DNA of 64,000 nucleotides from Rhodococcus pseudokoreensis (lineage in GTDB: Bacteria; Actinomycetota; Actinomycetes; Mycobacteriales; Mycobacteriaceae), in assembly GCF_017068395.1 (NCBI RefSeq), contig NZ_CP070619.1, positions 7,936,001-8,000,000 of the forward strand. Reading direction: 5' to 3'. Under the pieces are notes generated by a model. That model did no database searches, was not told the DNA's origin, and saw only the letters and a program-made list of their open reading frames with translations. The position numbers were made by a program, and so were the translations under genes. The stretch's first letter is position 1. The number at the start of each line of letters is the position of its first letter. Positions 1 through 64,000 of the stretch are shown piece after piece.

Positions 1-2168
<2,168 letters not shown>

Positions 2169-2307
2169 AGAAGCTACGCGTCCACTGTGCAGTATCTGAA
2201 ACAACACACACGTTTCAGAACTGAAGAATGAAGAACCACACCCATCATCGATCAAAACGATGTGTGGGTTGTGTCTTCGCTGATGTTCCGTGTGACAGTT
2301 TCATAGA

Positions 2308-2426
2308 GTTACGGCGGCCATAGCGGAGGGGAAACGCCCGGTCCCATTCCGAACCCGGAAGCTAAGCCCTCCAGCGCCGATGGTACTGCACCCGACAGGG
2401 TGTGGGAGAGTAGGACACCGCCGAAC
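2308..2426 (+). rRNA. rrf: 5S ribosomal RNA
   Basis: About 119 bases starting GTTACGGCGGCCATAGCGG and containing the conserved CCCATTCCGAACCCGGAAG loop, ending at GACACCGCCGAAC. The two ends pair (GGCGG with CCGCC) as expected for 5S helix I. It lies about 140 bases after the 23S gene, the usual 23S-5S order of a bacterial rRNA operon. The 2169-2307 spacer holds an ACACACGTTTCAG-type stretch and no tRNA. Confidence 0.96.
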
Positions 2427-2435
2427 ATCCGTTAC

Positions 2436-2469
2436 CGAAAGGGGACCCAATATACTGGGTCCCCTTTCG
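2436..2469 (+). terminator. rRNA operon terminator
   Basis: A perfect 14-base inverted repeat (arms 2436-2449 CGAAAGGGGACCCA and 2456-2469) with a 6-base loop, 10 bases after the 5S gene. The position and the very stable stem fit a strong intrinsic terminator; the T tract is short (TTT inside the 3' arm). Confidence 0.85.
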
Positions 2470-2492
2470 TGGTTTGTGTGAAAGGAATGACT

Positions 2493-3455
2493 GTGTCGGA
2501 GAGTGACGACGGACGTCGGTCCTTCCGCGGAGGCGGTGCCTCCGGTGCTAACCGTGGCGGTGCCTCCCACAACGATCGTGGCGGTGCCTCCGGAGGTAAC
2601 CGTGGCGGTGCCGGCGGTTCCGCTCGTGGTGGCTCGTCCGGCGGTCCCCGTCGTGATTCGCGCGACAACCGTGGCGGCGCAGGGGGCGATCGTCGCGGTG
2701 GCGGACCCCGTCGCGGCGGTGAGGGAGGCTTCGCGCCTCGCGGACGTGAAGGTGACCGTCCGCAGCGGCAGCAGGCCCGTCCGGACGAACCGGATCTGCC
2801 CGAGAACGTCGAGGCAGGCGAACTCGATCCGGCCGTCCGCCGAGACCTGCTGAGCTTGGACAAAACGAACGCGAACACGGTTGCGCGTCACCTGGTGATG
2901 GCCGGCAAGCTCGTCGACGATGATCCGCGCCTCGCACTCGCACATGCCCGGGCCGCGCGTCAGCGTGCGGGTCGCATTGCCATCGTCCGTGAGGCTGCGG
3001 GTATCACCGCGTACCACGCCGGCGAATGGGCGGAAGCCTTGTCGGAGTTGCGCGCTGCTCGTCGCATGGCAGGCGGTCCCGGGCTGCTCGCGGTGATGGC
3101 GGACTGCGAACGTGGACTCGGTCGCCCGGAGCGTGCGATCGAACTCGGACGAAGCGAGGAAGCCGCTGCACTCTCGGGTGACGAGGCTGCCGAGCTGCGC
3201 ATGGTGGTCGCTGGAGCGCGCATGGACCTCGGACAATTCGATCAGGCCGTCGTCACGCTGCAGACTCCCGATCTCGATGCCGCGCGGACCGGTCCCGGTG
3301 CCGCTCGCCTGTTCTACGCGTACGCGGATGCCCTGGTTGCGGCCGGTCGTATCGAAGACGGACTCAAGTGGTTCCTCAACTCCGCCGCCGCGGATCTCGA
3401 GGGTGACACCGACGCGGAGGAGCGTGTGGCCGAGCTGACCGGAGACGATCAGTGA
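2493..3455 (+). CDS. TPR-type protein with an RGG-rich N-terminal tail (Rv1691 family)
   Basis: 320 residues. The first ~85 residues are low-complexity and rich in Arg-Gly-Gly (many RGGA/RGGG units), like RGG boxes of RNA-binding proteins. The rest is helical and alanine/arginine rich, resembling the tetratricopeptide-like repeats of the mycobacterial Rv1691 family (for example ALAHARAARQRAGR, then the ALSELRAARRMAGG helix pair). GTG at 2493 is preferred because AAAGGA sits 6 bases upstream; the ATG at 2487 touches that ribosome site. It lies just after the rRNA operon terminator and its stop overlaps the next start (GTGA). The function is not established; binding RNA or a ribosome-linked partner is inference from the tail and context. 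Confidence 0.85.
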   Translation: MSESDDGRRSFRGGGASGANRGGASHNDRGGASGGNRGGAGGSARGGSSGGPRRDSRDNRGGAGGDRRGGGPRRGGEGGFAPRGREGDRPQRQQARPDEPDLPENVEAGELDPAVRRDLLSLDKTNANTVARHLVMAGKLVDDDPRLALAHARAARQRAGRIAIVREAAGITAYHAGEWAEALSELRAARRMAGGPGLLAVMADCERGLGRPERAIELGRSEEAAALSGDEAAELRMVVAGARMDLGQFDQAVVTLQTPDLDAARTGPGAARLFYAYADALVAAGRIEDGLKWFLNSAAADLEGDTDAEERVAELTGDDQ

Positions 3456-4447
3456 CGACCCTGCGGGAGAATTACGACGCTCTGCTGCTCGACCTCGACG
3501 GCACCCTGTACCAGGGGCCGCAGGAAATCCCCGGTGCGCGTGAGGCTTTGGCGGTCGGGACACAGTCCTGCTACTACGTGACCAACAACGCCAGTCGCAG
3601 TCCCGGCGACGTCGCGGAACACCTGACCGAACTCGGCTTCGCCGCCGACGAGTCGACGGTGGTGACGAGTTCGCAGTCGGCGGCCAGGCTCCTCGCGGAG
3701 AACGTCGCACCCGACTCGCCGGTGCTCGTCGTGGGCACGGAAGCGCTCGCCGACGAGGTCCGGAACGTCGGACTGCGTCCGGTGCGTTCGTTCGAGGACG
3801 CACCCGCCGCTGTCGTCCAGGGACATTCGCCGACCACGGACTGGGCGATCCTCGCCGAGGCGACCCTCGCGATCCGTGCGGGTGTCGTCTGGGTGGCGGC
3901 GAACCTGGACTCGACCCTCCCCACCGAGCGTGGCCTCGTCCTCGGCAACGGTTCGATGGTCGCGGCCCTGCGCGCGGCGACGTCCCGCGAACCACTCGTG
4001 GCGGGCAAGCCGGCCGCGCCTCTGATGGAAGATGCGATGCGCCGCAGCGGTTGTGTGCGGCCCCTCGTCGTCGGCGACAGGCTGGACACCGACATCGAAG
4101 GCGCCAACAACGTCGGTCTCGACTCGCTGCTGGTGCTCACCGGAGTGAGCACTGCGATCGACGTGCTGCGTGCCGTCCCGGAGCAGCGCCCCACGTACCT
4201 GGCATCCGAACTGGACGCGCTCAACCAGCCCGCCGACGAGTCGCTCGTCGGGGAGAACAGCCGGTGGTCCGTCGAGTTCGACGGCACCGATCTGGTGATC
4301 GAACCAGCCGCGGATTCGGCCGAACCGGTGGATTCGGCTGCGTTGCTGCGGGCCGTGGCCGTCGGTGCATGGAAATTCCCCGACTTCGCGCGGATCATGT
4401 CGACGACGCCCGCGGTGAGCGTGGTCGTGTCCGGCTGGGGTGCCTGA
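3452..4447 (+). CDS. HAD-superfamily phosphatase, class IIA (Rv1692 family)
   Basis: 331 residues. Motif I is LLLDLDGTLYQG near residues 11-22, the nucleophile/acid aspartate pair of HAD hydrolases. Motif II lies in YYVTNNASRSP (about 45-55), and motif III/IV in VAGKPAAP and VVGDRLDTDIEGA (about 185-215), the arrangement of NagD-like class IIA enzymes with a cap between motifs II and III. The M. tuberculosis homologue Rv1692 has been reported as a glycerol-3-phosphate phosphatase active in phospholipid recycling. The GTG start overlaps the preceding stop by 4 bases, so the two genes are probably translated as a pair. Confidence 0.9.
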   Translation: MTTLRENYDALLLDLDGTLYQGPQEIPGAREALAVGTQSCYYVTNNASRSPGDVAEHLTELGFAADESTVVTSSQSAARLLAENVAPDSPVLVVGTEALADEVRNVGLRPVRSFEDAPAAVVQGHSPTTDWAILAEATLAIRAGVVWVAANLDSTLPTERGLVLGNGSMVAALRAATSREPLVAGKPAAPLMEDAMRRSGCVRPLVVGDRLDTDIEGANNVGLDSLLVLTGVSTAIDVLRAVPEQRPTYLASELDALNQPADESLVGENSRWSVEFDGTDLVIEPAADSAEPVDSAALLRAVAVGAWKFPDFARIMSTTPAVSVVVSGWGA

Positions 4448-4524
4448 ACCCTGCCGGACCCGCGTTGTTCGTCACGCGATTCGCTGTATGCGTATCGGAA
4501 CGCGATGGACTAGCGTTGTGCCCG

Positions 4525-4752
4525 ATGAGCACGCCAATACCGCGCCCGGGAGCCCATCTACCTGTGCCTCCTCAGAGTGTCGACCCCGAGAAGATCCACA
4601 CGGAGGTCGACGGATTGTTGTCGCGGCTCGGAGCCGTCGAACCTGATCCCGACGACGAGCACGGCGTCGGGGTCATCCCACGCAAAGCCCACCTTCTCGA
4701 GAAGGCGCACGACGTGCTGGTGGAGGCCCTGGCCACCGTGGACAAGATCTGA
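4525..4752 (+). CDS. small conserved protein (Rv1693-like position)
   Basis: 75 residues, hydrophilic, with a proline-rich start (PIPRPGAHLPVPP) and an amphipathic C-terminal helix (RKAHLLEKAHDVLVEALATV). No catalytic motif is visible. It sits between the HAD phosphatase and tlyA, where mycobacteria carry a short gene (Rv1693). A -10-like TAGCGT at 4511-4516 places the likely transcript start on or next to the ATG, so the mRNA may be leaderless; no ribosome site is seen. It ends one base before the tlyA GTG. Function unknown. Confidence 0.8.
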   Translation: MSTPIPRPGAHLPVPPQSVDPEKIHTEVDGLLSRLGAVEPDPDDEHGVGVIPRKAHLLEKAHDVLVEALATVDKI

Positions 4753-4753
4753 C

Positions 4754-5584
4754 GTGGCCCGTCGAGCACGGGTGGATGCCGAACTCGTTCGGCGGGGGCT
4801 GGCCCGGTCCCGAGAACACGCGCAAGAACTCATCGCCTCCGGTCGAGTGCTGATCTCGGGTGCGGCAGCGACCAAACCGGCCACCGCCATCGAAGCGGGA
4901 ACCCCGCTGCGGGTGGTCGAGGTCGACAACGAAGTGTCCTGGGCATCGCGCGGCGCGCACAAACTCCTCGGTGCGCTCGAGGCGTTCGGCCCCCGCGGAC
5001 TCGAAGTCGACGGCAAGCGTTGCCTCGACGCCGGCGCATCGACCGGCGGCTTCACCGACGTGCTCCTGCACCACGGCGCACGGGAAGTCGTGGCGGTGGA
5101 CGTCGGGTACGGGCAGTTGGTGTGGCGGCTGCAGTCCGACGACCGCGTGCACGTCGTGGACCGCACCAACGTGCGATCCATCGATGCCGAGCAGATCGGC
5201 GGCCGGGTCGAACTGGTGGTCGCGGACCTGTCGTTCATCTCCCTGAAACTCGTGCTCCCGGCGTTCGTCGCCTGCGTGGCCGAGGGCGCAGATCTGATTC
5301 CGATGGTGAAGCCGCAGTTCGAGGTCGGCAAGGATCACGTGGGCTCCGGTGGGGTGGTGCGTGACCCGGAGTTGCGTGTCGCCGCGGTACTGGACGTCGC
5401 CAACACGGCGGCGTCGCTGGGACTGCGTACCGTCGGTGCGGTGGCCAGTCCACTGCCGGGGCCGTCGGGAAACGTCGAATACTTCCTGTGGCTCCGCGCG
5501 GATGTCACACCCGGGACGGATGATGTACCGGTCGAGTCGGTAGAAGAGTTGATCCGCACCGCGGTGCAGGAGGGACCACAGTGA
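4754..5584 (+). CDS. tlyA: TlyA, 2'-O-methyltransferase of 16S and 23S rRNA
   Basis: 276 residues. An N-terminal S4 RNA-binding domain (about 1-60: [27 protein letters not shown]) is followed by a FtsJ/RrmJ-like methyltransferase fold. The SAM motif is [16 protein letters not shown] near residue 92, and [10 protein letters not shown] and MVKPQFEVG carry the later catalytic Asp and Lys. Known role: 2'-O-methylation of C1409 of 16S and C1920 of 23S rRNA, needed for capreomycin susceptibility. GTG at 4754 keeps the full S4 domain. It overlaps nadK by 4 bases. Confidence 0.95.
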
Positions 5585-6543
5585 GCGGGGGAAGCAGCGG
5601 CGCCCAGCAACGCGAGCGGGAGATCCTGCTCGTGGCGCACCCGGGTCGCGCCGAGATCACGGAGACCGCGCGACGCGTCGGCAAGATCTTCGAGCGGGCC
5701 GGGATCGGACTGCGTGTGCTCGTCGACGAGGTCGACAGCACCCGCATCGAACCGATGGACGGGATGGCGGCCGACGAATTCCTGGTTCCCGGGCTGGAAG
5801 TCACCATCGTGCAGGCCGGCCCCGACGCCGCCCTCGGATGCGAAATGGTGCTCGTCCTCGGCGGCGACGGCACCTTCCTCCGGGCAGCGGAACTCGCCCA
5901 GGCCGCGTCCATTCCGGTCCTGGGCATCAACCTGGGCCGAATCGGGTTCCTCGCGGAAACGGAGGCCGAGCACCTCGACGAGGCACTCGGCCAGGTGGTG
6001 CGCCGGGAATACCGCATCGAACACCGCATGACGCTGGACGTGCTGGTCCGTGTCGACGACGAGATCATCGAACGAGGCTGGGCGCTCAACGAGGCGAGCA
6101 TCGAGAACCGGTCCCGGCTCGGTGTGCTCGAGGTGGTGCTCGAAGTGGACGGACGGCCGGTGTCGGCGTTCGGCTGCGACGGCGTCCTCATCTCCACACC
6201 CACCGGATCGACGGCATACGCGTTCTCCGCGGGCGGCCCCGTGGTGTGGCCGGAGCTCGAGGCGCTGCTGGTGGTCCCGAGCAACGCGCACGCCTTGTTC
6301 GCACGCCCCCTCGTGACGAGCCCGGAATCGTTGATCGCTGTGGAGACGGTGGCAGGCAGCCACGACGGCCTGGTGTTCTGCGACGGTCGCCGGACCCTCG
6401 AATTGCCCGCGGGAGCCCGCGTCGAAGTGGTGCGTGGCAAGGAACCCGTTCGTTGGGTGCGACTGGATTCGGCGCCGTTCGCGGACCGGATGGTGCGAAA
6501 GTTCGAGCTGCCCGTCACCGGGTGGCGAGGAAGGAAGCCCTAG
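5581..6543 (+). CDS. nadK: NAD kinase
   Basis: 320 residues. It has the [11 protein letters not shown] phosphate-binding motif, the [11 protein letters not shown] block with the conserved Asn-Glu, and the [18 protein letters not shown] loop of the NAD kinase family. It phosphorylates NAD to NADP in the cytosol using ATP or polyphosphate. The GTG start overlaps the tlyA stop (GTGA). The tlyA-nadK-recN order is conserved in mycobacteria (Rv1694-Rv1696). Confidence 0.96.
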
Positions 6544-6545
6544 AC

Positions 6546-8318
6546 GTGCTGGCAGAGATCAGGATCGACAACCTCGGTGTGATCTCCGAGGCGTCGGCGC
6601 AATTCCACGAAGGTTTGACAGTGCTCACCGGCGAGACCGGCGCGGGCAAGACGATGGTCGTGACGAGCCTGCACCTGCTCAGCGGTGCGCGGGCAGACGC
6701 GGGCCGGGTGCGCCTCGGTGCGCCGCGCGCCGTCGTCGAGGGCCGGTTCATGACGGACGAGGGCTCGGAGCACGTCGAACGCGCCGTGTCCCGGCTGCTC
6801 GAATCGACCGGGGCGGAGCGGGACGAGGACGGCACAATCATCGCGGTCCGCACCGTCGGCAGCGACGGTCGGTCCCGCGCCCACCTGGGTGGTCGCAGCG
6901 TTCCGGCAGGTGTGCTGTCCGAGTTCACCGATCCGCTGCTCACCGTGCACGGGCAGAACGATCAGCTGCGGTTGCTTCGCCCGGACCAGCAGTGCGCCGC
7001 GCTCGACCGATTCGCGGACAAGGCGGTCGGGCCGCTGGTCGCGCGGTACCGCAAGCACCGCGACGAGTGGATGACCGCGCGATCCGAACTGATCGAACGG
7101 ACCGGTCGTACCCGGGAACTCGCGCAGGAAGCCGACCAACTGACGTTCGCCCTCAACGAGATCGACGGCGTCGCCCCGACCCCGGGCGAGGACGAGTCGA
7201 TCGTGTCGGAGGTGCGCAGGCTCAGCGAACTCGACTCGCTGCGGTCGGCGGCGGAGGAAGCACACGCTGCGCTCGCCGGCGGCGACGACATGGACGGCGA
7301 CGGTGGGGCCGCGCCCGCGCTGGACCTGCTGTCCGAGGCTCGGGCTCGGATCGAATCGGCCACCGACCCCGAACTCGACGGGCTCGGACCCCGCCTCGCC
7401 GACGCGATCGCGGTGGTCACCGACGTCTCCGCCGACCTCACCACGTACCTCGCCGGGCTGCCGGCGGACCCCGGGGCGCTGGACTCCTTGCTGTCCCGGC
7501 AGGCCGAGCTGAAGAACCTCATCCGCAAGTACGCCGCCGATGTCGACGGCGTCCTGGAATGGGCCGACAACGCCCGTGCGCGGCTCGAGAAGATCGACGT
7601 CTCCTCCGATGCGCTGGCCGCCCTGACGAAGCAGGTGGAGGAGTCGGCGGCGTCGACGGCGGAGGCCGCGTCGAAACTGACCGCGGCCCGCGTCAAGGCC
7701 GCGACCAAGCTCGCCAAGGCCGTCAGCTCCGAACTCGCCGGTCTGGCAATGGGCCGGGCGGCGCTCGAGGTGACGGTCCGGCCCCGGATCGCCGGACCAC
7801 AGGACACGGCCCCGCTCACGGTCGACGGCACCGAACTGCACGCGGGATCGTCCGGCGTCGACGAAGTGGAGTTCCGGCTGTCGGCGCACAGCGGCGCGCA
7901 GTCGCTGCCCATCAGCAAGAGCGCGTCCGGCGGTGAGCTGTCGCGCGTGATGCTGGCTCTCGAGGTGGTGCTCGCCGGGTCCGACTCGGGCGCGACGATG
8001 GTGTTCGACGAGGTCGACGCCGGTGTCGGCGGACGGGCCGCGGTTGAGATCGGCAGGCGGCTGGCCCGGCTGGCCCGCACGCATCAGGTCATCGTCGTCA
8101 CGCACCTGCCGCAGGTCGCGGCGTTCGCGGACACCCACCTGGTGGTCGACAAGGTCGACGACGAGGACGGCGTCGTCAGCAGTGGCGTGCACACACTCAC
8201 CGACGACGAACGGGTCGTGGAACTGGCCCGGATGCTCGCCGGCCTCGACGACACGGAGACCGGTCGCGCCCACGCGGAGGAGCTGCTGGCGACTGCCAAC
8301 GCCGAGCGTTCCGCCTGA
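6546..8318 (+). CDS. recN: DNA repair protein RecN
   Basis: 590 residues of SMC-like architecture. The N-terminal half-ATPase has the Walker A motif GETGAGKTM near residue 34, a central coiled coil spans about 170-390 with ELAQEADQLTF-type heptads, and the C-terminal half carries the signature SASGGELSR and Walker B MVFDEVDAGVGG. RecN acts early in double-strand break repair by recombination. GTG at 6546 (VLAEIRIDNLG) begins 2 bases after the nadK stop. The usual family length is about 550-590. Confidence 0.95.
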   Translation: MLAEIRIDNLGVISEASAQFHEGLTVLTGETGAGKTMVVTSLHLLSGARADAGRVRLGAPRAVVEGRFMTDEGSEHVERAVSRLLESTGAERDEDGTIIAVRTVGSDGRSRAHLGGRSVPAGVLSEFTDPLLTVHGQNDQLRLLRPDQQCAALDRFADKAVGPLVARYRKHRDEWMTARSELIERTGRTRELAQEADQLTFALNEIDGVAPTPGEDESIVSEVRRLSELDSLRSAAEEAHAALAGGDDMDGDGGAAPALDLLSEARARIESATDPELDGLGPRLADAIAVVTDVSADLTTYLAGLPADPGALDSLLSRQAELKNLIRKYAADVDGVLEWADNARARLEKIDVSSDALAALTKQVEESAASTAEAASKLTAARVKAATKLAKAVSSELAGLAMGRAALEVTVRPRIAGPQDTAPLTVDGTELHAGSSGVDEVEFRLSAHSGAQSLPISKSASGGELSRVMLALEVVLAGSDSGATMVFDEVDAGVGGRAAVEIGRRLARLARTHQVIVVTHLPQVAAFADTHLVVDKVDDEDGVVSSGVHTLTDDERVVELARMLAGLDDTETGRAHAEELLATANAERSA

Positions 8319-8425
8319 CCCGGCCCGGCGAACTTTCGGCCGCCGTGGTAATGGTGTGACTGATGTGGTAAACGGTTCGGCGCGCCTCCACAGGTCAGTC
8401 CTGCTTCCGGTCCATCATCGAATTC

Positions 8426-9610
8426 ATGAAGATGCCGGCACTGCTGTCACGTAACACCGAAACTTTGCCTGGGGTCAGCGGCATCGCCAGGGTGGATCGC
8501 AACACGGCCAAGTTGCTGCGCCGCGTCGGACCCGGTGACATCGTCGTACTCGACGAGCTCGACCTCGATCGCGGAACCGCGGACGCCCTGGTGAAGGCCG
8601 GCGTTCTCGCAGTGATCAACGCGTCGCCCTCGATCTCGGGGCGGTATCCCAACCTCGGCCCGGAGGTGATCGTCGCCAACGGGATCCTCCTGGTGGATTC
8701 GGCGGGCGCCGAGGTCTTCAAGAGCATCAAGGACGGCAGTAAGGTCCGGGTGAACGGGGGAGGTGTCTACTCCGGGGAACGGCGCATCGCGAAGGGCGAC
8801 GAACAGACCGAGGCGGAGATCTCCGACCGGATGATCGAGGCGAAGACCGGACTGGTCGACCACCTCGAGGCGTTCTCCGGCAACACCATCGAGTTCATCC
8901 GCACCGAGAGCCCGTTGCTGATCGACGGGGTCGGGGTCCCCGACGTCGACGTCGACATGAAGGACCGGCACGTCGTCATCGTGTCCGACGGCCCGGACCA
9001 CGCGTCCGACCTGAAGAACCTCAAACCGTTCATCAAGGAGTACTCACCGATCCTCATCGGCGTCGGGGCGGGCGCCGACGTGCTGAAGTCGGCGGGCTAT
9101 CGCCCGGACCTCATCGTCGGCGACCCCGAAGACATCACGAGCGCGACGTTGAAGTCGGGCGCCGAGGTGGTCCTGCCCGCCGACCAGGACGGTCACGCAC
9201 CCGGTCTGTCGCGCATCCAGGACCTCGGCATCGGAGCGATGACGTTCCCCGCGTCCGGGTCCCCGTCCGACCTGGCCCTGCTACTGGCCGACCACCACGG
9301 CGCGTCGCTGATCGTCACGGTCGGGAGCACCGTCTCCCTCGACGAGTTCTTCGACCGCGGCCGCCGCGACAGCAACCCGTCGGCGTTCATGACCCGCCTG
9401 AAGGTCGGGCCGAAACTGGTGGATGCGAAGGCCGTGGCGACCCTGTACCGCAGCCGGGTGTCGGGCGGCGCGATCGCGCTGCTCGTCCTCGCCGCTCTCG
9501 TTGCCGTGATCGTGGCCCTGGTCGTGTCCAACGTGGGCGGTGAGGCACTCGACTGGGCCGTCGCGACATGGAACAGCTTCGCGTTGTGGGTCCAGGGGTT
9601 CTTCAAGTGA
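8426..9610 (+). CDS. steA: SteA, cytokinetic ring protein (Rv1697 family)
   Basis: 394 residues. The soluble body carries the Rossmann-like thiamin-pyrophosphokinase-type segment (LIVGDPEDI near 230, with nearby glycine-rich loops), and a single C-terminal membrane helix lies at about 352-375 (GAIALLVLAALVAVIVALVV). In Corynebacterium the SteA-SteB pair was reported to control septal cell-wall hydrolysis. The next gene overlaps it by 4 bases, consistent with the two products acting together. ATG at 8426 or 8432 are both possible. The 8319-8425 gap probably holds the promoter. Confidence 0.88.
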   Translation: MKMPALLSRNTETLPGVSGIARVDRNTAKLLRRVGPGDIVVLDELDLDRGTADALVKAGVLAVINASPSISGRYPNLGPEVIVANGILLVDSAGAEVFKSIKDGSKVRVNGGGVYSGERRIAKGDEQTEAEISDRMIEAKTGLVDHLEAFSGNTIEFIRTESPLLIDGVGVPDVDVDMKDRHVVIVSDGPDHASDLKNLKPFIKEYSPILIGVGAGADVLKSAGYRPDLIVGDPEDITSATLKSGAEVVLPADQDGHAPGLSRIQDLGIGAMTFPASGSPSDLALLLADHHGASLIVTVGSTVSLDEFFDRGRRDSNPSAFMTRLKVGPKLVDAKAVATLYRSRVSGGAIALLVLAALVAVIVALVVSNVGGEALDWAVATWNSFALWVQGFFK

Positions 9611-10557
9611 TTTCTCTGCGTCAACATGCCATTTCCATAGCGGCGATCTTTCTGGCTCTGGCAATCGGCGTGGTGATGGGCTCCGGCCTGTTGTCGAGCG
9701 GTCTCGTGTCGGGACTGCGCGACGACAAGGCCGACCTGCAGACCGACATGGAGAACGCGACCGAACGCAACAACCAACTGACCGAGCAGCTGAACTCGGC
9801 CGACGGCTTCGATTCCGCGGTGGGCGGCCGCGTGGTCGCAGGCTCGCTCGCGCAGCGCACCGTGATGGTCGTGACGACCCCCGATGCCGACCCTGCCGAC
9901 CTCGACGGGGTCAACCGGATGATCGCGCAAGCCGGCGGTTCGGTGACCGGGCGGGTGTCGTTGACCGATTCGTTCGTCGACGCCACTGGCGGCGACCGGT
10001 TGCGGACGGTCGTCAACAACGTGATCCCCGCGGGCGTCACATTGAAGACCGGGGCCGTCGACCAGGGCAGCCTCGCAGGCGACCTGCTGGGCTCGGTCCT
10101 CATGCTCGGCAAGGAGACGGGTCAGCCGCAGAGTTCCGCCCAGGAGATGGCGCTCGCCCTCGAGACCCTGCGCGGCGCCGGATTCGTCAGCTACGACGAC
10201 GGGGCCGTCCAGCCTGCGCAGGTCGCGGTGGTGCTGACCGGTGACCGGGACGTCGAGGACGGCGTCAGCGGCAACCGCGGTGCGGTCGTGGCCCGGTTCG
10301 CGGGCGCGCTGAACTCGCGCGGCGCCGGTGCGGTGCTCGCCGGACGTCCGGCCTCCGCCCAGGGCAACGGCGCCGTCGCCGTGGCACGGGCCGACGCCGC
10401 CCTCTCGGCGGCCCTCACGACGATCGACAACATCGACCGGGAAGCGGGCAAGATCACCGTTCCGCTCGCACTGCAGGAGCAGCTGAACGGCGGCGCAGGC
10501 CGGTACGGCACGGGACCCGGCACGACCGGAGTCACCGTGGGGGCCACCCCGGCGTAG
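9607..10557 (+). CDS. steB: SteB / MctB family membrane-anchored protein (Rv1698 family)
   Basis: 316 residues with one N-terminal membrane helix (about 6-26, AISIAAIFLALAIGVVMGSG). A coiled coil follows (DDKADLQTDMENATERNNQL), then an extracytoplasmic domain of alternating alpha/beta repeats. M. tuberculosis Rv1698 was described as MctB, needed for low intracellular copper; in corynebacteria the homologue is SteB, the partner of SteA. The GTG start overlaps the steA stop, which favours joint function with SteA. Copper role versus division role cannot be settled from sequence. Confidence 0.87.
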   Translation: MISLRQHAISIAAIFLALAIGVVMGSGLLSSGLVSGLRDDKADLQTDMENATERNNQLTEQLNSADGFDSAVGGRVVAGSLAQRTVMVVTTPDADPADLDGVNRMIAQAGGSVTGRVSLTDSFVDATGGDRLRTVVNNVIPAGVTLKTGAVDQGSLAGDLLGSVLMLGKETGQPQSSAQEMALALETLRGAGFVSYDDGAVQPAQVAVVLTGDRDVEDGVSGNRGAVVARFAGALNSRGAGAVLAGRPASAQGNGAVAVARADAALSAALTTIDNIDREAGKITVPLALQEQLNGGAGRYGTGPGTTGVTVGATPA

Positions 10558-10626
10558 CGCGCGTCACATCGGTGCGGGCAATCGCGGCGCGTTGTTTCCG
10601 GGACGTCCACCGAGGTGTTACCGTGA

Positions 10627-12468
<1,842 letters not shown>

Positions 12469-12481
12469 GGCGACACGGACC

Positions 12482-13150
12482 ATGCCCGACATCGGCCGGC
12501 ACGAATTCGAGACTCTCGACTCGCGCGCCGTCTACAGCGGCGCGATCCTCGCGCTGCGCGTGGATCACGTCGCGATGCCGGACGGCAGGACCGCTGAACG
12601 TGAGGTGGTCGAGCACCACGGCGCCGTCGCCGTCGTGGTGCTCGACGACGAGGACCGGATCGTGCTGATCCACCAGTATCGGCACCCGGTGGGGCGCCGG
12701 TTGTGGGAGATCCCGGCGGGCCTGCTGGACGAGCCCGGGGAGGACCCCGTCGACGCCGCCGGGCGCGAACTGGCGGAAGAGACCGGCCTCGCGGCCCGGC
12801 GCTGGTCCGTTCTCGTGGATGTCGTTCTCTCACCGGGGTTCACGGACGAGTCGGTGCGCGTGTTCCTCGCCGAGGACTTGTACGAGGTGGACCGGCCCGA
12901 CCCGGAGGACGAGGAAGCCGACCTCGAGATCGAGCGGATTCCGTTCGACGAGGTCGTGTCGATGGTGCTGAACGGGACCATCGTCAACGCCACGGCCGCG
13001 TCCGGAGTGATGGCCCTCGCCGCCGCCCGGTCCCGGCCGGGCGGTGTCGGCGAACTCCGCGACGTGAGCGCACCCTGGGTCGATCGTCCCGAGCGGTTCA
13101 GCGAGCGGAAGCGCGCACGTGCCGCCGGGGACGAAGCCGCGCGGGCCTGA
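12482..13150 (+). CDS. NUDIX hydrolase, ADP-ribose pyrophosphatase type (Rv1700 family)
   Basis: 222 residues. The NUDIX box lies near 80-105 ([13 protein letters not shown] then [12 protein letters not shown]) with the REL-x-EE-x-G core, preceded by [13 protein letters not shown] as in ADP-ribose pyrophosphatases. The M. tuberculosis homologue Rv1700 hydrolyses ADP-ribose. ATG at 12482 follows the pyrG stop by 13 bases, so it is likely co-transcribed. The C-terminal ~30 residues are basic. Confidence 0.92.
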
Positions 13151-13325
13151 CCGCACACACTCCGCCACTCGTTCGCGACCCCACCTGCTCGACGGCGGCG
13201 CCGACGTCCGCGTCGTCGAGGAGTTGCTGGGACACGCGTCGGTGACGACCACCCGGATATCTGCGCTGGTGACAGTGGGTGCGCTCCGCGAAGTGTGGGC
13301 GGGAGCGCACCCCCGGGCGCGGTAG
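13151..13325 (+). pseudogene. xerD: xerD remnant (tyrosine recombinase C-terminal fragment, frameshifted)
   Basis: Directly after the NUDIX stop, translation gives [10 protein letters not shown] in one frame and then [20 protein letters not shown] and [13 protein letters not shown] in the next. These are the box II Arg-H motif and C-terminus of XerD, joined across one extra C in the ACCCCAC run near 13180. Only about 58 of ~300 residues remain. The position that should hold the catalytic Tyr (normally TTQIYT) reads TTRISA, so Tyr is replaced by Ser. In mycobacteria xerD (Rv1701) occupies exactly this place after Rv1700. I read it as a decayed gene. Confidence 0.85.
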
Positions 13326-13383
13326 CGGAAAGCGTGTCGAGGGGAAAATTCACGGTACGAGGCGGTAGCGTTCGTATAACGAT

Positions 13384-14388
13384 GTGGGATCGGCAGCGAT
13401 CATCGAGAGAACAGGGGATCATCGGACCGTGGTGACACCGCAGCCGCCAGCGGCGGAGTCAGAGCACTCGCAACCGGAGGGCGACATGTTCGACGTGCGG
13501 CAAACTGAAACCGCAGACTTGTTCGAGGACGCTGCCGTGGTCGTGGAGGAGGAACTCGGCCCCACGGGACGGCCGACGCGTGACGTGCCGGAACCCGCCC
13601 CGTTGCCCTCGCACGGACCGGCCAAGATCGTCGCGATGTGCAACCAGAAGGGCGGCGTCGGCAAGACGACGTCGACGATCAACCTGGGTGCGTCGCTGGC
13701 CGAGTACGGCAGGCGGGTCCTGCTCGTCGACCTCGATCCCCAGGGGGCGCTGTCCGCGGGCCTCGGCGTCGCGCACAACGACCTCGAACTGACCGTCCAC
13801 AATCTGCTCGTCGAACCGCGCGTCTCGATCGACGACGTCCTGATGCGGACACGTGTCGAGGGTCTCGACCTGCTGCCGAGCAACATCGACCTGTCGGCGG
13901 CCGAGATCCAGCTCGTCACCGAGGTGGGGCGGGAGCAGACGCTCGGACGTGTGCTGCATCCCGTGCTCGACCGCTACGACTACGTCCTCATCGACTGCCA
14001 GCCGTCGCTCGGTCTGCTCACGGTCAACGCGTTGGCCTGCGCGGACTCGGTGATCATTCCGATGGAGTGCGAGTACTTCAGCCTGCGTGGCCTGGCGCTG
14101 CTCAACGACACGGTCGAGAAGGTCCACGACAGGCTCAACCCGCGGCTCGTACTCGCCGGCATCGTCGTGACGATGTTCGACTCGCGGACCCTGCACGCGC
14201 GCGAGGTGATGGCCCGCGTGGTGGAGGTGTTCGGGGATCTGGTCTACGACACCGTGATCAACCGGACCGTGCGATTCCCCGAGACCTCCGTCGCCGGGGA
14301 ACCGATCACCACGTGGGCGCCCAAATCGACCGGTGCCGAGGCGTACCGTGCGCTGGCACGCGAGGTCATCCACCGGTCCGGCCGGTAA
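13384..14388 (+). CDS. ParA/Soj-family ATPase (Rv1708 family)
   Basis: 334 residues from GTG 13384. The deviant Walker A motif KGGVGKTT lies at about 89-96, followed by LLVDLDPQGALSAGLG and YVLIDCQPSLGLLTVNAL. The first ~75 residues are a disordered acidic extension. There is no parB beside it; instead scpA and scpB follow at once (scpA starts on the base after the stop), so a role with the SMC-ScpAB condensin is suggested by context only. The start is uncertain: GTG at 13429/13432 has a better-placed AGGGGA, and a TATAAC hexamer at 13375-13380 would put the transcript start just after 13384. Confidence 0.88.
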   Translation: MGSAAIIERTGDHRTVVTPQPPAAESEHSQPEGDMFDVRQTETADLFEDAAVVVEEELGPTGRPTRDVPEPAPLPSHGPAKIVAMCNQKGGVGKTTSTINLGASLAEYGRRVLLVDLDPQGALSAGLGVAHNDLELTVHNLLVEPRVSIDDVLMRTRVEGLDLLPSNIDLSAAEIQLVTEVGREQTLGRVLHPVLDRYDYVLIDCQPSLGLLTVNALACADSVIIPMECEYFSLRGLALLNDTVEKVHDRLNPRLVLAGIVVTMFDSRTLHAREVMARVVEVFGDLVYDTVINRTVRFPETSVAGEPITTWAPKSTGAEAYRALAREVIHRSGR

Positions 14389-15249
14389 GTGGTGGATACG
14401 CAAGACATTCCGGCACCACCGCAGACCGAGGGTTCGAACGGCGAGGACCCGCAGGCGCCCGCCGTCAAGCCCGGCTTCCGGGTGACGCTGCGGAACTTCG
14501 AGGGTCCGTTCGATCTGCTGCTCACCCTGATCAACCAGCGACAGCTGGACGTGACGGAAGTCGCGTTGCACCAGGTGACGGACGACTTCATCGCCTACAT
14601 GCGCACGCTCGGCGCGGAGTTGGGACTCGACCAGACCACCGAGTTCCTGGTGGTCGCGGCGACGCTGCTCGATCTGAAGGCGGCGCGTCTGCTCCCCGCG
14701 GGACAGGTGGACGACGCCGAGGACCTCGCGCTCCTCGAGGCGCGCGACCTACTGTTTGCCCGGCTGCTGCAATACCGCGCGTACAAGCAGGTGGCGCAAC
14801 TGTTCGGTGAGCTCGAGGCGGCTGCGCTGCGTCGATACCCGCGTTCGGCGGCACTGGAGGACCAGTTCACCCAGTTGCTGCCGGAAGTGCTGCTCGGCGT
14901 CGACCCGCAGCGGTTCGCGGAAATCGCCGCGACCGTGTTCACACCCCGCCCGAAGCCCACCGTGGGACTCGACCACCTGCACGACATGCACGCGGTGTCG
15001 GTTCCCGAACAGGCGGCGCGGATGCTGGAACTGCTCCGCGAACGAGGAGCCGGGGAGTGGGCGAGCTTCGGCGACCTCGTCTCGGAGTGCGAGGTTACCG
15101 TCGAAATCGTGGCAAGATTCCTCGCGCTGCTCGAGCTGTACCGCGAGCAGTCGGTGTTGTTCGAACAGCCCGAGCCGCTCGGGGAACTACTGGTGAGCTG
15201 GACCGGGGAAGGATTACACGCCCCCGTGACCGAGGAGGACTACGGATGA
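14389..15249 (+). CDS. scpA: segregation and condensation protein A
   Basis: 286 residues. It has the kleisin signature FEGPFDLLLTLINQRQLDV near residue 36 and the DLKAARLLP segment, plus a C-terminal winged-helix part. ScpA bridges the SMC ATPase heads and binds an ScpB dimer. The GTG start abuts the parA-like stop, and its stop overlaps scpB (ATGA). Length is usual for actinobacteria. Confidence 0.94.
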   Translation: MVDTQDIPAPPQTEGSNGEDPQAPAVKPGFRVTLRNFEGPFDLLLTLINQRQLDVTEVALHQVTDDFIAYMRTLGAELGLDQTTEFLVVAATLLDLKAARLLPAGQVDDAEDLALLEARDLLFARLLQYRAYKQVAQLFGELEAAALRRYPRSAALEDQFTQLLPEVLLGVDPQRFAEIAATVFTPRPKPTVGLDHLHDMHAVSVPEQAARMLELLRERGAGEWASFGDLVSECEVTVEIVARFLALLELYREQSVLFEQPEPLGELLVSWTGEGLHAPVTEEDYG

Positions 15250-15980
15250 GTTCGGCCCCGTTCGACGAGCCGGACGAGCCCGGCGCCGTCGACAGAGAAC
15301 CCGAGCTGTCGGACGCCGAACCCGAGCTGTCGGACACCGAACCCGAGCTGTCGGACACCGAACTCGCGGCGGTTCTCGAGTCGTTGCTGCTGATCGTCGA
15401 CTCTCCGGCCGGCGCGGAGCAGCTCGCGTCCGCGACCGGTGCTTCTGTGAATCGCATCACGGAGGCCCTGAACCGCATGTCGGCCGAGCTCACCGCCCGG
15501 GAAAGCGGGATGGACCTCCGATATGCCGGTGACGGTTGGCGTCTCTACACCCGCACCGCGTACGCGCCCTACGTGGAACGGCTCCTGCTCGACGGAGCGC
15601 GCTCCAAACTGACGAGGGCGGCATTGGAAACTCTGGCCGTGGTGGCATACCGTCAACCGTTGACCCGCGCACGGATCAGTGCGGTGCGCGGCGTCAACGT
15701 GGATGGTGTGGTGCGCACACTTCTCGCTCGCGGGTTGATCGCCGAAGCCGGCGTCGACCCCGATACCAACGCCACGCAGTACTCGACGACGGAACTCTTC
15801 CTGGAACGGCTCGGCCTGGCGTCTCTGGCCGATCTTCCCGCCTTGGCTCCGTTGTTGCCGGATGTGGACCTGATAGATGACATCAGTGACAGTCTGGAAT
15901 CTGACCCACGATTTGCGAGAATGAATAAAGCTACGGCTTCCACAGAAGAGTTGGACACCGGGCTGGACACCGAAGACTGA
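15246..15980 (+). CDS. scpB: segregation and condensation protein B
   Basis: 244 residues. Two winged-helix domains: ELAAVLESLLLIVDSPAGAE near 38-57 and LETLAVVAYRQPLTRARISAVRG near 127-149, ending in the third conserved segment TLLARGLIAEAG. A 20-residue acidic repeat precedes the domain and an acidic tail follows. It pairs with ScpA in the condensin complex. The ATG overlaps the scpA stop. Confidence 0.94.
   Translation: MSSAPFDEPDEPGAVDREPELSDAEPELSDTEPELSDTELAAVLESLLLIVDSPAGAEQLASATGASVNRITEALNRMSAELTARESGMDLRYAGDGWRLYTRTAYAPYVERLLLDGARSKLTRAALETLAVVAYRQPLTRARISAVRGVNVDGVVRTLLARGLIAEAGVDPDTNATQYSTTELFLERLGLASLADLPALAPLLPDVDLIDDISDSLESDPRFARMNKATASTEELDTGLDTED
15297..15359 (+). repeat. 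3 x 21-base tandem repeat inside scpB
   Basis: Three units of 21 bases (GAACCCGAGCTGTCGGACRCC) encode the heptad EPELSDA/T. The first differs from the others at one base (GCC versus ACC). In-frame length keeps the reading frame, so copy number may vary between strains; it adds acidic residues to the N-terminal tail. Confidence 0.9.
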
Positions 15981-15996
15981 CAGGGATAGTACAAAA

Positions 15997-17049
15997 GTGA
16001 AGAAACCCGCTCGCCGAGATGGCACACCGGATCGCAACAACAAGAAGCAGCGCCCCACCAGGTCGGAGACCGGAGGGCGCACCAGGTCGGAGGCCGGAGG
16101 GCGTCCGGACAGGGCCGAGGCCGGTCATCGATCAGGCCGGCCCGACGCCGCGAAGGGCAAACCCGGCAGGCCCGACCCTGCCGCGAAGAACAAGCGCGGC
16201 AAGCCCAAGTCGGCCAAGCCGCAGCGCGCGCAGGCCCAGGCCCCCAAGATCAGCAACGCCAAGCCGGCCCGACACCAGTACGCCGACGCCGATCGGCCCG
16301 TCGGCCCGCCGCAGGGCGACGGCATGCGCCTGCAGAAGGTTCTCGCTCAGGCCGGCGTCGCGTCGCGTCGTGCGGCCGAGGAACTGATATCGCAGGGTCG
16401 CGTCGAGGTCGACGGCCGCATCGTCATCGAACAGGGACTGCGCATCGACCCCGAGAACGCGGTGGTGCGCGTGGACGGTGTCCGCGTCGTCGTCCAGAAG
16501 GACCTGGTTCACCTCGCCCTCAACAAGCCCCGCGGCTGGCAGTCGACGATGTCGGACGACCTGGGTCGCCCGTGTGTCGGCGACATCGTCTCCGAGCGGG
16601 TCGCCGCCGGTCAGCGGTTGTTCCACGTCGGCCGACTCGACGCCGACACCGAGGGACTGCTGCTGCTCACCAACGACGGTGATCTCGCGCATCGGCTGAT
16701 GCACCCGTCGTTCGAGGTGTCGAAGACGTACCTGGCGACAGTGTCGGGTGCTCTCGAGCGCGGCGTCGGTAAGAAGCTGAAGGAGGGTGTCGAACTCGAG
16801 GACGGACCGGCGAAGGTCGACACGTTCACGCTCCTCGACATCAACGAGGGCAAGTCGCTGGTCCGGGTCACGCTGCACGAAGGCCGCAAGCACATCGTGC
16901 GCCGCTTGTTCGACGCCGTTGGCCATCCCGTCATCCGGCTGGTTCGGACGGACATCGGTGCGGTCGCTCTCGGCGACCAGCGGCCCGGCACGCTCCGCGT
17001 CCTGGGTCGAGGCGAGGTCGGCGGTCTCTACGGGGCGGTGGGCCTGTGA
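15997..17049 (+). CDS. rluB: 23S rRNA pseudouridine synthase, RluB/RsuA family (Rv1711 family)
   Basis: 350 residues. The first ~105 are a basic disordered tail rich in Lys, Arg, Gly and Pro. An S4 domain follows ([20 protein letters not shown] near 111-130), then the catalytic domain with [17 protein letters not shown], where the Asp after RL is the nucleophile, and later [15 protein letters not shown]. It isomerises uridine in the large rRNA. The GTG start is 16 bases after scpB and its end overlaps cmk. Exact target position is inferred from family only. Confidence 0.92.
16057..16104 (+). repeat. 2 x 24-base tandem repeat in rluB N-terminal tail
   Basis: Two nearly identical 24-base units (starting ACCAGGTCGGAG) encode TRSETGGR and TRSEAGGR in the basic disordered tail. 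They stay in frame and lie outside the S4 and catalytic domains. Confidence 0.75.
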
Positions 17050-17735
17050 GTACCCCTTCGCTGGTCGTCGCGATGGACGGCCCGTCCGGAACCGGGAAGT
17101 CGAGCGTCTCGCGGATGCTGGCGCAGCGCCTCGACGCCCGCTACCTCGACACCGGCGCCATGTACCGCATCGCGACGCTGCATGTGCTGCGCAAGGGCGT
17201 GGACCTCACCGATCCCGCCGCGATCGCCGACGCGACCGCGGGTCTGCCGTGGTCGATCGGCACCGACCCGGCGGGCGAGCAGGTTCTGCTCGACGGCGAG
17301 GACGTGGGGGAGGAGATCCGCGGCGACGCGGTGACCAAGGCCGTCTCGGCTGTCTCCGCCGTTCCCGCGGTGCGTGAACTGCTCGTCGCCGCGCAGCGTC
17401 GAATCACGGGCGAGACCGAACGGATCGTCGTCGAGGGCCGGGACATCGGCACCGTCGTGCTTCCCGACGCCGACGTGAAGATCTACCTCACCGCCTCGGC
17501 GGAAGCCCGGGCCCAGCGCAGGAATGCGCAGAATCTCGCGGAAGGACGAGGCGACGACTACGCGGCCGTACTGGCCGACGTGCAGCGTCGTGACCACCTC
17601 GACTCCACGCGCGCCGTGTCGCCGCTGCGGCCGGCCGACGATTCCGTGCTGGTCGACACCAGCGAACTCGGAATCGACGACGTGATCGGCAGGTTGCTGC
17701 TGGTGGTAAGCGACAGAAGTGGAGCAGGGCAGTGA
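17046..17735 (+). CDS. cmk: cytidylate kinase
   Basis: 229 residues. The P-loop is [14 protein letters not shown] near residue 10, followed by [31 protein letters not shown] and the RRNAQNL lid. It phosphorylates CMP and dCMP. The GTG overlaps the rluB stop (GTGA) and the gene overlaps der in the same way, so rluB-cmk-der form one translational chain as in Rv1711-Rv1713. Confidence 0.96.
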
Positions 17736-19159
17736 CCGAACAATTCACCACCGAGTTCGCCGGCGACGGCACCTGGAGTGAGGAATCCGACTGGGAGGTC
17801 CTCGACCTCGAAGACGGCGGCGACGGGGAGGCCCACATCCCGGTGCCGACCCTCGCCGTGGTCGGGCGCCCGAACGTCGGCAAATCGACGCTCGTCAACC
17901 GGATCATCGGCCGCCGCGAAGCCGTCGTCGAGGACATTCCCGGTGTGACCCGGGACCGTGTCTCGTACGAGGCGAACTGGAGTGGCCGCCGATTCATGGT
18001 GCAGGACACCGGCGGCTGGGAACCCGACGCCAAGGGCCTGCAGCAGTCCGTGGCCCGGCAGGCGGAACTGGCGATGCAGACCGCGGATGCGATCCTGCTC
18101 GTCGTCGACGCCGTCGTCGGCGCCACCGCGACCGACGAGGCCGTGGCCAAGGTGCTGCGCCGGTCCAAGACGCCGGTTCTCTTGGTCGCCAACAAGGTGG
18201 ACGACGGCCGCACCGAATCCGAGGTGGCCGCACTCTGGTCGCTGGGGCTCGGACAGCCGCACTCGGTGAGTGCGACGCACGGCCGCGGCACGGGCGACCT
18301 CCTCGACGAGGTGCTCGCCGCCCTGCCGGAGACCCCGCGTGAGGGCATCCCCGGCGGCGGACCGCGACGTGTGGCCCTGGTCGGGAAGCCGAACGTCGGG
18401 AAGTCGAGCCTGCTGAACAAGCTGTCGGGCGACGAACGTTCGGTGGTCCACAACGTTGCCGGTACCACCGTCGACCCGGTCGACTCGATCGTGGAACTCG
18501 GCGGCAGGCCGTGGCGTTTCGTCGACACCGCCGGTCTGCGCAAGCGGGTCAGCCACGCCAGCGGCGCCGAGTTCTACGCGTCGCTGCGGACGAAGAGCGC
18601 CATCGAGGCCGCCGAGGTCGCGATCCTGCTGATCGACGCATCCGAGCCGATCTCCGAGCAGGACCTGCGCGTGCTGAGCATGGTCGCCGACGCGGGCCGG
18701 GCCCTCGTCATCGCGTTCAACAAGTGGGATCTGGTCGACGAGGACCGGCGCCTGCAGCTCGATCGGGAAGTCGATCGGGACCTGGTGCGGGTGCCGTGGG
18801 CGCAGCGCGTCAACATCTCGGCGCAGACGGGACGCGCGGTGCAGAAACTGGTGCCCGCCCTCGACACGGCGCTGGAATCGTGGGACAAGCGCATTCCGAC
18901 GGGCCGGCTCAACACGTGGCTCAAGGAAGTCGTCGCCGCGACCCCGCCGCCGATGCGCGGTGGCCGGCTGCCTCGCGTGATGTTCGCCACGCAGGCCGGA
19001 ACGCGTCCGCCGACGTTCGTGCTGTTCACGACCGGGTTCCTCGAGGCAGGCTACCGCCGGTTCCTGGAGCGGCGTCTGCGTGAGGAGTTCAATTTCGACG
19101 GCAGCCCCGTCCGCATCTCGGTGCGAGTGCGGGAAAAGCGTGAGCGACGGAGTCGTTGA
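17732..19159 (+). CDS. der: ribosome-assembly GTPase Der (EngA)
   Basis: 475 residues. Tandem G domains: GRPNVGKST at about 45-53 and GKPNVGKSS near 215, with switch elements GVTRDR and AGTTVD, DTGGWE and DTAGL, and NKVD and NKWD specificity motifs. A C-terminal KH-like domain ends in a basic tail (REKRERRSR). It assists 50S subunit maturation. The acidic 40-residue N-terminal extension is usual in actinobacteria. It is the last gene of the run, before tRNA-Pro. Confidence 0.96.
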
Positions 19160-19245
19160 TCCGACAGAATGCGCTCTGACCAGGCGATTAGCGTTACGGA
19201 CTGCCGCTGATGTAATCTCATCGAGCACCTGAACGAGGGTGTGGA

Positions 19246-19322
<77 letters not shown>

Positions 19323-19333
19323 GATGATCAGCG

Positions 19334-19367
19334 AAGGCGGTTTCCCGGAAACGGGAAACCGCCTTTT
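19334..19367 (+). terminator. intrinsic terminator after tRNA-Pro
   Basis: Arms AAGGCGGTTTCCCG (19334-19347) and CGGGAAACCGCCTT (19352-19365) with a 4-base loop, followed by T bases to 19367. It ends the tRNA transcript and, read from the other side, lies just past the stop of the minus-strand transpeptidase gene. Confidence 0.9.
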
Positions 19368-19387
19368 CTGTGTCTCCGGCGCGGGAT

Positions 19388-20149
19388 TCACGCCGTGACG
19401 ATGACGGGGTCGCCGACCTTGGCGTTGTCGTAGAACCACTGCGCGTTCTCGGTGCTGAGATTGATGCAGCCGTGGCTGACGTTCTCGAATCCCTGCGAAC
19501 CCACCGACCACGGTGCGGCGTGCACGAAGATTCCGCCCCACGTGATGCGGGTGGCGTATTCGACGTAGAGGCGGTAGCCCTCCTCGTCGTCGATCGGGAC
19601 ACCGTACGTCGACGAGTCCATGATCATGTCGCGGAACTGCTCGATGACGGGGAAGGTCCCGAGCGGTGTCTCGTAGCCGGGTTTGCCCATCGACGCGGGC
19701 ATGGTCTGCACGACCTGGTCGTTGATGCTGACCGTGAACTGGTGCGTCGTCGTGTTCGCGACGGCGACGAGTGCGTCACCGACCTGGAATTGCGACCTCG
19801 CGCCCGCCGCCTCGACGGTCACCGCGGTGTGCGCAGGCCAGAAGTGGTCCGGGCTCCACTGCAGGGTGCGGTCGTCGATCCAGGAGAACTGCCCGGGCAC
19901 CGGTGTCGACGGGGTGATCCGGACACCACGCTCGGCGAGCGCGCGATCGGGCACCGGAGACGTGAACCTGACGACGACGGGATGGGCGATGCCGACGACC
20001 TGACCGCTCGCGGGGGAGAGTGCCGGCGCGAGGATCTTTCCGGTGACGGCTGGGGGCGTCGCCGACGCGGCGGCGCTCACTCCGCACACGGCGAGTGCCG
20101 CGAGTACCGAGACGAGGAACAGACGTCCGACCTGCTGCGATTTCCACAT
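19388..20149 (-). CDS. L,D-transpeptidase (YkuD domain) with Ig-like domain
   Basis: 253 residues from ATG 20149. A signal peptide (WKSQQVGRLFLVSVLAALAV..ASA) is followed by one bacterial Ig-like domain (about 35-110) and a YkuD catalytic domain whose motif is GIFVHAAPWSVG with SHGCINLS, with the nucleophile Cys and its His. Such enzymes form 3-3 cross-links in peptidoglycan in the periplasm, and the size matches the short LdtMt1/LdtMt3 class. An ATG at 20182 would add 11 residues before the signal peptide; the inner ATG has GAAGGG 9 bases upstream and gives a standard signal. Confidence 0.93.
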   Translation of the reverse strand: MWKSQQVGRLFLVSVLAALAVCGVSAAASATPPAVTGKILAPALSPASGQVVGIAHPVVVRFTSPVPDRALAERGVRITPSTPVPGQFSWIDDRTLQWSPDHFWPAHTAVTVEAAGARSQFQVGDALVAVANTTTHQFTVSINDQVVQTMPASMGKPGYETPLGTFPVIEQFRDMIMDSSTYGVPIDDEEGYRLYVEYATRITWGGIFVHAAPWSVGSQGFENVSHGCINLSTENAQWFYDNAKVGDPVIVTA

Positions 20150-20268
20150 GCCGTCCAGCCCTTCAGAGACTGTGAGCGTCATTTCAGTTAACCACGGCGA
20201 TATCCGACAGCGGAACCAGGGAAACTGGATGCATTACGCGCATCAGAGGGCCACGGGCGACGCGCCGT

Positions 20269-20306
20269 CGTCACATCGGCCGCGTTTCGCCGGTCACATA
20301 GGTGAC
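20269..20306 (+). promoter_or_regulatory. ECF-type promoter of the sigma factor gene, with inverted repeat
   Basis: TCACAT at 20271-20276 and CGGTCA at 20291-20296, with a 14-base spacer, lie about 36 bases before the sigma factor ATG. The same two hexamers with the same spacer precede the MFS gene on the other strand (22734-22759). They resemble the TGTCACA / CGTC promoter reported for ECF41 sigma factors. GTCAC-ATAG-GTGAC at 20293-20306 is an inverted repeat overlapping the -10 element. Autoregulation is inference. Confidence 0.65.
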
Positions 20307-20331
20307 AGACGGCGACGGAGGGATGTGACCG

Positions 20332-21210
20332 ATGAACGAGAACGATGTGCTGGCGCAGCAGTTCGAGACGCATCGCCGGCACCTGCGGGCGGTGGCCTAC
20401 CGGATGCTCGGCTCGCTCACCGAGGCCGAGGACGCGGTGCAGGAATCCTGGCTGCGGCTGAGCCGCACGGACACCGATTCGGTGGAGAACCTGGGCGGCT
20501 GGCTGACGACGGTAGTGGCCCGCGTGTGCCTGAACATGCTGCAGTCCCGCAGGTCGCGGCGGGAAGAGCCCTTGGACCTACAGGTGCCGGATCCGATCGT
20601 GACTCTCTCGGACGGCAGCTACCCCGAACAGGAGGCGGTGCTCGCCGATTCGGTGGGTCTCGCGCTGCTCGTGGTCCTGGGCACGCTCACCCCGTCGGAG
20701 CGGCTGGCGTTCGTGCTGCACGACATGTTCGCCGTGCCGTTCGAGGACATCGCCCCCATCGTCGAGCGATCCCCGGCGGCCGCCCGGCAACTGGCGAGCC
20801 GCGCACGGCGCCGACTGCAGGGAGCACCCGTTCCCGACACCGATCCCGTCCGGCAGCGCGCAGTGGTCGACGCGTTCCTGGCGGCGGCGAGGGGCGGCGA
20901 CTTCGACGCCCTCGTGGCGGTATTGGATCCGGATGTCGTGCTCCGGGCCGACACGGGCGCGTTGCCCCCGGGCGCCTCCACCATGGTGCGCGGTGCGGAG
21001 ACCGTCGCGGGCCGGGTGCTCGGGTACGCGCGGCTGGCCCGGTTCGCGCAACCGGCACTCGTCAACGGTGCCGCCGGCGTGGTCGCGATCTCCGAGGGAC
21101 AGCTGCTGTCCGTCATGGGCGTCACGATCCGGCAGGGGACGATTGTGGAGATCGACATCCTCGCCGACCGCGAGCGCCTCGCCGGGCTCGTCGTCGAGAA
21201 TCTCGACTGA
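20332..21210 (+). CDS. ECF41-type RNA polymerase sigma factor (SigJ-like) with SnoaL domain
   Basis: 292 residues. Region 2 is at about 10-75 (AYRMLGSLTEAEDAVQESWLR), region 4 at about 105-165 (TLTPSERLAFVLHDMFAVPF, then a helix-turn-helix with SPAAARQLASRARRRL). The last ~115 residues form a SnoaL-like domain (VDAFLAAARGGDFDALVAVL), the hallmark of the ECF41 group, which uses this domain in place of an anti-sigma factor. ATG at 20332 follows GGAGGG. It converges on the MFS gene (14 bases apart), and that gene carries a matching promoter. Confidence 0.93.
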   Translation: MNENDVLAQQFETHRRHLRAVAYRMLGSLTEAEDAVQESWLRLSRTDTDSVENLGGWLTTVVARVCLNMLQSRRSRREEPLDLQVPDPIVTLSDGSYPEQEAVLADSVGLALLVVLGTLTPSERLAFVLHDMFAVPFEDIAPIVERSPAAARQLASRARRRLQGAPVPDTDPVRQRAVVDAFLAAARGGDFDALVAVLDPDVVLRADTGALPPGASTMVRGAETVAGRVLGYARLARFAQPALVNGAAGVVAISEGQLLSVMGVTIRQGTIVEIDILADRERLAGLVVENLD

Positions 21211-21224
21211 CGAGCCCACCGAGG

Positions 21225-22697
21225 TCATTCCGCGCGGTGCCCGCCGTCTCCGTGGGCGTTGCCGGTGCGCAGGGCGATCAGCGCTGCGGCGGCGAGGAAG
21301 ATGCTGCCGGTCAGCAGCGCTCGCTGGAAGCCGGAGGTGAGTGCCTCGGGCACAGGCGAATTCGTTGCGAGCAGGTGCTGGGTACGGGAGGTGGCGATCG
21401 CGGCGAAGATCGCCAGACCGAGCGCGCTGCCGACCTGCTGCGAGGCGTTCAGCAACGCCGCCGCGAACCCCGCCTCCTCGGCAGGCACACCCGCGTTGGC
21501 TGCGGTGGTGACGCCGACGAAGACGGCACCGAGACCCAGCGACACGATCATCAGTCCCGGGAACAGATCGGCGAGATAGGCGCCGTCGACCGGGATCCGG
21601 GACAGGTAGAACAGGCCCGCCGCCGCCACCAGCGCGCCCACGACGGTGACGGGGCGGGTTCCGATGCGCGTGAGCAACTGGGAGGAGATTCCGGCTGCGA
21701 CGCCGACGCCCAGGCAGAGCGGAAGGTACGCCGCCCCGGTCTGCATGGGGGAGTAGCCCAGAACGTTCTGCATGTAGAGGGTGAGGAAGAAGAACATCGC
21801 GAGCAGACCGGCGAACGCGATCAGCCCCGTGACATTTGCCGCCGCCAGGCCCTTGATGCGGAAGATCGACAGCGGCAGCAGTGGATCGGGGCTGCGCTGC
21901 TCGTTCACCACGAACGCGGCGATCAGGACGAACGCCCCGGCGAACGCGCTGATCGTGCGAGCAGACCCCCACCCCTGCTCGGGCGCCTCGACCAGGGCGT
22001 AGACGAACATCAGCATCCCGCCGGTACCGAGCACGCCGCCCACCAGGTCGAAGTCCGCGAGCCTGGCGCGTCGGCGGTCGTCGGGAATCAGCGCGTAGAC
22101 TGCGGGCAGCACGAGAACACACGCCACCGGGTTGACGAACAACACCCATCGCCAGCCCGGGCCCTCGGTGAGCACACCACCGAGAAACACCCCGACCGCC
22201 GACGCGAGACCGCCCACGCCGGCCCAGACACCGAGTGCGGTATGGCGTTCGGACCCTTCCTCGAATGTCGTCGTCAGGATCGACAGCGCGGCCGGAAGCA
22301 TCAGCGCCGCACCGACACCCTGCGCCAGCCGGGCGCCGATCAGGATCTCGGCGTTGCCGGCGAAACCACCGACCAGCGAGGACAATCCGATGACGACGGT
22401 GCCGGTGACGAGGACGCGACGGCGGCCGAGGAGGTCGGCGAGGCGACCGCCGAGCAGCATGAACCCGCCGTAGGTGATGAGATAGCCGCTGGGCACCCAC
22501 TGCAGTTGCTGCACCGAGAAGTTCAGGTCGCTGCGTATGTCGGGCAGCGCGATGTTGACGATGGACGCGTCGACGAAGTCGAGAAAAGCCACGGCGCACA
22601 ACAACGTCAGGGTGAGTCTGCCGCGGGCGGTGGAAAGAAACTGCGGTGTCGTAGTCGATCGTCGCGATCCGGACGTGCCGGTGATCGAGGTGTTCAT
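21225..22697 (-). CDS. MFS drug transporter, DHA2 (14-TM) family
   Basis: 490 residues with about 14 hydrophobic helices. The motif A loop GGRLADLLGRRRVL (about 83-96) and the motif C type segment GLASAVGVFLGGVL (about 163-176) mark a proton-driven drug exporter of the DHA2 family. It opens with a short hydrophilic Ser/Thr tail. It is preceded by an ECF-type promoter identical in layout to that of the facing sigma factor, so it is likely that factor's target. Substrate unknown. Confidence 0.92.
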   Translation of the reverse strand: MNTSITGTSGSRRSTTTPQFLSTARGRLTLTLLCAVAFLDFVDASIVNIALPDIRSDLNFSVQQLQWVPSGYLITYGGFMLLGGRLADLLGRRRVLVTGTVVIGLSSLVGGFAGNAEILIGARLAQGVGAALMLPAALSILTTTFEEGSERHTALGVWAGVGGLASAVGVFLGGVLTEGPGWRWVLFVNPVACVLVLPAVYALIPDDRRRARLADFDLVGGVLGTGGMLMFVYALVEAPEQGWGSARTISAFAGAFVLIAAFVVNEQRSPDPLLPLSIFRIKGLAAANVTGLIAFAGLLAMFFFLTLYMQNVLGYSPMQTGAAYLPLCLGVGVAAGISSQLLTRIGTRPVTVVGALVAAAGLFYLSRIPVDGAYLADLFPGLMIVSLGLGAVFVGVTTAANAGVPAEEAGFAAALLNASQQVGSALGLAIFAAIATSRTQHLLATNSPVPEALTSGFQRALLTGSIFLAAAALIALRTGNAHGDGGHRAE

Positions 22698-22733
22698 GTC
22701 GGGCCTTCCTGTGTTCTTCGGTCGTCACTTCTA

Positions 22734-22760
22734 TGACCGACGGCCCGGCGGCGATGTGAC
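22734..22760 (-). promoter_or_regulatory. ECF-type promoter of the MFS gene
   Basis: Read on the minus strand: TCACAT (22759-22754), a 14-base spacer, then CGGTCA (22739-22734), about 37 bases before the ATG. The hexamers and spacer equal those before the sigma factor gene at 20271-20296. A GTCA...GTGAC half-repeat continues past the -10 as it does there. Confidence 0.65.
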
Positions 22761-22823
22761 CGCGCACCGGCCGCGTCGCGAGTACTGTCGGAACCCGGCA
22801 GGTCACGGAAACGGGAGGCTGGC

Positions 22824-23264
22824 ATGGCTGGACGGTTCGAAGGCACTGTGGTGATCGATCGCCCCATCGAGGAAGTGTTCGAATACCTCGCCGCCGGGGT
22901 CAACGACCGGGAGTTCAGCCCGCGGGTTCAGGAGATCGTGAAGAAGACGGACGGTCCTCCCGGAGTCGGCACCGTCTTCGTCAGCACCGTCAAGGACGCG
23001 GGAATGACCACGAAGCGGGAGTTCGAGATCACCGAATTCGAGGCGCCGCGGAAGATTCGCTGGGCGGAGCGATCGACGAACTCCGTGACCGCGAAAGAGG
23101 GCGGTTACGACCTCGAACCGTCGGGCGCGGGTACGAAGGTGACGATCTTCAACGTGCTGGAGGGTCACGGAATCGGAAAACTGATCGCACCCCTCGCGCT
23201 GCGGGCGGCCCGCAAGGACGCGCCCGCTTTCGCGCAGCGAATCAAGGCCGCCGCGGAGAAGTGA
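22824..23264 (+). CDS. SRPBCC-family (polyketide cyclase/START-like) protein
   Basis: 146 residues with the START-like pattern: an N-terminal strand GTVVIDRPIEEVFEYLA, a central TKREFEITEFEAPRKIRW segment and a long C-terminal helix. Such proteins bind hydrophobic ligands in a cavity; no catalytic residue can be assigned. GGGAGG lies 8 bases before the ATG. It diverges from the MFS gene and converges on the TetR gene with 6 bases between stops. Ligand unknown. Confidence 0.88.
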   Translation: MAGRFEGTVVIDRPIEEVFEYLAAGVNDREFSPRVQEIVKKTDGPPGVGTVFVSTVKDAGMTTKREFEITEFEAPRKIRWAERSTNSVTAKEGGYDLEPSGAGTKVTIFNVLEGHGIGKLIAPLALRAARKDAPAFAQRIKAAAEK

Positions 23265-23270
23265 CCGGAC

Positions 23271-23906
23271 CTACCGTGCCGGGATGACGAGCGTCAGTAG
23301 CTGATCGACGTTGTCGGCGAGGGCATCCGCCGCCGTGTCGTCGCCCGACAGGTACCTGGCGAGGCTCTGCTGGAACAGTCCGTCGAACACCGCGTACATG
23401 GTGGGCGGGGCGATCGTGATCGTGCGTCCCGCCAGTTCCGCGTAACGGGACACGATGCGCCAGATCATGTTTTCGAGACTCTGGTCGATTGCGGCGACGT
23501 CCGCGCGGAACGACTCCTCGAACAGCGACTGCGAGCGGAGGTCGTACCAGAGGCGATGCATCGAGGCCTCGTCGCGGAGCGAATCCACCAGCACGCGGCC
23601 GAATCCCGCCCTCAACTCCTCGGGCGTCTGCGCCGTGGCAACCACGCCGTCGTAGCGCGTGACGCAGCGCGCCTTGTAGTGCTTTACGCAGTGCGTGATC
23701 AGATCGACCTTGTCGCTGAAGTAGTAGTGCAGAACGCCGTGGGAGAACTCGGAGTTCTGGGCGATCTCCCGGAGGCTGGTGCGGGCGTAGCCGAGTTCCG
23801 AGAGGGTCTGCAACGCGGCCTCGGCGAGTTGATCCCGGCGCTCGGCGAATTTGTCGACCTGGCGGCGCGAGACCCGGTCGGCGTTCTTCTCGGCGACGGG
23901 TGTCAC
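23271..23906 (-). CDS. TetR-family transcriptional regulator
   Basis: 211 residues. The helix-turn-helix is at about 25-70 (ERRDQLAEAALQTLSELGYA then TSLREIAQNSEFSHGVLHYY), followed by a mostly helical ligand domain. The sequence SHGVLHYYFSDKVDLI is typical of BetI-like members. It faces a three-gene cluster across 209 bases that carry three operator copies, so it most likely represses that cluster and itself. Ligand unknown; an acyl-CoA is a guess from the cluster. Confidence 0.93.
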   Translation of the reverse strand: MTPVAEKNADRVSRRQVDKFAERRDQLAEAALQTLSELGYARTSLREIAQNSEFSHGVLHYYFSDKVDLITHCVKHYKARCVTRYDGVVATAQTPEELRAGFGRVLVDSLRDEASMHRLWYDLRSQSLFEESFRADVAAIDQSLENMIWRIVSRYAELAGRTITIAPPTMYAVFDGLFQQSLARYLSGDDTAADALADNVDQLLTLVIPAR

Positions 23907-23967
23907 GGCATTCTTCCTGTTCGGCTCGCGGAGTCCAGCACGGTGAGCATCAGTCTAGCCCGGGTTC

Positions 23968-24027
23968 CTTGACGACTGTGTAACAAATTCTTGACAGTCG
24001 TCAAGAGAATTCTTGACAGTCGTCCAG
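23968..24027. promoter_or_regulatory. three phased operator copies between tetR and the SDR gene
   Basis: Three 16-base copies: CTTGACGACTGTGTAA (23968-23983), CTTGACAGTCGTCAAG (23990-24005, a CTTGAC/GTCAAG palindrome) and CTTGACAGTCGTCCAG (24012-24027). Starts are exactly 22 bases apart, about two helical turns. The first copy matches the palindrome in its left half and runs GACTGT where the others read AGTCGT. The placement between divergent genes fits cooperative binding of the TetR protein. Confidence 0.75.
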
Positions 24028-24115
24028 AGTCGAATACGCTGTGACCCACACCACAATGCGACAGTGACTCGCGACGTGGTTTCCGCGAATCGTCTCGGTG
24101 CGAAGGCAGGTCGGA

Positions 24116-24919
24116 ATGAGCGTGCGTGATCTTGCAGGACGAAAAGCGCTGGTCACCGGGGGTGCGAAGGGGCTGGGGGCCGGAATGGCCGCCGCCCTCG
24201 CCGACGCCGGTGCGGCGGTCGTGATCGGTGACGTCCTCGAGGAGGAGGGGCGCGCGACCGCCGACTCGCTCGGGAAGACCGGTGTCGACACCGGATTCGT
24301 GACCCTCGACGTCACCGACGACGGCAACTGGGAGCGCGCCGTCGCTGCCACCGTGGAGCAACTCGGCGGACTCGACCTCCTCGTCAACAACGCCGGCATC
24401 GAGATCTCGTCACTCGTGGTCGACATCGACCCCGCCGACGTTCGCCGGATGTGCGACGTGAACATCCTCGGTGTCGCGCTCGGCCTGAAGCACGGTCTGC
24501 GCGCGATGCGCCCCGGCGGTGGCGCGGGCGCGGGAGGGTCGATCGTCAACGTCTCGTCGGTCGCCGCGACCATCCCGTTCCCCGGCATCGCCGGCTATTC
24601 CGCCACCAAGTCCGCCGTCGACCGGCTGACCCGGGTCGCGGCGCAGGAGGCGGGAAAACTCGGGTACGGCGTCCGCGTGAACTGCGTGTACCCGGGGCTG
24701 GTCGCCACGGAGATGGGACTCGGACTGGCCGCCGACATGGAGAGGCTCGGACTGTGGCCCAGCGCCGACGCCGCGGTTGCCGACGTGATCGGCCTGACCC
24801 CGCTCGGGCGGCTCGGTGAGGTCGCGGACATCGCCGACACCGTCGTCTTCCTGGCCTCCGACGCCGCCCGCTTCGTCACCGGAATCGGCCTGCCGGTCGA
24901 CGGTGGCATGGGCATGTGA
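24116..24919 (+). CDS. short-chain dehydrogenase/reductase (classical SDR)
   Basis: 267 residues. Cofactor motif TGGAKGLGAGM near 15-25, LLVNNAGIEIS near 90-100, SIVNVSSVA, and catalytic YSATK near 160-164 are all present, so the enzyme should be active. The Asp/acidic pattern after the second strand (VIGDVLEEE) favours NAD. ATG at 24116 is chosen with AGGTCGGA upstream. First gene of the cluster controlled by the divergent TetR protein. Substrate unknown; a hydroxyacyl or steroid-type alcohol is possible. Confidence 0.92.
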   Translation: MSVRDLAGRKALVTGGAKGLGAGMAAALADAGAAVVIGDVLEEEGRATADSLGKTGVDTGFVTLDVTDDGNWERAVAATVEQLGGLDLLVNNAGIEISSLVVDIDPADVRRMCDVNILGVALGLKHGLRAMRPGGGAGAGGSIVNVSSVAATIPFPGIAGYSATKSAVDRLTRVAAQEAGKLGYGVRVNCVYPGLVATEMGLGLAADMERLGLWPSADAAVADVIGLTPLGRLGEVADIADTVVFLASDAARFVTGIGLPVDGGMGM

Positions 24920-24964
24920 CCGACCGCTCCGGCTCTCTCCCCACATTCACCGAAAGGGCACGTC

Positions 24965-26086
24965 ATGACCGACAAGAAACCCGTCATCGTCTACGGAGTC
25001 TCCGGATACACCGGACGACTCGTGTGTGAATACCTGCGCGAGTTCAACATTCCGTTCATCGCCGCGGGGCGGGACAAGAAGCGGATCCAGGAAGTGCTCG
25101 ACCGCATCCCCGGCCTGGACACCGTCGACCACGACGTGGTCGAGGTCGAGCACACCGTCCCAGCGCTGACCGAACTGTTCAGCGGCGCACGCGTGGTCAG
25201 CAACATGGTGGGCCCGTTCATCAAGTACGGTGCCGTCGTCGTCGAGGCGGCCCTCGCCGCGGGATGCCACTACACCGACACGACCGGTGAGCAGGACTGG
25301 GTTCTGGACGTGCAGGCGAAGTTCGGTGACCAGTTCGCGGAGAAGGGACTGCTGCTCTCTCCCGGCGTCGCCCAGATGTACACCACCGGAGAGATCGCCG
25401 CGAACATCGCGCTGGAGACGCCGGGTCTGGACACACTCGACATCCTGGTGTTGTGGAAGGGATTTCCCACGTACGCGTCCACCCAGACGATCTTCACCAT
25501 CCTCAAGGCCGACTGGTACTACCTGGAACAGAACCGGTACGCGAAGTGGGAGCCCGGCAGCACATTCGAGGTCGTCGTTCCGGGACAGCACCAGATGGCA
25601 CTCGCGCTGCCGTGGGGAGGTACCTGCCATCCCGTGTGGTTCAAGGACGATCCGCGGGTGGCCAACGTGAAGGCCGCGGGCGGCGTGTTCGACCGGTCCG
25701 TCATGGAGGGCGTCGTCGCGACGCAGAAGATGGTCGAGGAGCAGATCAAGACCCTGCCCGCGGACCAGCAGGAGGCCGCGCTCGCCGAGATAGCCGGTTC
25801 CGTGCAGGCGGGAATGCCGCCGCGCGAGAACCCGCGCGTCAACACGTCGCTGGACTCCGTGTACGCGTCGGGGCCGCTCGGGCGTGCGCACTGCGTCATC
25901 CACGGCAACTGCAACTACAAGCAGACGGGTCTCTTGCAGGCCTACGCCGCGTACTCCCTGTTGCAGCAGCCGCCGAAGCGGGCGGGACTGGCGTCGGCAT
26001 GCCAGGCGTTCGGTCATCGGGAACTCCTGGGAATCCTGCGCAGTTTCGGTCTCGTGATGGAGCCGGTCGTCACCGTGCAGAGCTGA
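24965..26086 (+). CDS. saccharopine dehydrogenase-like NAD(P)-binding protein
   Basis: 373 residues. The N-terminal Rossmann motif is VIVYGVSGYTGRLVCEYL (about 7-24), followed by IAAGRDKKR, MVGPFIKYGAVVVEAALAAG and YTDTTGEQDW, the pattern of the saccharopine dehydrogenase/trans-enoyl-reductase group. True lysine metabolism is unlikely given the context of an SDR and an acyl-CoA ligase; reduction of an acyl or ketone substrate is inferred. A ribosome site (GAAAGG) precedes the ATG by 6 bases. Confidence 0.85.
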   Translation: MTDKKPVIVYGVSGYTGRLVCEYLREFNIPFIAAGRDKKRIQEVLDRIPGLDTVDHDVVEVEHTVPALTELFSGARVVSNMVGPFIKYGAVVVEAALAAGCHYTDTTGEQDWVLDVQAKFGDQFAEKGLLLSPGVAQMYTTGEIAANIALETPGLDTLDILVLWKGFPTYASTQTIFTILKADWYYLEQNRYAKWEPGSTFEVVVPGQHQMALALPWGGTCHPVWFKDDPRVANVKAAGGVFDRSVMEGVVATQKMVEEQIKTLPADQQEAALAEIAGSVQAGMPPRENPRVNTSLDSVYASGPLGRAHCVIHGNCNYKQTGLLQAYAAYSLLQQPPKRAGLASACQAFGHRELLGILRSFGLVMEPVVTVQS

Positions 26087-26120
26087 CCGTCCCGGCCGCG
26101 ACATTCAGGAGGACCGCACG

Positions 26121-27641
26121 ATGCGCTTGACCGACTACCTCGACAAGGGCGCCTCGCTCGGACCGTCGTCGCCGTGTCTGACGATGGGCGAGCGGACGCT
26201 GTCGTACGCGGACGTCCAGGACCTGAGCCGGCGGGTCGCCGCGGCGCTGGCACGGTCGGGGATCGCCGCCGGCGACAAGGTGGCCGTCCTGTCCGGCAAC
26301 GACCCGACCGCGTTCTCCTGCGTGTTCGGGATCAGCCGAGCGGGGGCAGTGTGGTGCCCGATCAACCCGCGGAACGAGGCCGTGGAGAATCGGGACCTGC
26401 TCGACCTCTTCGACTGTCGCTGCCTGATCTTCCAGAAAGCGTTCGCGCCCTTGGTCGATCGGATCCGGCAGCAGTTGCCGCTGCTCACGACGCTGGTCTG
26501 CCTCGACGGGGAGGAGACGTACGCCGACTCGTTCGAGGCGTGGCTCGGTGCCGAACGCCTCGACACCGAACCCGTCGACGACCTCGCGCTGATCGTCGGC
26601 ACCGGCGGGACGACGGGGCGGCCGAAAGGGGTGATGCTCACCGGCCGGAACATCGAGACGATGTCCGCGCTGACCCTGATGAGTTACCCGTTCGACGGCA
26701 GACCGAAGTACCTCGCCCTCGCGCCGTTGACCCACGCGGCGGGTGTCCTGTGCTTTCCGATCCTCGCCCTCGGCGGGCAGGTGGTCATCATGCCGGCGCC
26801 CGACCTCGGGCAGTTCCTCGCGCACATCGACCGGGACCGCGTGACCCACACGTTCCTCCCACCGACGCTGATCTACATGCTGCTCGACCACGCCGACCTG
26901 GAGACGACGGACCTGAGTTCGCTGCAATGCTTCTGGTACGGCGCGGCGCCGATCTCGCCGACACGGCTGAGCGAGGCGCTGACCCGGATCGGGCCGGTGA
27001 TGGCGCAGTTGTTCGGGCAGAGCGAGGCGCCGATGATGATCGCGACGATGGCGCCGAAAGACCATTTCCTGGCGGACGGCTCGGTGGCGACCGCCCGATT
27101 GAGCTCCGCGGGCCGACCCTCCCCGCTGGTGACGGTCGCGATCATGGACGGGCAGGGGGCGTTGCTGCCTGCCGGGGAGCGGGGCGAAGTGGTCGTGCGC
27201 AGCTCACTCGTCATGACGGGGTACTACAAGAATCCCGTTGCGACGCAGGAGGCGTCGGCGCACGGCTGGCATCACACGGGCGACATCGGGTACCTCGACG
27301 AGGACAACTTCCTGTACATCGTCGACCGCGCCAAGGACATGATCATCACCGGCGGATTCAACGTCTATTCCGTCGAAGTGGAACAGGCGCTCATGGCGTA
27401 CCCGGGCATCCAGGACTGCGGGGTGATCGGGCTCCCCGACGACAAATGGGGCGAACGGGTCGTCGCCGTCGTCCAGGCGCGAGCGGGAACACCGATCGAG
27501 GCCGACGCGCTCACGGCGTTCGTGAAGGCGCGCATCGGCAGCGTGAAGACCCCGAAGGAGATCCTGGTCTGGTCCGATCTGCCTCGTTCCAAACTCGGGA
27601 AGGTCCTCAAGAACGAGATCAAACAGCAGTTGCTCGGCTGA
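26121..27641 (+). CDS. AMP-binding acyl-CoA synthetase
   Basis: 506 residues of the ANL superfamily. The P-loop region LIVGTGGTTGRPKGVMLTG lies near 156-174, the A5-type LFGQSEAP near 297, the GERGEVVVRS, YLDEDNFLYIVDRAKDMIITGG hinge segment near 392-413, and the catalytic Lys in RSKLGKVLKNEI close to the C-terminus. It activates a carboxylic acid as adenylate and transfers it to CoA. Third gene of the TetR-linked cluster, 34 bases after the previous stop with AGGAGG upstream. Confidence 0.93.
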   Translation: MRLTDYLDKGASLGPSSPCLTMGERTLSYADVQDLSRRVAAALARSGIAAGDKVAVLSGNDPTAFSCVFGISRAGAVWCPINPRNEAVENRDLLDLFDCRCLIFQKAFAPLVDRIRQQLPLLTTLVCLDGEETYADSFEAWLGAERLDTEPVDDLALIVGTGGTTGRPKGVMLTGRNIETMSALTLMSYPFDGRPKYLALAPLTHAAGVLCFPILALGGQVVIMPAPDLGQFLAHIDRDRVTHTFLPPTLIYMLLDHADLETTDLSSLQCFWYGAAPISPTRLSEALTRIGPVMAQLFGQSEAPMMIATMAPKDHFLADGSVATARLSSAGRPSPLVTVAIMDGQGALLPAGERGEVVVRSSLVMTGYYKNPVATQEASAHGWHHTGDIGYLDEDNFLYIVDRAKDMIITGGFNVYSVEVEQALMAYPGIQDCGVIGLPDDKWGERVVAVVQARAGTPIEADALTAFVKARIGSVKTPKEILVWSDLPRSKLGKVLKNEIKQQLLG

Positions 27642-27722
27642 CGGCGGCCCTCGACGCGCGGGCCTCGAAACGCGGGGGACGCGGAACGTGGGTTTCGCGG
27701 CGAGTGGCGATACTGTCGGGTG

Positions 27723-28340
27723 ATGGTGAATGGGCACGTACTCAGCAGGGAACGGCTCGCCGACGCGCTGGCACGCTTCGAACCACGGATCGTGGACCCG
27801 ACGAACCGGCGGTCCGCGGCGGTCGTGATCGCCGTGATGAACGACGGCGCGGACGGTCAGGCCGTTCCGCTGACCAGGCGCCCGAGCAAGATGCGCGCGC
27901 ATCCGGGGCAGTTCGCGTTGCCCGGTGGCGGGGTGGATCCGGGGGAGACCGGTGAGGACGCCGCCCGGCGCGAACTGCACGAGGAACTCGGCCTCGACGT
28001 GGGGCCGTCCGCGGTGCTCGGCAGGCTCGACGACTACGTGACCCGTTCCGGGTACGTCATCACGCCTTTCGTCGTGTGGTCGGAGCAGTCGATCACCTCG
28101 CTCGTCCCCAACCACGAGGAAGTGGCAGAAGTGTTCTCGGTGGGCGTCGCCGAGATCGACGCCGAGCCGCGATTCGTGGAGATCCCCGAATCGTCGAAAC
28201 CGGTGATCCAGTGGCCGTTCCGGCGTCACCTCGTGCACGCCCCGACCGGCGCGGTCGTGTACCAGTTCCGGGAGGTCGCACTGCACGACCGGCACACCCG
28301 GATCGACGGTTTCGACCAACCCGTCTTCGCCTGGAGGTAG
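27723..28340 (+). CDS. NUDIX hydrolase, CoA pyrophosphatase type
   Basis: 205 residues. The UPF0035-type motif TRRPSKMRAHPGQFALPGGG leads into the NUDIX box GGVDPGETGEDAARRELHEE near 75-100, which is complete (G-x5-E-x7-REL-x-EE). Such enzymes cut CoA and CoA esters to 4'-phosphopantetheine and 3',5'-ADP. TACTGT at 27711-27716 puts transcription at the ATG of 27723, so the mRNA is probably leaderless; GTG 27720 would be upstream of it. It follows the acyl-CoA ligase but has its own promoter. Confidence 0.9.
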   Translation: MVNGHVLSRERLADALARFEPRIVDPTNRRSAAVVIAVMNDGADGQAVPLTRRPSKMRAHPGQFALPGGGVDPGETGEDAARRELHEELGLDVGPSAVLGRLDDYVTRSGYVITPFVVWSEQSITSLVPNHEEVAEVFSVGVAEIDAEPRFVEIPESSKPVIQWPFRRHLVHAPTGAVVYQFREVALHDRHTRIDGFDQPVFAWR

Positions 28341-28382
28341 GGCGGCCACATCCGCCGGGGAACGCGACTAATCTCACAGTCC

Positions 28383-29441
28383 GTGACCTTCTTCGAGTCT
28401 CTCGCCCGCAAACTCGACCGCACCGGGATCGACCCCGTCGTCTGGCACGCCCCGCCGTCCCCTCCGCTCACGGGAGTGCTCGCTCCCAACGGCGTGCTCG
28501 ACGGCGTGCACCGCTGGGCCCTGCCCACCGGAGAGGGACCGGAGGACGTGGCCGTCGATCACGACGGCCGGGTGGTCACCGGGGGCAACGACGGCCGAAT
28601 CTGGCGGTTCGACAGCCGCGGCGACGCCACCGAACTCGCGAACACGGGCGGCCGGCCGCTCGGGGTCGAGGTCCTCGACGACGGCCGGTACCTGATCTGC
28701 GACGCCGAGCGCGGCGTGCTGAGGGTGGACGAGAAGGGGCGCGTCGACGTGCTCGCCGACACCGCGGCCGGGCGCCCACTCGTGGCGTGCAACAACTCCG
28801 CGGTCGGGCACGACGGCGTCGTGTACTTCACCGACTCCTCCGCGCACTTCACGATCGCCGACCACCGCTACGACCTTCTCGAACACCGGGGGACCGGTCG
28901 GCTGCTGCGTCTCGACCCGCGCACAGGGGAGACCGACCTTCTCGCCGAGGGACTGCAGTTCGCCAACGGCGTGGGCTTGGCCTCGGACGAATCGTTCGTC
29001 CTCGTCGCCGAGACCGGCTCGTACCAGATCTCCCGCGTCGACCTGACCGGACCGTCGCAGGGCCGGACGTCCGTGTGGGCCGAGAATCTGCCCGGCATCC
29101 CGGACAACATGACGTCGCAGACCGACGACGGGCTTTTCTGGGTGGCGCTGTACAGCCCGCGGATGCGGCTGCTGGATCTGCTCGCGCCGTACCCGGCGCT
29201 GCGCATCGTCGCGGCGAACCTGCCCGATGCCGTCCAGCCGAATCCGGTGCACGCGGGCTGGGTGGTCGCACTCGATCGGCATGGCGAGATCGTGCACAGC
29301 CTGCGCGGCGGCAAGGGCAGCTACGCACCCGTCACCGGGGTGCGGGAGCACGACGGGTGGCTGTACCTGGGAAGTCTGACCGCGGACGCCGTCGCGCGGG
29401 TCCCGGTTCCGCCACGACCCGACGTCGCTGCCGGCGAGTGA
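28383..29441 (+). CDS. SMP-30/strictosidine-synthase-like beta-propeller protein
   Basis: 352 residues of six-bladed propeller type: EGPEDVAVDHDGRVVTGGND near 60, PLVACNNSAVGHDGVVYFTD near 130-150, LRLDPRTGETDLLAEGLQFA near 175-195. The metal-coordinating residues of gluconolactonases cannot be assigned with confidence, and the WxENLPGIPDNM segment favours the strictosidine synthase-like branch. TAATCT at 28369-28374 places the transcript start on the GTG, so it is likely leaderless. Substrate unknown. Confidence 0.85.
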   Translation: MTFFESLARKLDRTGIDPVVWHAPPSPPLTGVLAPNGVLDGVHRWALPTGEGPEDVAVDHDGRVVTGGNDGRIWRFDSRGDATELANTGGRPLGVEVLDDGRYLICDAERGVLRVDEKGRVDVLADTAAGRPLVACNNSAVGHDGVVYFTDSSAHFTIADHRYDLLEHRGTGRLLRLDPRTGETDLLAEGLQFANGVGLASDESFVLVAETGSYQISRVDLTGPSQGRTSVWAENLPGIPDNMTSQTDDGLFWVALYSPRMRLLDLLAPYPALRIVAANLPDAVQPNPVHAGWVVALDRHGEIVHSLRGGKGSYAPVTGVREHDGWLYLGSLTADAVARVPVPPRPDVAAGE

Positions 29442-29574
29442 GACGGTCCTGACCTGCTCCGATGGATTCTCCGGGGGAGGATCGACGGACCACCGCCGCG
29501 GTTGTGGAAGAGTGGCGAGAGCGGTGCGACGAGCGCCCGAGAACAGGTCCGCACTCGACGCTGGGGAGATATTG

Positions 29575-30198
29575 GTGAATTCGGTGGACCGGGACACTGT
29601 GCGGTCGGACCGGATCGTGACCGTCCCGAATCTCCTGAGCGTGGTACGCCTGCTCGGAGTGCCGCTCTTCGTGTACCTGCTGCTCGTGACGCACTCCGAC
29701 GGGTGGGCCCTCGCGATCCTCATGATCAGCGGATTCACCGACTGGCTCGACGGCAAGCTGGCCCGGATCCTCGACCAGTCGTCGAAGCTGGGTGCGCTGC
29801 TCGATCCGTTCGTCGATCGCCTCTACGTCGTCACGACACTGGTGACGTTCGTCGTGCGCGGATTCATCCCGTGGTGGGTGGCGGCGATCCTGATCGGCCG
29901 CGACGTCGTTCTCGCGCTGACACTGCTGATCTACCGGCGGCGCGGACTGCCACCCCCCGACGTGATGTACCTCGGCAAGGGGGCCACGTTCCTGCTCATG
30001 TTCGCGCTGCCGATCACCCTCGCGGCGCAGGGTGACTGGAGCATCGCCACGGTGGCGGAACCGCTCGGCGCTGCACTCCTGATCTGGGGCACGGTGCTGT
30101 ACGTGTGGACCGGGCTGCTCTACACCGTCAACGCGCTGACCGTCGCGCGCACCGTTCCCGCGCGAGGATCGGGCGGCGACGAACGCGAGGTCCGCTGA
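29575..30198 (+). CDS. CDP-alcohol phosphatidyltransferase (PgsA-type, Rv1822 family)
   Basis: 207 residues, about five to six membrane helices. The family motif DWLDGKLAR..GALLDPFVD (about 45-70) matches D-x2-D-G-x2-A-R-x8-G-x3-D-x3-D. It joins a CDP-linked lipid to a small alcohol at the membrane; phosphatidylglycerophosphate or cardiolipin synthesis is likely from the position equivalent to pgsA2 (Rv1822). GTG at 29575 is chosen with GGAG 6 bases upstream. It overlaps the next gene by one base (TGATG). Confidence 0.88.
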   Translation: MNSVDRDTVRSDRIVTVPNLLSVVRLLGVPLFVYLLLVTHSDGWALAILMISGFTDWLDGKLARILDQSSKLGALLDPFVDRLYVVTTLVTFVVRGFIPWWVAAILIGRDVVLALTLLIYRRRGLPPPDVMYLGKGATFLLMFALPITLAAQGDWSIATVAEPLGAALLIWGTVLYVWTGLLYTVNALTVARTVPARGSGGDEREVR

Positions 30199-31061
30199 TG
30201 AAACGGACCGAGTCCGGCGTCCGCAGGAATCCGGTGCCGTCCCTGCTGCAGTCTCTGATGAACGATCATCTGGACCCCGGCTACGAGGGCGCGGCCGAGG
30301 ATCGCGAGCACGGACATTCGCGGCAGACACGGGTCGGTCGGCAGGTGTGGATCGCGATCGGCGCACTGCTCGTCGGCCTGGTGCTGTCGGTCGCCTACCG
30401 GCAGGCCACCGAACGCATCCCGGGCACCGAGCAGGTGCGGTCCGAACTCCTGAGCAAGGTGCAGGACGCGGAGGACCGGGCGGGCGCCCTCGCGGCGACC
30501 CGGGACACGTTGACGGCACAGGCGGACGACGCCCGCGCCACCGCGCTGGCCGGCGACGCCCGCGGTGCCGCACTGCTCGACGAGTTACACGGACTCGAGG
30601 GGGACGCCGGGGTCGAGACCGTGCACGGTCCCGGACTGACCGTGACGCTCACCGACCCCGCGGCCAAACCCAACCTGTCCGATTCGTCCCAGCGCAGTGT
30701 CGGGGGGAAGGCGGTCGTGCTCGATCGCGACCTGCAGTCGGTGGTCAATTCGCTGTGGGCGGGCGGCGCCGAGGCCATTGCGGTCGGCGACGTGCGGATC
30801 GGGCCGTCGGTGACGATCCGGCAGGCGGGCGGCGCGATGCTCGTGGACAATCAGCCGGTGTTCTCGCCGTACGTGGTCTCCGCCATCGGCCCGCAGGGGC
30901 CGATGCAGACCGGATTCGTGGTGAGCGACGCCTACCTGCGGATGTCCAGCGTGGCGCAGTTGTACGGCATCGGCTTCGCCGTCGCGGAGGCCGACGATCT
31001 CCACTTGCCTGCCGCCCCGGCGCGGGAAGTGCGGGCAGCCCGGGAAGCAGGAACACGATGA
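30198..31061 (+). CDS. DUF881 membrane-anchored protein (Rv1823 family)
   Basis: 287 residues. One membrane helix at about 53-72 (IAIGALLVGLVLSVAYRQA) is followed by a coiled coil (about 85-135, with ALAATRDTLTAQADDARATA) and a DUF881 domain carrying GPGLTVTLTDP and GGKAVVLDRDLQSVVNSLWA. The topology places the domain outside the membrane. It overlaps the pgsA-like gene by one base and the following small gene by four. Function unknown; the pair of DUF881 proteins around a DUF1290 protein is conserved in many Gram-positives. Confidence 0.88.
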   Translation: MKRTESGVRRNPVPSLLQSLMNDHLDPGYEGAAEDREHGHSRQTRVGRQVWIAIGALLVGLVLSVAYRQATERIPGTEQVRSELLSKVQDAEDRAGALAATRDTLTAQADDARATALAGDARGAALLDELHGLEGDAGVETVHGPGLTVTLTDPAAKPNLSDSSQRSVGGKAVVLDRDLQSVVNSLWAGGAEAIAVGDVRIGPSVTIRQAGGAMLVDNQPVFSPYVVSAIGPQGPMQTGFVVSDAYLRMSSVAQLYGIGFAVAEADDLHLPAAPAREVRAAREAGTR

Positions 31062-31456
31062 CAACGGCGGAGTCGGATGGAGGCGTCACACGAATGAAGG
31101 CAGCACTGAAGGGCGGATCCGCGATCTACGGGGTGCTCGCCCTGATCGTGGGGATCGTGCTGGGAGTGGTGTTCAGCCCGCAAGTGCCCGACGCCGTGCA
31201 GCCCTACCTGCCCATCGCCGTCGTCGCCGCGCTCGACGCGGTGTTCGGCGGATTGCGCGCATACCTCGACGAGATCTTCGACTCGAAGGTGTTCGTCGTC
31301 TCGTTCGTGTTCAACGTCCTCGTGGCGGCGCTGATCGTGTGGCTCGGTGACCAACTCGGTGTCGGAACCCAGCTGTCCACCGCGATCGTCGTCGTGCTCG
31401 GCATCCGCATCTTCGGCAACGCGGCCGCGCTGCGGCGCCGTCTGCTCGGGGCGTGA
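31058..31456 (+). CDS. small basic membrane protein, DUF1290 (Rv1824 family)
   Basis: 132 residues from ATG 31058 (ATGA overlap), or 120 from ATG 31094, which has GGAGG 10 bases upstream and fits the size of Rv1824. Four membrane helices are visible (GVLALIVGIVLGVVF, YLPIAVVAALDAVFGG, KVFVVSFVFNVLVAALIVWLG, TAIVVVLGIRIFGN). It lies between two DUF881 genes, a fixed arrangement suggesting a membrane complex. Function unknown. Confidence 0.88.
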   Translation: MTTAESDGGVTRMKAALKGGSAIYGVLALIVGIVLGVVFSPQVPDAVQPYLPIAVVAALDAVFGGLRAYLDEIFDSKVFVVSFVFNVLVAALIVWLGDQLGVGTQLSTAIVVVLGIRIFGNAAALRRRLLGA

Positions 31457-31463
31457 TCGCGAC

Positions 31464-32210
31464 GTGAGCGGGCACGAGGGCAGACACGAACTCCATGGCA
31501 ACGAACCCACGACGTCGCGGCGCTCACACGTCGTCTTCGCGCTGCTGGCCGCGCTCCTGCTCGGCGGGCTGGGAATCGCGATCGTGACGCAGGTGAAGAA
31601 CACCGGGTCCGGCGACACGCTCGACTCGGCGAGCCCCGCGGATCTGCTGGTCGTCCTGGACACGCTGAATCAGCGGGAGGCGGCTCTGCGGCAGGAGATC
31701 GCCTCGCTGGAACAGACCTTGGCAACCTTGCAACAGAGTGGCAGTTCCGGGGCGGCACTCGACGAGGCGCAGGCCCGGTTGACGGCCCTGTCGATCCAAG
31801 TCGGGAGCGCGCCGGCCACCGGCCCCGGCGTGACGCTGCGCATCACCGACCCCAACAAGGGGGTCGGATCCGAGGTCCTGCTCGACCTCGTCCAGGAACT
31901 GCGCGCCGCGGGCGCCGAGGCCGTGCAGATCCAGGGTGCCGACGGCCCGCCCATCCGGATCGGCGTCGACTCCTGGGTGTCCGGTTCGGCAGGCGGCGTG
32001 TCGGTGGACGGCCGCAAGGTGAACGCCCCCTACGGAGTTGTCGCCATCGGTGATCCGCCGACTCTGGCGGCCGCCCTGAACATTCCCGGCGGGGTGGTCG
32101 ACACGGTCGCGCGCAGCGGTGGACAGTTGACGATCGAACAATCGCAGCAGGTCACGATCTCCGCCTTGCGGGAGGCGAAACCTCGCCAATACGCTCAGCC
32201 CGGAAATTGA
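31464..32210 (+). CDS. DUF881 membrane-anchored protein (Rv1825 family)
   Basis: 248 residues. One membrane helix at about 20-40 (VVFALLAALLLGGLGIAIVT), a coiled coil at about 60-100 (LNQREAALRQEIASLEQTLA) and the DUF881 domain (GPGVTLRITDPNKGVGSEVL, QELRAAGAEAVQIQ). It resembles the product two genes upstream and shares its layout. GTG at 31464 lies 7 bases after the preceding stop. Function unknown; a periplasmic partner of the DUF1290 protein is inferred. Confidence 0.87.
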   Translation: MSGHEGRHELHGNEPTTSRRSHVVFALLAALLLGGLGIAIVTQVKNTGSGDTLDSASPADLLVVLDTLNQREAALRQEIASLEQTLATLQQSGSSGAALDEAQARLTALSIQVGSAPATGPGVTLRITDPNKGVGSEVLLDLVQELRAAGAEAVQIQGADGPPIRIGVDSWVSGSAGGVSVDGRKVNAPYGVVAIGDPPTLAAALNIPGGVVDTVARSGGQLTIEQSQQVTISALREAKPRQYAQPGN

Positions 32211-32252
32211 TCTTCGCATCCGCCCGCGGATTGCCATCGAAAGGAAGCCACT

Positions 32253-32657
32253 GTGAGTGAGCTCGAAATCCCCGCCGATCGTCGGTACACCGCCGAACAC
32301 GAGTGGGTCGAGCGGACGGGGCCCACGACGGTGCGCGTCGGCATCACCGATTTCGCGCAGTCCCAGCTCGGCGACGTCGTGTTCGTCCAGCTTCCGGCCG
32401 TCGACGAGGACGTGACGGCGGGCGAATCGTTCGGCGAGGTGGAATCCACCAAGAGCGTCTCCGACATCTTCGCCCCGCTGACGGCGAAAGTCGTTGCCGC
32501 CAACGCTGATCTGGACGGCAACCCGGAACTCGTGAACTCCGCGCCCTACGGGCAGGGGTGGCTGGTGGAACTCGGCGTCGACGACGAGGCGACCCTCGAC
32601 GCCGCACTGGCCGAAATGCTGGACGCCGCCGGGTATGCAGACATCACGGCAGGATAA
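32253..32657 (+). CDS. gcvH: glycine cleavage system H protein
   Basis: 134 residues. The lipoyl-carrier motif is FGEVESTKSVSD with the lipoylated Lys near residue 67, in a biotinyl/lipoyl fold (TVRVGITDFAQSQLGDVVFV). It shuttles the aminomethyl group between the P, T and L proteins of the glycine cleavage complex. GAAAGGA precedes the GTG. gcvP lies 3.4 kb further on; gcvT is not in this window. Confidence 0.96.
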   Translation: MSELEIPADRRYTAEHEWVERTGPTTVRVGITDFAQSQLGDVVFVQLPAVDEDVTAGESFGEVESTKSVSDIFAPLTAKVVAANADLDGNPELVNSAPYGQGWLVELGVDDEATLDAALAEMLDAAGYADITAG

Positions 32658-32978
32658 TTTCCCGCCGAACACGCGAAGCGGTAATCGGATAGTTTCGGAA
32701 GGTGCCGACAGCCCGGAAAACGGGGTTGCCGGAGAAATCCGCTGTCGGAATACCGGTTCGTAATGTACTGGCGGCCTGTCTCACTACACGCACCGGCGTG
32801 CGCAGGGTACGGTCAATGTTGAACGCATGTGCCGTGTCGGGGCGCAGGTCCGTAGTTTGAATGTGATCGTGGGAGTTTGCACAGAAGTTAATGTGCACGG
32901 GAACCGAATTATGTAGTACCGAGTGGCATTGCGTAGTCCAGCGAATCTTGCTGGATGATCGAACTAGGAGGAGAAACG
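32658..32978. promoter_or_regulatory. garA upstream region with an inverted repeat
   Basis: A 321-base gap with unusually low GC for this window in its second half. TGCACA-GAAGTTAA-TGTGCA at 32878-32897 is a perfect 6-base inverted repeat with an 8-base spacer and could be a regulator site. GGTGCCGACAGCCCGG and CGGGGTTGCCGG near 32700-32740 can pair after gcvH. I cannot place a convincing -10/-35 pair. No gene is seen. Confidence 0.4.
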
Positions 32979-33479
32979 GTGAGCGAGAACGGCAACGACG
33001 CGGTCTATGGGGAGACGCCGGCGGAAACCACGTCGGTCTTCCGCGCGGACTTTCTCAATGAGCTCGACAACTCCTCGGCAACCCAGGCTCCGGAGGCTCC
33101 GGTGTCGGGTGTGGAGGGACTGCCCGCGGGCTCTGCTCTGCTCGTCGTCAAGCGTGGACCGAACGCAGGGTCGCGCTTCCTGCTCGACCAGCCGACGACG
33201 TCCGCAGGACGGCATCCCGACAGCGACATCTTCCTCGACGACGTCACCGTCAGCCGTCGTCATGCGGAGTTCCGCCAGGAGGACGACGAGTTCCAGGTGG
33301 TCGACGTCGGCAGCCTCAACGGCACCTACGTCAACCGTGAGCCGGTCGACTCGGCAGTCCTCGCGAACGGCGACGAGGTGCAGATCGGCAAGTTCCGGCT
33401 GGTCTTCCTGACCGGACCCCGGACCACGGCCGGTGGGTCGCAGATCGGTGAGACGTCAGCTGGTGCGGGTAGCCAATGA
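32979..33479 (+). CDS. garA: GarA, FHA-domain regulator of glutamate and TCA metabolism
   Basis: 166 residues. The N-terminal ETTSVFRADFL holds the adjacent Thr pair (about 17-18) that PknG and PknB phosphorylate in mycobacterial GarA. The FHA domain (about 60-140) shows GRHPDSDIFLDDVTVSRRHAEF and GSLNGTYVNREPV. Unphosphorylated GarA binds 2-oxoglutarate decarboxylase and glutamate dehydrogenases; phosphorylation closes the FHA domain on its own tail. GTG at 32979 with AGGAGG 7 bases upstream is clear. It overlaps the MerR gene by 4 bases. Confidence 0.95.
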   Translation: MSENGNDAVYGETPAETTSVFRADFLNELDNSSATQAPEAPVSGVEGLPAGSALLVVKRGPNAGSRFLLDQPTTSAGRHPDSDIFLDDVTVSRRHAEFRQEDDEFQVVDVGSLNGTYVNREPVDSAVLANGDEVQIGKFRLVFLTGPRTTAGGSQIGETSAGAGSQ

Positions 33480-34216
33480 CCGCGGTGCGGCAGCAGCAGG
33501 CGCATTCGGGGATGTCGATCGGCTCCGTGCTGGATCGACTGCGCCCCGATTTTCCTGATGTGACGATCTCGAAGATCCGATTCCTCGAAGCCGAGGGTCT
33601 CATCAGCCCGCAGCGCACTCCCTCGGGGTATCGGCGATTCTCGATCGCCGACACTGAACGACTGCGCTACGTCCTGACGGCGCAGCGCGATCAGTATCTG
33701 CCGCTGAAGGTCATCAAGGAGCAGCTCGAGGCCATCGACAGAGGTGTGGCCACGGTCGGCGCAGGCGATTCTTCGCCGCGCCGGCCGCGCGCGCTCACCG
33801 TGGCCCCGGGAGAGGTGTCCCCGGAGGAATTCCGCTCCGACCGCGAGGTGCGGATCAGCCGCGACGACCTGATCTCCCGGGCCGGGATCGACGAGAAGTT
33901 CCTCGTCGAGCTGACCCGGGGCGGCCTGGTGGTTCCCGGGCCTGCGGGGTTCTTCGACGAGGATGCGGTGACCCTGGCGCGCACCGCGAGAGCGATGTCC
34001 GAATTCGGACTCGAGGTGCGGCACCTGCGGGCGTTCAAACTGGCCGCCGACCGCGAGGCCGGGTTGGTCGCGCAGATCGCCGGGCCCGTCGCCAAGGGCC
34101 GCGACGCCGGCGCACGGGATCGCGCCGAGGAGATGGTGCGGGAACTGGCCGCGCTGTCTCTGACGTTGCACACCTGCCTGGTGAAGTCGGCCGTCCGAGG
34201 TGCGCTCGATCGGTGA
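33476..34216 (+). CDS. MerR-family regulator, FtsR/Rv1828 type
   Basis: 246 residues. The winged helix at about 12-80 contains SIGSVLDRLRPDFPDVTISK then FLEAEGLISPQRTPSGYRRF, the MerR DNA-binding pattern. A long C-terminal half (about 115-240) replaces the usual short effector domain. In Corynebacterium the homologue FtsR activates ftsZ. The ATG overlaps the garA stop, so both are made from one message. Confidence 0.9.
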   Translation: MTAVRQQQAHSGMSIGSVLDRLRPDFPDVTISKIRFLEAEGLISPQRTPSGYRRFSIADTERLRYVLTAQRDQYLPLKVIKEQLEAIDRGVATVGAGDSSPRRPRALTVAPGEVSPEEFRSDREVRISRDDLISRAGIDEKFLVELTRGGLVVPGPAGFFDEDAVTLARTARAMSEFGLEVRHLRAFKLAADREAGLVAQIAGPVAKGRDAGARDRAEEMVRELAALSLTLHTCLVKSAVRGALDR

Positions 34217-34365
34217 GGTGAGTTCGCCGGCGGTCCCACCTCGGAACTTCCCAACGACGCTGCGCTCGAACGGCTGTACGGTCGAAGAGCAGACACGAAT
34301 CGAATAGAATCCTGGTACGGCATTGTGTGCCGCGGACGGACCATTGCAGGGTGGAGGCAGACGCG

Positions 34366-34839
34366 ATGAGCGAAATGCACGTGATCGGAGTTCGTGTCGA
34401 GCAGCCCCAGAATCAACCTGTCCTGCTGCTGCGGGAAACCGACGGCGAGCGGTACCTGCCCATCTGGATCGGGCAGACCGAGGCCACCGCCATCGCACTC
34501 GAGCAGCAGGGTGTCGAGCCGGCGCGTCCGCTGACCCACGACCTGATCAAGAACCTGATCGAAGCGTTCGGCCGCACTCTGAAGGAAGTCCGCATCGTCG
34601 AACTCCGCGAGGGCACGTTCTACGCCGACCTGGTGTTCGACCAGAACACTCGCGTCTCGGCCCGCCCGTCCGACTCCATCGCCATCGCACTGCGCATCGG
34701 GGTCCCGATCTTCGCCGAGGAATCGGTGCTCACGGAGGCCGGGCTGGTCATGCCCGACGAGCGTGAGGACGAGGTCGAGAAGTTCAAGGAATTCCTCGAG
34801 TCCGTGTCGCCGGACGATTTCAAAGCCACCGACGGCTAG
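34366..34839 (+). CDS. bifunctional nuclease domain protein (DUF151, Rv1829 family)
   Basis: 157 residues of the DUF151/BFN fold: LPIWIGQTEATAIALEQQGV near 33-52, then TFYADLVFDQNTRVSARPSD near 85-105. Plant and bacterial members have been reported with RNase/DNase activity, but the catalytic residues are not settled, so a structural role is possible. ATG at 34366 is set by GGAGG 8 bases upstream. It sits between two MerR genes as in mycobacteria. Confidence 0.9.
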   Translation: MSEMHVIGVRVEQPQNQPVLLLRETDGERYLPIWIGQTEATAIALEQQGVEPARPLTHDLIKNLIEAFGRTLKEVRIVELREGTFYADLVFDQNTRVSARPSDSIAIALRIGVPIFAEESVLTEAGLVMPDEREDEVEKFKEFLESVSPDDFKATDG

Positions 34840-35119
34840 TTTCTCCAGCGGAAGAGCCGCCGGCGCAGTAACGGTTGAGGTTCTTCCGGCGCGTTGCGTT
34901 GACCCGGTCTCCTCGGAGTCATAGCGTTCGGTGCAGTGATTTTCTGCCCTGCAGATTGTATCGGGCGTACGCTGAGTAGGTTCAGGGTACGGACTAGCTC
35001 GATGTCACTGGTGGCGCTTGCGCCGCTCGATGTGCTGCGGATTGCCGCGGACACTGGCGACGCGCGTCACAGGCGCACTGATCGTCGGGTTCAGTGCAAC
35101 ATGCGAGAGGGAGTAGTCA

Positions 35120-35740
35120 GTGGGAGATCGGCCGCAGGAGAATGCGCTGAATCTTGCGCCCGGCGACAACGTTGCCGAGTCCGAGTTCAGCTCCGAGGAG
35201 ATCCAGCCGGGCCTCTTCCCGGACGATTCCGTGCCCGACGACCTCGTCGGATACCGCGTCCCCATCGCCTGCCAGATCGCGGGAATCACCTACCGCCAGC
35301 TCGATTACTGGGCTCGCACATCCCTCGTGGTGCCGTCCATCCGTGGCGCGGCCGGGTCGGGCAGCCAACGGCTGTACTCGTTCAAGGACATCCTCGTCCT
35401 CAAGATCGTCAAGCGCCTGCTCGACACCGGAATCTCCTTGCAGAACATTCGCGTGGCCGTCGACCACCTGCGTAAGCGCGGAGTGCGGGACTTGGCCAAG
35501 ATCACACTTTTCTCGGACGGGACGACGGTCTACGAGTGCACGTCGGCCGAGGAGGTCGTCGATCTGCTCCAGGGTGGGCAGGGTGTGTTCGGTATCGCGG
35601 TCAGTGGTGCAATGCGCGAACTGACCGGCACCATCGCCGATTTCCCCGCAGAGCGCGCCGACGGCGGCGAGAGCGAGCAGAGCCCCGAGGACGAGCTGGC
35701 GTCGCGGCGCAAGAACCGCGCGAGCCGCAAGACGGGCTAG
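35120..35740 (+). CDS. MerR-family regulator (Rv1830 family)
   Basis: 206 residues. A disordered acidic tail (1-45) precedes a MerR winged helix (GYRVPIACQIAGITYRQLDY, then RGAAGSGSQRLYSFKDILV), followed by a helical C-terminus ending in a basic KSR-type tail. The mycobacterial homologue Rv1830 (McdR) has been linked to cell division control. The 280 bases before it (34840-35119) contain no gene. GTG at 35120 with GAGGGAG upstream. Confidence 0.9.
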   Translation: MGDRPQENALNLAPGDNVAESEFSSEEIQPGLFPDDSVPDDLVGYRVPIACQIAGITYRQLDYWARTSLVVPSIRGAAGSGSQRLYSFKDILVLKIVKRLLDTGISLQNIRVAVDHLRKRGVRDLAKITLFSDGTTVYECTSAEEVVDLLQGGQGVFGIAVSGAMRELTGTIADFPAERADGGESEQSPEDELASRRKNRASRKTG

Positions 35741-35814
35741 GCCGCAACCCCAGGAGCGCGGCGCTGGTGGCGCCGCTCTCTGAGCTCGTGACATAGACTG
35801 GCGGTGCGTCGACG

Positions 35815-36055
35815 CCGTGCGGGAGAGTTCCGGGCACTGCATGCACAGCAGCATCGTGTGTGCGGGAGTTCGGGCGCCGAAGGAGCAACACCTCCCCGTC
35901 AATCTCTCAGGCAAACAGGACCGTGCGGGCTCCGACGCCTCTGGAAAGCGGTGGGAGCACCCACCCGCCCACGGGGAAAGGGCCGTCTTCACACGTGAAC
36001 GACGGTACCGAATCTCTCAGGCGCTCGACCCGAGCAGGCGACAGAGGGGGAGGGA
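35815..36055 (+). promoter_or_regulatory. tandem glycine riboswitch upstream of gcvP
   Basis: Two aptamer cores in a row. The first runs GTGCGGGAGAGTTCCGG, GCGCCGAAGGAGCAAC, TCTCAGGCAAACAGGACCG and CTCTGGAAAGCGG (about 35815-35955); the second contains GGGGAAAGGGCCG, AATCTCTCAGGCGCTCG and GACAGAGGGGGAGG (to about 36055). These are the conserved blocks of the gcvT-type glycine riboswitch. It ends about 50 bases before the gcvP GTG. In known cases glycine binding turns on cleavage genes. Confidence 0.92.
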
Positions 36056-36107
36056 CGTTCCGCAGAGCGGGGCGTGTCCTGGTCCTCCGAACTGCTTGGG
36101 AGTTGTC

Positions 36108-38960
36108 GTGATCGACGCTGGAAGCCGTACATTCGCCGATCGTCATGTCGGCCCGAACGCTGCGGAACTCGCGCACATTCTCGAACTGGTCGGGGCCGAT
36201 TCGCTGGACGACCTCGCGTCGAAAGCCGTTCCCGCCGTCATCCTGGACGGGGTCACGGGTGGGATCGCCGACGGCCTCGACGCCCTGCCCGCACCGGTCT
36301 CCGAGCACGAGGCGCTCGCCGAACTGTCCGCACTCGCCGCGCAGAACACCGTGGCGACGTCCATGATCGGGCTCGGCTACTACGACACCCTCACCCCGCC
36401 GGTTCTGATCCGGAACATCATCGAGAACCCGGCCTGGTACACGGCCTACACGCCGTACCAGCCCGAGATCAGCCAGGGCCGCCTCGAGGCCCTCCTCAAC
36501 TTCCAGACGATGGTCGCCGACCTGACCGGCATGGAGGTCGCCAACTCGTCGATGCTCGACGAGGCCACCGCCGCCGCCGAGGCGATGACCCTGCTGCGCC
36601 GGGCGAGCAAGAGCAAGTCCCCGCGGTTCGTCGTCGACGCCGACCTGTTCCCGCAGACGCTGGCCGTCGTCGAGACCCGGGCCGAGCCGCTCGGCATCGA
36701 GATCGTGGTGGCCGATCTGTCCGCAGGCCTGCCGGACGGCGACTTCTTCGGCGTCCTCGGGCAGATGCCCGGCGCGTCCGGCCGCATCGCCGACTACACT
36801 GACGTGATCGCCGCAGCCCACGAGCGCGGCGCACTGGTCGCAGTCGGAGCGGACCTGCTGGCGCTGACTCTCCTCACCCCGCCCGGCGAGATCGGTGCCG
36901 ACGCCTGCTTCGGCACCACCCAGCGGTTCGGTGTCCCCATGGGCTTCGGCGGCCCGCACGCCGGCTACCTGGCCGTGCACACCAAGCACGCACGCCAGCT
37001 CCCCGGCCGCCTGGTGGGCGTCTCCGTCGACGCCGACGGCGACAAGGCCTACCGGCTGGCGCTGCAGACCCGCGAGCAGCACATTCGCCGTGAGAAGGCG
37101 ACCTCGAACATCTGCACCGCGCAGGTGCTCCTCGCGATTCTCGCGGCCATGTACGCCAGCTACCACGGCGCCGAGGGTCTGAAGGCGATCGCCCTGCGCG
37201 TCGCGAACACGGCACATTCCCTGGCGGCCGCCCTCCGCAAGACCGGGTCCGTCGTCGTGCACGACCAGTTCTTCGACACGATCCTCGTGCGCGTCGACGG
37301 CCGGGCGGCGGACGTCGTGGCGAAGGCGAAGGACGCCGGCATCAACCTGCGGCTCGTCGACGCCGATCACGTCGCCGTCGCCTGTGACGAGGCCACCACC
37401 GACGACGACGTCGCCCACGTGCTGGCGGCGTTCGGCGGCGACGGCGCAGTGGCCCCCGAGGCGGGCACATCCGTCCCGGACGCGCAGCTCCGCGGATCCG
37501 ACTACCTGCAGCACGAGGCGTTCACCCGGTACCGCACCGAAACGGCGATGCTGCGCTACCTGCGGGCGTTGTCCGACAAGGACATCGCACTCGACCGCAG
37601 CATGATCCCGCTCGGCTCCTGCACGATGAAGCTCAATGCCACCGCCGAGATGGAAGCGATCACCTGGCCCGCATTCGCCGGACTGCACCCGTTCGCGCCC
37701 ACCGGGGACACCCCGGGAATTCTGCGCATCATCAAGGACCTCGAGAACTGGCTCGTCGCCGTCACCGGCTACGACGCCGTCAGCCTGCAGCCGAATGCCG
37801 GCAGCCAGGGCGAGTACGCCGGACTGCTCGCGATCCGCAACTACCACCTCAGCCGCGGCGACGACCACCGCGACACCTGCCTCATCCCGTCGAGCGCCCA
37901 CGGCACCAACGCCGCCTCGGCGGTCATGGCCGGGATGCGCGTCGAGGTCGTCGCGTGCCGCCCCAACGGTGACGTGGACCTCGACGATCTGCGGGCGAAG
38001 ATCGCGGACCACGCCGAGCGCCTCGCGGCGATCATGATCACCTACCCGTCCACCCACGGGGTGTACGAGCACGAGATCGCCGACATCTGCGCCGCCGTCC
38101 ACGACGCAGGCGGCCAGGTGTACGTCGACGGCGCCAACCTCAACGCCCTGGTCGGTCTGGCCAGGCCCGGACGGTTCGGCGGCGACGTCAGCCACCTCAA
38201 CCTGCACAAGACGTTCTGCATCCCGCACGGCGGCGGCGGCCCCGGTGTCGGTCCGATCGGTGTGCGGTCGCACCTCACACCGTTCCTGCCCGGACATCCG
38301 CTCGCACCCGAACTCGGCACCGCAGGCCCGATCTCCGCGGCCCCGTACGGCAGCGCGTCGATCCTGCCCATCACGTGGGCGTACATCCGGATGATGGGCG
38401 CCGTCGGACTGCGCCGCGCCAGCCTGACCGCCATCGCGTCGGCCAACTACATCGCGCGCCGCCTGGACGAGTACTTCCCCGTCCTCTACACGGGCGAGGG
38501 CGGAATGGTGGCCCACGAGTGCATCCTCGACCTCCGGCCGATCACCAAGGACACCGGTGTGACCGTGGACGACGTCGCAAAGCGTCTCGCCGACTACGGT
38601 TTTCACGCACCGACGATGAGCTTCCCGGTGGCGGGCACGCTGATGGTGGAGCCCACCGAGAGTGAGAACCTCGAAGAGATCGACGCCTTCTGTGAGGCGA
38701 TGATCGCGATCCGCGCCGAGATCGACCGCGTCGGCTCGGGGGAGTGGACGGTGGACGACAACCCGCTGCGCGGCGCCCCGCACACGGCCGGCTGCCTGGC
38801 GGCGGAATGGAACCACCCCTACACCCGCGAGACGGCGGTGTTCCCTCGCGGCAAGGCCCGGCCGAAGGTGTGGCCCGCGGTGCGGCGCATCGACGGCGCG
38901 CACGGTGACCGCAACCTCGTGTGCTCCTGCCCGCCGATCTCCGCATTCGAAGGCGCCTGA
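36108..38960 (+). CDS. gcvP: glycine dehydrogenase (decarboxylating), P protein
   Basis: 950 residues, the usual size of a single-chain P protein. It has two PLP-enzyme halves (N-terminal [21 protein letters not shown]-terminal [14 protein letters not shown]) and the PLP lysine in [16 protein letters not shown] near residue 701. It decarboxylates glycine and loads the aminomethyl group on GcvH. GTG at 36108 gives [11 protein letters not shown] close to the start, as in the family. A tandem glycine riboswitch lies just upstream. Confidence 0.96.
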
Positions 38961-38969
38961 CACCGGAGG

Positions 38970-38993
38970 CCCGTCCCGCTTCGGCGGGGCGGG
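38970..38993. terminator. hairpin between convergent gcvP and metallophosphoesterase genes
   Basis: CCCGTCCCGC and GCGGGGCGGG around a TTCG tetraloop, with one G-T wobble. It lies in the 56 bases between convergent stops and may end both transcripts; T tracts are missing, as is common in high-GC actinomycetes. Confidence 0.6.
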
Positions 38994-39016
38994 TCCCGCC
39001 TCAGTCCGTGCGCAGG

Positions 39017-40171
39017 TCAGTCCGCGCGCACCAGTTCGAGGATCGTGATCTCGGGTGGGGCGCCGACCCGCACGGGCGGTCCCCACGCGCCGACGCCGCG
39101 GGTCGTGTAGAGGACGGTGTTCCCGATCCGGTCGAGTCCCGCCACCGACGGCTGCTGCAACGGCACCAGGTAATTCAGCGGCCACATCTGGCCACCGTGC
39201 GTGTGCCCCGACAGTTGCAGGTCCACACCGAGGTCCGACGCTTCCAGGGCCTGTCGCGGTTCGTGCGCGAGCAGCACGACGAACGTCGACGGATCGCGTC
39301 CCGCGAGCGCGGCAGGGAGGTCCGGTTCGTACGGGGCCGGCGACGAGTAGTCGTGGATGCCCGCGATGTCGATGGCGGCGCCGCCTCGCGTGATCGTCGC
39401 GTGTTCGTTGCGCAGCGTCCTGATGCCCAGGCGGTCCCACACATCGAGCCACCGGCCACCGTCGTCGGCGTAGAACTCGTGGTTGCCGCTGACCCCGAAC
39501 ACCCCGAGCGGGGCTTCGAGGTCGCCGAGCGGCTGTAGGTCGGGCGCTACCTTCGCGACGGTCCCGTCCACCAGGTCGCCCGCGATCGCGACGAGATCAG
39601 GCCGCTCCGCGTTCACGAGATCGACCACGCGGCGCGTGAAATCGACTCCTCGCGCCGGGCCGACGTGCAGGTCGGAGACGAGCGCCACGCGCACACCTTC
39701 GAACTCGGCGGGAAGGCGCCGCAGCGGTACGCGGACCCGCACGATCCGTGGACGAGCGGCCTCGCGCACCCCATAGCCTGCGGCGCCGACGGCACCCACG
39801 ACCACGACCGCGGTGGCGACGCGCAGACCTCGCCGACGGGACAGATCGACCTGTTCGTCGCGCCCCCTGCCGCGCTGGCGGGCGAACAGCCGGGTGAGCA
39901 GCGACACCAGGGCGACCAGGAGAAGTCCGAGCACCAGATAAAACATCGCGCCGAGCCACACCCAGCCCACCCATCCCGGTGGACGCGCCCATCCCGGATC
40001 GAAGGCTTCGCCGCTGCCCACGCCGATGACGGCGAGAACCCACAGAACGACGAGGGTCACGTCGACGACCACCGACCAGGGGCGCCTCAACCCGGTAGCC
40101 CGGACGAGCCGCCGATGAAGCCACCAGGTGACGAGCGCGAGGAAGACCGCGAAGACCAGGAGCCTCGTCAC
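39017..40171 (-). CDS. membrane-anchored metallophosphoesterase
   Basis: 384 residues. About four membrane helices occupy 1-130 (LLVFAVFLALVTWWL, VVVDVTLVVLWVLAVIGVG, LGAMFYLVLGLLLVALVSLL and AVVVVGAVGAAG). The phosphoesterase domain follows with all five metal motifs: SDLHVG, GDLVDG, GNHEFY, AHEP and GHTHGGQ. Such proteins (YkuE-like) cut phosphodiesters outside the membrane. The GTG overlaps the stop of the VWA gene upstream, so the two are co-translated. Substrate unknown. Confidence 0.92.
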   Translation of the reverse strand: MTRLLVFAVFLALVTWWLHRRLVRATGLRRPWSVVVDVTLVVLWVLAVIGVGSGEAFDPGWARPPGWVGWVWLGAMFYLVLGLLLVALVSLLTRLFARQRGRGRDEQVDLSRRRGLRVATAVVVVGAVGAAGYGVREAARPRIVRVRVPLRRLPAEFEGVRVALVSDLHVGPARGVDFTRRVVDLVNAERPDLVAIAGDLVDGTVAKVAPDLQPLGDLEAPLGVFGVSGNHEFYADDGGRWLDVWDRLGIRTLRNEHATITRGGAAIDIAGIHDYSSPAPYEPDLPAALAGRDPSTFVVLLAHEPRQALEASDLGVDLQLSGHTHGGQMWPLNYLVPLQQPSVAGLDRIGNTVLYTTRGVGAWGPPVRVGAPPEITILELVRAD

Positions 40172-41955
40172 GACAGCAGCTTGCTGATCGCGGTCGGCAA
40201 TGCCGCCCCGTCCGAGGACGCGACCTTCTCCAAGGACCCGCCGGTGCGATCGGCCAGCGCCTGCAACGTGTTGAGGTCGGGATTCTCGCCGATCGTCACC
40301 ACGTCGATGCGGACCGGCTTCGACGTACTCGAGGCCGCGGCGACGGCGGACAGCAGATCCGCGCGCGCGACGGAATCGTCGTTGGCGCCGTCGGTGACGA
40401 GCAGAACCGAATTGGTGCGGCCCGGCGTGTATCCGTCGACCGCGCTCTTGTAGGCGGCCTCGAGCGACGTGTAAGTCGAGGATCCGGTGGCGGACGTCGC
40501 CTTGGCGAGCCGGGCGTCGAGGGCCTGCCGGCGGGTGCCCTCGGTGAATCCGCCCGCCGACAGGGGACCGGTGGCGACGACGGTCGTGTACGGCCGGGAC
40601 CCGTCGAGGGTGGTGCTGTACTCCCACAACCCGAGGTTCGACGAGTCCGGGGAACGATTCACGTGGGCGGCCAGCGCCGCCGTCGTGTTCGCCAGGCGTG
40701 TCGCCGTCCCCTCGCGTTCGCTCATCGAACTGGAGACGTCGAGCAGGATGGTGGACGTGCGCGGCGAGATCGGATTCCGGATCACCTGCATCAGCTCGGC
40801 GGCAGCGGCGGCGTCCGCGGGAACCAGGGTGGATTCGAAACCGGGAAAGGCCAGCGTGGTGTCGTCGGGGCGGGCGAGCCCCTCGACCCGGAAACCTGCG
40901 TCGGCCAGGACCTGCGCCTGTTCGGGTCGACGGACGAATTCCGCGAACTGCGCGGCGGCGCGGCTCTGCGTCTCGTCGACGGACGGGCCCGCCAGGACGG
41001 CCGCCGGGTGATCTGCCACGGGTGTGGGGCCTTTCGGCATCGTTGCGGTGATGTCTGCTCCGGGTGCGTCGCGCAGGGCCTGATAGACCTGCTGTTCGGT
41101 GGTCGCGACCGCATGGATGGCGGAGGTGGCGGGGTCGCCCTGCTCGGCCAGCGCGGTGAGCGCCTCCCGCGTCGTCGCGGGTTTCGTCCCCGTCGACGCC
41201 TCGTAGCCGAGCGCCAGATCGGTGAGTGCCGACGTGACAGGAATGGAACGCGCCTGCTCTTCCGTCACCGGGCCGGTGCTGCTTCCGGTGACGGCGGCAG
41301 CGACCGCTTCGACGGCCATCTCCGTACTTTCGGCGCCGGAGCCGACGGGGAGCGCCAAGCCCACGCTGCCCCAGCCCGGTAGACCGAGAGTCGCGAGGGA
41401 ATCGCGTCCTGTTTGCAGTGACGGCAAGTCCTTCCAGTCGAGCGCCGCCGTGCCCGGTGCGTTCGCGAATGCCGTCCGGACGGCGAGGACCACCGGGCTG
41501 GTCGCCAGCGGACGTGCCTCGCCGCTGATGACACCGGTCGCCGACACCTGCTTGACGGAATGCGAGCTGGACGGAATCCACAGGGCGGGCCGGGGGCCGA
41601 ATGCCGCTGCGTCCCACGGGCCGTCGGGGCCCGCGGACAGGGCGTTCCGCACGGTGTCGGACGCGACGGCAGTGACCGTCGCCGAGACGCACTGGTCGCG
41701 TATCACCGGCGCCGTCGCCGTGTACTTGTCGGCGAGAGTCTGCAGCTGGGGTGCGATGTCGGGATCCGCCGCGACCGCGAGCACCGATTCGCCTTCGACG
41801 CAGGCGCCGGCGGCCGCCACTCCCTGATCGTTGATCCGGTCACGCAGTTGGATCCAGCCCAGCATGCCGAGCACGAGCACGACGACGAGACCGAGCACGA
41901 TCAAAGGCCCCTTGCTGATACCCCTGGCGCGCGATTCGCCGCGATGCTGCCCCAC
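40168..41955 (-). CDS. VWA-domain protein with a solute-binding-like domain (Rv1836c family)
   Basis: 595 residues. One membrane helix at about 16-36 (IVLGLVVVLVLGMLGWIQL) is followed by a domain resembling periplasmic substrate-binding proteins (about 55-385) and a von Willebrand A domain with the MIDAS motif DVSSSMSE near 406. Mycobacteria carry the same fusion between glcB and other genes (Rv1836c). GTG at 41955 keeps the short cytoplasmic tail; longer starts add Arg/His-rich residues. It overlaps the phosphoesterase gene. Role unknown; ligand- and metal-dependent adhesion or assembly on the outer face is inferred. Confidence 0.88.
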   Translation of the reverse strand: MGQHRGESRARGISKGPLIVLGLVVVLVLGMLGWIQLRDRINDQGVAAAGACVEGESVLAVAADPDIAPQLQTLADKYTATAPVIRDQCVSATVTAVASDTVRNALSAGPDGPWDAAAFGPRPALWIPSSSHSVKQVSATGVISGEARPLATSPVVLAVRTAFANAPGTAALDWKDLPSLQTGRDSLATLGLPGWGSVGLALPVGSGAESTEMAVEAVAAAVTGSSTGPVTEEQARSIPVTSALTDLALGYEASTGTKPATTREALTALAEQGDPATSAIHAVATTEQQVYQALRDAPGADITATMPKGPTPVADHPAAVLAGPSVDETQSRAAAQFAEFVRRPEQAQVLADAGFRVEGLARPDDTTLAFPGFESTLVPADAAAAAELMQVIRNPISPRTSTILLDVSSSMSEREGTATRLANTTAALAAHVNRSPDSSNLGLWEYSTTLDGSRPYTTVVATGPLSAGGFTEGTRRQALDARLAKATSATGSSTYTSLEAAYKSAVDGYTPGRTNSVLLVTDGANDDSVARADLLSAVAAASSTSKPVRIDVVTIGENPDLNTLQALADRTGGSLEKVASSDGAALPTAISKLLS

Positions 41956-42020
41956 GTGCTTTCCAGCCCCTGTCCGACGAGTTCGACGTTGACCCTCGCA
42001 GTGTAGTGATGCGTGGTGTC

Positions 42021-42082
42021 GACCCCCGGATACGTGAGTGGCAAAGTGTGCTCCCGCACGCTTTGCCACTCACGTGGGGGTC
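42021..42082. terminator. long CGTGAGT-flanked hairpin after glcB
   Basis: A 20-base stem (42032-42051 with 42056-42075, one T-G wobble, loop TCCC) inside an outer GACCCCC/GGGGGTC stem separated by a 4-base bulge. Two bases of the glcB stop codon (TCA at 42081-42083 on this strand) form the outer end of the structure. The inner arm starts ACGTGAGTGGCAAAG. A second hairpin at 63934 shares the CGTGAGT edge. It probably ends glcB transcription. Confidence 0.75.
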
Positions 42083-44261
42083 AGGCGTTGGCGGCTTTGT
42101 ATTCGCGGCGGCGGCGGTGCAGGATCGGTTCGGTGTAGCCGGAGGGCTGCGCGGTGCCGTCGAGGATGAGTTCCTTGGCGGCCTGGAACGCGATGTTGGT
42201 GTCGAAGTCCGGGGCCAGCGGCCGATACGTCGGATCACCCTCGTTCTGCCGGTCCACCACCGGCGCCATCCGTTGCAGCGAGGCGACGACCTGGTCGGCG
42301 GTCACGATTCCGTGCCGGATCCAGTTCGCCAGCAGCTGGCTGGAGATGCGCAGGGTGGCGCGGTCCTCCATCAGCGCGACGTCGTGGATGTCGGGGACCT
42401 TGGAGCAGCCGACGCCGGCGTCGATCCACCGGACCACGTACCCGAGGATGGACTGGCAGTTGTTGTCGAGTTCCTCCTGCTTCTGCTCCTCGGTCCAGTC
42501 GGTGTTCGGGGCGAGGGGGATGGTGAGGATCTGCTCGAGGGTGGCCCGCGGCGCCCCCTTGAGCGTGTCCTGGACGGCGAACACGTCGACCTGGTGGTAG
42601 TGGGTGGCGTGCAGGGTGGCCCCGGTCGGCGACGGCACCCACGCGGTGTTCGCGCCGGCCTTGGGGTGGCCGATCTTCTGCTCGAGCATCTCGGCCATCA
42701 GTTCGGTCATCGCCCACATGCCCTTGCCGATCTGCGCCTTGCCCTGCAGGCCGGCGGCCAGGCCGACATCGACGTTCCAGTCCTCGTAGGCGGTGATCCA
42801 GGTCTGCTGCTTCATTTCGGCCTTGCGGATCATCGGCCCGGCCTCCATCGAGGTGTGGATCTCGTCGCCGGTGCGGTCGAGGAACCCGGTGTTGATGAAC
42901 ACCACCCGCTCGCGGGCTTCGTGGATGCAGGCGGCGAGGTTGACGGTGGTGCGCCGTTCCTCGTCCATGATCCCCACCTTCAACGTGTTGGCGGGCAGGT
43001 TCAGGACCTGTTCGACGCGGCCGAACAGTTCGGTGGTGAACGCGACCTCGTCGGGGCCGTGCTGTTTGGGTTTGACGATGTAGATCGATCCGGTGCGGGA
43101 GTTGTCCAGCGGCCCCGACGCCTCCGACCGGGTGAGGCCGTGGATGGCGCAGAGGGAGGTGAGCAGGGCGTCGAGGATGCCCTCGGGGACCTCGGTGCCG
43201 TCCGGGTGCAGGATCGCCGGGGTGGTCATCAGGTGCCCGACGTTGCGGACGAACAGCAGCGACCGCCCGTGCAACGTGAGGTCGGTGCCGTCGGGGGCGG
43301 TGTAGGTGCGGTCCGGGTTCAGCCGGCGGGTGAACGCCTGGCCGCCCTTGGTCATCTCCTCGGTCAGGTCACCGCGGTTCAAACCGAGCCAGTTGCGGTA
43401 GCCGATGACCTTGTCGTCGGCGTCGACGGCGGCGACGGAGTCCTCGAAGTCCATGATGGTGGTGACCGCGGATTCGAGGACGACGTCCTTGATCCCGGCC
43501 CGGTCGGTCTGGCCGATCGGGGAGGTGGGGTCGATCTGGATGTCGGCGTGCAGGCCGTGGTTGCGCAGCAGCACGCTGGTGGGGGTGGCCGGGTCGCCGA
43601 GGTAGCCGACGAACTTGCCGGGGTCGGCCAGGGCGGTGACGGTGCCGTCGGCCAACTCCACCCGCAGGGTGTCCCCGTCGACGCGGTAGCCGGTGGCGTC
43701 GGCGTGGGAGCCGCCGGTGAGGGGGGCGGCGGTGTCGAGGAAGGTGCGGGCCCAGGCGATGACCCTGTCGCCGCGGACCTTGTTGTAGGAGGTGCCCGGC
43801 TGCGCGCCGCCGTCCTCACCGATGGCGTTGGTGCCGTACAGGGCGTCGTACAGCGACCCCCAGCGGGCGTTGGACGCGTTCAGCGCGAAGCGGGCGTTGA
43901 GGACCGGGACCACCAGCTGCGGGCCGGCGGTCGAGGTGATCTCGGTGTCCACGTTCGCCGTGGACACCTCGAACGGGGCCGGGGCGGGCACCAGGTAGCC
44001 GATCGAGGTCAGGAACTGCCGGTACTCGGCCGGGTCGGGGGTGCCGGTGTGGTCGCGGTGCCAGCGGTCGATCTGCGCCTGCAGCTCGTCGCGGGTGGCG
44101 AGCAGGGCCCGGTTCTTCGGGGCCAGGTCCTCGATCACCTTCACCGCACCCGACCAGAAACCGTCGACGTCGATCCCGGTCCCCGGCAACGCCTCCTCGT
44201 TCACGAAGTCGTAGAGCACCTTCGCGACCTGCAGACCGCCGACCTCAACACGCTCAGTCAT
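42081..44261 (-). CDS. glcB: malate synthase G
   Basis: 726 residues. The family start [19 protein letters not shown] is found at ATG 44261, and the catalytic TIM-barrel motifs include [25 protein letters not shown] and the basic residues of [19 protein letters not shown]. It condenses glyoxylate with acetyl-CoA to malate in the glyoxylate shunt. Length agrees with the ~741-residue mycobacterial enzyme. A further in-frame ATG upstream (44306) would add 15 residues. Confidence 0.97.
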
Positions 44262-44394
44262 GAAAAGCCTCACTGTTCCGCTATCGGAGCACCGCACGGG
44301 TGCCATGAACCGCGACCAATGTTACCCGCTGGTAGGGATGCGGTGTGGCAGATGCCCGGCGGCTTCTCGATCCGGGCGGAGGTGTGAGGTGAGC

Positions 44395-45360
44395 TCAGGC
44401 TTTCTCGCCGGTGGACGGCTCCAGGGACTGCGCGTCCGCCTCGTTGGGCGCGTCGATCTCGGCGTCGATCCGGTGCAGATCGCCCGCGGCCTCTGCGGCG
44501 CTGAGACGCGAACGGCGCCACGCGACGACCAGCAGTCCGGCCCACACCGCCACGAGCGCGACGTAGCCGAGGGCGGCGACGGCCCCCGTCACGTCGAATG
44601 TCTTGAACAGCTTCTGCGCGTTGGTGATGATGATGATGCCGCCGACACCGGTGCCCAGAAGGGTCGCAGGCACCCGGCTGACGAGCCACGCGGCGACCGG
44701 TGCGGCGATGATTCCGCCGAGCGCCAGACCCGCGATGATCGGGATGTTGTCGAAGAAGTCGCTGCCGAGCCCGAAGATGAATCCGATGCTGGCCGCGGCG
44801 GATACCAGGAACTCCGACGCGCTGACCGAGCCGATGACGGTGCGCGGTGCGGTCTTGCCGCGCGAGAGCAGCGTGCTGGTGGTGATCGGTCCCCAGCCGC
44901 CGCCACCGCTCGCGTCGATGAATCCACCGAACAGTCCGAGCGGTGAGAGGAACTTTGCCGTGTGCGGCGACGTCCGGGCGTCGTTGACGGCGGGAGGGCG
45001 GATCGAGAAGCGCAGGAGGACGTAGACGCCGATTGCCAGCAGGATCGTGGACGTCACGGGGACGGCGGCGGCCGTCGACAACTGCGACAGCACCGTCGCG
45101 CCGAGGAATGCGCCGATCGCGCCGGGGACGCCCAGGCGCAGCACGAGGGACCAATCGATGTTGCGGAACCGCCAGTGCGACGCGCCGGAGGCGAGCGTGG
45201 TGCCGACCTCGGCGAAGTGCACCGCTGCGCTGGCGTGGGCAGGTCCGACGCCGCTGAACACGAGCAGGGTGGTCGCAGTCACACCGAACGCCATGCCGAG
45301 GGCGCCGTCGACCAGCTGGGCACCCACGCCGACCAGCGTGAAAATCAAGAGCTTGAACAT
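44395..45360 (-). CDS. TauE/SafE-family sulfite/sulfonate exporter
   Basis: 321 residues with about eight membrane helices. Paired TauE motifs are visible: GALGMAFGVTATTLLV near 20-35 with HFAEVGTTLASG, and GFIDASGGGGWGPITTSTLL near 145-165 with GSVSASEF. Members export sulfite, thiosulfate or sulfonates. GGAG stands 5 bases before the ATG. A 33-codon leader ending Cys-Cys-stop lies upstream, implying control by cysteine supply. The C-terminal tail after the last helix is hydrophilic. Confidence 0.9.
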   Translation of the reverse strand: MFKLLIFTLVGVGAQLVDGALGMAFGVTATTLLVFSGVGPAHASAAVHFAEVGTTLASGASHWRFRNIDWSLVLRLGVPGAIGAFLGATVLSQLSTAAAVPVTSTILLAIGVYVLLRFSIRPPAVNDARTSPHTAKFLSPLGLFGGFIDASGGGGWGPITTSTLLSRGKTAPRTVIGSVSASEFLVSAAASIGFIFGLGSDFFDNIPIIAGLALGGIIAAPVAAWLVSRVPATLLGTGVGGIIIITNAQKLFKTFDVTGAVAALGYVALVAVWAGLLVVAWRRSRLSAAEAAGDLHRIDAEIDAPNEADAQSLEPSTGEKA

Positions 45361-45400
45361 CGAGACTCCGACCGAGAGAGCGAACCGTCAGGGCAGCAAA

Positions 45401-45436
45401 GACCAGCGAGCAGGCTGGTCAGCAACATCCCTGGTC
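45401..45436 (-). promoter_or_regulatory. alternative stems at the leader stop codon (putative attenuator)
   Basis: On the minus strand GACCAGC (45420-45414), which begins inside the leader TGA, pairs with GCTGGTC (45407-45401) around a 6-base loop. The same GCTGGTC can instead pair with GACCAG inside the leader (45436-45431, codons Asp-Gln). A ribosome stalled on the Cys-Cys codons at 45427-45422 would decide between them. Confidence 0.55.
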
Positions 45437-45520
45437 GAAGGCATGGCCTCGGCGGGAGGGCCAGAAGGGCATGAGGGCGAGCGAGGCCGCGGGGCCTGCC
45501 TGCGCGCTCGTGCCGTTCAC
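45419..45520 (-). CDS. putative cysteine leader peptide (uORF) of the TauE/SafE gene
   Basis: 33 residues from GTG 45520, which has GGGAG 5 bases upstream; an inner ATG at 45472 would give 17. The C-terminus is RRGHAFDQGCC, so the last two sense codons before TGA are TGT TGC. The TGA lies 58 bases before the TauE/SafE ATG. Actinobacterial leader peptides with Cys runs near their ends are known to control sulfur genes by cysteine-dependent attenuation; this one fits by position, end and target, but is inferred from sequence alone. Confidence 0.6.
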   Translation of the reverse strand: MNGTSAQAGPAASLALMPFWPSRRGHAFDQGCC

Positions 45521-45589
45521 TCGAACTCCCGAATCTCTCGTCGTGTGCACGGCCGTCCGCGCACAGGGTTCGACATTAGCGGCAGGAGT

Positions 45590-45616
45590 GGGCGCGTGTC
45601 ATCTTCACACGCGCCC
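45590..45616 (-). terminator. terminator of the trans-enoyl-reductase-like gene
   Basis: GGGCGCGTGT and ACACGCGCCC, 10-base arms with a 7-base loop, begin 7 bases after the stop of the minus-strand gene ending at 45623. There is no T tract. Confidence 0.7.
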
Positions 45617-45622
45617 AACCGC

Positions 45623-46867
45623 TCACAGTTTTCGCGCAGAGATCTCGAAACCCGCGTCGCGCAGCCGTGAAACCAGCACGTCGCCGAGCGCCGTCGCCGG
45701 AGTGAGAACGCCCGCCGCGTCCGGCAGCGCGTCGCCGCCGAGGACGAGACTCAACGCGGATTCGCCGAGCATCACCGCGGTGGCGCGGTAGCCGGGGTCA
45801 CCCTTCGCCTTCACCCGCGACGTGTAGTGGGCGCCCGTGGTCGTGGTTGTGTACAGGTCGACGGTGAAGTGGCCGTTGCGTTGCGCCTCCTCGCTGGGAC
45901 CGTCGCCCGGTGAGGGCAGCACGCGGTCGAGGACGTAGCGGGTGGGCGGGAGGGCCATTCCGCCGATCAGCGCGCCGAGGCCGACCGTCACCGCGCCCGC
46001 GATCACCGGCGTGATCGGGGAACTGCCGACGCTCATGACCTCGCGGTACTTGAATTCCCGGCCGTACGCCCAGTCGCGGAGCGCGTTGCTGCGCCGCACG
46101 ACCCGCGTGTTGTAGGGGCCCATGAAGAACGGCGCCTTCCAGCCCTTGACGCCGGGCGCGATGGTCTTGCCGTCGACCACGCCCATGTCGGTCTGCTTGC
46201 CGAGATCGGGTTCTTTCGACCGGTCGGGGCTCAGCGAGTACGGAGAGGCCGCGAGACGGCGCGACGCCGCATCCTTCTTGGACACGTCGACCTGAGTGCG
46301 GAGCGAATCGATCGTGCCGCCGCTGACGCCGCCGCGCAGCGACGTGACCACGAGGGTGGTGTCGGTGAGTTCGCCGGCGCCGTCCTCCCGGACCTTCGCG
46401 TGCAGGACGTGCACCCCGAGGTCGGACGGAATGGAGTCGAATCCGCAGGAGTGGACGATCCGGGCGCCGGTCTCGCGGGCCCGTTCGTGGTTGGCGTCGA
46501 TGCTCTCGCGGGCGAACAGCACCTCTCCGGTGAGGTCGACGTAGTCGGTGCCCGCCTCGGCGCAGGCCGCGGCCAGTGCGTGTCCGTACTTGGCGTAGGG
46601 CCCGACCGTCGTCGCGACCACGCGGGTCCGTCCCGCCAGGGCGGCGAGCGACGCGGCGTCGTCGGAGTTCGCGACGATGACGGGCCAGTCCGCCGCGCGC
46701 GGACCGAGCGAGGACCGCACCGTCTCCAGTTTGGCGGCCGTCCGTCCCGCGAGCGCGATCCGGACACCGTCCGGGGCGTGCTGAGCGAGATAGTCGGCGA
46801 GAAGTTTGCCGACGAAGCCGGTGGCCCCGTAGACGACGAGATCCAATTCACGCGTGCTGTCTGTCAT
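45623..46867 (-). CDS. trans-acting enoyl reductase / saccharopine dehydrogenase-like protein
   Basis: 414 residues. Rossmann motif LVVYGATGFVGKLLADYLAQ near 10-29, then IALAGRTAAKLE, TTVGPYAKYG and YVDLTGEVLFARESI, the pattern of the mycobacterial trans-acting enoyl reductase group (Rv2449c/Rv2953-like). A helix-forming segment near 290-305 (VIAGAVTVGLGALIGGMALP) fits the lipid-linked members. It probably reduces a double bond in a lipid or polyketide intermediate; the substrate is unknown. The ATG is the first in frame. Confidence 0.87.
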   Translation of the reverse strand: MTDSTRELDLVVYGATGFVGKLLADYLAQHAPDGVRIALAGRTAAKLETVRSSLGPRAADWPVIVANSDDAASLAALAGRTRVVATTVGPYAKYGHALAAACAEAGTDYVDLTGEVLFARESIDANHERARETGARIVHSCGFDSIPSDLGVHVLHAKVREDGAGELTDTTLVVTSLRGGVSGGTIDSLRTQVDVSKKDAASRRLAASPYSLSPDRSKEPDLGKQTDMGVVDGKTIAPGVKGWKAPFFMGPYNTRVVRRSNALRDWAYGREFKYREVMSVGSSPITPVIAGAVTVGLGALIGGMALPPTRYVLDRVLPSPGDGPSEEAQRNGHFTVDLYTTTTTGAHYTSRVKAKGDPGYRATAVMLGESALSLVLGGDALPDAAGVLTPATALGDVLVSRLRDAGFEISARKL

Positions 46868-46902
46868 GGCACGACCCTACTCGTCGGTAGGGAAGGGTGG
46901 CG

Positions 46903-47313
46903 TCAAAGTCCGGCACCGCCGGGTCGGGTCGGTGCGAGGGGTGTCCGCGTGCGGACCCGCAGGACGACGTAACCGGCCCACGACGTGACGACGCCCAGTG
47001 CCACGAGAGTTTGGATCGCTCCCGCCGCGGATTCCGGGTAGACCACGCCGGTGAGGTAGTGGGCGATGAACCCGGACGAGGGGAGCGGGTCCTGCCCGGC
47101 GCGGACCCGCGCCCAGCTCTCCAGATGCGTCAGCGGGCAGTCGATGCCGACGATCAGCCCGGTGAATCCCCAGGCCACCGCGGCCAGGTGGAGGGCAATG
47201 GTCCGCGGCCAACGCCAGGCGAGAAAACCACCGCACACGACGTAGAGGATGAAGATCAGGTGTGCGACAACCGTCGCGCCCGCGACGACCTCGTAGAAGA
47301 CCACGCTCCCCAT
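46903..47313 (-). CDS. DUF2784 membrane protein
   Basis: 136 residues with about four membrane helices (VVAGATVVAHLIFILYVVCG, TIALHLAAVAWGFTGLIVG, TGVVYPESAAGAIQTLVALG, and one near the C-terminus). The segment GIDCPLTHLESWARVRAGQ is the DUF2784 signature. No function is known. ATG at 47313 is set by GSVVFYEVVAG following; upstream codons read through the USP gene. Confidence 0.82.
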   Translation of the reverse strand: MGSVVFYEVVAGATVVAHLIFILYVVCGGFLAWRWPRTIALHLAAVAWGFTGLIVGIDCPLTHLESWARVRAGQDPLPSSGFIAHYLTGVVYPESAAGAIQTLVALGVVTSWAGYVVLRVRTRTPLAPTRPGGAGL

Positions 47314-47402
47314 CGATGCACCCCTGACCTCCGAAGTGTCCCCCCAACGCCATCGTAGGCGTGGGCTGCCGGGTCCACGGGGGAACGGGCTCGGCGGCGG
47401 AA

Positions 47403-47819
47403 TCAGGCCGAGCCGCGCGCCTCTTCCTTGACCACCAGGATCGGAATGTCGACCTCGAGCAGGAGACGCTGCAGCCACCGTTCCAGCAGGAACTTGCCGA
47501 CCGGGGACATGCGCCGGGTACCCACGACGAGCAGATCCGCGCCGCTGCTGTCGACCAGCGCACGCAATGCACTCACCTGATCGCCGTCGTGTTCGCTGGT
47601 GCGCAGTTCCCACGACGACTCGCCGACCCCGCCACTCTCGAGCGTCGCCTGGATCTCGGCGCGCAGAGCGGACCGATCGGACTCGGCATCCTGTCCGGGA
47701 TCGTCGTCGAGCACGTGGAGGACGAGTAGCTGTTCCCGTCGTTGCACAGCCTCGCGGGCGGCGTGGACGATGGCCGCCCGGCCTTCCGGACTGTCTCGGT
47801 GGACAACGGCTATCGCCAT
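47403..47819 (-). CDS. universal stress protein (UspA family)
   Basis: 138 residues, a single USP domain. The ATP-binding loop is LLVVGTRRMSPVGKFLLE near 100-117 (G-x2-G-x9-G-type pattern slightly altered: G-T-R-R-M-S), with a first strand MAIAVVHRDSPEGRAA. Binding of nucleotide is likely but the altered loop makes it uncertain. Induced roles in stress are known for the family only. Confidence 0.85.
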   Translation of the reverse strand: MAIAVVHRDSPEGRAAIVHAAREAVQRREQLLVLHVLDDDPGQDAESDRSALRAEIQATLESGGVGESSWELRTSEHDGDQVSALRALVDSSGADLLVVGTRRMSPVGKFLLERWLQRLLLEVDIPILVVKEEARGSA

Positions 47820-47924
47820 GAAGCGCCTCCATATTCAGGGATCGGTACCACGCCCATTATCCCCGTGCTGGAGGGTGCTCCTGCTGTGTCGATGCTCTCG
47901 AACAGGGATCCGCGTGGTGCCCGA

Positions 47925-49376
47925 TCACCAGGGTGAGGGCTCGTAGTCCTTCAGGAAGCAGCCGTGCAGATCGACGCCCTGCTCGCCCTGGACGATGGGG
48001 TCGTAGACGCGGGCGGCGCCGTCGACGAGGTCGAGGGGGGCATGGAAACCCTCGTCTGCCAGGCGCATCTTGGTGTAGTGCGGCCGCTCGTCGGTGATCC
48101 ACCCCGTGTCCACGGCGGTCATGAGGATGCCGTCCTCGAGCATCTCCTTCGCGCTGGTGCGGGTGAGCATGTTCAGCGCGGCCTTCGCCATGTTGGTGTG
48201 CGGATGCCCCGGACCCTTGTAGGCGCGGCTGAACTGGCCCTCCATCGCGGAGACGTTCACCACGTACTTGCGGCGGGCACCTGCCGCCGCCATCGCGGGC
48301 CGCAGCCGGGACACGAGGATGAACGGGGCGACCGAGTTGCACAACTGCACCTCGAGCAGCTCGATCGGGTCGACCTCCTCGACCGTCTGGACCCAGCTGT
48401 TCGTGTGCGCCAGATCGGGCAGCAGACCGCCGGCGTCGATCGCGAGACCCTGGTCGATCCGATCGGGAGACGCCGACTTCGCGACCAGCGCGAGCGAACT
48501 CACCGCATCGGGGGACAGCGCGGCGCCCGCCATCACGGACACGTCGGACAGCGACCCGGCGAGCGCCGCCGGGTGGGCGTCGCTCGTCTTGCCGAACGTC
48601 AGGACGTCGGGAAGGTCGCCGGAGGGCAGCGCACCGGATTCGGCGTCCGCCAGCGCGCTGTAGGCGCCCGGCGAGCGTCGCACCGTCTGCGCCGCATTGT
48701 TGATCAGGATGTCCAGCGGGCCCTGCGCGGCGACGGAGTCGGCGAGCGCGACGACCTGCGCCGGGTCGCGCAGATCGATACCGACCACCCGCAGCCGGTG
48801 GATCCACTCGCTGCTGTCCTCCATCGCCTTGAAGCGGCGGATGGCGTCGTTCGGGAAACGGGTCGTGATGGTGGTGTGGGCGCCGTCGCGCAGCAACCGC
48901 AGCGCGATGTACATGCCGATCTTGGCGCGACCACCGGTCAGCAGCGCCCGGCGTCCGGTGAGGTCGGCGCGCGCATCCCTCTTGGCCCGGCTCTTCGCCG
49001 CGCAGTCGGGGCACAGCTGGTGGTAGAACGCGTCGACCCGGGTGTAGCGCTGCTTGCAGATGTAGCACGGGCGGGGCCGGATCAGGGTGCCCGCGGACGC
49101 GCCGTCGGCGTTCGACGTCAGCAGGATGCCCGCGGTCTCGTCGTCGATCCGGTCGGGGGAACCCGTGGCGGTGGCGGCGACGACCTTGCGGTCGGCCTCG
49201 GAGACGGCGTCGCGGGCCGCGATGCGCCTGCGCTTCTTCAGCTTCTTGAAAAGGTGACCGACAGCACGCTGGACGGTGACGGAGTCGGGATCCGCGTCGT
49301 CGAGGTCTGCCGCCAGATCGAGAACTCTCAGGCAGATCTCGAGATCCGCCGGATCGATCGTCGTTGTTTCACCCAT
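47925..49376 (-). CDS. SDR-like protein with an N-terminal zinc ribbon
   Basis: 483 residues. Residues about 1-100 form a helical region with a basic patch (HLFKKLKKRRRIAARD). A zinc ribbon CYICKQRY..CPDC lies near 105-130, then an SDR-type Rossmann domain: LTGGRAKIGMYIAL, LDILINNAAQTV, VVNVSAMEGQF. The catalytic Tyr of YxxxK is replaced: the site reads TNMAK, so Thr stands for Tyr. The fusion and missing Tyr suggest a binding or altered-chemistry role. ATG 49376 has GAGGGCGA upstream. tRNA-Leu and its terminator precede it. Confidence 0.85.
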   Translation of the reverse strand: MGETTTIDPADLEICLRVLDLAADLDDADPDSVTVQRAVGHLFKKLKKRRRIAARDAVSEADRKVVAATATGSPDRIDDETAGILLTSNADGASAGTLIRPRPCYICKQRYTRVDAFYHQLCPDCAAKSRAKRDARADLTGRRALLTGGRAKIGMYIALRLLRDGAHTTITTRFPNDAIRRFKAMEDSSEWIHRLRVVGIDLRDPAQVVALADSVAAQGPLDILINNAAQTVRRSPGAYSALADAESGALPSGDLPDVLTFGKTSDAHPAALAGSLSDVSVMAGAALSPDAVSSLALVAKSASPDRIDQGLAIDAGGLLPDLAHTNSWVQTVEEVDPIELLEVQLCNSVAPFILVSRLRPAMAAAGARRKYVVNVSAMEGQFSRAYKGPGHPHTNMAKAALNMLTRTSAKEMLEDGILMTAVDTGWITDERPHYTKMRLADEGFHAPLDLVDGAARVYDPIVQGEQGVDLHGCFLKDYEPSPW

Positions 49377-49398
49377 CGAACTTCGCCCTCTCACGAAG

Positions 49399-49427
49399 AA
49401 AGCCCCGGTTCAGTGAACCGGGGCTTT
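49399..49427 (-). terminator. terminator of tRNA-Leu
   Basis: AAAGCCCCGGTTCA and TGAACCGGGGCTTT, 14-base arms around one base, between the tRNA-Leu 3' end and the SDR gene. On the minus strand the second arm ends in TTTC, a short T run. Confidence 0.85.
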
Positions 49428-49449
49428 TTCGTCTGTCTCAACTCAGAGT

Positions 49450-49534
49450 GTCCGAGGGGGGACTTGAACCCCCACGTCCGTTAATAGGACACTAGCACCT
49501 CAAGCTAGCGCGTCTGCCATTCCGCCACTCGGAC
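49450..49534 (-). tRNA. tRNA-Leu (GAG anticodon)
   Basis: 85 bases with the long variable arm of class II tRNAs. The acceptor GTCCGAG pairs with CTCGGAC, the anticodon arm CTAGC-TTGAGGT-GCTAG gives GAG, and the T arm GGGGGTTCAAGTCCCCC is standard. CCA is not encoded. Reads CTC/CTT leucine codons. Confidence 0.96.
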
Positions 49535-49645
49535 TTGCCTGCCCCCATTTCCTGGGTGCTGCAAAAGATTAACCGATGAACCGCCACGGCCCAAATCGCC
49601 CCTCTCACCTGAGCGTTTCCGCCTGCCCGGTGGTAGGAAAGTGGA

Positions 49646-50998
49646 GTGCCAACTACACAGGAAACCCCAGGCCAGGGTCGCGCCGAAGCCGAAGTCGTGG
49701 ATCTCGTCAGTTCACTGATCCGCTTCGACACGTCCAACACCGGAGAGCTCGCGACGACGAAGGGCGAGCGCGAGTGTGCGGAGTGGGTGGCGTCCCAGCT
49801 GCAGGAAGTGGGCTACGAGACCGAATATGTGGAGTCGGGCGCACCGGGCCGCGGCAACGTCTTCGCGAGGCTGAAGGGTTCGGACCCCGACCGCGGCGCG
49901 CTGTTGCTGCACGGTCACCTCGACGTCGTCCCCGCCGAACCGGCCGATTGGCGCGTCCACCCGTTCTCCGGAGCCGTCGAGGACGGCTACGTGTGGGGTC
50001 GCGGCGCCGTCGACATGAAGGACATGGTCGGGATGATCCTGGCGGTCGCCCGCCAGTTCAAGGCGGAGGGCATCGTTCCTCCCCGCGACCTCGTGTTCGC
50101 GTTCGTCGCCGACGAGGAGGCCGGTGGCAAGTACGGCTGCCAGTGGCTGGTCGAGAATCGTCCCGATCTGTTCGAGGGGGTCACGGAAGCAGTCGGGGAG
50201 GTCGGCGGTTTCTCCCTGACCGTCGCCCGCCCGGACGGCACGGACCGCAGGCTCTATCTCGTCGAGACCGCGGAGAAGGGCCTCGGATGGATGCGGCTGA
50301 CCGCGAAGGGGCGGGCCGGGCACGGTTCGTTCCTGCACGGCGACAACGCCGTCACCATCCTGGCGCAGGCGGTCGCCCGGCTGGGGGCGCACACCTTCCC
50401 CCTGGTCATCTCCGATTCGGTGGCCGAATTCCTCCAAGCGGCCGGGGAGGAGACCGGACTCGACTTCGACCCGGCCTCGCCCGACCTCGACGGCACCCTC
50501 GCGAAACTCGGCACCATCGCCAACATCCTCGGTGCCACGCTCCGCGACACCGCCAACCCGACCATGCTGTCCGCCGGCTACAAAGCCAACGTCATCCCGC
50601 AGACCGCGGAGGCCGTCGTCGACTGCCGGATCCTGCCCGGCAGGCAGGCCGAGTTCGAGGCGACGGTCGACGAGCTCATCGGACCGGACGTCCAGCGCGA
50701 ATGGATCACGAAGCTCGACTCCTACGAGACCACGTTCGACGGGCACCTGGTCGACGCCATGAACGACGCCATCCTCGCCCACGACCCCGGCGCCCGCACC
50801 GTGCCCTACATGCTGTCGGGCGGAACCGACGCCAAGGCGTTCGCGAAGCTCGGCATCCGGTGCTTCGGATTCGCACCGCTGCAATTGCCTGCCGACCTGG
50901 ATTTCAGCGCTCTGTTCCACGGCGTCGACGAACGGGTACCGGTGGACGCACTACTGTTCGGTACACGCGTGCTGGAACATTTTCTGCTCCACAGCTGA
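49646..50998 (+). CDS. M20-family zinc peptidase/dipeptidase (Rv2141c family)
   Basis: 450 residues. Metal ligands appear in LLLHGHLDVVPAEPADW near 90-106 and GRGAVDMKDMVGM near 125-137, with the catalytic Glu pair in FVADEEAGGKYGC and the late SGGTDAKAF. Dimerisation domain at about 205-340. It cleaves a small peptide or acyl-amino acid; substrate unknown. TAGGAA at 49634-49639 puts the transcript start on the GTG, so the mRNA may be leaderless. It heads the Rv2141c-like block. Confidence 0.9.
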   Translation: MPTTQETPGQGRAEAEVVDLVSSLIRFDTSNTGELATTKGERECAEWVASQLQEVGYETEYVESGAPGRGNVFARLKGSDPDRGALLLHGHLDVVPAEPADWRVHPFSGAVEDGYVWGRGAVDMKDMVGMILAVARQFKAEGIVPPRDLVFAFVADEEAGGKYGCQWLVENRPDLFEGVTEAVGEVGGFSLTVARPDGTDRRLYLVETAEKGLGWMRLTAKGRAGHGSFLHGDNAVTILAQAVARLGAHTFPLVISDSVAEFLQAAGEETGLDFDPASPDLDGTLAKLGTIANILGATLRDTANPTMLSAGYKANVIPQTAEAVVDCRILPGRQAEFEATVDELIGPDVQREWITKLDSYETTFDGHLVDAMNDAILAHDPGARTVPYMLSGGTDAKAFAKLGIRCFGFAPLQLPADLDFSALFHGVDERVPVDALLFGTRVLEHFLLHS

Positions 50999-51031
50999 TC
51001 GAAAACCGATACGCGACAAGAGAGGAACCGC

Positions 51032-51562
51032 ATGTCACACGACCCGTACGAGGCACTGCCCGACCTGCCGAGTTTCGAGCTGACCTCCACCGACGTCACC
51101 GACGGGCAGCCGCTGAACAAGGAACAGGTCAGCGGAATCTTCGGCGCCGGCGGCCACGACAACTCACCCCAGCTGTCGTGGTCGGGGTTCCCCGCCGAGA
51201 CCAAGAGCTTCGCGGTGACGGTGTACGACCCCGACGCGCCGACGGCGTCCGGATTCTGGCACTGGGCGGTCGCGAACATCCCGGCCGACACGACGACGTT
51301 GGTGAGCGGCGCAGGCGACGACGAGGGAACCGGGCTCCCGGCCGGTGCGATCACGCTGAGGAACGACGCCGGACTGAGCCGCTTCCTCGGCGCTGCCCCG
51401 CCGGCAGGTCATGGGCCGCACCGCTACATCATCGTGGTCCACGCGGTCGACGTGGAGACCCTCGACGGGGTCACGGCCGACTCGACGCCGGCGTTCCTGG
51501 GGTTCAACCTGTTCTCCCACGGGATCGCCCGCGCGAAGATCCAGGGGACGTACGAGCAGTAA
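51032..51562 (+). CDS. YbhB/YbcL family PEBP-like protein (Rv2140c family)
   Basis: 176 residues. The phosphatidylethanolamine-binding fold shows [19 protein letters not shown] near 68-86 and [20 protein letters not shown] near 125-145, with the conserved His pair. The M. tuberculosis homologue Rv2140c (TB18.6) has an unclear role. ATG 51032 has AGAGAGGAA upstream. It follows the peptidase by 33 bases. Confidence 0.92.
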
Positions 51563-51586
51563 CTCCAGTAGTTCGGGAACAGACGA

Positions 51587-51619
51587 GTGGCCGGCGAATC
51601 CTCGGGATTCGCCGGCCAC
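51587..51619. terminator. bidirectional terminator between PEBP gene and pyrD
   Basis: GTGGCCGGCGAATC and GATTCGCCGGCCAC, 14-base arms around CTCGG. It lies 24 bases after the plus-strand stop and 20 bases after the minus-strand pyrD stop, so it can end both. Confidence 0.85.
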
Positions 51620-51639
51620 CGGTCTCGGTGCGGGTTTTG

Positions 51640-52710
51640 TCAGCGCACGGCGCCGGCGCCGACCGCATCGGCGACGGAGGCGTAGCCGGCCTCGCGCACC
51701 TTCCGGGCCAGTCCCTTGTGGATGCGGCGAGCCCAGAACGGGCCGCCGTAGATGAAGCCGGTGTACCCCTGCACGAGGGACGCCCCGGCCAGGATGCGTT
51801 CCCACGCCTGGTCGACCGTCTCGATGCCGCCGACGGAGATCAGCACCAGACGATCCCCGACGCGCGCGTGCAGGCGGCGCAGGACCTCGAGCGATCGTTC
51901 CGCGACCGGAGGGCCGGACAAGCCGCCCGCGCCGATCGCGGTCACCTCGTCGTCCGGGGTGTTCAGCCCGTCCCGGCGGATGGTGGTGTTGGTTGCGACG
52001 ATGCCGGCGAGGCCGAGTTCGAGGGCGAGATCCGCGACCGCGTCGACGTCGTCGTCGGACAGGTCCGGAGCGATCTTCACCAGCACCGGGACGGTCACGG
52101 TGTCGAGAACCGCACGCAGCAGCGGCCGGAGAGATTCGACAGCCTGTAGGTCGCGCAGTCCCGGGGTGTTCGGTGAGCTGACATTGACCACCATGAAATC
52201 GGCGAGCGGGCCGAGCAGTTGCGCGCTCGCCGTGTAATCGGCGGGGGCGTCCGCGGCGTCGACGATCTTGGTCTTGCCGATGTTCGCGCCGATCGGGACA
52301 CCGGCCCGGCGCTGACGCAGATGGTTGGCCGCGTTGCCTGCGCCGTGGTTGTTGAACCCCATCCGGTTGATCAGGGCGCGGTCCGCGGGCAGCCGGAACA
52401 GGCGGGGGGCGGGGTTGCCGGGCTGCGCCTGGGCGGTGACGGTGCCCACCTCGGCGAACCCGAATCCGAGAGGACCCCAGGCGTCGACGCCGGTGGCGTC
52501 CTTGTCGAATCCGGCGGCCAGCCCGAGCGGCGCCGGGAAGTCGAGTCCGAACACGGTGTTCCGCAGAACCGGATCGTCCACCACGAGAACCCTGCCGACG
52601 AGTTGGCGCAGCGGCGAGAACCGCGTGACCAGGCGCATCGCAGCGAAGGCCAGGTGATGAATGCGCTCCGGAGGAAGGCGGAACATCACCTGTAGGAGCA
52701 GGTGGTACAA
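51640..52710 (-). CDS. pyrD: dihydroorotate dehydrogenase (quinone), class 2
   Basis: 356 residues from TTG 52710. FMN/TIM-barrel motifs: [19 protein letters not shown] near 60-78, [13 protein letters not shown]-type [23 protein letters not shown] with catalytic Ser near 175, and [15 protein letters not shown]. The N-terminal helices ([20 protein letters not shown]) anchor class 2 enzymes to the membrane and quinone. TTG is preferred because GGGAG is 6 bases upstream and the length matches Rv2139; ATG 52743 would overlap the preceding gene by 23 bases. Confidence 0.93.
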
Positions 52711-52720
52711 GGAGGTCTCC

Positions 52721-52960
52721 CTAGATTGCGGGGTCGGGGACATGGTGAGCGGTCTTCCTTCGTTTGAGCAGAACCCGGCGGCTTCCGTCGGAGTACAGGC
52801 GAACCCGCGACAGCTCCCAGCCGCCGAATTCCGCCTGGAGGGCCAAGCGCATCGATGCGCTGACGCGGGTGACGTCGGGTGGCAGCCGAAGCGGCACGTA
52901 CTCGTAGTCCTCGGATTCGATCTCCCACCCGGAGGGGAGTCGACGTGAATGCGATGCCAT
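52721..52960 (-). CDS. DUF5703 small protein
   Basis: 79 residues: [19 protein letters not shown] in the first third and [19 protein letters not shown] in the last, the pattern of the actinobacterial DUF5703 family. Charged and soluble; no function known. Its ATG follows the stop of the lipoprotein gene without a gap, and pyrD starts 10 bases after its stop, so the three are one transcript. Confidence 0.85.
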
Positions 52961-53971
52961 CTACGAACTCCTAGTCGGGATCTGCTGCAAGCCGTCTCCC
53001 GTCGCGGATCCGATCAGGAGGTCACCGTTCACGGTATCTACAGTGACAGAATTCGGCTGCCGGACGGTGGGATACCGGGCCGTTTCCACGCCGACACCGC
53101 TGGACAGGTCGAATCCGACCACCTCGTTGGTTCCGGTCAGCGTGACCCACGCCCGGTCGGCGGTGTCGTCGTAGGCGACGGCGTACGGCGCGAGTCCGGC
53201 CGGGAACCGCTGGCGGAGCATCAGTGTGTCGGTGGTGTAGGCGAGCAGTTCGTCGCCGGTCGTGTCGGTGACGAGGATCCGCCCGTAGTGGTCGGTCGTG
53301 AGTTGCGTCGCGCCTTCACCGGCGCGCAGCGCGACGCCGAGCGCGGAACCCGGGACGTCGACGGCGGTGACGGACGTCTGACCGCGGTCGAGGGCGGTCA
53401 GCGAGTCCCCGACGACGGCCAGCCCGTCGACGGAGGTGAGGCCGTCGATCACCTGTGATTCGTTCGTCTCGGTGTTCACGATGTGAATCTCGCCATTGCC
53501 CAGGCCCATCGCCAGCCGGCCGTCGGGCAACTGGGCGACCGAACGGACATCGCCGTCGGCGGGGACGAACGTCACCTCGCCCGTGCGCAGGTCGAGCCGT
53601 CCTACCTGCGTGTTCATCGCGAGAAGGGCCACACCGCCGGGAGCGAGGGACACCTGGGCGACGGCCCCGTCCAGCGGAATCGTGCGCGGAGCCGCCGTGA
53701 AATCGCCGGCCGGGAACAGCAGGATCTCGTTGCCTTCGCCGCCGAGGACGACGGTCGTGCGGGTCTCGGGGTCGAAGGTGGTCGAATCGATCGGCAGGCC
53801 GACGGGGTGGACGACACCCGCGGGCGCGGTGCTCTGCGCCGGGGACTGCGCGGCAGTCGCGGGCGCGATCGTGATCGCCTGATCCTCGTCGGAGTTCGAC
53901 GAACAACCCGTGACCAGCAGAAATGCCGCTCCGATACACGAGGCGACGACGCGCGCTCCCGGTCTACCCAT
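52961..53971 (-). CDS. putative lipoprotein with a YncE/NHL-type beta-propeller
   Basis: 336 residues. The lipobox LVTGCSS has its Cys at about 23, after a hydrophobic signal. The rest repeats short blades ([40 protein letters not shown], [20 protein letters not shown]) of a seven-bladed propeller. It should be anchored outside the membrane; partner or ligand unknown. It starts the lipoprotein-DUF5703-pyrD unit. Confidence 0.85.
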
Positions 53972-54155
53972 GTGCTGCTCCTCGGGGTTCTCTCAACGAC
54001 CTACACCTGCACAACTGTCCACTAGCATCCCTGATCCGCGAAACGCCCACGAATTCGGTCGGTGCCGAGCGGGTGCCGAGGCGATACCGTGAGAAACATC
54101 GACCCCGCGCCCGGTGGTTTCCCGACCGCCGGCCCAGGTCATCGAGGAGCAGACC

Positions 54156-54533
54156 GTGGAAATACCCGAAACGCCGACGTTCACCGTCGAAGACATCTCG
54201 GTCGGACCGCACGCGCACGGCTTCGGCCGGACCGCCGAAGGGAACTCCTACGCATTCCGCGTGCGCAAGAGCACGATGCACGTCGAGGTCTACCGCGCCG
54301 ACGTGGAAACCGAGGTCCCGGACCCGGACGACATCGTGGCGTCGGCGCGGCGCTCGGTCCGGGAGATCGACCTGACCGACGAGCGCAGCATCGTCGCCGT
54401 CGTGCGGGACGCCGTGTCCCATCCCGATTCCCTGGCGGCGGGGCCGCCCGATTCCCGGATGGCGAGTACGGAGGACGGCATCACCGTGCGTGCGGTCCTC
54501 AGCCGTCTGGGGGCGGTCATCGACGGACTGTGA
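54156..54533 (+). CDS. conserved hypothetical protein
   Basis: 125 residues from GTG 54156 (GAGGAG 6 bases upstream); an earlier GTG at 54114 adds 14. It has an alternating strand pattern (SVGPHAHGFGRTAEGNSYAF, MHVEVYRADVETE) and a C-terminal helix (VRAVLSRLGAVIDGL). No known motif. It lies 184 bases from the divergent lipoprotein gene and converges on the heme ABC ATPase with 10 bases between stops. Confidence 0.7.
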   Translation: MEIPETPTFTVEDISVGPHAHGFGRTAEGNSYAFRVRKSTMHVEVYRADVETEVPDPDDIVASARRSVREIDLTDERSIVAVVRDAVSHPDSLAAGPPDSRMASTEDGITVRAVLSRLGAVIDGL

Positions 54534-54543
54534 CCGTCGGCCG

Positions 54544-55413
54544 CTAGCGGTGGTCGCGGCGGGGGAGGACGAGGGTCACGCCGGTCACCGGGTGCGCGAT
54601 GACCTCGACGGGGTGTCCGTAGACCCGGGTCAGCAAGTCTTCGGACAGGACGTCGCGGGGAGGCCCGTCGGCGGCGACTCGGCCCTGCTCGAGGACCACG
54701 ATCCGGTCCGCGTACGCGGCGGCGAGCGCGAGGTCGTGGAGCACGACCACCACCGCGGTGCCCCGCTCCGCGCGGGAGCGGGCGAGACGCATCACCGTCT
54801 CCTGATGACCGAGGTCGAGGGCGGCAGTGGGCTCGTCCAGCAGGATGGTCTCGGTGCGCTGCGCCAGCACGCGGGCCAGCGCCACGCGGGCCCGTTCGCC
54901 GCCTGACAGCGCGGTGAACGGACGTTCGGCGAACGCCACGACGTCACAGATCCGCATGGCCTCGGCGATCGCGGCGTCATCGTCGTCGGTGCGGGGTGTG
55001 CGCGCCCACGGGGACCGGCCCATCGTGATCACCTGACGTGCGGTGAACGAGAATCCGACCGTGTTCTGCTGGGGGAGGACCGCCCGTCGCTGGGCCATCT
55101 CGAGCGCCGTCCACTCGCCGAGGTCCCGGTCGTCGAGGTGCACGCTGCCCGCGTGCACGCCCTGATCACCGGACAGCGCCGCGAGGAGCGTCGACTTGCC
55201 CGCCCCGTTGGGGCCGACGAGAACGAGGACCTCCCCGATCCGCACGTCCACGGACACGTCGTCGAGCACAGGTCTGCCACCGCGGGTGACGGCGATGCCG
55301 TCCGCGCGCAGCGTCACGGCCCCCGAGGGCCGCGGTGGGGGCACCGGATCGGTCCGCCGGAACAGGTTCTGTTCGAGGGCCTCGCCGACGCGGGTGCGGA
55401 ACGACGGACTCAT
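54544..55413 (-). CDS. hmuV: heme ABC transporter, ATP-binding subunit (HmuV-like)
   Basis: 289 residues. Walker A GPNGAGKST near 65, Q-loop QQNTVGFSF, signature LSGGERARVALARVL, Walker B TILLDEPTAALDL and the H-loop VVVVLHDL are all intact. The segment GHPVEVIAHPVTG near the C-terminus is typical of heme/ferric-siderophore ATPases. The ATG overlaps the permease stop. Fourth gene of the operon that begins with heme oxygenase. Confidence 0.9.
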   Translation of the reverse strand: MSPSFRTRVGEALEQNLFRRTDPVPPPRPSGAVTLRADGIAVTRGGRPVLDDVSVDVRIGEVLVLVGPNGAGKSTLLAALSGDQGVHAGSVHLDDRDLGEWTALEMAQRRAVLPQQNTVGFSFTARQVITMGRSPWARTPRTDDDDAAIAEAMRICDVVAFAERPFTALSGGERARVALARVLAQRTETILLDEPTAALDLGHQETVMRLARSRAERGTAVVVVLHDLALAAAYADRIVVLEQGRVAADGPPRDVLSEDLLTRVYGHPVEVIAHPVTGVTLVLPRRDHR

Positions 55414-56483
55414 GCCCACCCGCCCTGACTGGCCCGGGTGCGGCGCAGCAACCAGAAGAAGAAGGGCCCGCCGACGAGGGCCGTGAGCATGCCGAGGGGG
55501 AGGTCCGCATTGGTCACGAGCGACCGGGCACCAAGGTCGGCGAGCAGCAGCACGAGGGAACCGCACAGAGCGCTCGCGGGAATCAGGGCTCGGTGGCCCG
55601 GGCCGACGGCGATCCGCATCAGGTGTGGGACCACCAGTCCGACGAACAGGATGATGCCGGTGAATGCCACGCTGGAGGAGACGAGCAGGGCGACGATCAG
55701 CACCGCGATCTGACGCAGCCGTTCGACGTCGAGGCCGAGGTGCCGGGCCGCGTTCTCGCCGAGCGAGAGCAGGTCGAGTTTCCCGGCGATCAGCATGGTG
55801 GCCGCGATCCCGGCGACCGTCATCGGCGCCACCACCGCGACCGCGCTCCACGTGGCCCCGTTGAGGCTGCCCAGTTGCCAGAAGACGATCTGATCGCGCG
55901 CCGCGGGGGACGCGACGAACGTGAAGAACGCGATGAGGCCGCCTGCGAACGCGTTGACCGCGACACCGGTCAGGACGAGGGTGACGACCTCGGTGCGGCC
56001 CTCGTGCCGGGCCAGGAGGTACACGGCGACGGTCGTGACCAGTCCGGCGACGAAGGCGGCCGCGGCCACCGTCCACCCGGCCGCGAACGCGCCGCCGACG
56101 ACGATCGCGGCGCTGGCACCGACCGCGGCACCTGCGGACACCCCGATGACGCCGGGTTCGGCGAGCGGGTTGGCGAACACACCCTGCAGCAACGCTCCCG
56201 CGCATCCGAGTGCCGCCCCCACCAGGATGGCGAGGATCACCCGCGGGAATCGGACCTCCCACAGCGTCACCTCACCGCTGGGGTGCGCGGGCATCGGCCC
56301 GAGATCCAGCCCGATGCGGTGCAGGATGCTGCCGACGACCTCCCCGGGGCCGGTCGGCACCTGACCGATGCAGGCCGAGAGCACGGCGGCGACGGCGAGG
56401 GCGATCAGCAGACCGCCGAGGACGGCACCGGTCCGGTTGCGTGACGAGGGCTTACCAGGAGCGTCGAGGTCTTCGACCGTCAT
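55410..56483 (-). CDS. hmuU: heme ABC transporter permease (FecCD family, HmuU-like)
   Basis: 357 residues with about ten membrane helices. FecCD marks: RFPRVILAILVGAALGCAGA near 84-103, GVFANPLAEPGVIGVSAGAA, and the coupling-helix region GLVVPHLMRIAVGPGHRALI near 285-305. It overlaps hmuT upstream (ATGA) and hmuV downstream. Works with HmuT and HmuV to import heme. Confidence 0.9.
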   Translation of the reverse strand: MTVEDLDAPGKPSSRNRTGAVLGGLLIALAVAAVLSACIGQVPTGPGEVVGSILHRIGLDLGPMPAHPSGEVTLWEVRFPRVILAILVGAALGCAGALLQGVFANPLAEPGVIGVSAGAAVGASAAIVVGGAFAAGWTVAAAAFVAGLVTTVAVYLLARHEGRTEVVTLVLTGVAVNAFAGGLIAFFTFVASPAARDQIVFWQLGSLNGATWSAVAVVAPMTVAGIAATMLIAGKLDLLSLGENAARHLGLDVERLRQIAVLIVALLVSSSVAFTGIILFVGLVVPHLMRIAVGPGHRALIPASALCGSLVLLLADLGARSLVTNADLPLGMLTALVGGPFFFWLLRRTRASQGGWA

Positions 56484-57514
56484 GGAGTGGCGGCCGGGTA
56501 GACGGCGTCGGCCAGGGCGCCGAGGACGCGACCGGTGTTGGGGCCGAAGCTCAGCAGCACCCCGTCCTGCATGTCCACGACCCGCTGGTTCCGGCCTGCC
56601 GGTGTCTGCGCCACCCCGGGGATCTTCTCCAGGCCGTCGATCCCGCCGATCGATTCGAGTCCACCGGTCATCATGAGGAGCACGTCGGGGGCGGCGGCGA
56701 TCAGTGCCTCGCTGGTGATCGGGGCGAACTGCTGCGTGATCCCCGAGGCGGTACCGGCGTCGACGGCGCCGAGCGCGTCGATCAGGGAATCGGCACCCGA
56801 TCCCGGGCCGCCGATCATGGTGATCGCGGTGCCGCGCAGATAAAGGAACGCGATCTTCAGCGGATTCTCGCCCTGGGGCGCGCGACTGCGGGCCGCCGCG
56901 ATCTCGCTCTCCGTGCGGGCCGCGAGTTCCCGGCCCTGCTCCGGCACCCCGAGCGCATTCGCCACCGCGGTGATCTGGCCGGGCACGCCGTCGAGGGTGC
57001 GCGTCGGATCGAAATAGACGACCGGCACCCCGGCGGCCCGCAATTGGTCCTGCACCGCCTGCGGACCGATACTGGTGTCGGTGAGGATCACCGTCGGCGC
57101 CAGGTCGAGGATGGCCTCGGCGTTGAGGGACTGCCCGCCCGGGGTGACCACCGGCACGTCCTGCGCGGCCGGGAACTCGGACGCGATGTCGCGGCCCACC
57201 ACGTTGTCGCCGAGCCCGAGCGCAAACACCGTCTCGGTGAGCGTTCCGTAGCGGTCCGCGGTCACGATCCGGCTCGCGTCCGTGATCGTCACGTCCACCC
57301 CGTCGAAACTGCGGACCGTGACGGGCAGCGCCGGTGTCGCCGGGGACGCGAGCGGTTCCGGATCCAGGTTGTCGAGGACCGCCGTGCGCGCGCCGCCCGT
57401 GCCGCCGACGCTGTCGCCGGAACTGCACGCCGACACGGCCACCGCGGACACCACGAGCAGGATGAGAACGGCGAACAGCGACCTGTCCGCGCGGGCCCGG
57501 AACATCGAGCTCAT
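56480..57514 (-). CDS. hmuT: heme-binding lipoprotein (HmuT-like)
   Basis: 344 residues. The lipobox VAVSACSSGD has its Cys at about 30. The periplasmic-binding fold of the TroA/FepB type follows, with LGLGDNVVGRDIASEFPAAQ near 105 and a long linking helix near 200-230. Heme ligands (often His and Tyr) cannot be fixed by eye. The ATG overlaps the heme oxygenase stop by 4 bases. Confidence 0.88.
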   Translation of the reverse strand: MSSMFRARADRSLFAVLILLVVSAVAVSACSSGDSVGGTGGARTAVLDNLDPEPLASPATPALPVTVRSFDGVDVTITDASRIVTADRYGTLTETVFALGLGDNVVGRDIASEFPAAQDVPVVTPGGQSLNAEAILDLAPTVILTDTSIGPQAVQDQLRAAGVPVVYFDPTRTLDGVPGQITAVANALGVPEQGRELAARTESEIAAARSRAPQGENPLKIAFLYLRGTAITMIGGPGSGADSLIDALGAVDAGTASGITQQFAPITSEALIAAAPDVLLMMTGGLESIGGIDGLEKIPGVAQTPAGRNQRVVDMQDGVLLSFGPNTGRVLGALADAVYPAATP

Positions 57515-58197
57515 CGTGCGCGGTACCGGTCGATGCCGGCTTCGAGGTCGGCGAACAGGGCGCCGTTGAGGCGGTACGCGAGGTTGACCTCGTCGATCAC
57601 CCGCTGCTGGTCCTCCGGAGACAGCGGCGCCGCGTCGAGTTTCGCGCGGTAGGTGTCCTTGAACACCTTCGGTTTCGGGATCTCGTCGAAGATGTAGAAC
57701 TGCAGGCCGTCGGTGCTGTACCCGTAGGCGCGCTCGAGCATGCGCCGGATGATCTGCCCACCCGACAGGTCGCCCATGTATCGGATGTAGTGGTGCGCAA
57801 CGAAACCGGCGGGCGATTCGTATGCCACTTCGCGGAGCCGTTCCACGTACCGGGTGGTGGCGGGCAGGGCCGAGACGCTGTCCCGCCACGACGGCCCGCG
57901 CAGGAATGCGAGATCCGCTTCCAGCGACGGAACCCGCAACAGCTCGTCGTGGAGAAACGGCGACACGACGGGGCTGCCGGTGTGCGTGCGTCCGGCGTCC
58001 TCGAGTTCGCGGTAGACGAGGTACGTCTGCGCGAGCAGTTCGGCGTAGCCGTCGGAGGTGAGCTCACCGGCGAGGAGTGCCCCGACGAAGGGGGACTGCT
58101 CGGTCTCCCGGTGGGCGGCGTCCGTGCCCGCCTTGATGCGCTCGGCGAAGCCGACGGTTCCGCGGTCGGCCGCGTCGGCCTCGTTCAGCGTGGTCAT
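57511..58197 (-). CDS. hmuO: heme oxygenase (biliverdin-producing, HmuO type)
   Basis: 228 residues. The proximal His is in AGTDAAHRETEQSPF near residue 29, the distal helix is YMGDLSGGQIIRRML near 140-155, and the C-terminal FDEIPKPKVFKDTYR is typical. It opens heme to biliverdin, CO and iron. GGAG is 5-8 bases before ATG 58197. First gene of a four-gene overlapping operon with an iron box upstream. Confidence 0.95.
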   Translation of the reverse strand: MTTLNEADAADRGTVGFAERIKAGTDAAHRETEQSPFVGALLAGELTSDGYAELLAQTYLVYRELEDAGRTHTGSPVVSPFLHDELLRVPSLEADLAFLRGPSWRDSVSALPATTRYVERLREVAYESPAGFVAHHYIRYMGDLSGGQIIRRMLERAYGYSTDGLQFYIFDEIPKPKVFKDTYRAKLDAAPLSPEDQQRVIDEVNLAYRLNGALFADLEAGIDRYRAR

Positions 58198-58236
58198 GGA
58201 CTCTCCTGCGGATCTACGGACGTCGGCCGGTGGGCA

Positions 58237-58255
58237 CCAGGTTAGCCTGCCCTGC
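58237..58255. promoter_or_regulatory. putative DtxR/IdeR iron box before the heme operon
   Basis: CCAGGTTAGCCTGCCCTGC matches 12 of 19 positions of the TTAGGTTAGGCTAACCTAA consensus, with the best fit in its left half (AGGTTAG). It lies 40-58 bases before the heme oxygenase ATG, where an iron regulator would block transcription. Confidence 0.6.
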
Positions 58256-58296
58256 ACGTGAACTGCAGGTGCACGTCCGCCGGCTCCCCGCTCGCG

Positions 58297-59226
58297 CTAC
58301 GCGCTGACGTCGTCGAGCGCCGCCGCGATCGCGGCGGGCAGTTCCAGCTCCTCGGCGACGAGCACGCCGGTCAGCTGGGCGATGTCCCTGGCCCCGACAA
58401 CCGCGCTCGCGACGCCGGGACGGTCGCGTGCCCAGGCGAGTGCGACCGCCAGCGGGGACGTGCCGAGACCGTCGGCCGCGGTCACGACCGCATCGACCAC
58501 CCGCACGGACGAGTCGGTGAGGTAGCTCTGGACGTCCTGCGCGTGCGCTTCGTCGGCGCCGCGGGAATCGACGGGGATGCCGTTGCGGTATTTGCCGGTG
58601 AGCACCCCGCGGGCCAGCGGCACGGCCGCGAACACCCCGACGCCGTGATGGGCGGCGGCCGGAACGAGCTCTTCCTCGACACCCCGGGCGAGGAGCGAGT
58701 ACTCCACCTGGGTGGCGACGAGCGTGGTGCCCCGGGACGCGCCTGCCGCCGTGGCCAGCTGCCAGCCCAGGTAGCCCCTTGCCCCGACGTACCGGACCCG
58801 GCCGCTGGATACCGCGAAATCGAGTGTGGCGGCGATCTCGTCGACCGGCGTGAACGGATCCCACGTGGCGACCTGCCACATGTCCAGGTAGTCGGTGCCG
58901 AGCTCGCGCAGGGTCGCGTCGAGCTGGGCGACGAGTCCCCGTCGCGAGCAGTCGATTCGCGAGGGTCCCGCCGGGTTGATGCCCGAACTCGAGCTCAGGA
59001 CGAGTTCCGTGCGCGGCACCACGTCGTCGAGCAGTTCCGCCAGGATCCGCTGCGCCGCACCGTCGCCGTACGCGGGGGAGGTGTCGACGAGCGTTCCGCC
59101 CGCATCGACGAACGCCGCGATCTGCGCGGCGGCCTCGTCGCCGTCGGTGTCCCGACCCCAGGTGAGCGTGCCCAGGCCGAGACGTGACACTCGCAACCCG
59201 CTTGCTCCGACCGATCTCTGTTCCAT
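58297..59226 (-). CDS. aldo/keto reductase-like protein lacking catalytic Lys and His
   Basis: 309 residues of the AKR TIM barrel: VSRLGLGTLTWG near 13-24, GGTLVDTSPAYGDG near 43-56 (Asp48 and Tyr53 present), TDYLDMWQVAT near 111-121, VRYVGARGYLGWQL. The Lys of the tetrad (usually ATK) reads SSS near residue 80, and the His (usually QLH) reads QVA at residue 120. Two of four catalytic residues are absent, so activity is doubtful; binding of NADP or another role is possible. ATG at 59226. Confidence 0.85.
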   Translation of the reverse strand: MEQRSVGASGLRVSRLGLGTLTWGRDTDGDEAAAQIAAFVDAGGTLVDTSPAYGDGAAQRILAELLDDVVPRTELVLSSSSGINPAGPSRIDCSRRGLVAQLDATLRELGTDYLDMWQVATWDPFTPVDEIAATLDFAVSSGRVRYVGARGYLGWQLATAAGASRGTTLVATQVEYSLLARGVEEELVPAAAHHGVGVFAAVPLARGVLTGKYRNGIPVDSRGADEAHAQDVQSYLTDSSVRVVDAVVTAADGLGTSPLAVALAWARDRPGVASAVVGARDIAQLTGVLVAEELELPAAIAAALDDVSA

Positions 59227-59458
59227 AACCGCCTGCGTCTCGTACCGTAGCTGCAACCCCGGCATCCCCGACGATGCTGGTGCCCCCCGGGAACGGCCAC
59301 CACAGGAGCAGAGTAGTGGGGTTCCGCGTGGCAGGGGGCCTGCCACGCCGGATTCTGCCGGAGCACACCCACCCCGGTACCGTGGCGCCGGTGAATTACG
59401 AACGCGACATGGGAAATTGGCGTCAGAGCGGCACATTCGGCCCCGGGACCGGTGAGTG

Positions 59459-60304
59459 ATGGGCGAGGCGATGACCTGGCTCCAGGCGATTGTCCTCGGT
59501 GCCGTCCAGGGGTTGACCGAGTTCCTGCCCATCTCCTCGTCCGGCCATCTCCGGATCGTGTCCGAGGTCTTCTTCGGTGACGACGCCGGTGCGTCCTTCA
59601 CCGCCGTCACCCAGCTCGGCACCGAAGCGGCCGTGCTCATCTACTTCGCCCGCGACATCGGACGGATCATCGCCGGCTGGTTCCGGGGCCTGTTCCACGC
59701 CGAGCATCGCAGTGACCTCGATTACCGGATGGGCTGGTATGTGATCATCGGCACGATCCCGGTGGGTGTGCTCGGGTTCCTGTTCAAGGACCAGATCCGC
59801 ACCGGCGCCCGCAACCTGTGGCTGATCGCCACCATGCTGATCGTGTTCGCGTTCGTCATCGCGGCCGCCGAGTACTACGGGCGGAAGGTGCGTCCCGTCG
59901 AGGATCTGCGCGCCAAGGACGGCATCATCATGGGTTCGGCCCAGGCGCTCGCCCTGATCCCGGGGGTCTCGCGGTCGGGCGGCACGATCAGCGCCGGCCT
60001 CTTCCTCGGACTCACCCGTGAAGCCGCGGCCCGCTATTCGTTCCTCCTCGCCATTCCCGCGGTCGTCGCATCCGGGCTGTTCAGCCTGCCGGATGCGTTC
60101 GAACCGGCCGGTGAGGGTCTCAACGCGAGCGGCCCGCAGCTCTTCGTCGCGACCGCGATCGCCTTCGCCATCGGCTACGCGTCGATCGCGTGGCTGCTGC
60201 GTTTCGTCGTCGACCACTCCATGTACTGGTTCGTCGGCTACCGCATCATCCTCGGCGTCATCGTCCTGTCGCTTCTCGCGACCGGCGTCGTGTCGGCCAC
60301 CTGA
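59459..60304 (+). CDS. uppP: undecaprenyl-diphosphate phosphatase
   Basis: 281 residues with about eight membrane helices. BacA motifs: [20 protein letters not shown] near 18-37 with the catalytic Glu-rich segment, and [20 protein letters not shown] near 165-184. It recycles the undecaprenyl carrier of cell-wall synthesis. Starts at ATG 59459 or, better matched to the M. tuberculosis protein, ATG 59471 ([10 protein letters not shown]). Divergent from the aldo/keto reductase gene. Confidence 0.94.
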
Positions 60305-60344
60305 GATCGGGCGGTCGGGGAGTGCGCGACACTAGGCTGGGCCA

Positions 60345-61043
60345 ATGACAGTTGTGCTGCTGCGCCATGGGCGGTCGACCTCGAACACTGCACACACGCT
60401 TGCCGGCCGGTCGCCGGGAGTCGAACTCGACGACCGCGGTCGCGAGCAGGCGCAGGCGATCGTGGCCCGGCTCGCGGACGTGGTGATCGAGGAGATCGTG
60501 CACTCACCGCTTCTTCGGTGCGAGCAGACGGTGGAACCGCTCGCCCGGGCACGGGGCCTGACCCCGGTGGTGGAACATGGGCTGGTCGAGGTCGACTACG
60601 GCGAGTGGACCGGTCGGGAGCTGAAGGTCCTGCTCGAGGAACCGCTGTGGAAGATCGTGCAGCAGCACGCGTCCGCCGCAGTGTTCCCCGGCGGCGAAGG
60701 GCTCGCCCAGGTCCAGGCGCGGGCCGTCGCCGCGGTCCGGGAGCACGACGCCCGGCTCGCGGAACTCCACGGCCGCGACGTCGTGTGGGTGGCCTGCTCG
60801 CACGGTGACGTCATCAAGTCGGTCCTCGCGGACGCCCTCGGCGCACACCTCGACGGATTCCAGCGGATCGTCGCCGAACCCGCCTCCATCAGCGTCGTCC
60901 GGTACACCTCCACCCGCCCCTACGTGTTGAAGATGAACGACACCGGGGCCGATCTGTCAGGGGTGAACGTCCCCCCGGCGTCGGGAGACGGCGCCCGGGC
61001 CGAAGTATCCGGATCGGTGCCCGGCGGGGAGGTCCGGTTGTGA
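60345..61043 (+). CDS. histidine phosphatase (phosphoglycerate mutase-like, Rv2135c family)
   Basis: 232 residues. The phosphohistidine motif is VVLLRHGRSTSN near 3-14, later CSHGDVIKSVLAD carries the second His near 147. It is of the MSMEG_4193 family found in mycothiol regions. TAGGCT at 60333-60338 puts the transcript start on the ATG, so it is probably leaderless. Substrate unknown. The C-terminal ~30 residues are poorly conserved. Confidence 0.92.
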   Translation: MTVVLLRHGRSTSNTAHTLAGRSPGVELDDRGREQAQAIVARLADVVIEEIVHSPLLRCEQTVEPLARARGLTPVVEHGLVEVDYGEWTGRELKVLLEEPLWKIVQQHASAAVFPGGEGLAQVQARAVAAVREHDARLAELHGRDVVWVACSHGDVIKSVLADALGAHLDGFQRIVAEPASISVVRYTSTRPYVLKMNDTGADLSGVNVPPASGDGARAEVSGSVPGGEVRL

Positions 61044-61114
61044 CGATTAGGCGGACCCCGCCGGTAGCGATTAGGCGGACCCCGCCGGTAGCGATTAGGC
61101 GGACACCGCCGGGA
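61043..61114 (+). repeat. three 24-base tandem repeats
   Basis: Units at 61043, 61067 and 61091, each about 24 bases (GCGATTAGGCGGACCCCGCC then GGTA); the third has one change (ACACC) and a broken fourth copy starts after it. Each unit holds a small GGCGG-ACC-CCGCC stem. It begins at the stop codon of the preceding gene. No gene in 61115-61219 except the lead-in to DUF3090. Confidence 0.8.
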
Positions 61115-61219
61115 ACGATTGACGGATAATGAACGCAGCATGCTGCGAGGAACAGTCCGAGACGGAACAACGAGTGGGCAGCGCCGCAGTAGGGCCCGGC
61201 TCCAGCTGAAGGAGGTGCA

Positions 61220-61813
61220 ATGTCACGCGCAATTCACGTATTCCGCACTCCTGACCGATTCATTGCCGGGACGGTGGGTGAACCCGGCGACAGGTCGTTC
61301 TATCTCCAGGCAGTACACGAGGCGCGAGTGATCAGCGTCCTGCTGGAGAAACAGCAGGTACAGGTCCTGGCCGACCGGATGGGACTCCTCCTCGAGGAAG
61401 TGCACCGCAGGTTCGGGACGGACGTTCCTCCGGAAGGGGCCGAACTCGACGACGCCAGCCCACTCGTCACTCCGATCGACGCCGAGTTCCGGGTCGGGAC
61501 GATGGGCCTGGGCTGGGACGCGGACGCCGGAGCCGTCGTCGTGGAACTGCTCGCCGTCAGCGAGACGGAATTCGACGAGTCCGTCGTGCTCGACGACTCT
61601 GAGGACGGACCGGACGCCGTGCGCGTGTTCCTCACCCCACTGCAGGCGAGGGACTTCTCCCTGCGGTCCGAACGGGTCATCGCCGCCGGTCGCGCACCGT
61701 GCCCGCTGTGCGGTGAGCCGCTCGCCCCGGAGGGACACATCTGCATCCGCACCAACGGGTACCGCCGCGGCCAGAGCTTCGGACTCACCCCGGAAATGGA
61801 CGAGGAGGACTGA
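61220..61813 (+). CDS. DUF3090 protein (Rv2134c family) with C-terminal zinc finger
   Basis: 197 residues. The conserved head SRAIHVFRTPDRFIAGTVGE is followed by a helical centre (VLLEKQQVQVLADRMGLLLE) and a C-terminal CPLCGEPLAPEGHIC zinc finger near 163-177. It occurs with the SCO1664-type gene next to mshC in many actinobacteria. Function unknown. AAGGAGG precedes the ATG. Confidence 0.92.
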   Translation: MSRAIHVFRTPDRFIAGTVGEPGDRSFYLQAVHEARVISVLLEKQQVQVLADRMGLLLEEVHRRFGTDVPPEGAELDDASPLVTPIDAEFRVGTMGLGWDADAGAVVVELLAVSETEFDESVVLDDSEDGPDAVRVFLTPLQARDFSLRSERVIAAGRAPCPLCGEPLAPEGHICIRTNGYRRGQSFGLTPEMDEED

Positions 61814-61816
61814 CGG

Positions 61817-62620
61817 TTGCCTGCCGAGGAGTCCGATCCCCTGGAGTCCGGCGAGCTGACCCTCATCGGCCAGATCACCCACGCCAGCAACGCCACCCTG
61901 GTCTGCGACGCGGCCGCGGGTGAGAACACCGTCCGCTGCGTGTACAAACCCGTCCGCGGGGAACGCCCGCTGTGGGATTTCCCGGACGGCACGCTCGCTG
62001 GACGTGAGGTTGCGTCGTATCTCGTGTCCGAGCAGCTCGGGTGGGGTGTGATTCCTCGCACTCTGCTGCGGGACGGTCCGTTCGGCCCGGGGATGGTGCA
62101 GCGGTGGATCGACACCCCGGACCGGCACGCCGACGACACCGGCGGTCTCGATCTGGTCGACATCTGCGCCCCCGACGCCGTCCCCGCGGGGTGGTTCGAG
62201 ATCCTGCGCGCCACCGACATGGACGGCGAACCGGTCGCGCTGATCCACGCGGACGACCCGCGGCTGCAGCGGATGGCCGTCCTCGACGTGCTGATCAACA
62301 ACGCCGACCGCAAGGGCGGCCACGCGCTCGAGGGTCTCGACGGGTCCGTCTACGGCGTCGACCACGGCATCTGCCTGCACACGGAGAACAAACTGCGGAC
62401 CGTGCTGTGGGGGTGGGCCGGGACGGAGGTGCCGGGCGCCCTCGTCGTCGACATCGCCGAACTCATCTCCTCGCTGGAGGGCGACTTCGGTGCGCGGCTC
62501 GGCGAGCACATCACGTCCGACGAGGTCGCCGCGCTGTACGAGCGCGCCGTGGATCTGCTCGCCGCACCCGTGATGCCCCGGCCGAACGGTCACCGGCCCA
62601 TCCCGTGGCCCGCGTTCTGA
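61817..62620 (+). CDS. SCO1664-family protein (PI3/4-kinase-like fold)
   Basis: 267 residues from TTG 61817. VRCVYKPVRGERPLWDFPDG near 38-57 holds the likely phosphate-binding Lys, then VLDVLINNADRKGGHALEG near 155-173 and YGVDHGICLHTENKLRTV resemble the catalytic and metal loops of PI3/4-kinase-like proteins. GGAGG precedes the TTG. Function unknown; it is 3 bases after DUF3090, and the two are probably one unit. Confidence 0.88.
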   Translation: MPAEESDPLESGELTLIGQITHASNATLVCDAAAGENTVRCVYKPVRGERPLWDFPDGTLAGREVASYLVSEQLGWGVIPRTLLRDGPFGPGMVQRWIDTPDRHADDTGGLDLVDICAPDAVPAGWFEILRATDMDGEPVALIHADDPRLQRMAVLDVLINNADRKGGHALEGLDGSVYGVDHGICLHTENKLRTVLWGWAGTEVPGALVVDIAELISSLEGDFGARLGEHITSDEVAALYERAVDLLAAPVMPRPNGHRPIPWPAF

Positions 62621-62692
62621 GCGACCCGTTCGGAGCCCGGCGGGCGGCGGCTCCCTCCGAGGCGGAAACGCGGGTCCATTAGGCTCGCTGTC

Positions 62693-63940
62693 ATGCAGTC
62701 TTGGTCCGAAACCGCTGTCCCGTCCGTTCCAGGCCAGGGGCCTCCGCTGCGGTTGTTCGACACCGCCGACCGGCAGGTGCGCCCCGTCACTCCCGGACGC
62801 ACGGCCACGATGTACGTGTGCGGTATCACCCCCTACGACGCGACCCACCTCGGTCACGCCGCCACGTACCTGACGTTCGATCTGGTGAACCGGATCTGGC
62901 GTGACGCCGGGCACGACGTGCACTACGTCCAGAACGTCACCGACGTGGACGACCCGCTGTTCGAGCGCGCCAACCGCGACGGCGAGGACTGGGTCGTCCT
63001 CGGCATGCGCGAGACGGCACTGTTCCGCGAAGACATGGAAGCCCTCCGGGTGATTCCCCCGCGCGACTACATCGGCGCGGTGGAATCGATCGGCGAAGTG
63101 ATCGAGATGGTCGAGAAGTTCGTCGCGTCCGGCGCCGCCTACGTCGTCGACGACGCCGAATTCCCCGACGTGTACTTCCGCGCCGACGCGACGGAACAGT
63201 TCGGGTACGAGTCCGGCTACGACCGCGCGACGATGGACAAGTTCTTCGCCGAACGCGGCGGCGACCCCGACCGCCCCGGCAAGCAGAACCCGCTCGACGC
63301 GCTGGTGTGGCGCGCGGTCCGGCCGGGTGAGCCGTCCTGGCCGTCGCCGTTCGGTCCCGGGCGTCCCGGCTGGCACATCGAGTGCTCGGCCATCGCCCTC
63401 AACCGCATCGGTTCGGGTTTCGACGTCCAGGGCGGCGGCAGCGACCTGATCTTCCCGCACCACGAGTACTCCGCGGCGCACGCCGAGTCGGCCACGGGTG
63501 ACCGTCGGTTCGCACGGCACTACGTGCACACCGGCATGATCGGTCTCGACGGCGAGAAGATGTCGAAGAGCCGTGGCAACCTCGTGTTCGTGTCGAAGTT
63601 GCGCGGCGAGGGCGTCGATCCGGCCGCTATCCGCCTCGGACTGCTGTCCGGGCACTACCGGCAGGACCGTCCGTGGACCGAGCAGGTACTCGCCGACGCC
63701 CACACCCGGTTGCAGTTGTGGAAGGACGCCGCCGCACTCGAGTCGGCGCAGTCGGCCACCGACACGATCGCCCGGCTGCGCCAGCATCTCGCGGACGACC
63801 TCGACACCCCGAAGGCGCTCGACGCCCTCGACGGCTGGGCCCGCCGCGCCCTCGACAACGGGGGTTCCGACACCAACGCGCCGAGCGAATTCGCCGCGGC
63901 GGTGGATGCCCTTCTCGGTGTGCGGCTTCGCCGCCCGTGA
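62693..63940 (+). CDS. mshC: cysteine:1D-myo-inosityl 2-amino-2-deoxy-alpha-D-glucopyranoside ligase (MshC)
   Basis: 415 residues of the class I CysRS-like fold. The HIGH-type motif is [15 protein letters not shown] near 44-58, the zinc Cys at [17 protein letters not shown] near 230, and KMSKS ([11 protein letters not shown]) near 285-295. It joins cysteine to GlcN-Ins in mycothiol synthesis. TAGGCT at 62680-62685 places transcription on the ATG; probably leaderless. In mycobacteria cysQ lies just before mshC; here it does not. Confidence 0.95.
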
Positions 63941-63979
63941 GTACTTGTTAACCGCCCGCGGTTAACAAGTACTCACGGG
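63934..63979. terminator. CGTGAGT-flanked hairpin after mshC
   Basis: Perfect 22-base arms (63934-63955 and 63958-63979) around CC; the arm reads CCCGTGAGTACTTGTTAACC then GC. The mshC stop TGA lies inside the left arm and the stop of the convergent gene (TCA at 63980) touches the right arm. It shares the CGTGAGT edge and following TCAGGCG with the hairpin at 42021-42082. Confidence 0.85.
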
Positions 63980-64000
63980 TCAGGCGAACTCGAGCGCACC
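63980..64000 (-). CDS. 3' end of a convergent gene (partial)
   Basis: On the minus strand the last 21 bases read GALEFA-stop. This is too short to identify. The context (stop touching a convergent terminator, codon use fitting) suggests a real gene continuing past the window. Confidence 0.4.
   Translation of the reverse strand, partial: GALEFA

Follow-up and report, generated by a model that had tools for sequence, protein, structure and literature searches.

Canestrari et al. 2020 are said to have described polycysteine leaderless short open reading frames (ORFs) of mycobacteria that respond to cysteine limitation, and pausing of the ribosome at the Cys codons has reportedly been proposed to release the ribosome site of the downstream gene. 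In arrest peptides such as TnaC and SpeFL, a conserved nascent chain leads up to a stall close to the stop codon, and Rho is involved in the case of TnaC. Cysteine-rich leaders also precede cysA2 and other mycobacterial genes, as stated in Shell et al. 2015 (PMC4633059). Passages of PMC9094748 and PMC13236596 refer to the polycysteine leader class, and the latter states translation attenuation for the cysteine genes of M. smegmatis. Candidate leaders of actinobacterial cys operons were presented by Seliverstov et al. 2005 (PMC1262725), where Rho is proposed in the available sections for the mycobacterial examples. Outside the Actinobacteria, excerpts of PMC8632094 describe uORFC-8-2 before cysS in Rhodobacterales, a leader with tandem Cys codons and a proposed attenuation mechanism.

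We analysed a window, meaning a stretch of 64,000 nucleotides, from the 9.87 Mb, six-contig genome of Rhodococcus pseudokoreensis. On its minus strand, a saccharopine-dehydrogenase-like gene (46867-45623) is followed by a 33-codon frame (45520-45419), a TauE/SafE gene (45360-44395) and malate synthase G. The short frame begins with GTG at 45520, with the Shine-Dalgarno sequence GGGAG (45526..45530) located 5 nt 5′ of this codon, and its translation is VNGTSAQAGPAASLALMPFWPSRRGHAFDQGCC. Its last codons are the Cys codons TGT (45425..45427) and TGC (45422..45424) and the stop codon TGA (45421-45419), and the spacing from the stop to tauE is 58 nt. The gene that follows starts with ATG at 45360 and encodes a TauE/SafE family transporter of 321 amino acids (44395..45360; PF01925, E 3.5e-36) whose closest matches among the best 80 of 179 relatives are from Rhodococcus opacus, wratislaviensis and koreensis (96%). 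The preliminary description of this locus had pointed to a 33-codon frame with a ribosome site and a TGT TGC TGA end, and to a stem beginning inside the stop codon. Both features are present as described, the stem consisting of 7 pairs between GACCAGC (45420-45414) and GCTGGTC (45407-45401). An Rfam search of the region yielded a single sub-threshold match, to ASpks on the opposite strand (E 0.17, 24.1 bits, gathering 52).

The same leader (45419..45520 in the window) is widespread before tauE. Among the best 80 of 179 TauE relatives, a set from which Gordonia is absent, loose patterns located it upstream of 63 genes from Rhodococcus and mycobacteria, with its stop codon beginning 56-77 nt 5′ of tauE. 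The 17 loci that lack it are L033, L061, L076, L083 and 13 from Nocardia, which represent every Nocardia locus among those 80 (0/13 with the leader). When the window is included, the 64 leaders are 32-38 codons long, and an SD-like motif precedes the start in 60 of them by a loose test (a 4-base motif within 16 nt). They share a conserved core, L-x-x-F-W-P-[S/T]-R-R-x-x-[A/C]-F-D-x-x-C. Forty of the 64 leaders were aligned, and the columns that are invariant among these 40 are, in window numbering, the start, P10, L16, F19, W20, P21, R23, R24, D29 and C32. The F-W-P-[S/T]-R-R segment (codons 45449..45466 in the window) was demanded by the pattern used to make the set, whereas P10, L16, D29 and C32 were free to vary, and looser patterns added no leader.

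The free positions are informative regarding the level at which selection acts. Counted from the F of FWP, Pro-9, Leu-3, Asp10 and Cys13 do not vary among the 58 distinct leaders, even without having been demanded by any pattern, and the Phe-Asp codons (TTC GAC, 45434..45439) encode Asp in 58/58 and Phe in 57/58. Where Pro, Leu or Arg is constant, in the core as well, each position draws on 3 to 5 synonymous codons, and this synonymous variation is evidence of selection on the peptide itself and not only on the DNA.

In contrast to the core, the precise end of the leader is variable. A Cys-Cys-stop end, which the preliminary description expected to be conserved, occurs in only 19 of the 64 leaders, all of them within the 24 Rhodococcus-type leaders, and mycobacterial leaders end with CCRRP, CCPRP, CRARI and similar sequences. 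That expectation therefore fails if taken literally, as it also does in Nocardia, but the broader idea of a cysteine-bearing leader before tauE survives because the first tail Cys codon is retained in 64/64 leaders. What is conserved is the core and this one codon. After the core Cys, all 64 leaders have a single Cys, Arg or Pro and no longer Cys run; among the 58 distinct leaders, the residue corresponding to the second Cys codon of the window is Cys in 41, Arg in 16 and Pro in 1. Eight of the 64 leaders carry one Cys in all and 27 carry two.

Some of the loci lacking the leader contain other elements. The Nocardia loci (L031, L032, L035, L036, L037, L039, L042, L046, L055, L056, L057, L070, L073) share, within the last 260 nt before tauE, a different common element, approximately TTCACGGTGATCGCAACC, positioned ~80 nt from the gene. 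A related stretch, ATCACGGTGATCGCAACC, also precedes tauE in L083, which is from Mycobacterium neglectum. This same locus retains the leader tail VIGVDRRCCPRP about 100-60 nt before tauE, with Cys-Cys kept and the FWPSRR core lost. In L061, from Millisia brevis, a different frame of 29 codons ending in Gly-Cys-Arg-stop lies about 190-100 nt before tauE.

Protein profile searches reveal that the core is not confined to tauE loci. At E <= 0.01, a profile of 40 leaders finds matches in 63 of the 397 genomes searched within the order; those near this threshold may be chance, and some genomes have 2 to 5 matches. From the 82 places found in this search, 70 were read (30 loci including 20 own-family leaders, plus 40 others), and the 12 left out are mostly the weakest. 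A profile of 50 mixed leaders matches 57 of 394 genomes of the class (E <= 0.001), and the loci read from these were the 19 that fall outside the own family. In a sample of 396 genomes of the phylum, whose share outside the class is not fully listed, the mixed profile matches 11 (E <= 1e-4), none of them beyond the own family or class. Further copies with support were not found in the R. pseudokoreensis genome (best other matches E 0.275 and E 0.101). A TauE-like product follows 12 of the 20 own-family leaders, and in the remaining 8 the longest frame is another one.

Outside the TauE loci, the core resembles LEPFWPGRRADAFDETCC and resides in a short frame 5′ of another gene. For these leaders W-x-x-R-[R/Q]-x4-D-x-x-C was demanded, and 66 of 69 loci fit. 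The three that were dropped are L135 (no Asp), L150 (frame ends FWPS) and L154 (UGA at the place of UGU). The frame ends no more than 14 codons past the Cys codon in 64 of the 66, a set that includes close relatives. One locus (L178) yielded no downstream gene, leaving 65 genes, which were chosen by GC3 and whose starts may be wrong. Their Pfam matches are CDO_I (18), Pro_CA (12), NMT1_2 (7), Trans_reg_C (7), SBP_bac_5 (6), Bac_luciferase (3), and one each of Cys_Met_Meta_PP, DUF4395, TauE, SBP_bac_1, OsmC and OpuAC; secondary cupin and binding-protein matches overlap among these. By Pfam name, 20 of the 65 are sulfur genes (CDO_I, Cys_Met_Meta_PP, TauE), and 11 more belong to families that are often sulfur-linked (NMT1_2, 7; Bac_luciferase, 3; DUF4395, 1). 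In several loci the frame after CDO_I is apparently rhodanese-like, as judged from N-termini read by eye. Carbonyl sulfide hydrolases exist among beta-class carbonic anhydrases, and carbonyl sulfide hydrolysis may account for the Pro_CA targets. The family is wider than the preliminary description anticipated, with many target genes beyond tauE.

Several of these loci have peculiarities. In L187 and L190-L194, which are probably from Streptomyces, a leader such as HDLEPFWPSRQHHDFDRVCCRA is found before a winged-helix protein (Trans_reg_C in L187 and L191), and this protein is a candidate sulfur regulator. Leaders of the form DLERFWMRRRAMSFDELC in L144, L145 and L147 precede genes without a known family (a Pfam search with L145 gave no match at E 0.001), and these genes may have a sulfur role. 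The leader-like frame of L154, LEPFWPGRRSDAFDGF, carries UGA exactly where the others carry UGU, and the next gene reads like a flavin monooxygenase.

These leaders are also constrained at the level of the codon. The first Cys codon is UGU in 58/58 distinct TauE leaders. Profile searches are conducted in protein space and are blind to synonymous codon choice, and yet the corresponding codon is TGT in 66/66 pattern-fitting leaders before other genes, as well as in the dropped L135. By comparison, TGT accounts for 32 of 147 Cys codons in ORFs of the window and for 203 of the 1190 in ORFs from the loci retrieved (17-22%), a background of ORFs selected by length and GC3 in which related loci were kept unthinned. 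Other Cys positions within the leaders do not show this preference: TGC is used in 14/16 cases at position -5 and in 14/15 at position 8, and codons are mixed at position 11 (TGT 4/7) and position 14 (TGT 23/41). The neighbouring base is constrained as well. The core TGT is followed by T (36) or C (16) in 52 distinct TauE frames, and by C (35), T (24) or A (3) in 62 distinct non-TauE frames. Thus, G follows in 0/114 distinct frames, versus 19/32 and 84/203 of the background TGT codons. By extension from work on codon context, the UGU-pyrimidine context of these leaders is probably slow to decode.

These characteristics set the leaders apart from the polycysteine class, typical examples of which (RRAVDLCRVAGCCCC) are distinct from the leader of the window; two of them reside elsewhere in the same genome. 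A cysteine-rich leader such as RRAVDLCRVAGCCCCCCSC was found before a DUF4395 gene at 11 loci, in 10/10 genomes searched; the R. pseudokoreensis examples are L232 and L242 (G000:C6:2746584-2746991, 4791192-4791599), which carry an RRTVDLCR motif. These 11 are taken to be members of the known polycysteine class on the basis of their Cys runs and position. They display an RR-x-VDLCR motif followed by runs of 2 to 7 Cys, with TGT 40 and TGC 24 in the Cys tract and TGC for the Cys of DLC in 10/11. Like them, the window leader is a short frame with Cys codons near its end, where ribosome pausing is proposed, and lies before a sulfur gene as judged by the Pfam name of TauE, sulfite exporter; the enrichment of UGU in the polycysteine tract (40/64) also parallels the UGU preference described above. 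The window leader, in contrast, lacks the RR-x-VDLCR motif and has two Cys codons rather than many consecutive ones. Its class is recognized by FW-x-x-RR...FD-x-x-C, by a Cys count that is usually one to three, by one invariant UGU and by an SD-like motif, and the latter, found in 60/64 leaders, argues against the leaderless start that is a trait of polycysteine ORFs. A polycysteine DNA pattern was commoner than its reversed control in 0/7 genomes and was rejected.

Other described systems are more distant. The leaders of Seliverstov et al. (PMC1262725) share actinobacterial hosts, Cys codons near the stop, the lack of a terminator and possible Rho sites, but in the sections available they concern cys and cbs operons and runs of Cys codons, with no TauE, cysteine dioxygenase or FW-RR-FD core. 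The uORFC-8-2 leader differs, as far as the excerpts of PMC8632094 extend, in its occurrence in Proteobacteria, a U run as of an intrinsic terminator, the dominance of UGC and a tRNA synthetase target. For TnaC and SpeFL, the likeness consists of a conserved chain before a point near the stop, and we claim no sequence relation. The suggestion in the preliminary description that this is an undescribed relative of known cysteine leaders looks correct, as evident by the outcome of several searches: no NCBIfam or Pfam model fits the scanned leader members, one word-based protein search with a 43-amino-acid frame as query gave zero matches, and the strings FWPSRR, PFWPSR and FWPGRR were not found in the literature searched, which did not extend to supplements or Canestrari et al. 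2020, where an earlier mention is possible. Literature searches on attenuation of TauE by leader peptides and cysteine (mostly judged by title) and on cysteine dioxygenase leader peptides in Streptomyces (judged by title) gave nothing on point.

The manner in which such a leader might influence its downstream gene was considered through RNA pairing. The preliminary description had proposed that the 3′ arm of the stop-codon stem pairs alternatively with the Asp-Gln codons of the leader. The sequence does permit CTGGTC to pair with GACCAG (45436-45431), but this pairing is local and is not conserved beyond close relatives. As an antiterminator it was rejected, given that only 67.5% of cells are paired in a Rhodococcus set (n=14) and 355/500 shuffles are at least as high. 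An intrinsic terminator between the leader and tauE was likewise rejected: a consensus scan of 45330-45640 found no terminator-like or promoter-like site, and the hairpin, here called P2 (45401..45420, GACCAGC-CTGCTC-GCTGGTC), is followed by TTTGC and no long U run. The fold of 45472-45361 is mildly better than that of shuffled sequences (z -1.62; 16/200 shuffles at least as good).

RNAalifold analysis of the same Rhodococcus set retains P2 and predicts a long-range helix, P1, in which GCUUCGA of the Phe-Asp codons (45435..45441) pairs with UCGGAGU at the tauE ribosome site (45365..45371, including the Shine-Dalgarno GGAG at 45369-45366). The outermost of the 7 pairs is not formed in the window. 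In this set 95.9% of P1 cells and 88.0% of P2 cells are paired, together 92.3%, compared with 89.7% for shuffles (0/500 as high) and at most 50.3% for slid controls. Changes on both sides occur in 3 cells, all in P2, where they affect 2 pairs. The mycobacterial counterpart of these leader codons, GCUUUCGA, is complementary to UCGAAAGC upstream of tauE in 87.8% of cells (slid controls <=50.0%), a level not above shuffles, and covariation in P1 is absent; for this group RNAalifold gives a weak structure with 0 pairs changed on both sides and does not choose P1. Among leader segments at the TauE loci, the Phe-Asp segment has the most favourable duplex energy with the ribosome site (mean -12.6 versus -8.5 kcal/mol for shuffled sequences, lower in 56/59). 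Before other target genes, the Phe-Asp duplex is -10.1 versus -8.3 kcal/mol, lower in 39/61, and other leader windows pair better. From these models, pairing between leader codons and the tauE ribosome site is better conserved than the switch originally envisioned and is unproven. The link that P1 makes between the two speaks for a ribosome-controlled switch at tauE; the lack of mycobacterial covariation and of any special behaviour before other targets argues against a switch based on P1.

When a ribosome stalled at UGU is simulated, the tauE ribosome site becomes open in 21 of 60 leaders and closed in 4. Stalls placed 7, 11 and 15 codons earlier give open/close counts of 18/5, 10/5 and 10/13, and the site of the window itself is unchanged by the UGU stall (0.18 and 0.18). 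Because the stall 7 codons earlier acts nearly alike and the window does not respond, the simulated effect of stalling is small and not specific to UGU.

Considered together, the conserved peptide, its recurrence at sulfur-linked genes and the fixed Cys codon suggest that these leaders are probably cysteine sensors read by the ribosome. In our preferred reading, to which we assign an even chance from the sequence comparisons, the FW-RR-FD-C leaders would form a second class of cysteine-codon leader in which a stall at UGU switches the downstream gene under cysteine shortage. A ribosome would translate the 33-codon leader, and the nascent chain F-W-P-S-R-R...F-D together with the UGU-pyrimidine context would cause it to pause at the Cys codon (45425..45427), with the pause lengthening when Cys-tRNA is scarce. 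The paused ribosome would mask the Phe-Asp codons as well as the lower part of the hairpin at the stop codon. The masked codons could not pair with the tauE ribosome site, or Rho would be kept off the C-rich stretch that follows, and tauE would be on. When cysteine is ample, the ribosome would depart, the RNA would close or Rho would act, and tauE expression would be low. The preliminary description likewise had the leader couple cysteine supply to export of sulfite or a related sulfur compound, a role that is putative for this transporter. The leader, its conservation, the selection on the peptide, the fixed UGU and the recurrence before other genes are observations, whereas translation, stalling, polarity and the switching step belong to the model; the sensing end of this scheme is well supported, and its output end is tentative.

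The polarity of the response may be interpreted differently. We regard shortage sensing as an evenly balanced proposition, and cysteine dioxygenase, the commonest target (18/65) and the one followed in several loci by the apparent rhodanese-like frame, is an odd choice for a shortage response. A single Cys, as in 8/64 leaders, is poor for starvation sensing alone, and L083, with the core lost and Cys-Cys kept, and L154, with UGA for UGU, also count against this reading. Cysteine dioxygenase with its apparent rhodanese-like neighbour, and a sulfite exporter, would be better accommodated if the chain and free cysteine or a sulfur metabolite arrested the ribosome at the leader end, as TnaC does with tryptophan, so that cysteine oxidation and sulfite export are turned on by excess. 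A plain codon counter would have no need for residues kept across more than 20 codons before the Cys amid free synonymous change, TauE is by name a sulfite exporter, and 35/64 leaders have one or two Cys only. Nevertheless, the NMT1-type solute-binding proteins, the Cys/Met enzyme and the luciferase-like monooxygenases among the targets better suit scavenging during shortage on general knowledge, and the strictly fixed UGU with its non-G neighbour suggests that what matters is decoding and not the finished peptide. We consider an excess-sensing arrest peptide of this kind somewhat unlikely, and attach a correspondingly limited weight to excess as the polarity. More tentatively than the shortage reading, we can envision that, across the actinobacterial class, the nascent chain and one obligatory UGU act together to detect cysteine, or else a sulfur metabolite, and possibly an excess of it. 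Such a sensor might set a dispersed regulon of cysteine dioxygenase, sulfite/organosulfur export, solute uptake and regulators, and it could conceivably represent an arrest peptide that takes its main input from how one codon, fixed among its synonyms, is decoded; both of these extensions are as doubtful as the joint sensor itself.

At the output end, it is also conceivable, if rather improbable, that ribosome release at the leader stop bares a C-rich Rho entry region that a stalled ribosome hides, and that the pairing with the tauE site is incidental. This explanation overlaps the sensing part of our preferred reading and concerns only what follows from it. The 45 nt past the stop (45374..45418 in the window, a possible Rho entry region) average C 0.43 and G 0.25 over 64 TauE loci, with C exceeding G in 63, and the 66 other loci give C 0.44 and G 0.29, with C exceeding G in 57, compared with C 0.34 and G 0.33 in an upstream control. 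Composition is weak evidence alone, as evident by the fact that the upstream regions of 16 leaderless tauE genes, mostly from Nocardia, also have C 0.36 and G 0.29. The consensus scan that revealed no terminator-like site is consistent with Rho action, which is likewise what the available sections of Seliverstov et al. 2005 (PMC1262725) propose for mycobacterial cys leaders. Finally, strong residue conservation and a ribosome site would also be expected of a small functional protein with no regulatory role, such as a transporter partner. The core, however, precedes enzymes, solute-binding proteins and regulators without a common partner, the frame mostly ends no more than 14 codons past the Cys (64/66), and synonymous invariance of UGU is unexpected for a protein; we view this explanation as very improbable.

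The leader family is real, conserved and, as far as our searches reach, undescribed, and the member in the window is one of many. If our interpretation is true, these leaders would stand beside the polycysteine class as a second class of cysteine leader peptides defined by sequence, and across a bacterial class ribosome-read sulfur control would reach genes for a transporter, for cysteine dioxygenase and for regulators. They would also exemplify short ORFs that are under strong selection and for which the searches made found no family model or protein match. The fixed UGU and its non-G neighbour offer a clean test of whether codon identity, beyond the amino acid, tunes such sensors. Moreover, for leader-bearing genes that have no assigned function, the presence of the leader suggests roles in sulfur metabolism.
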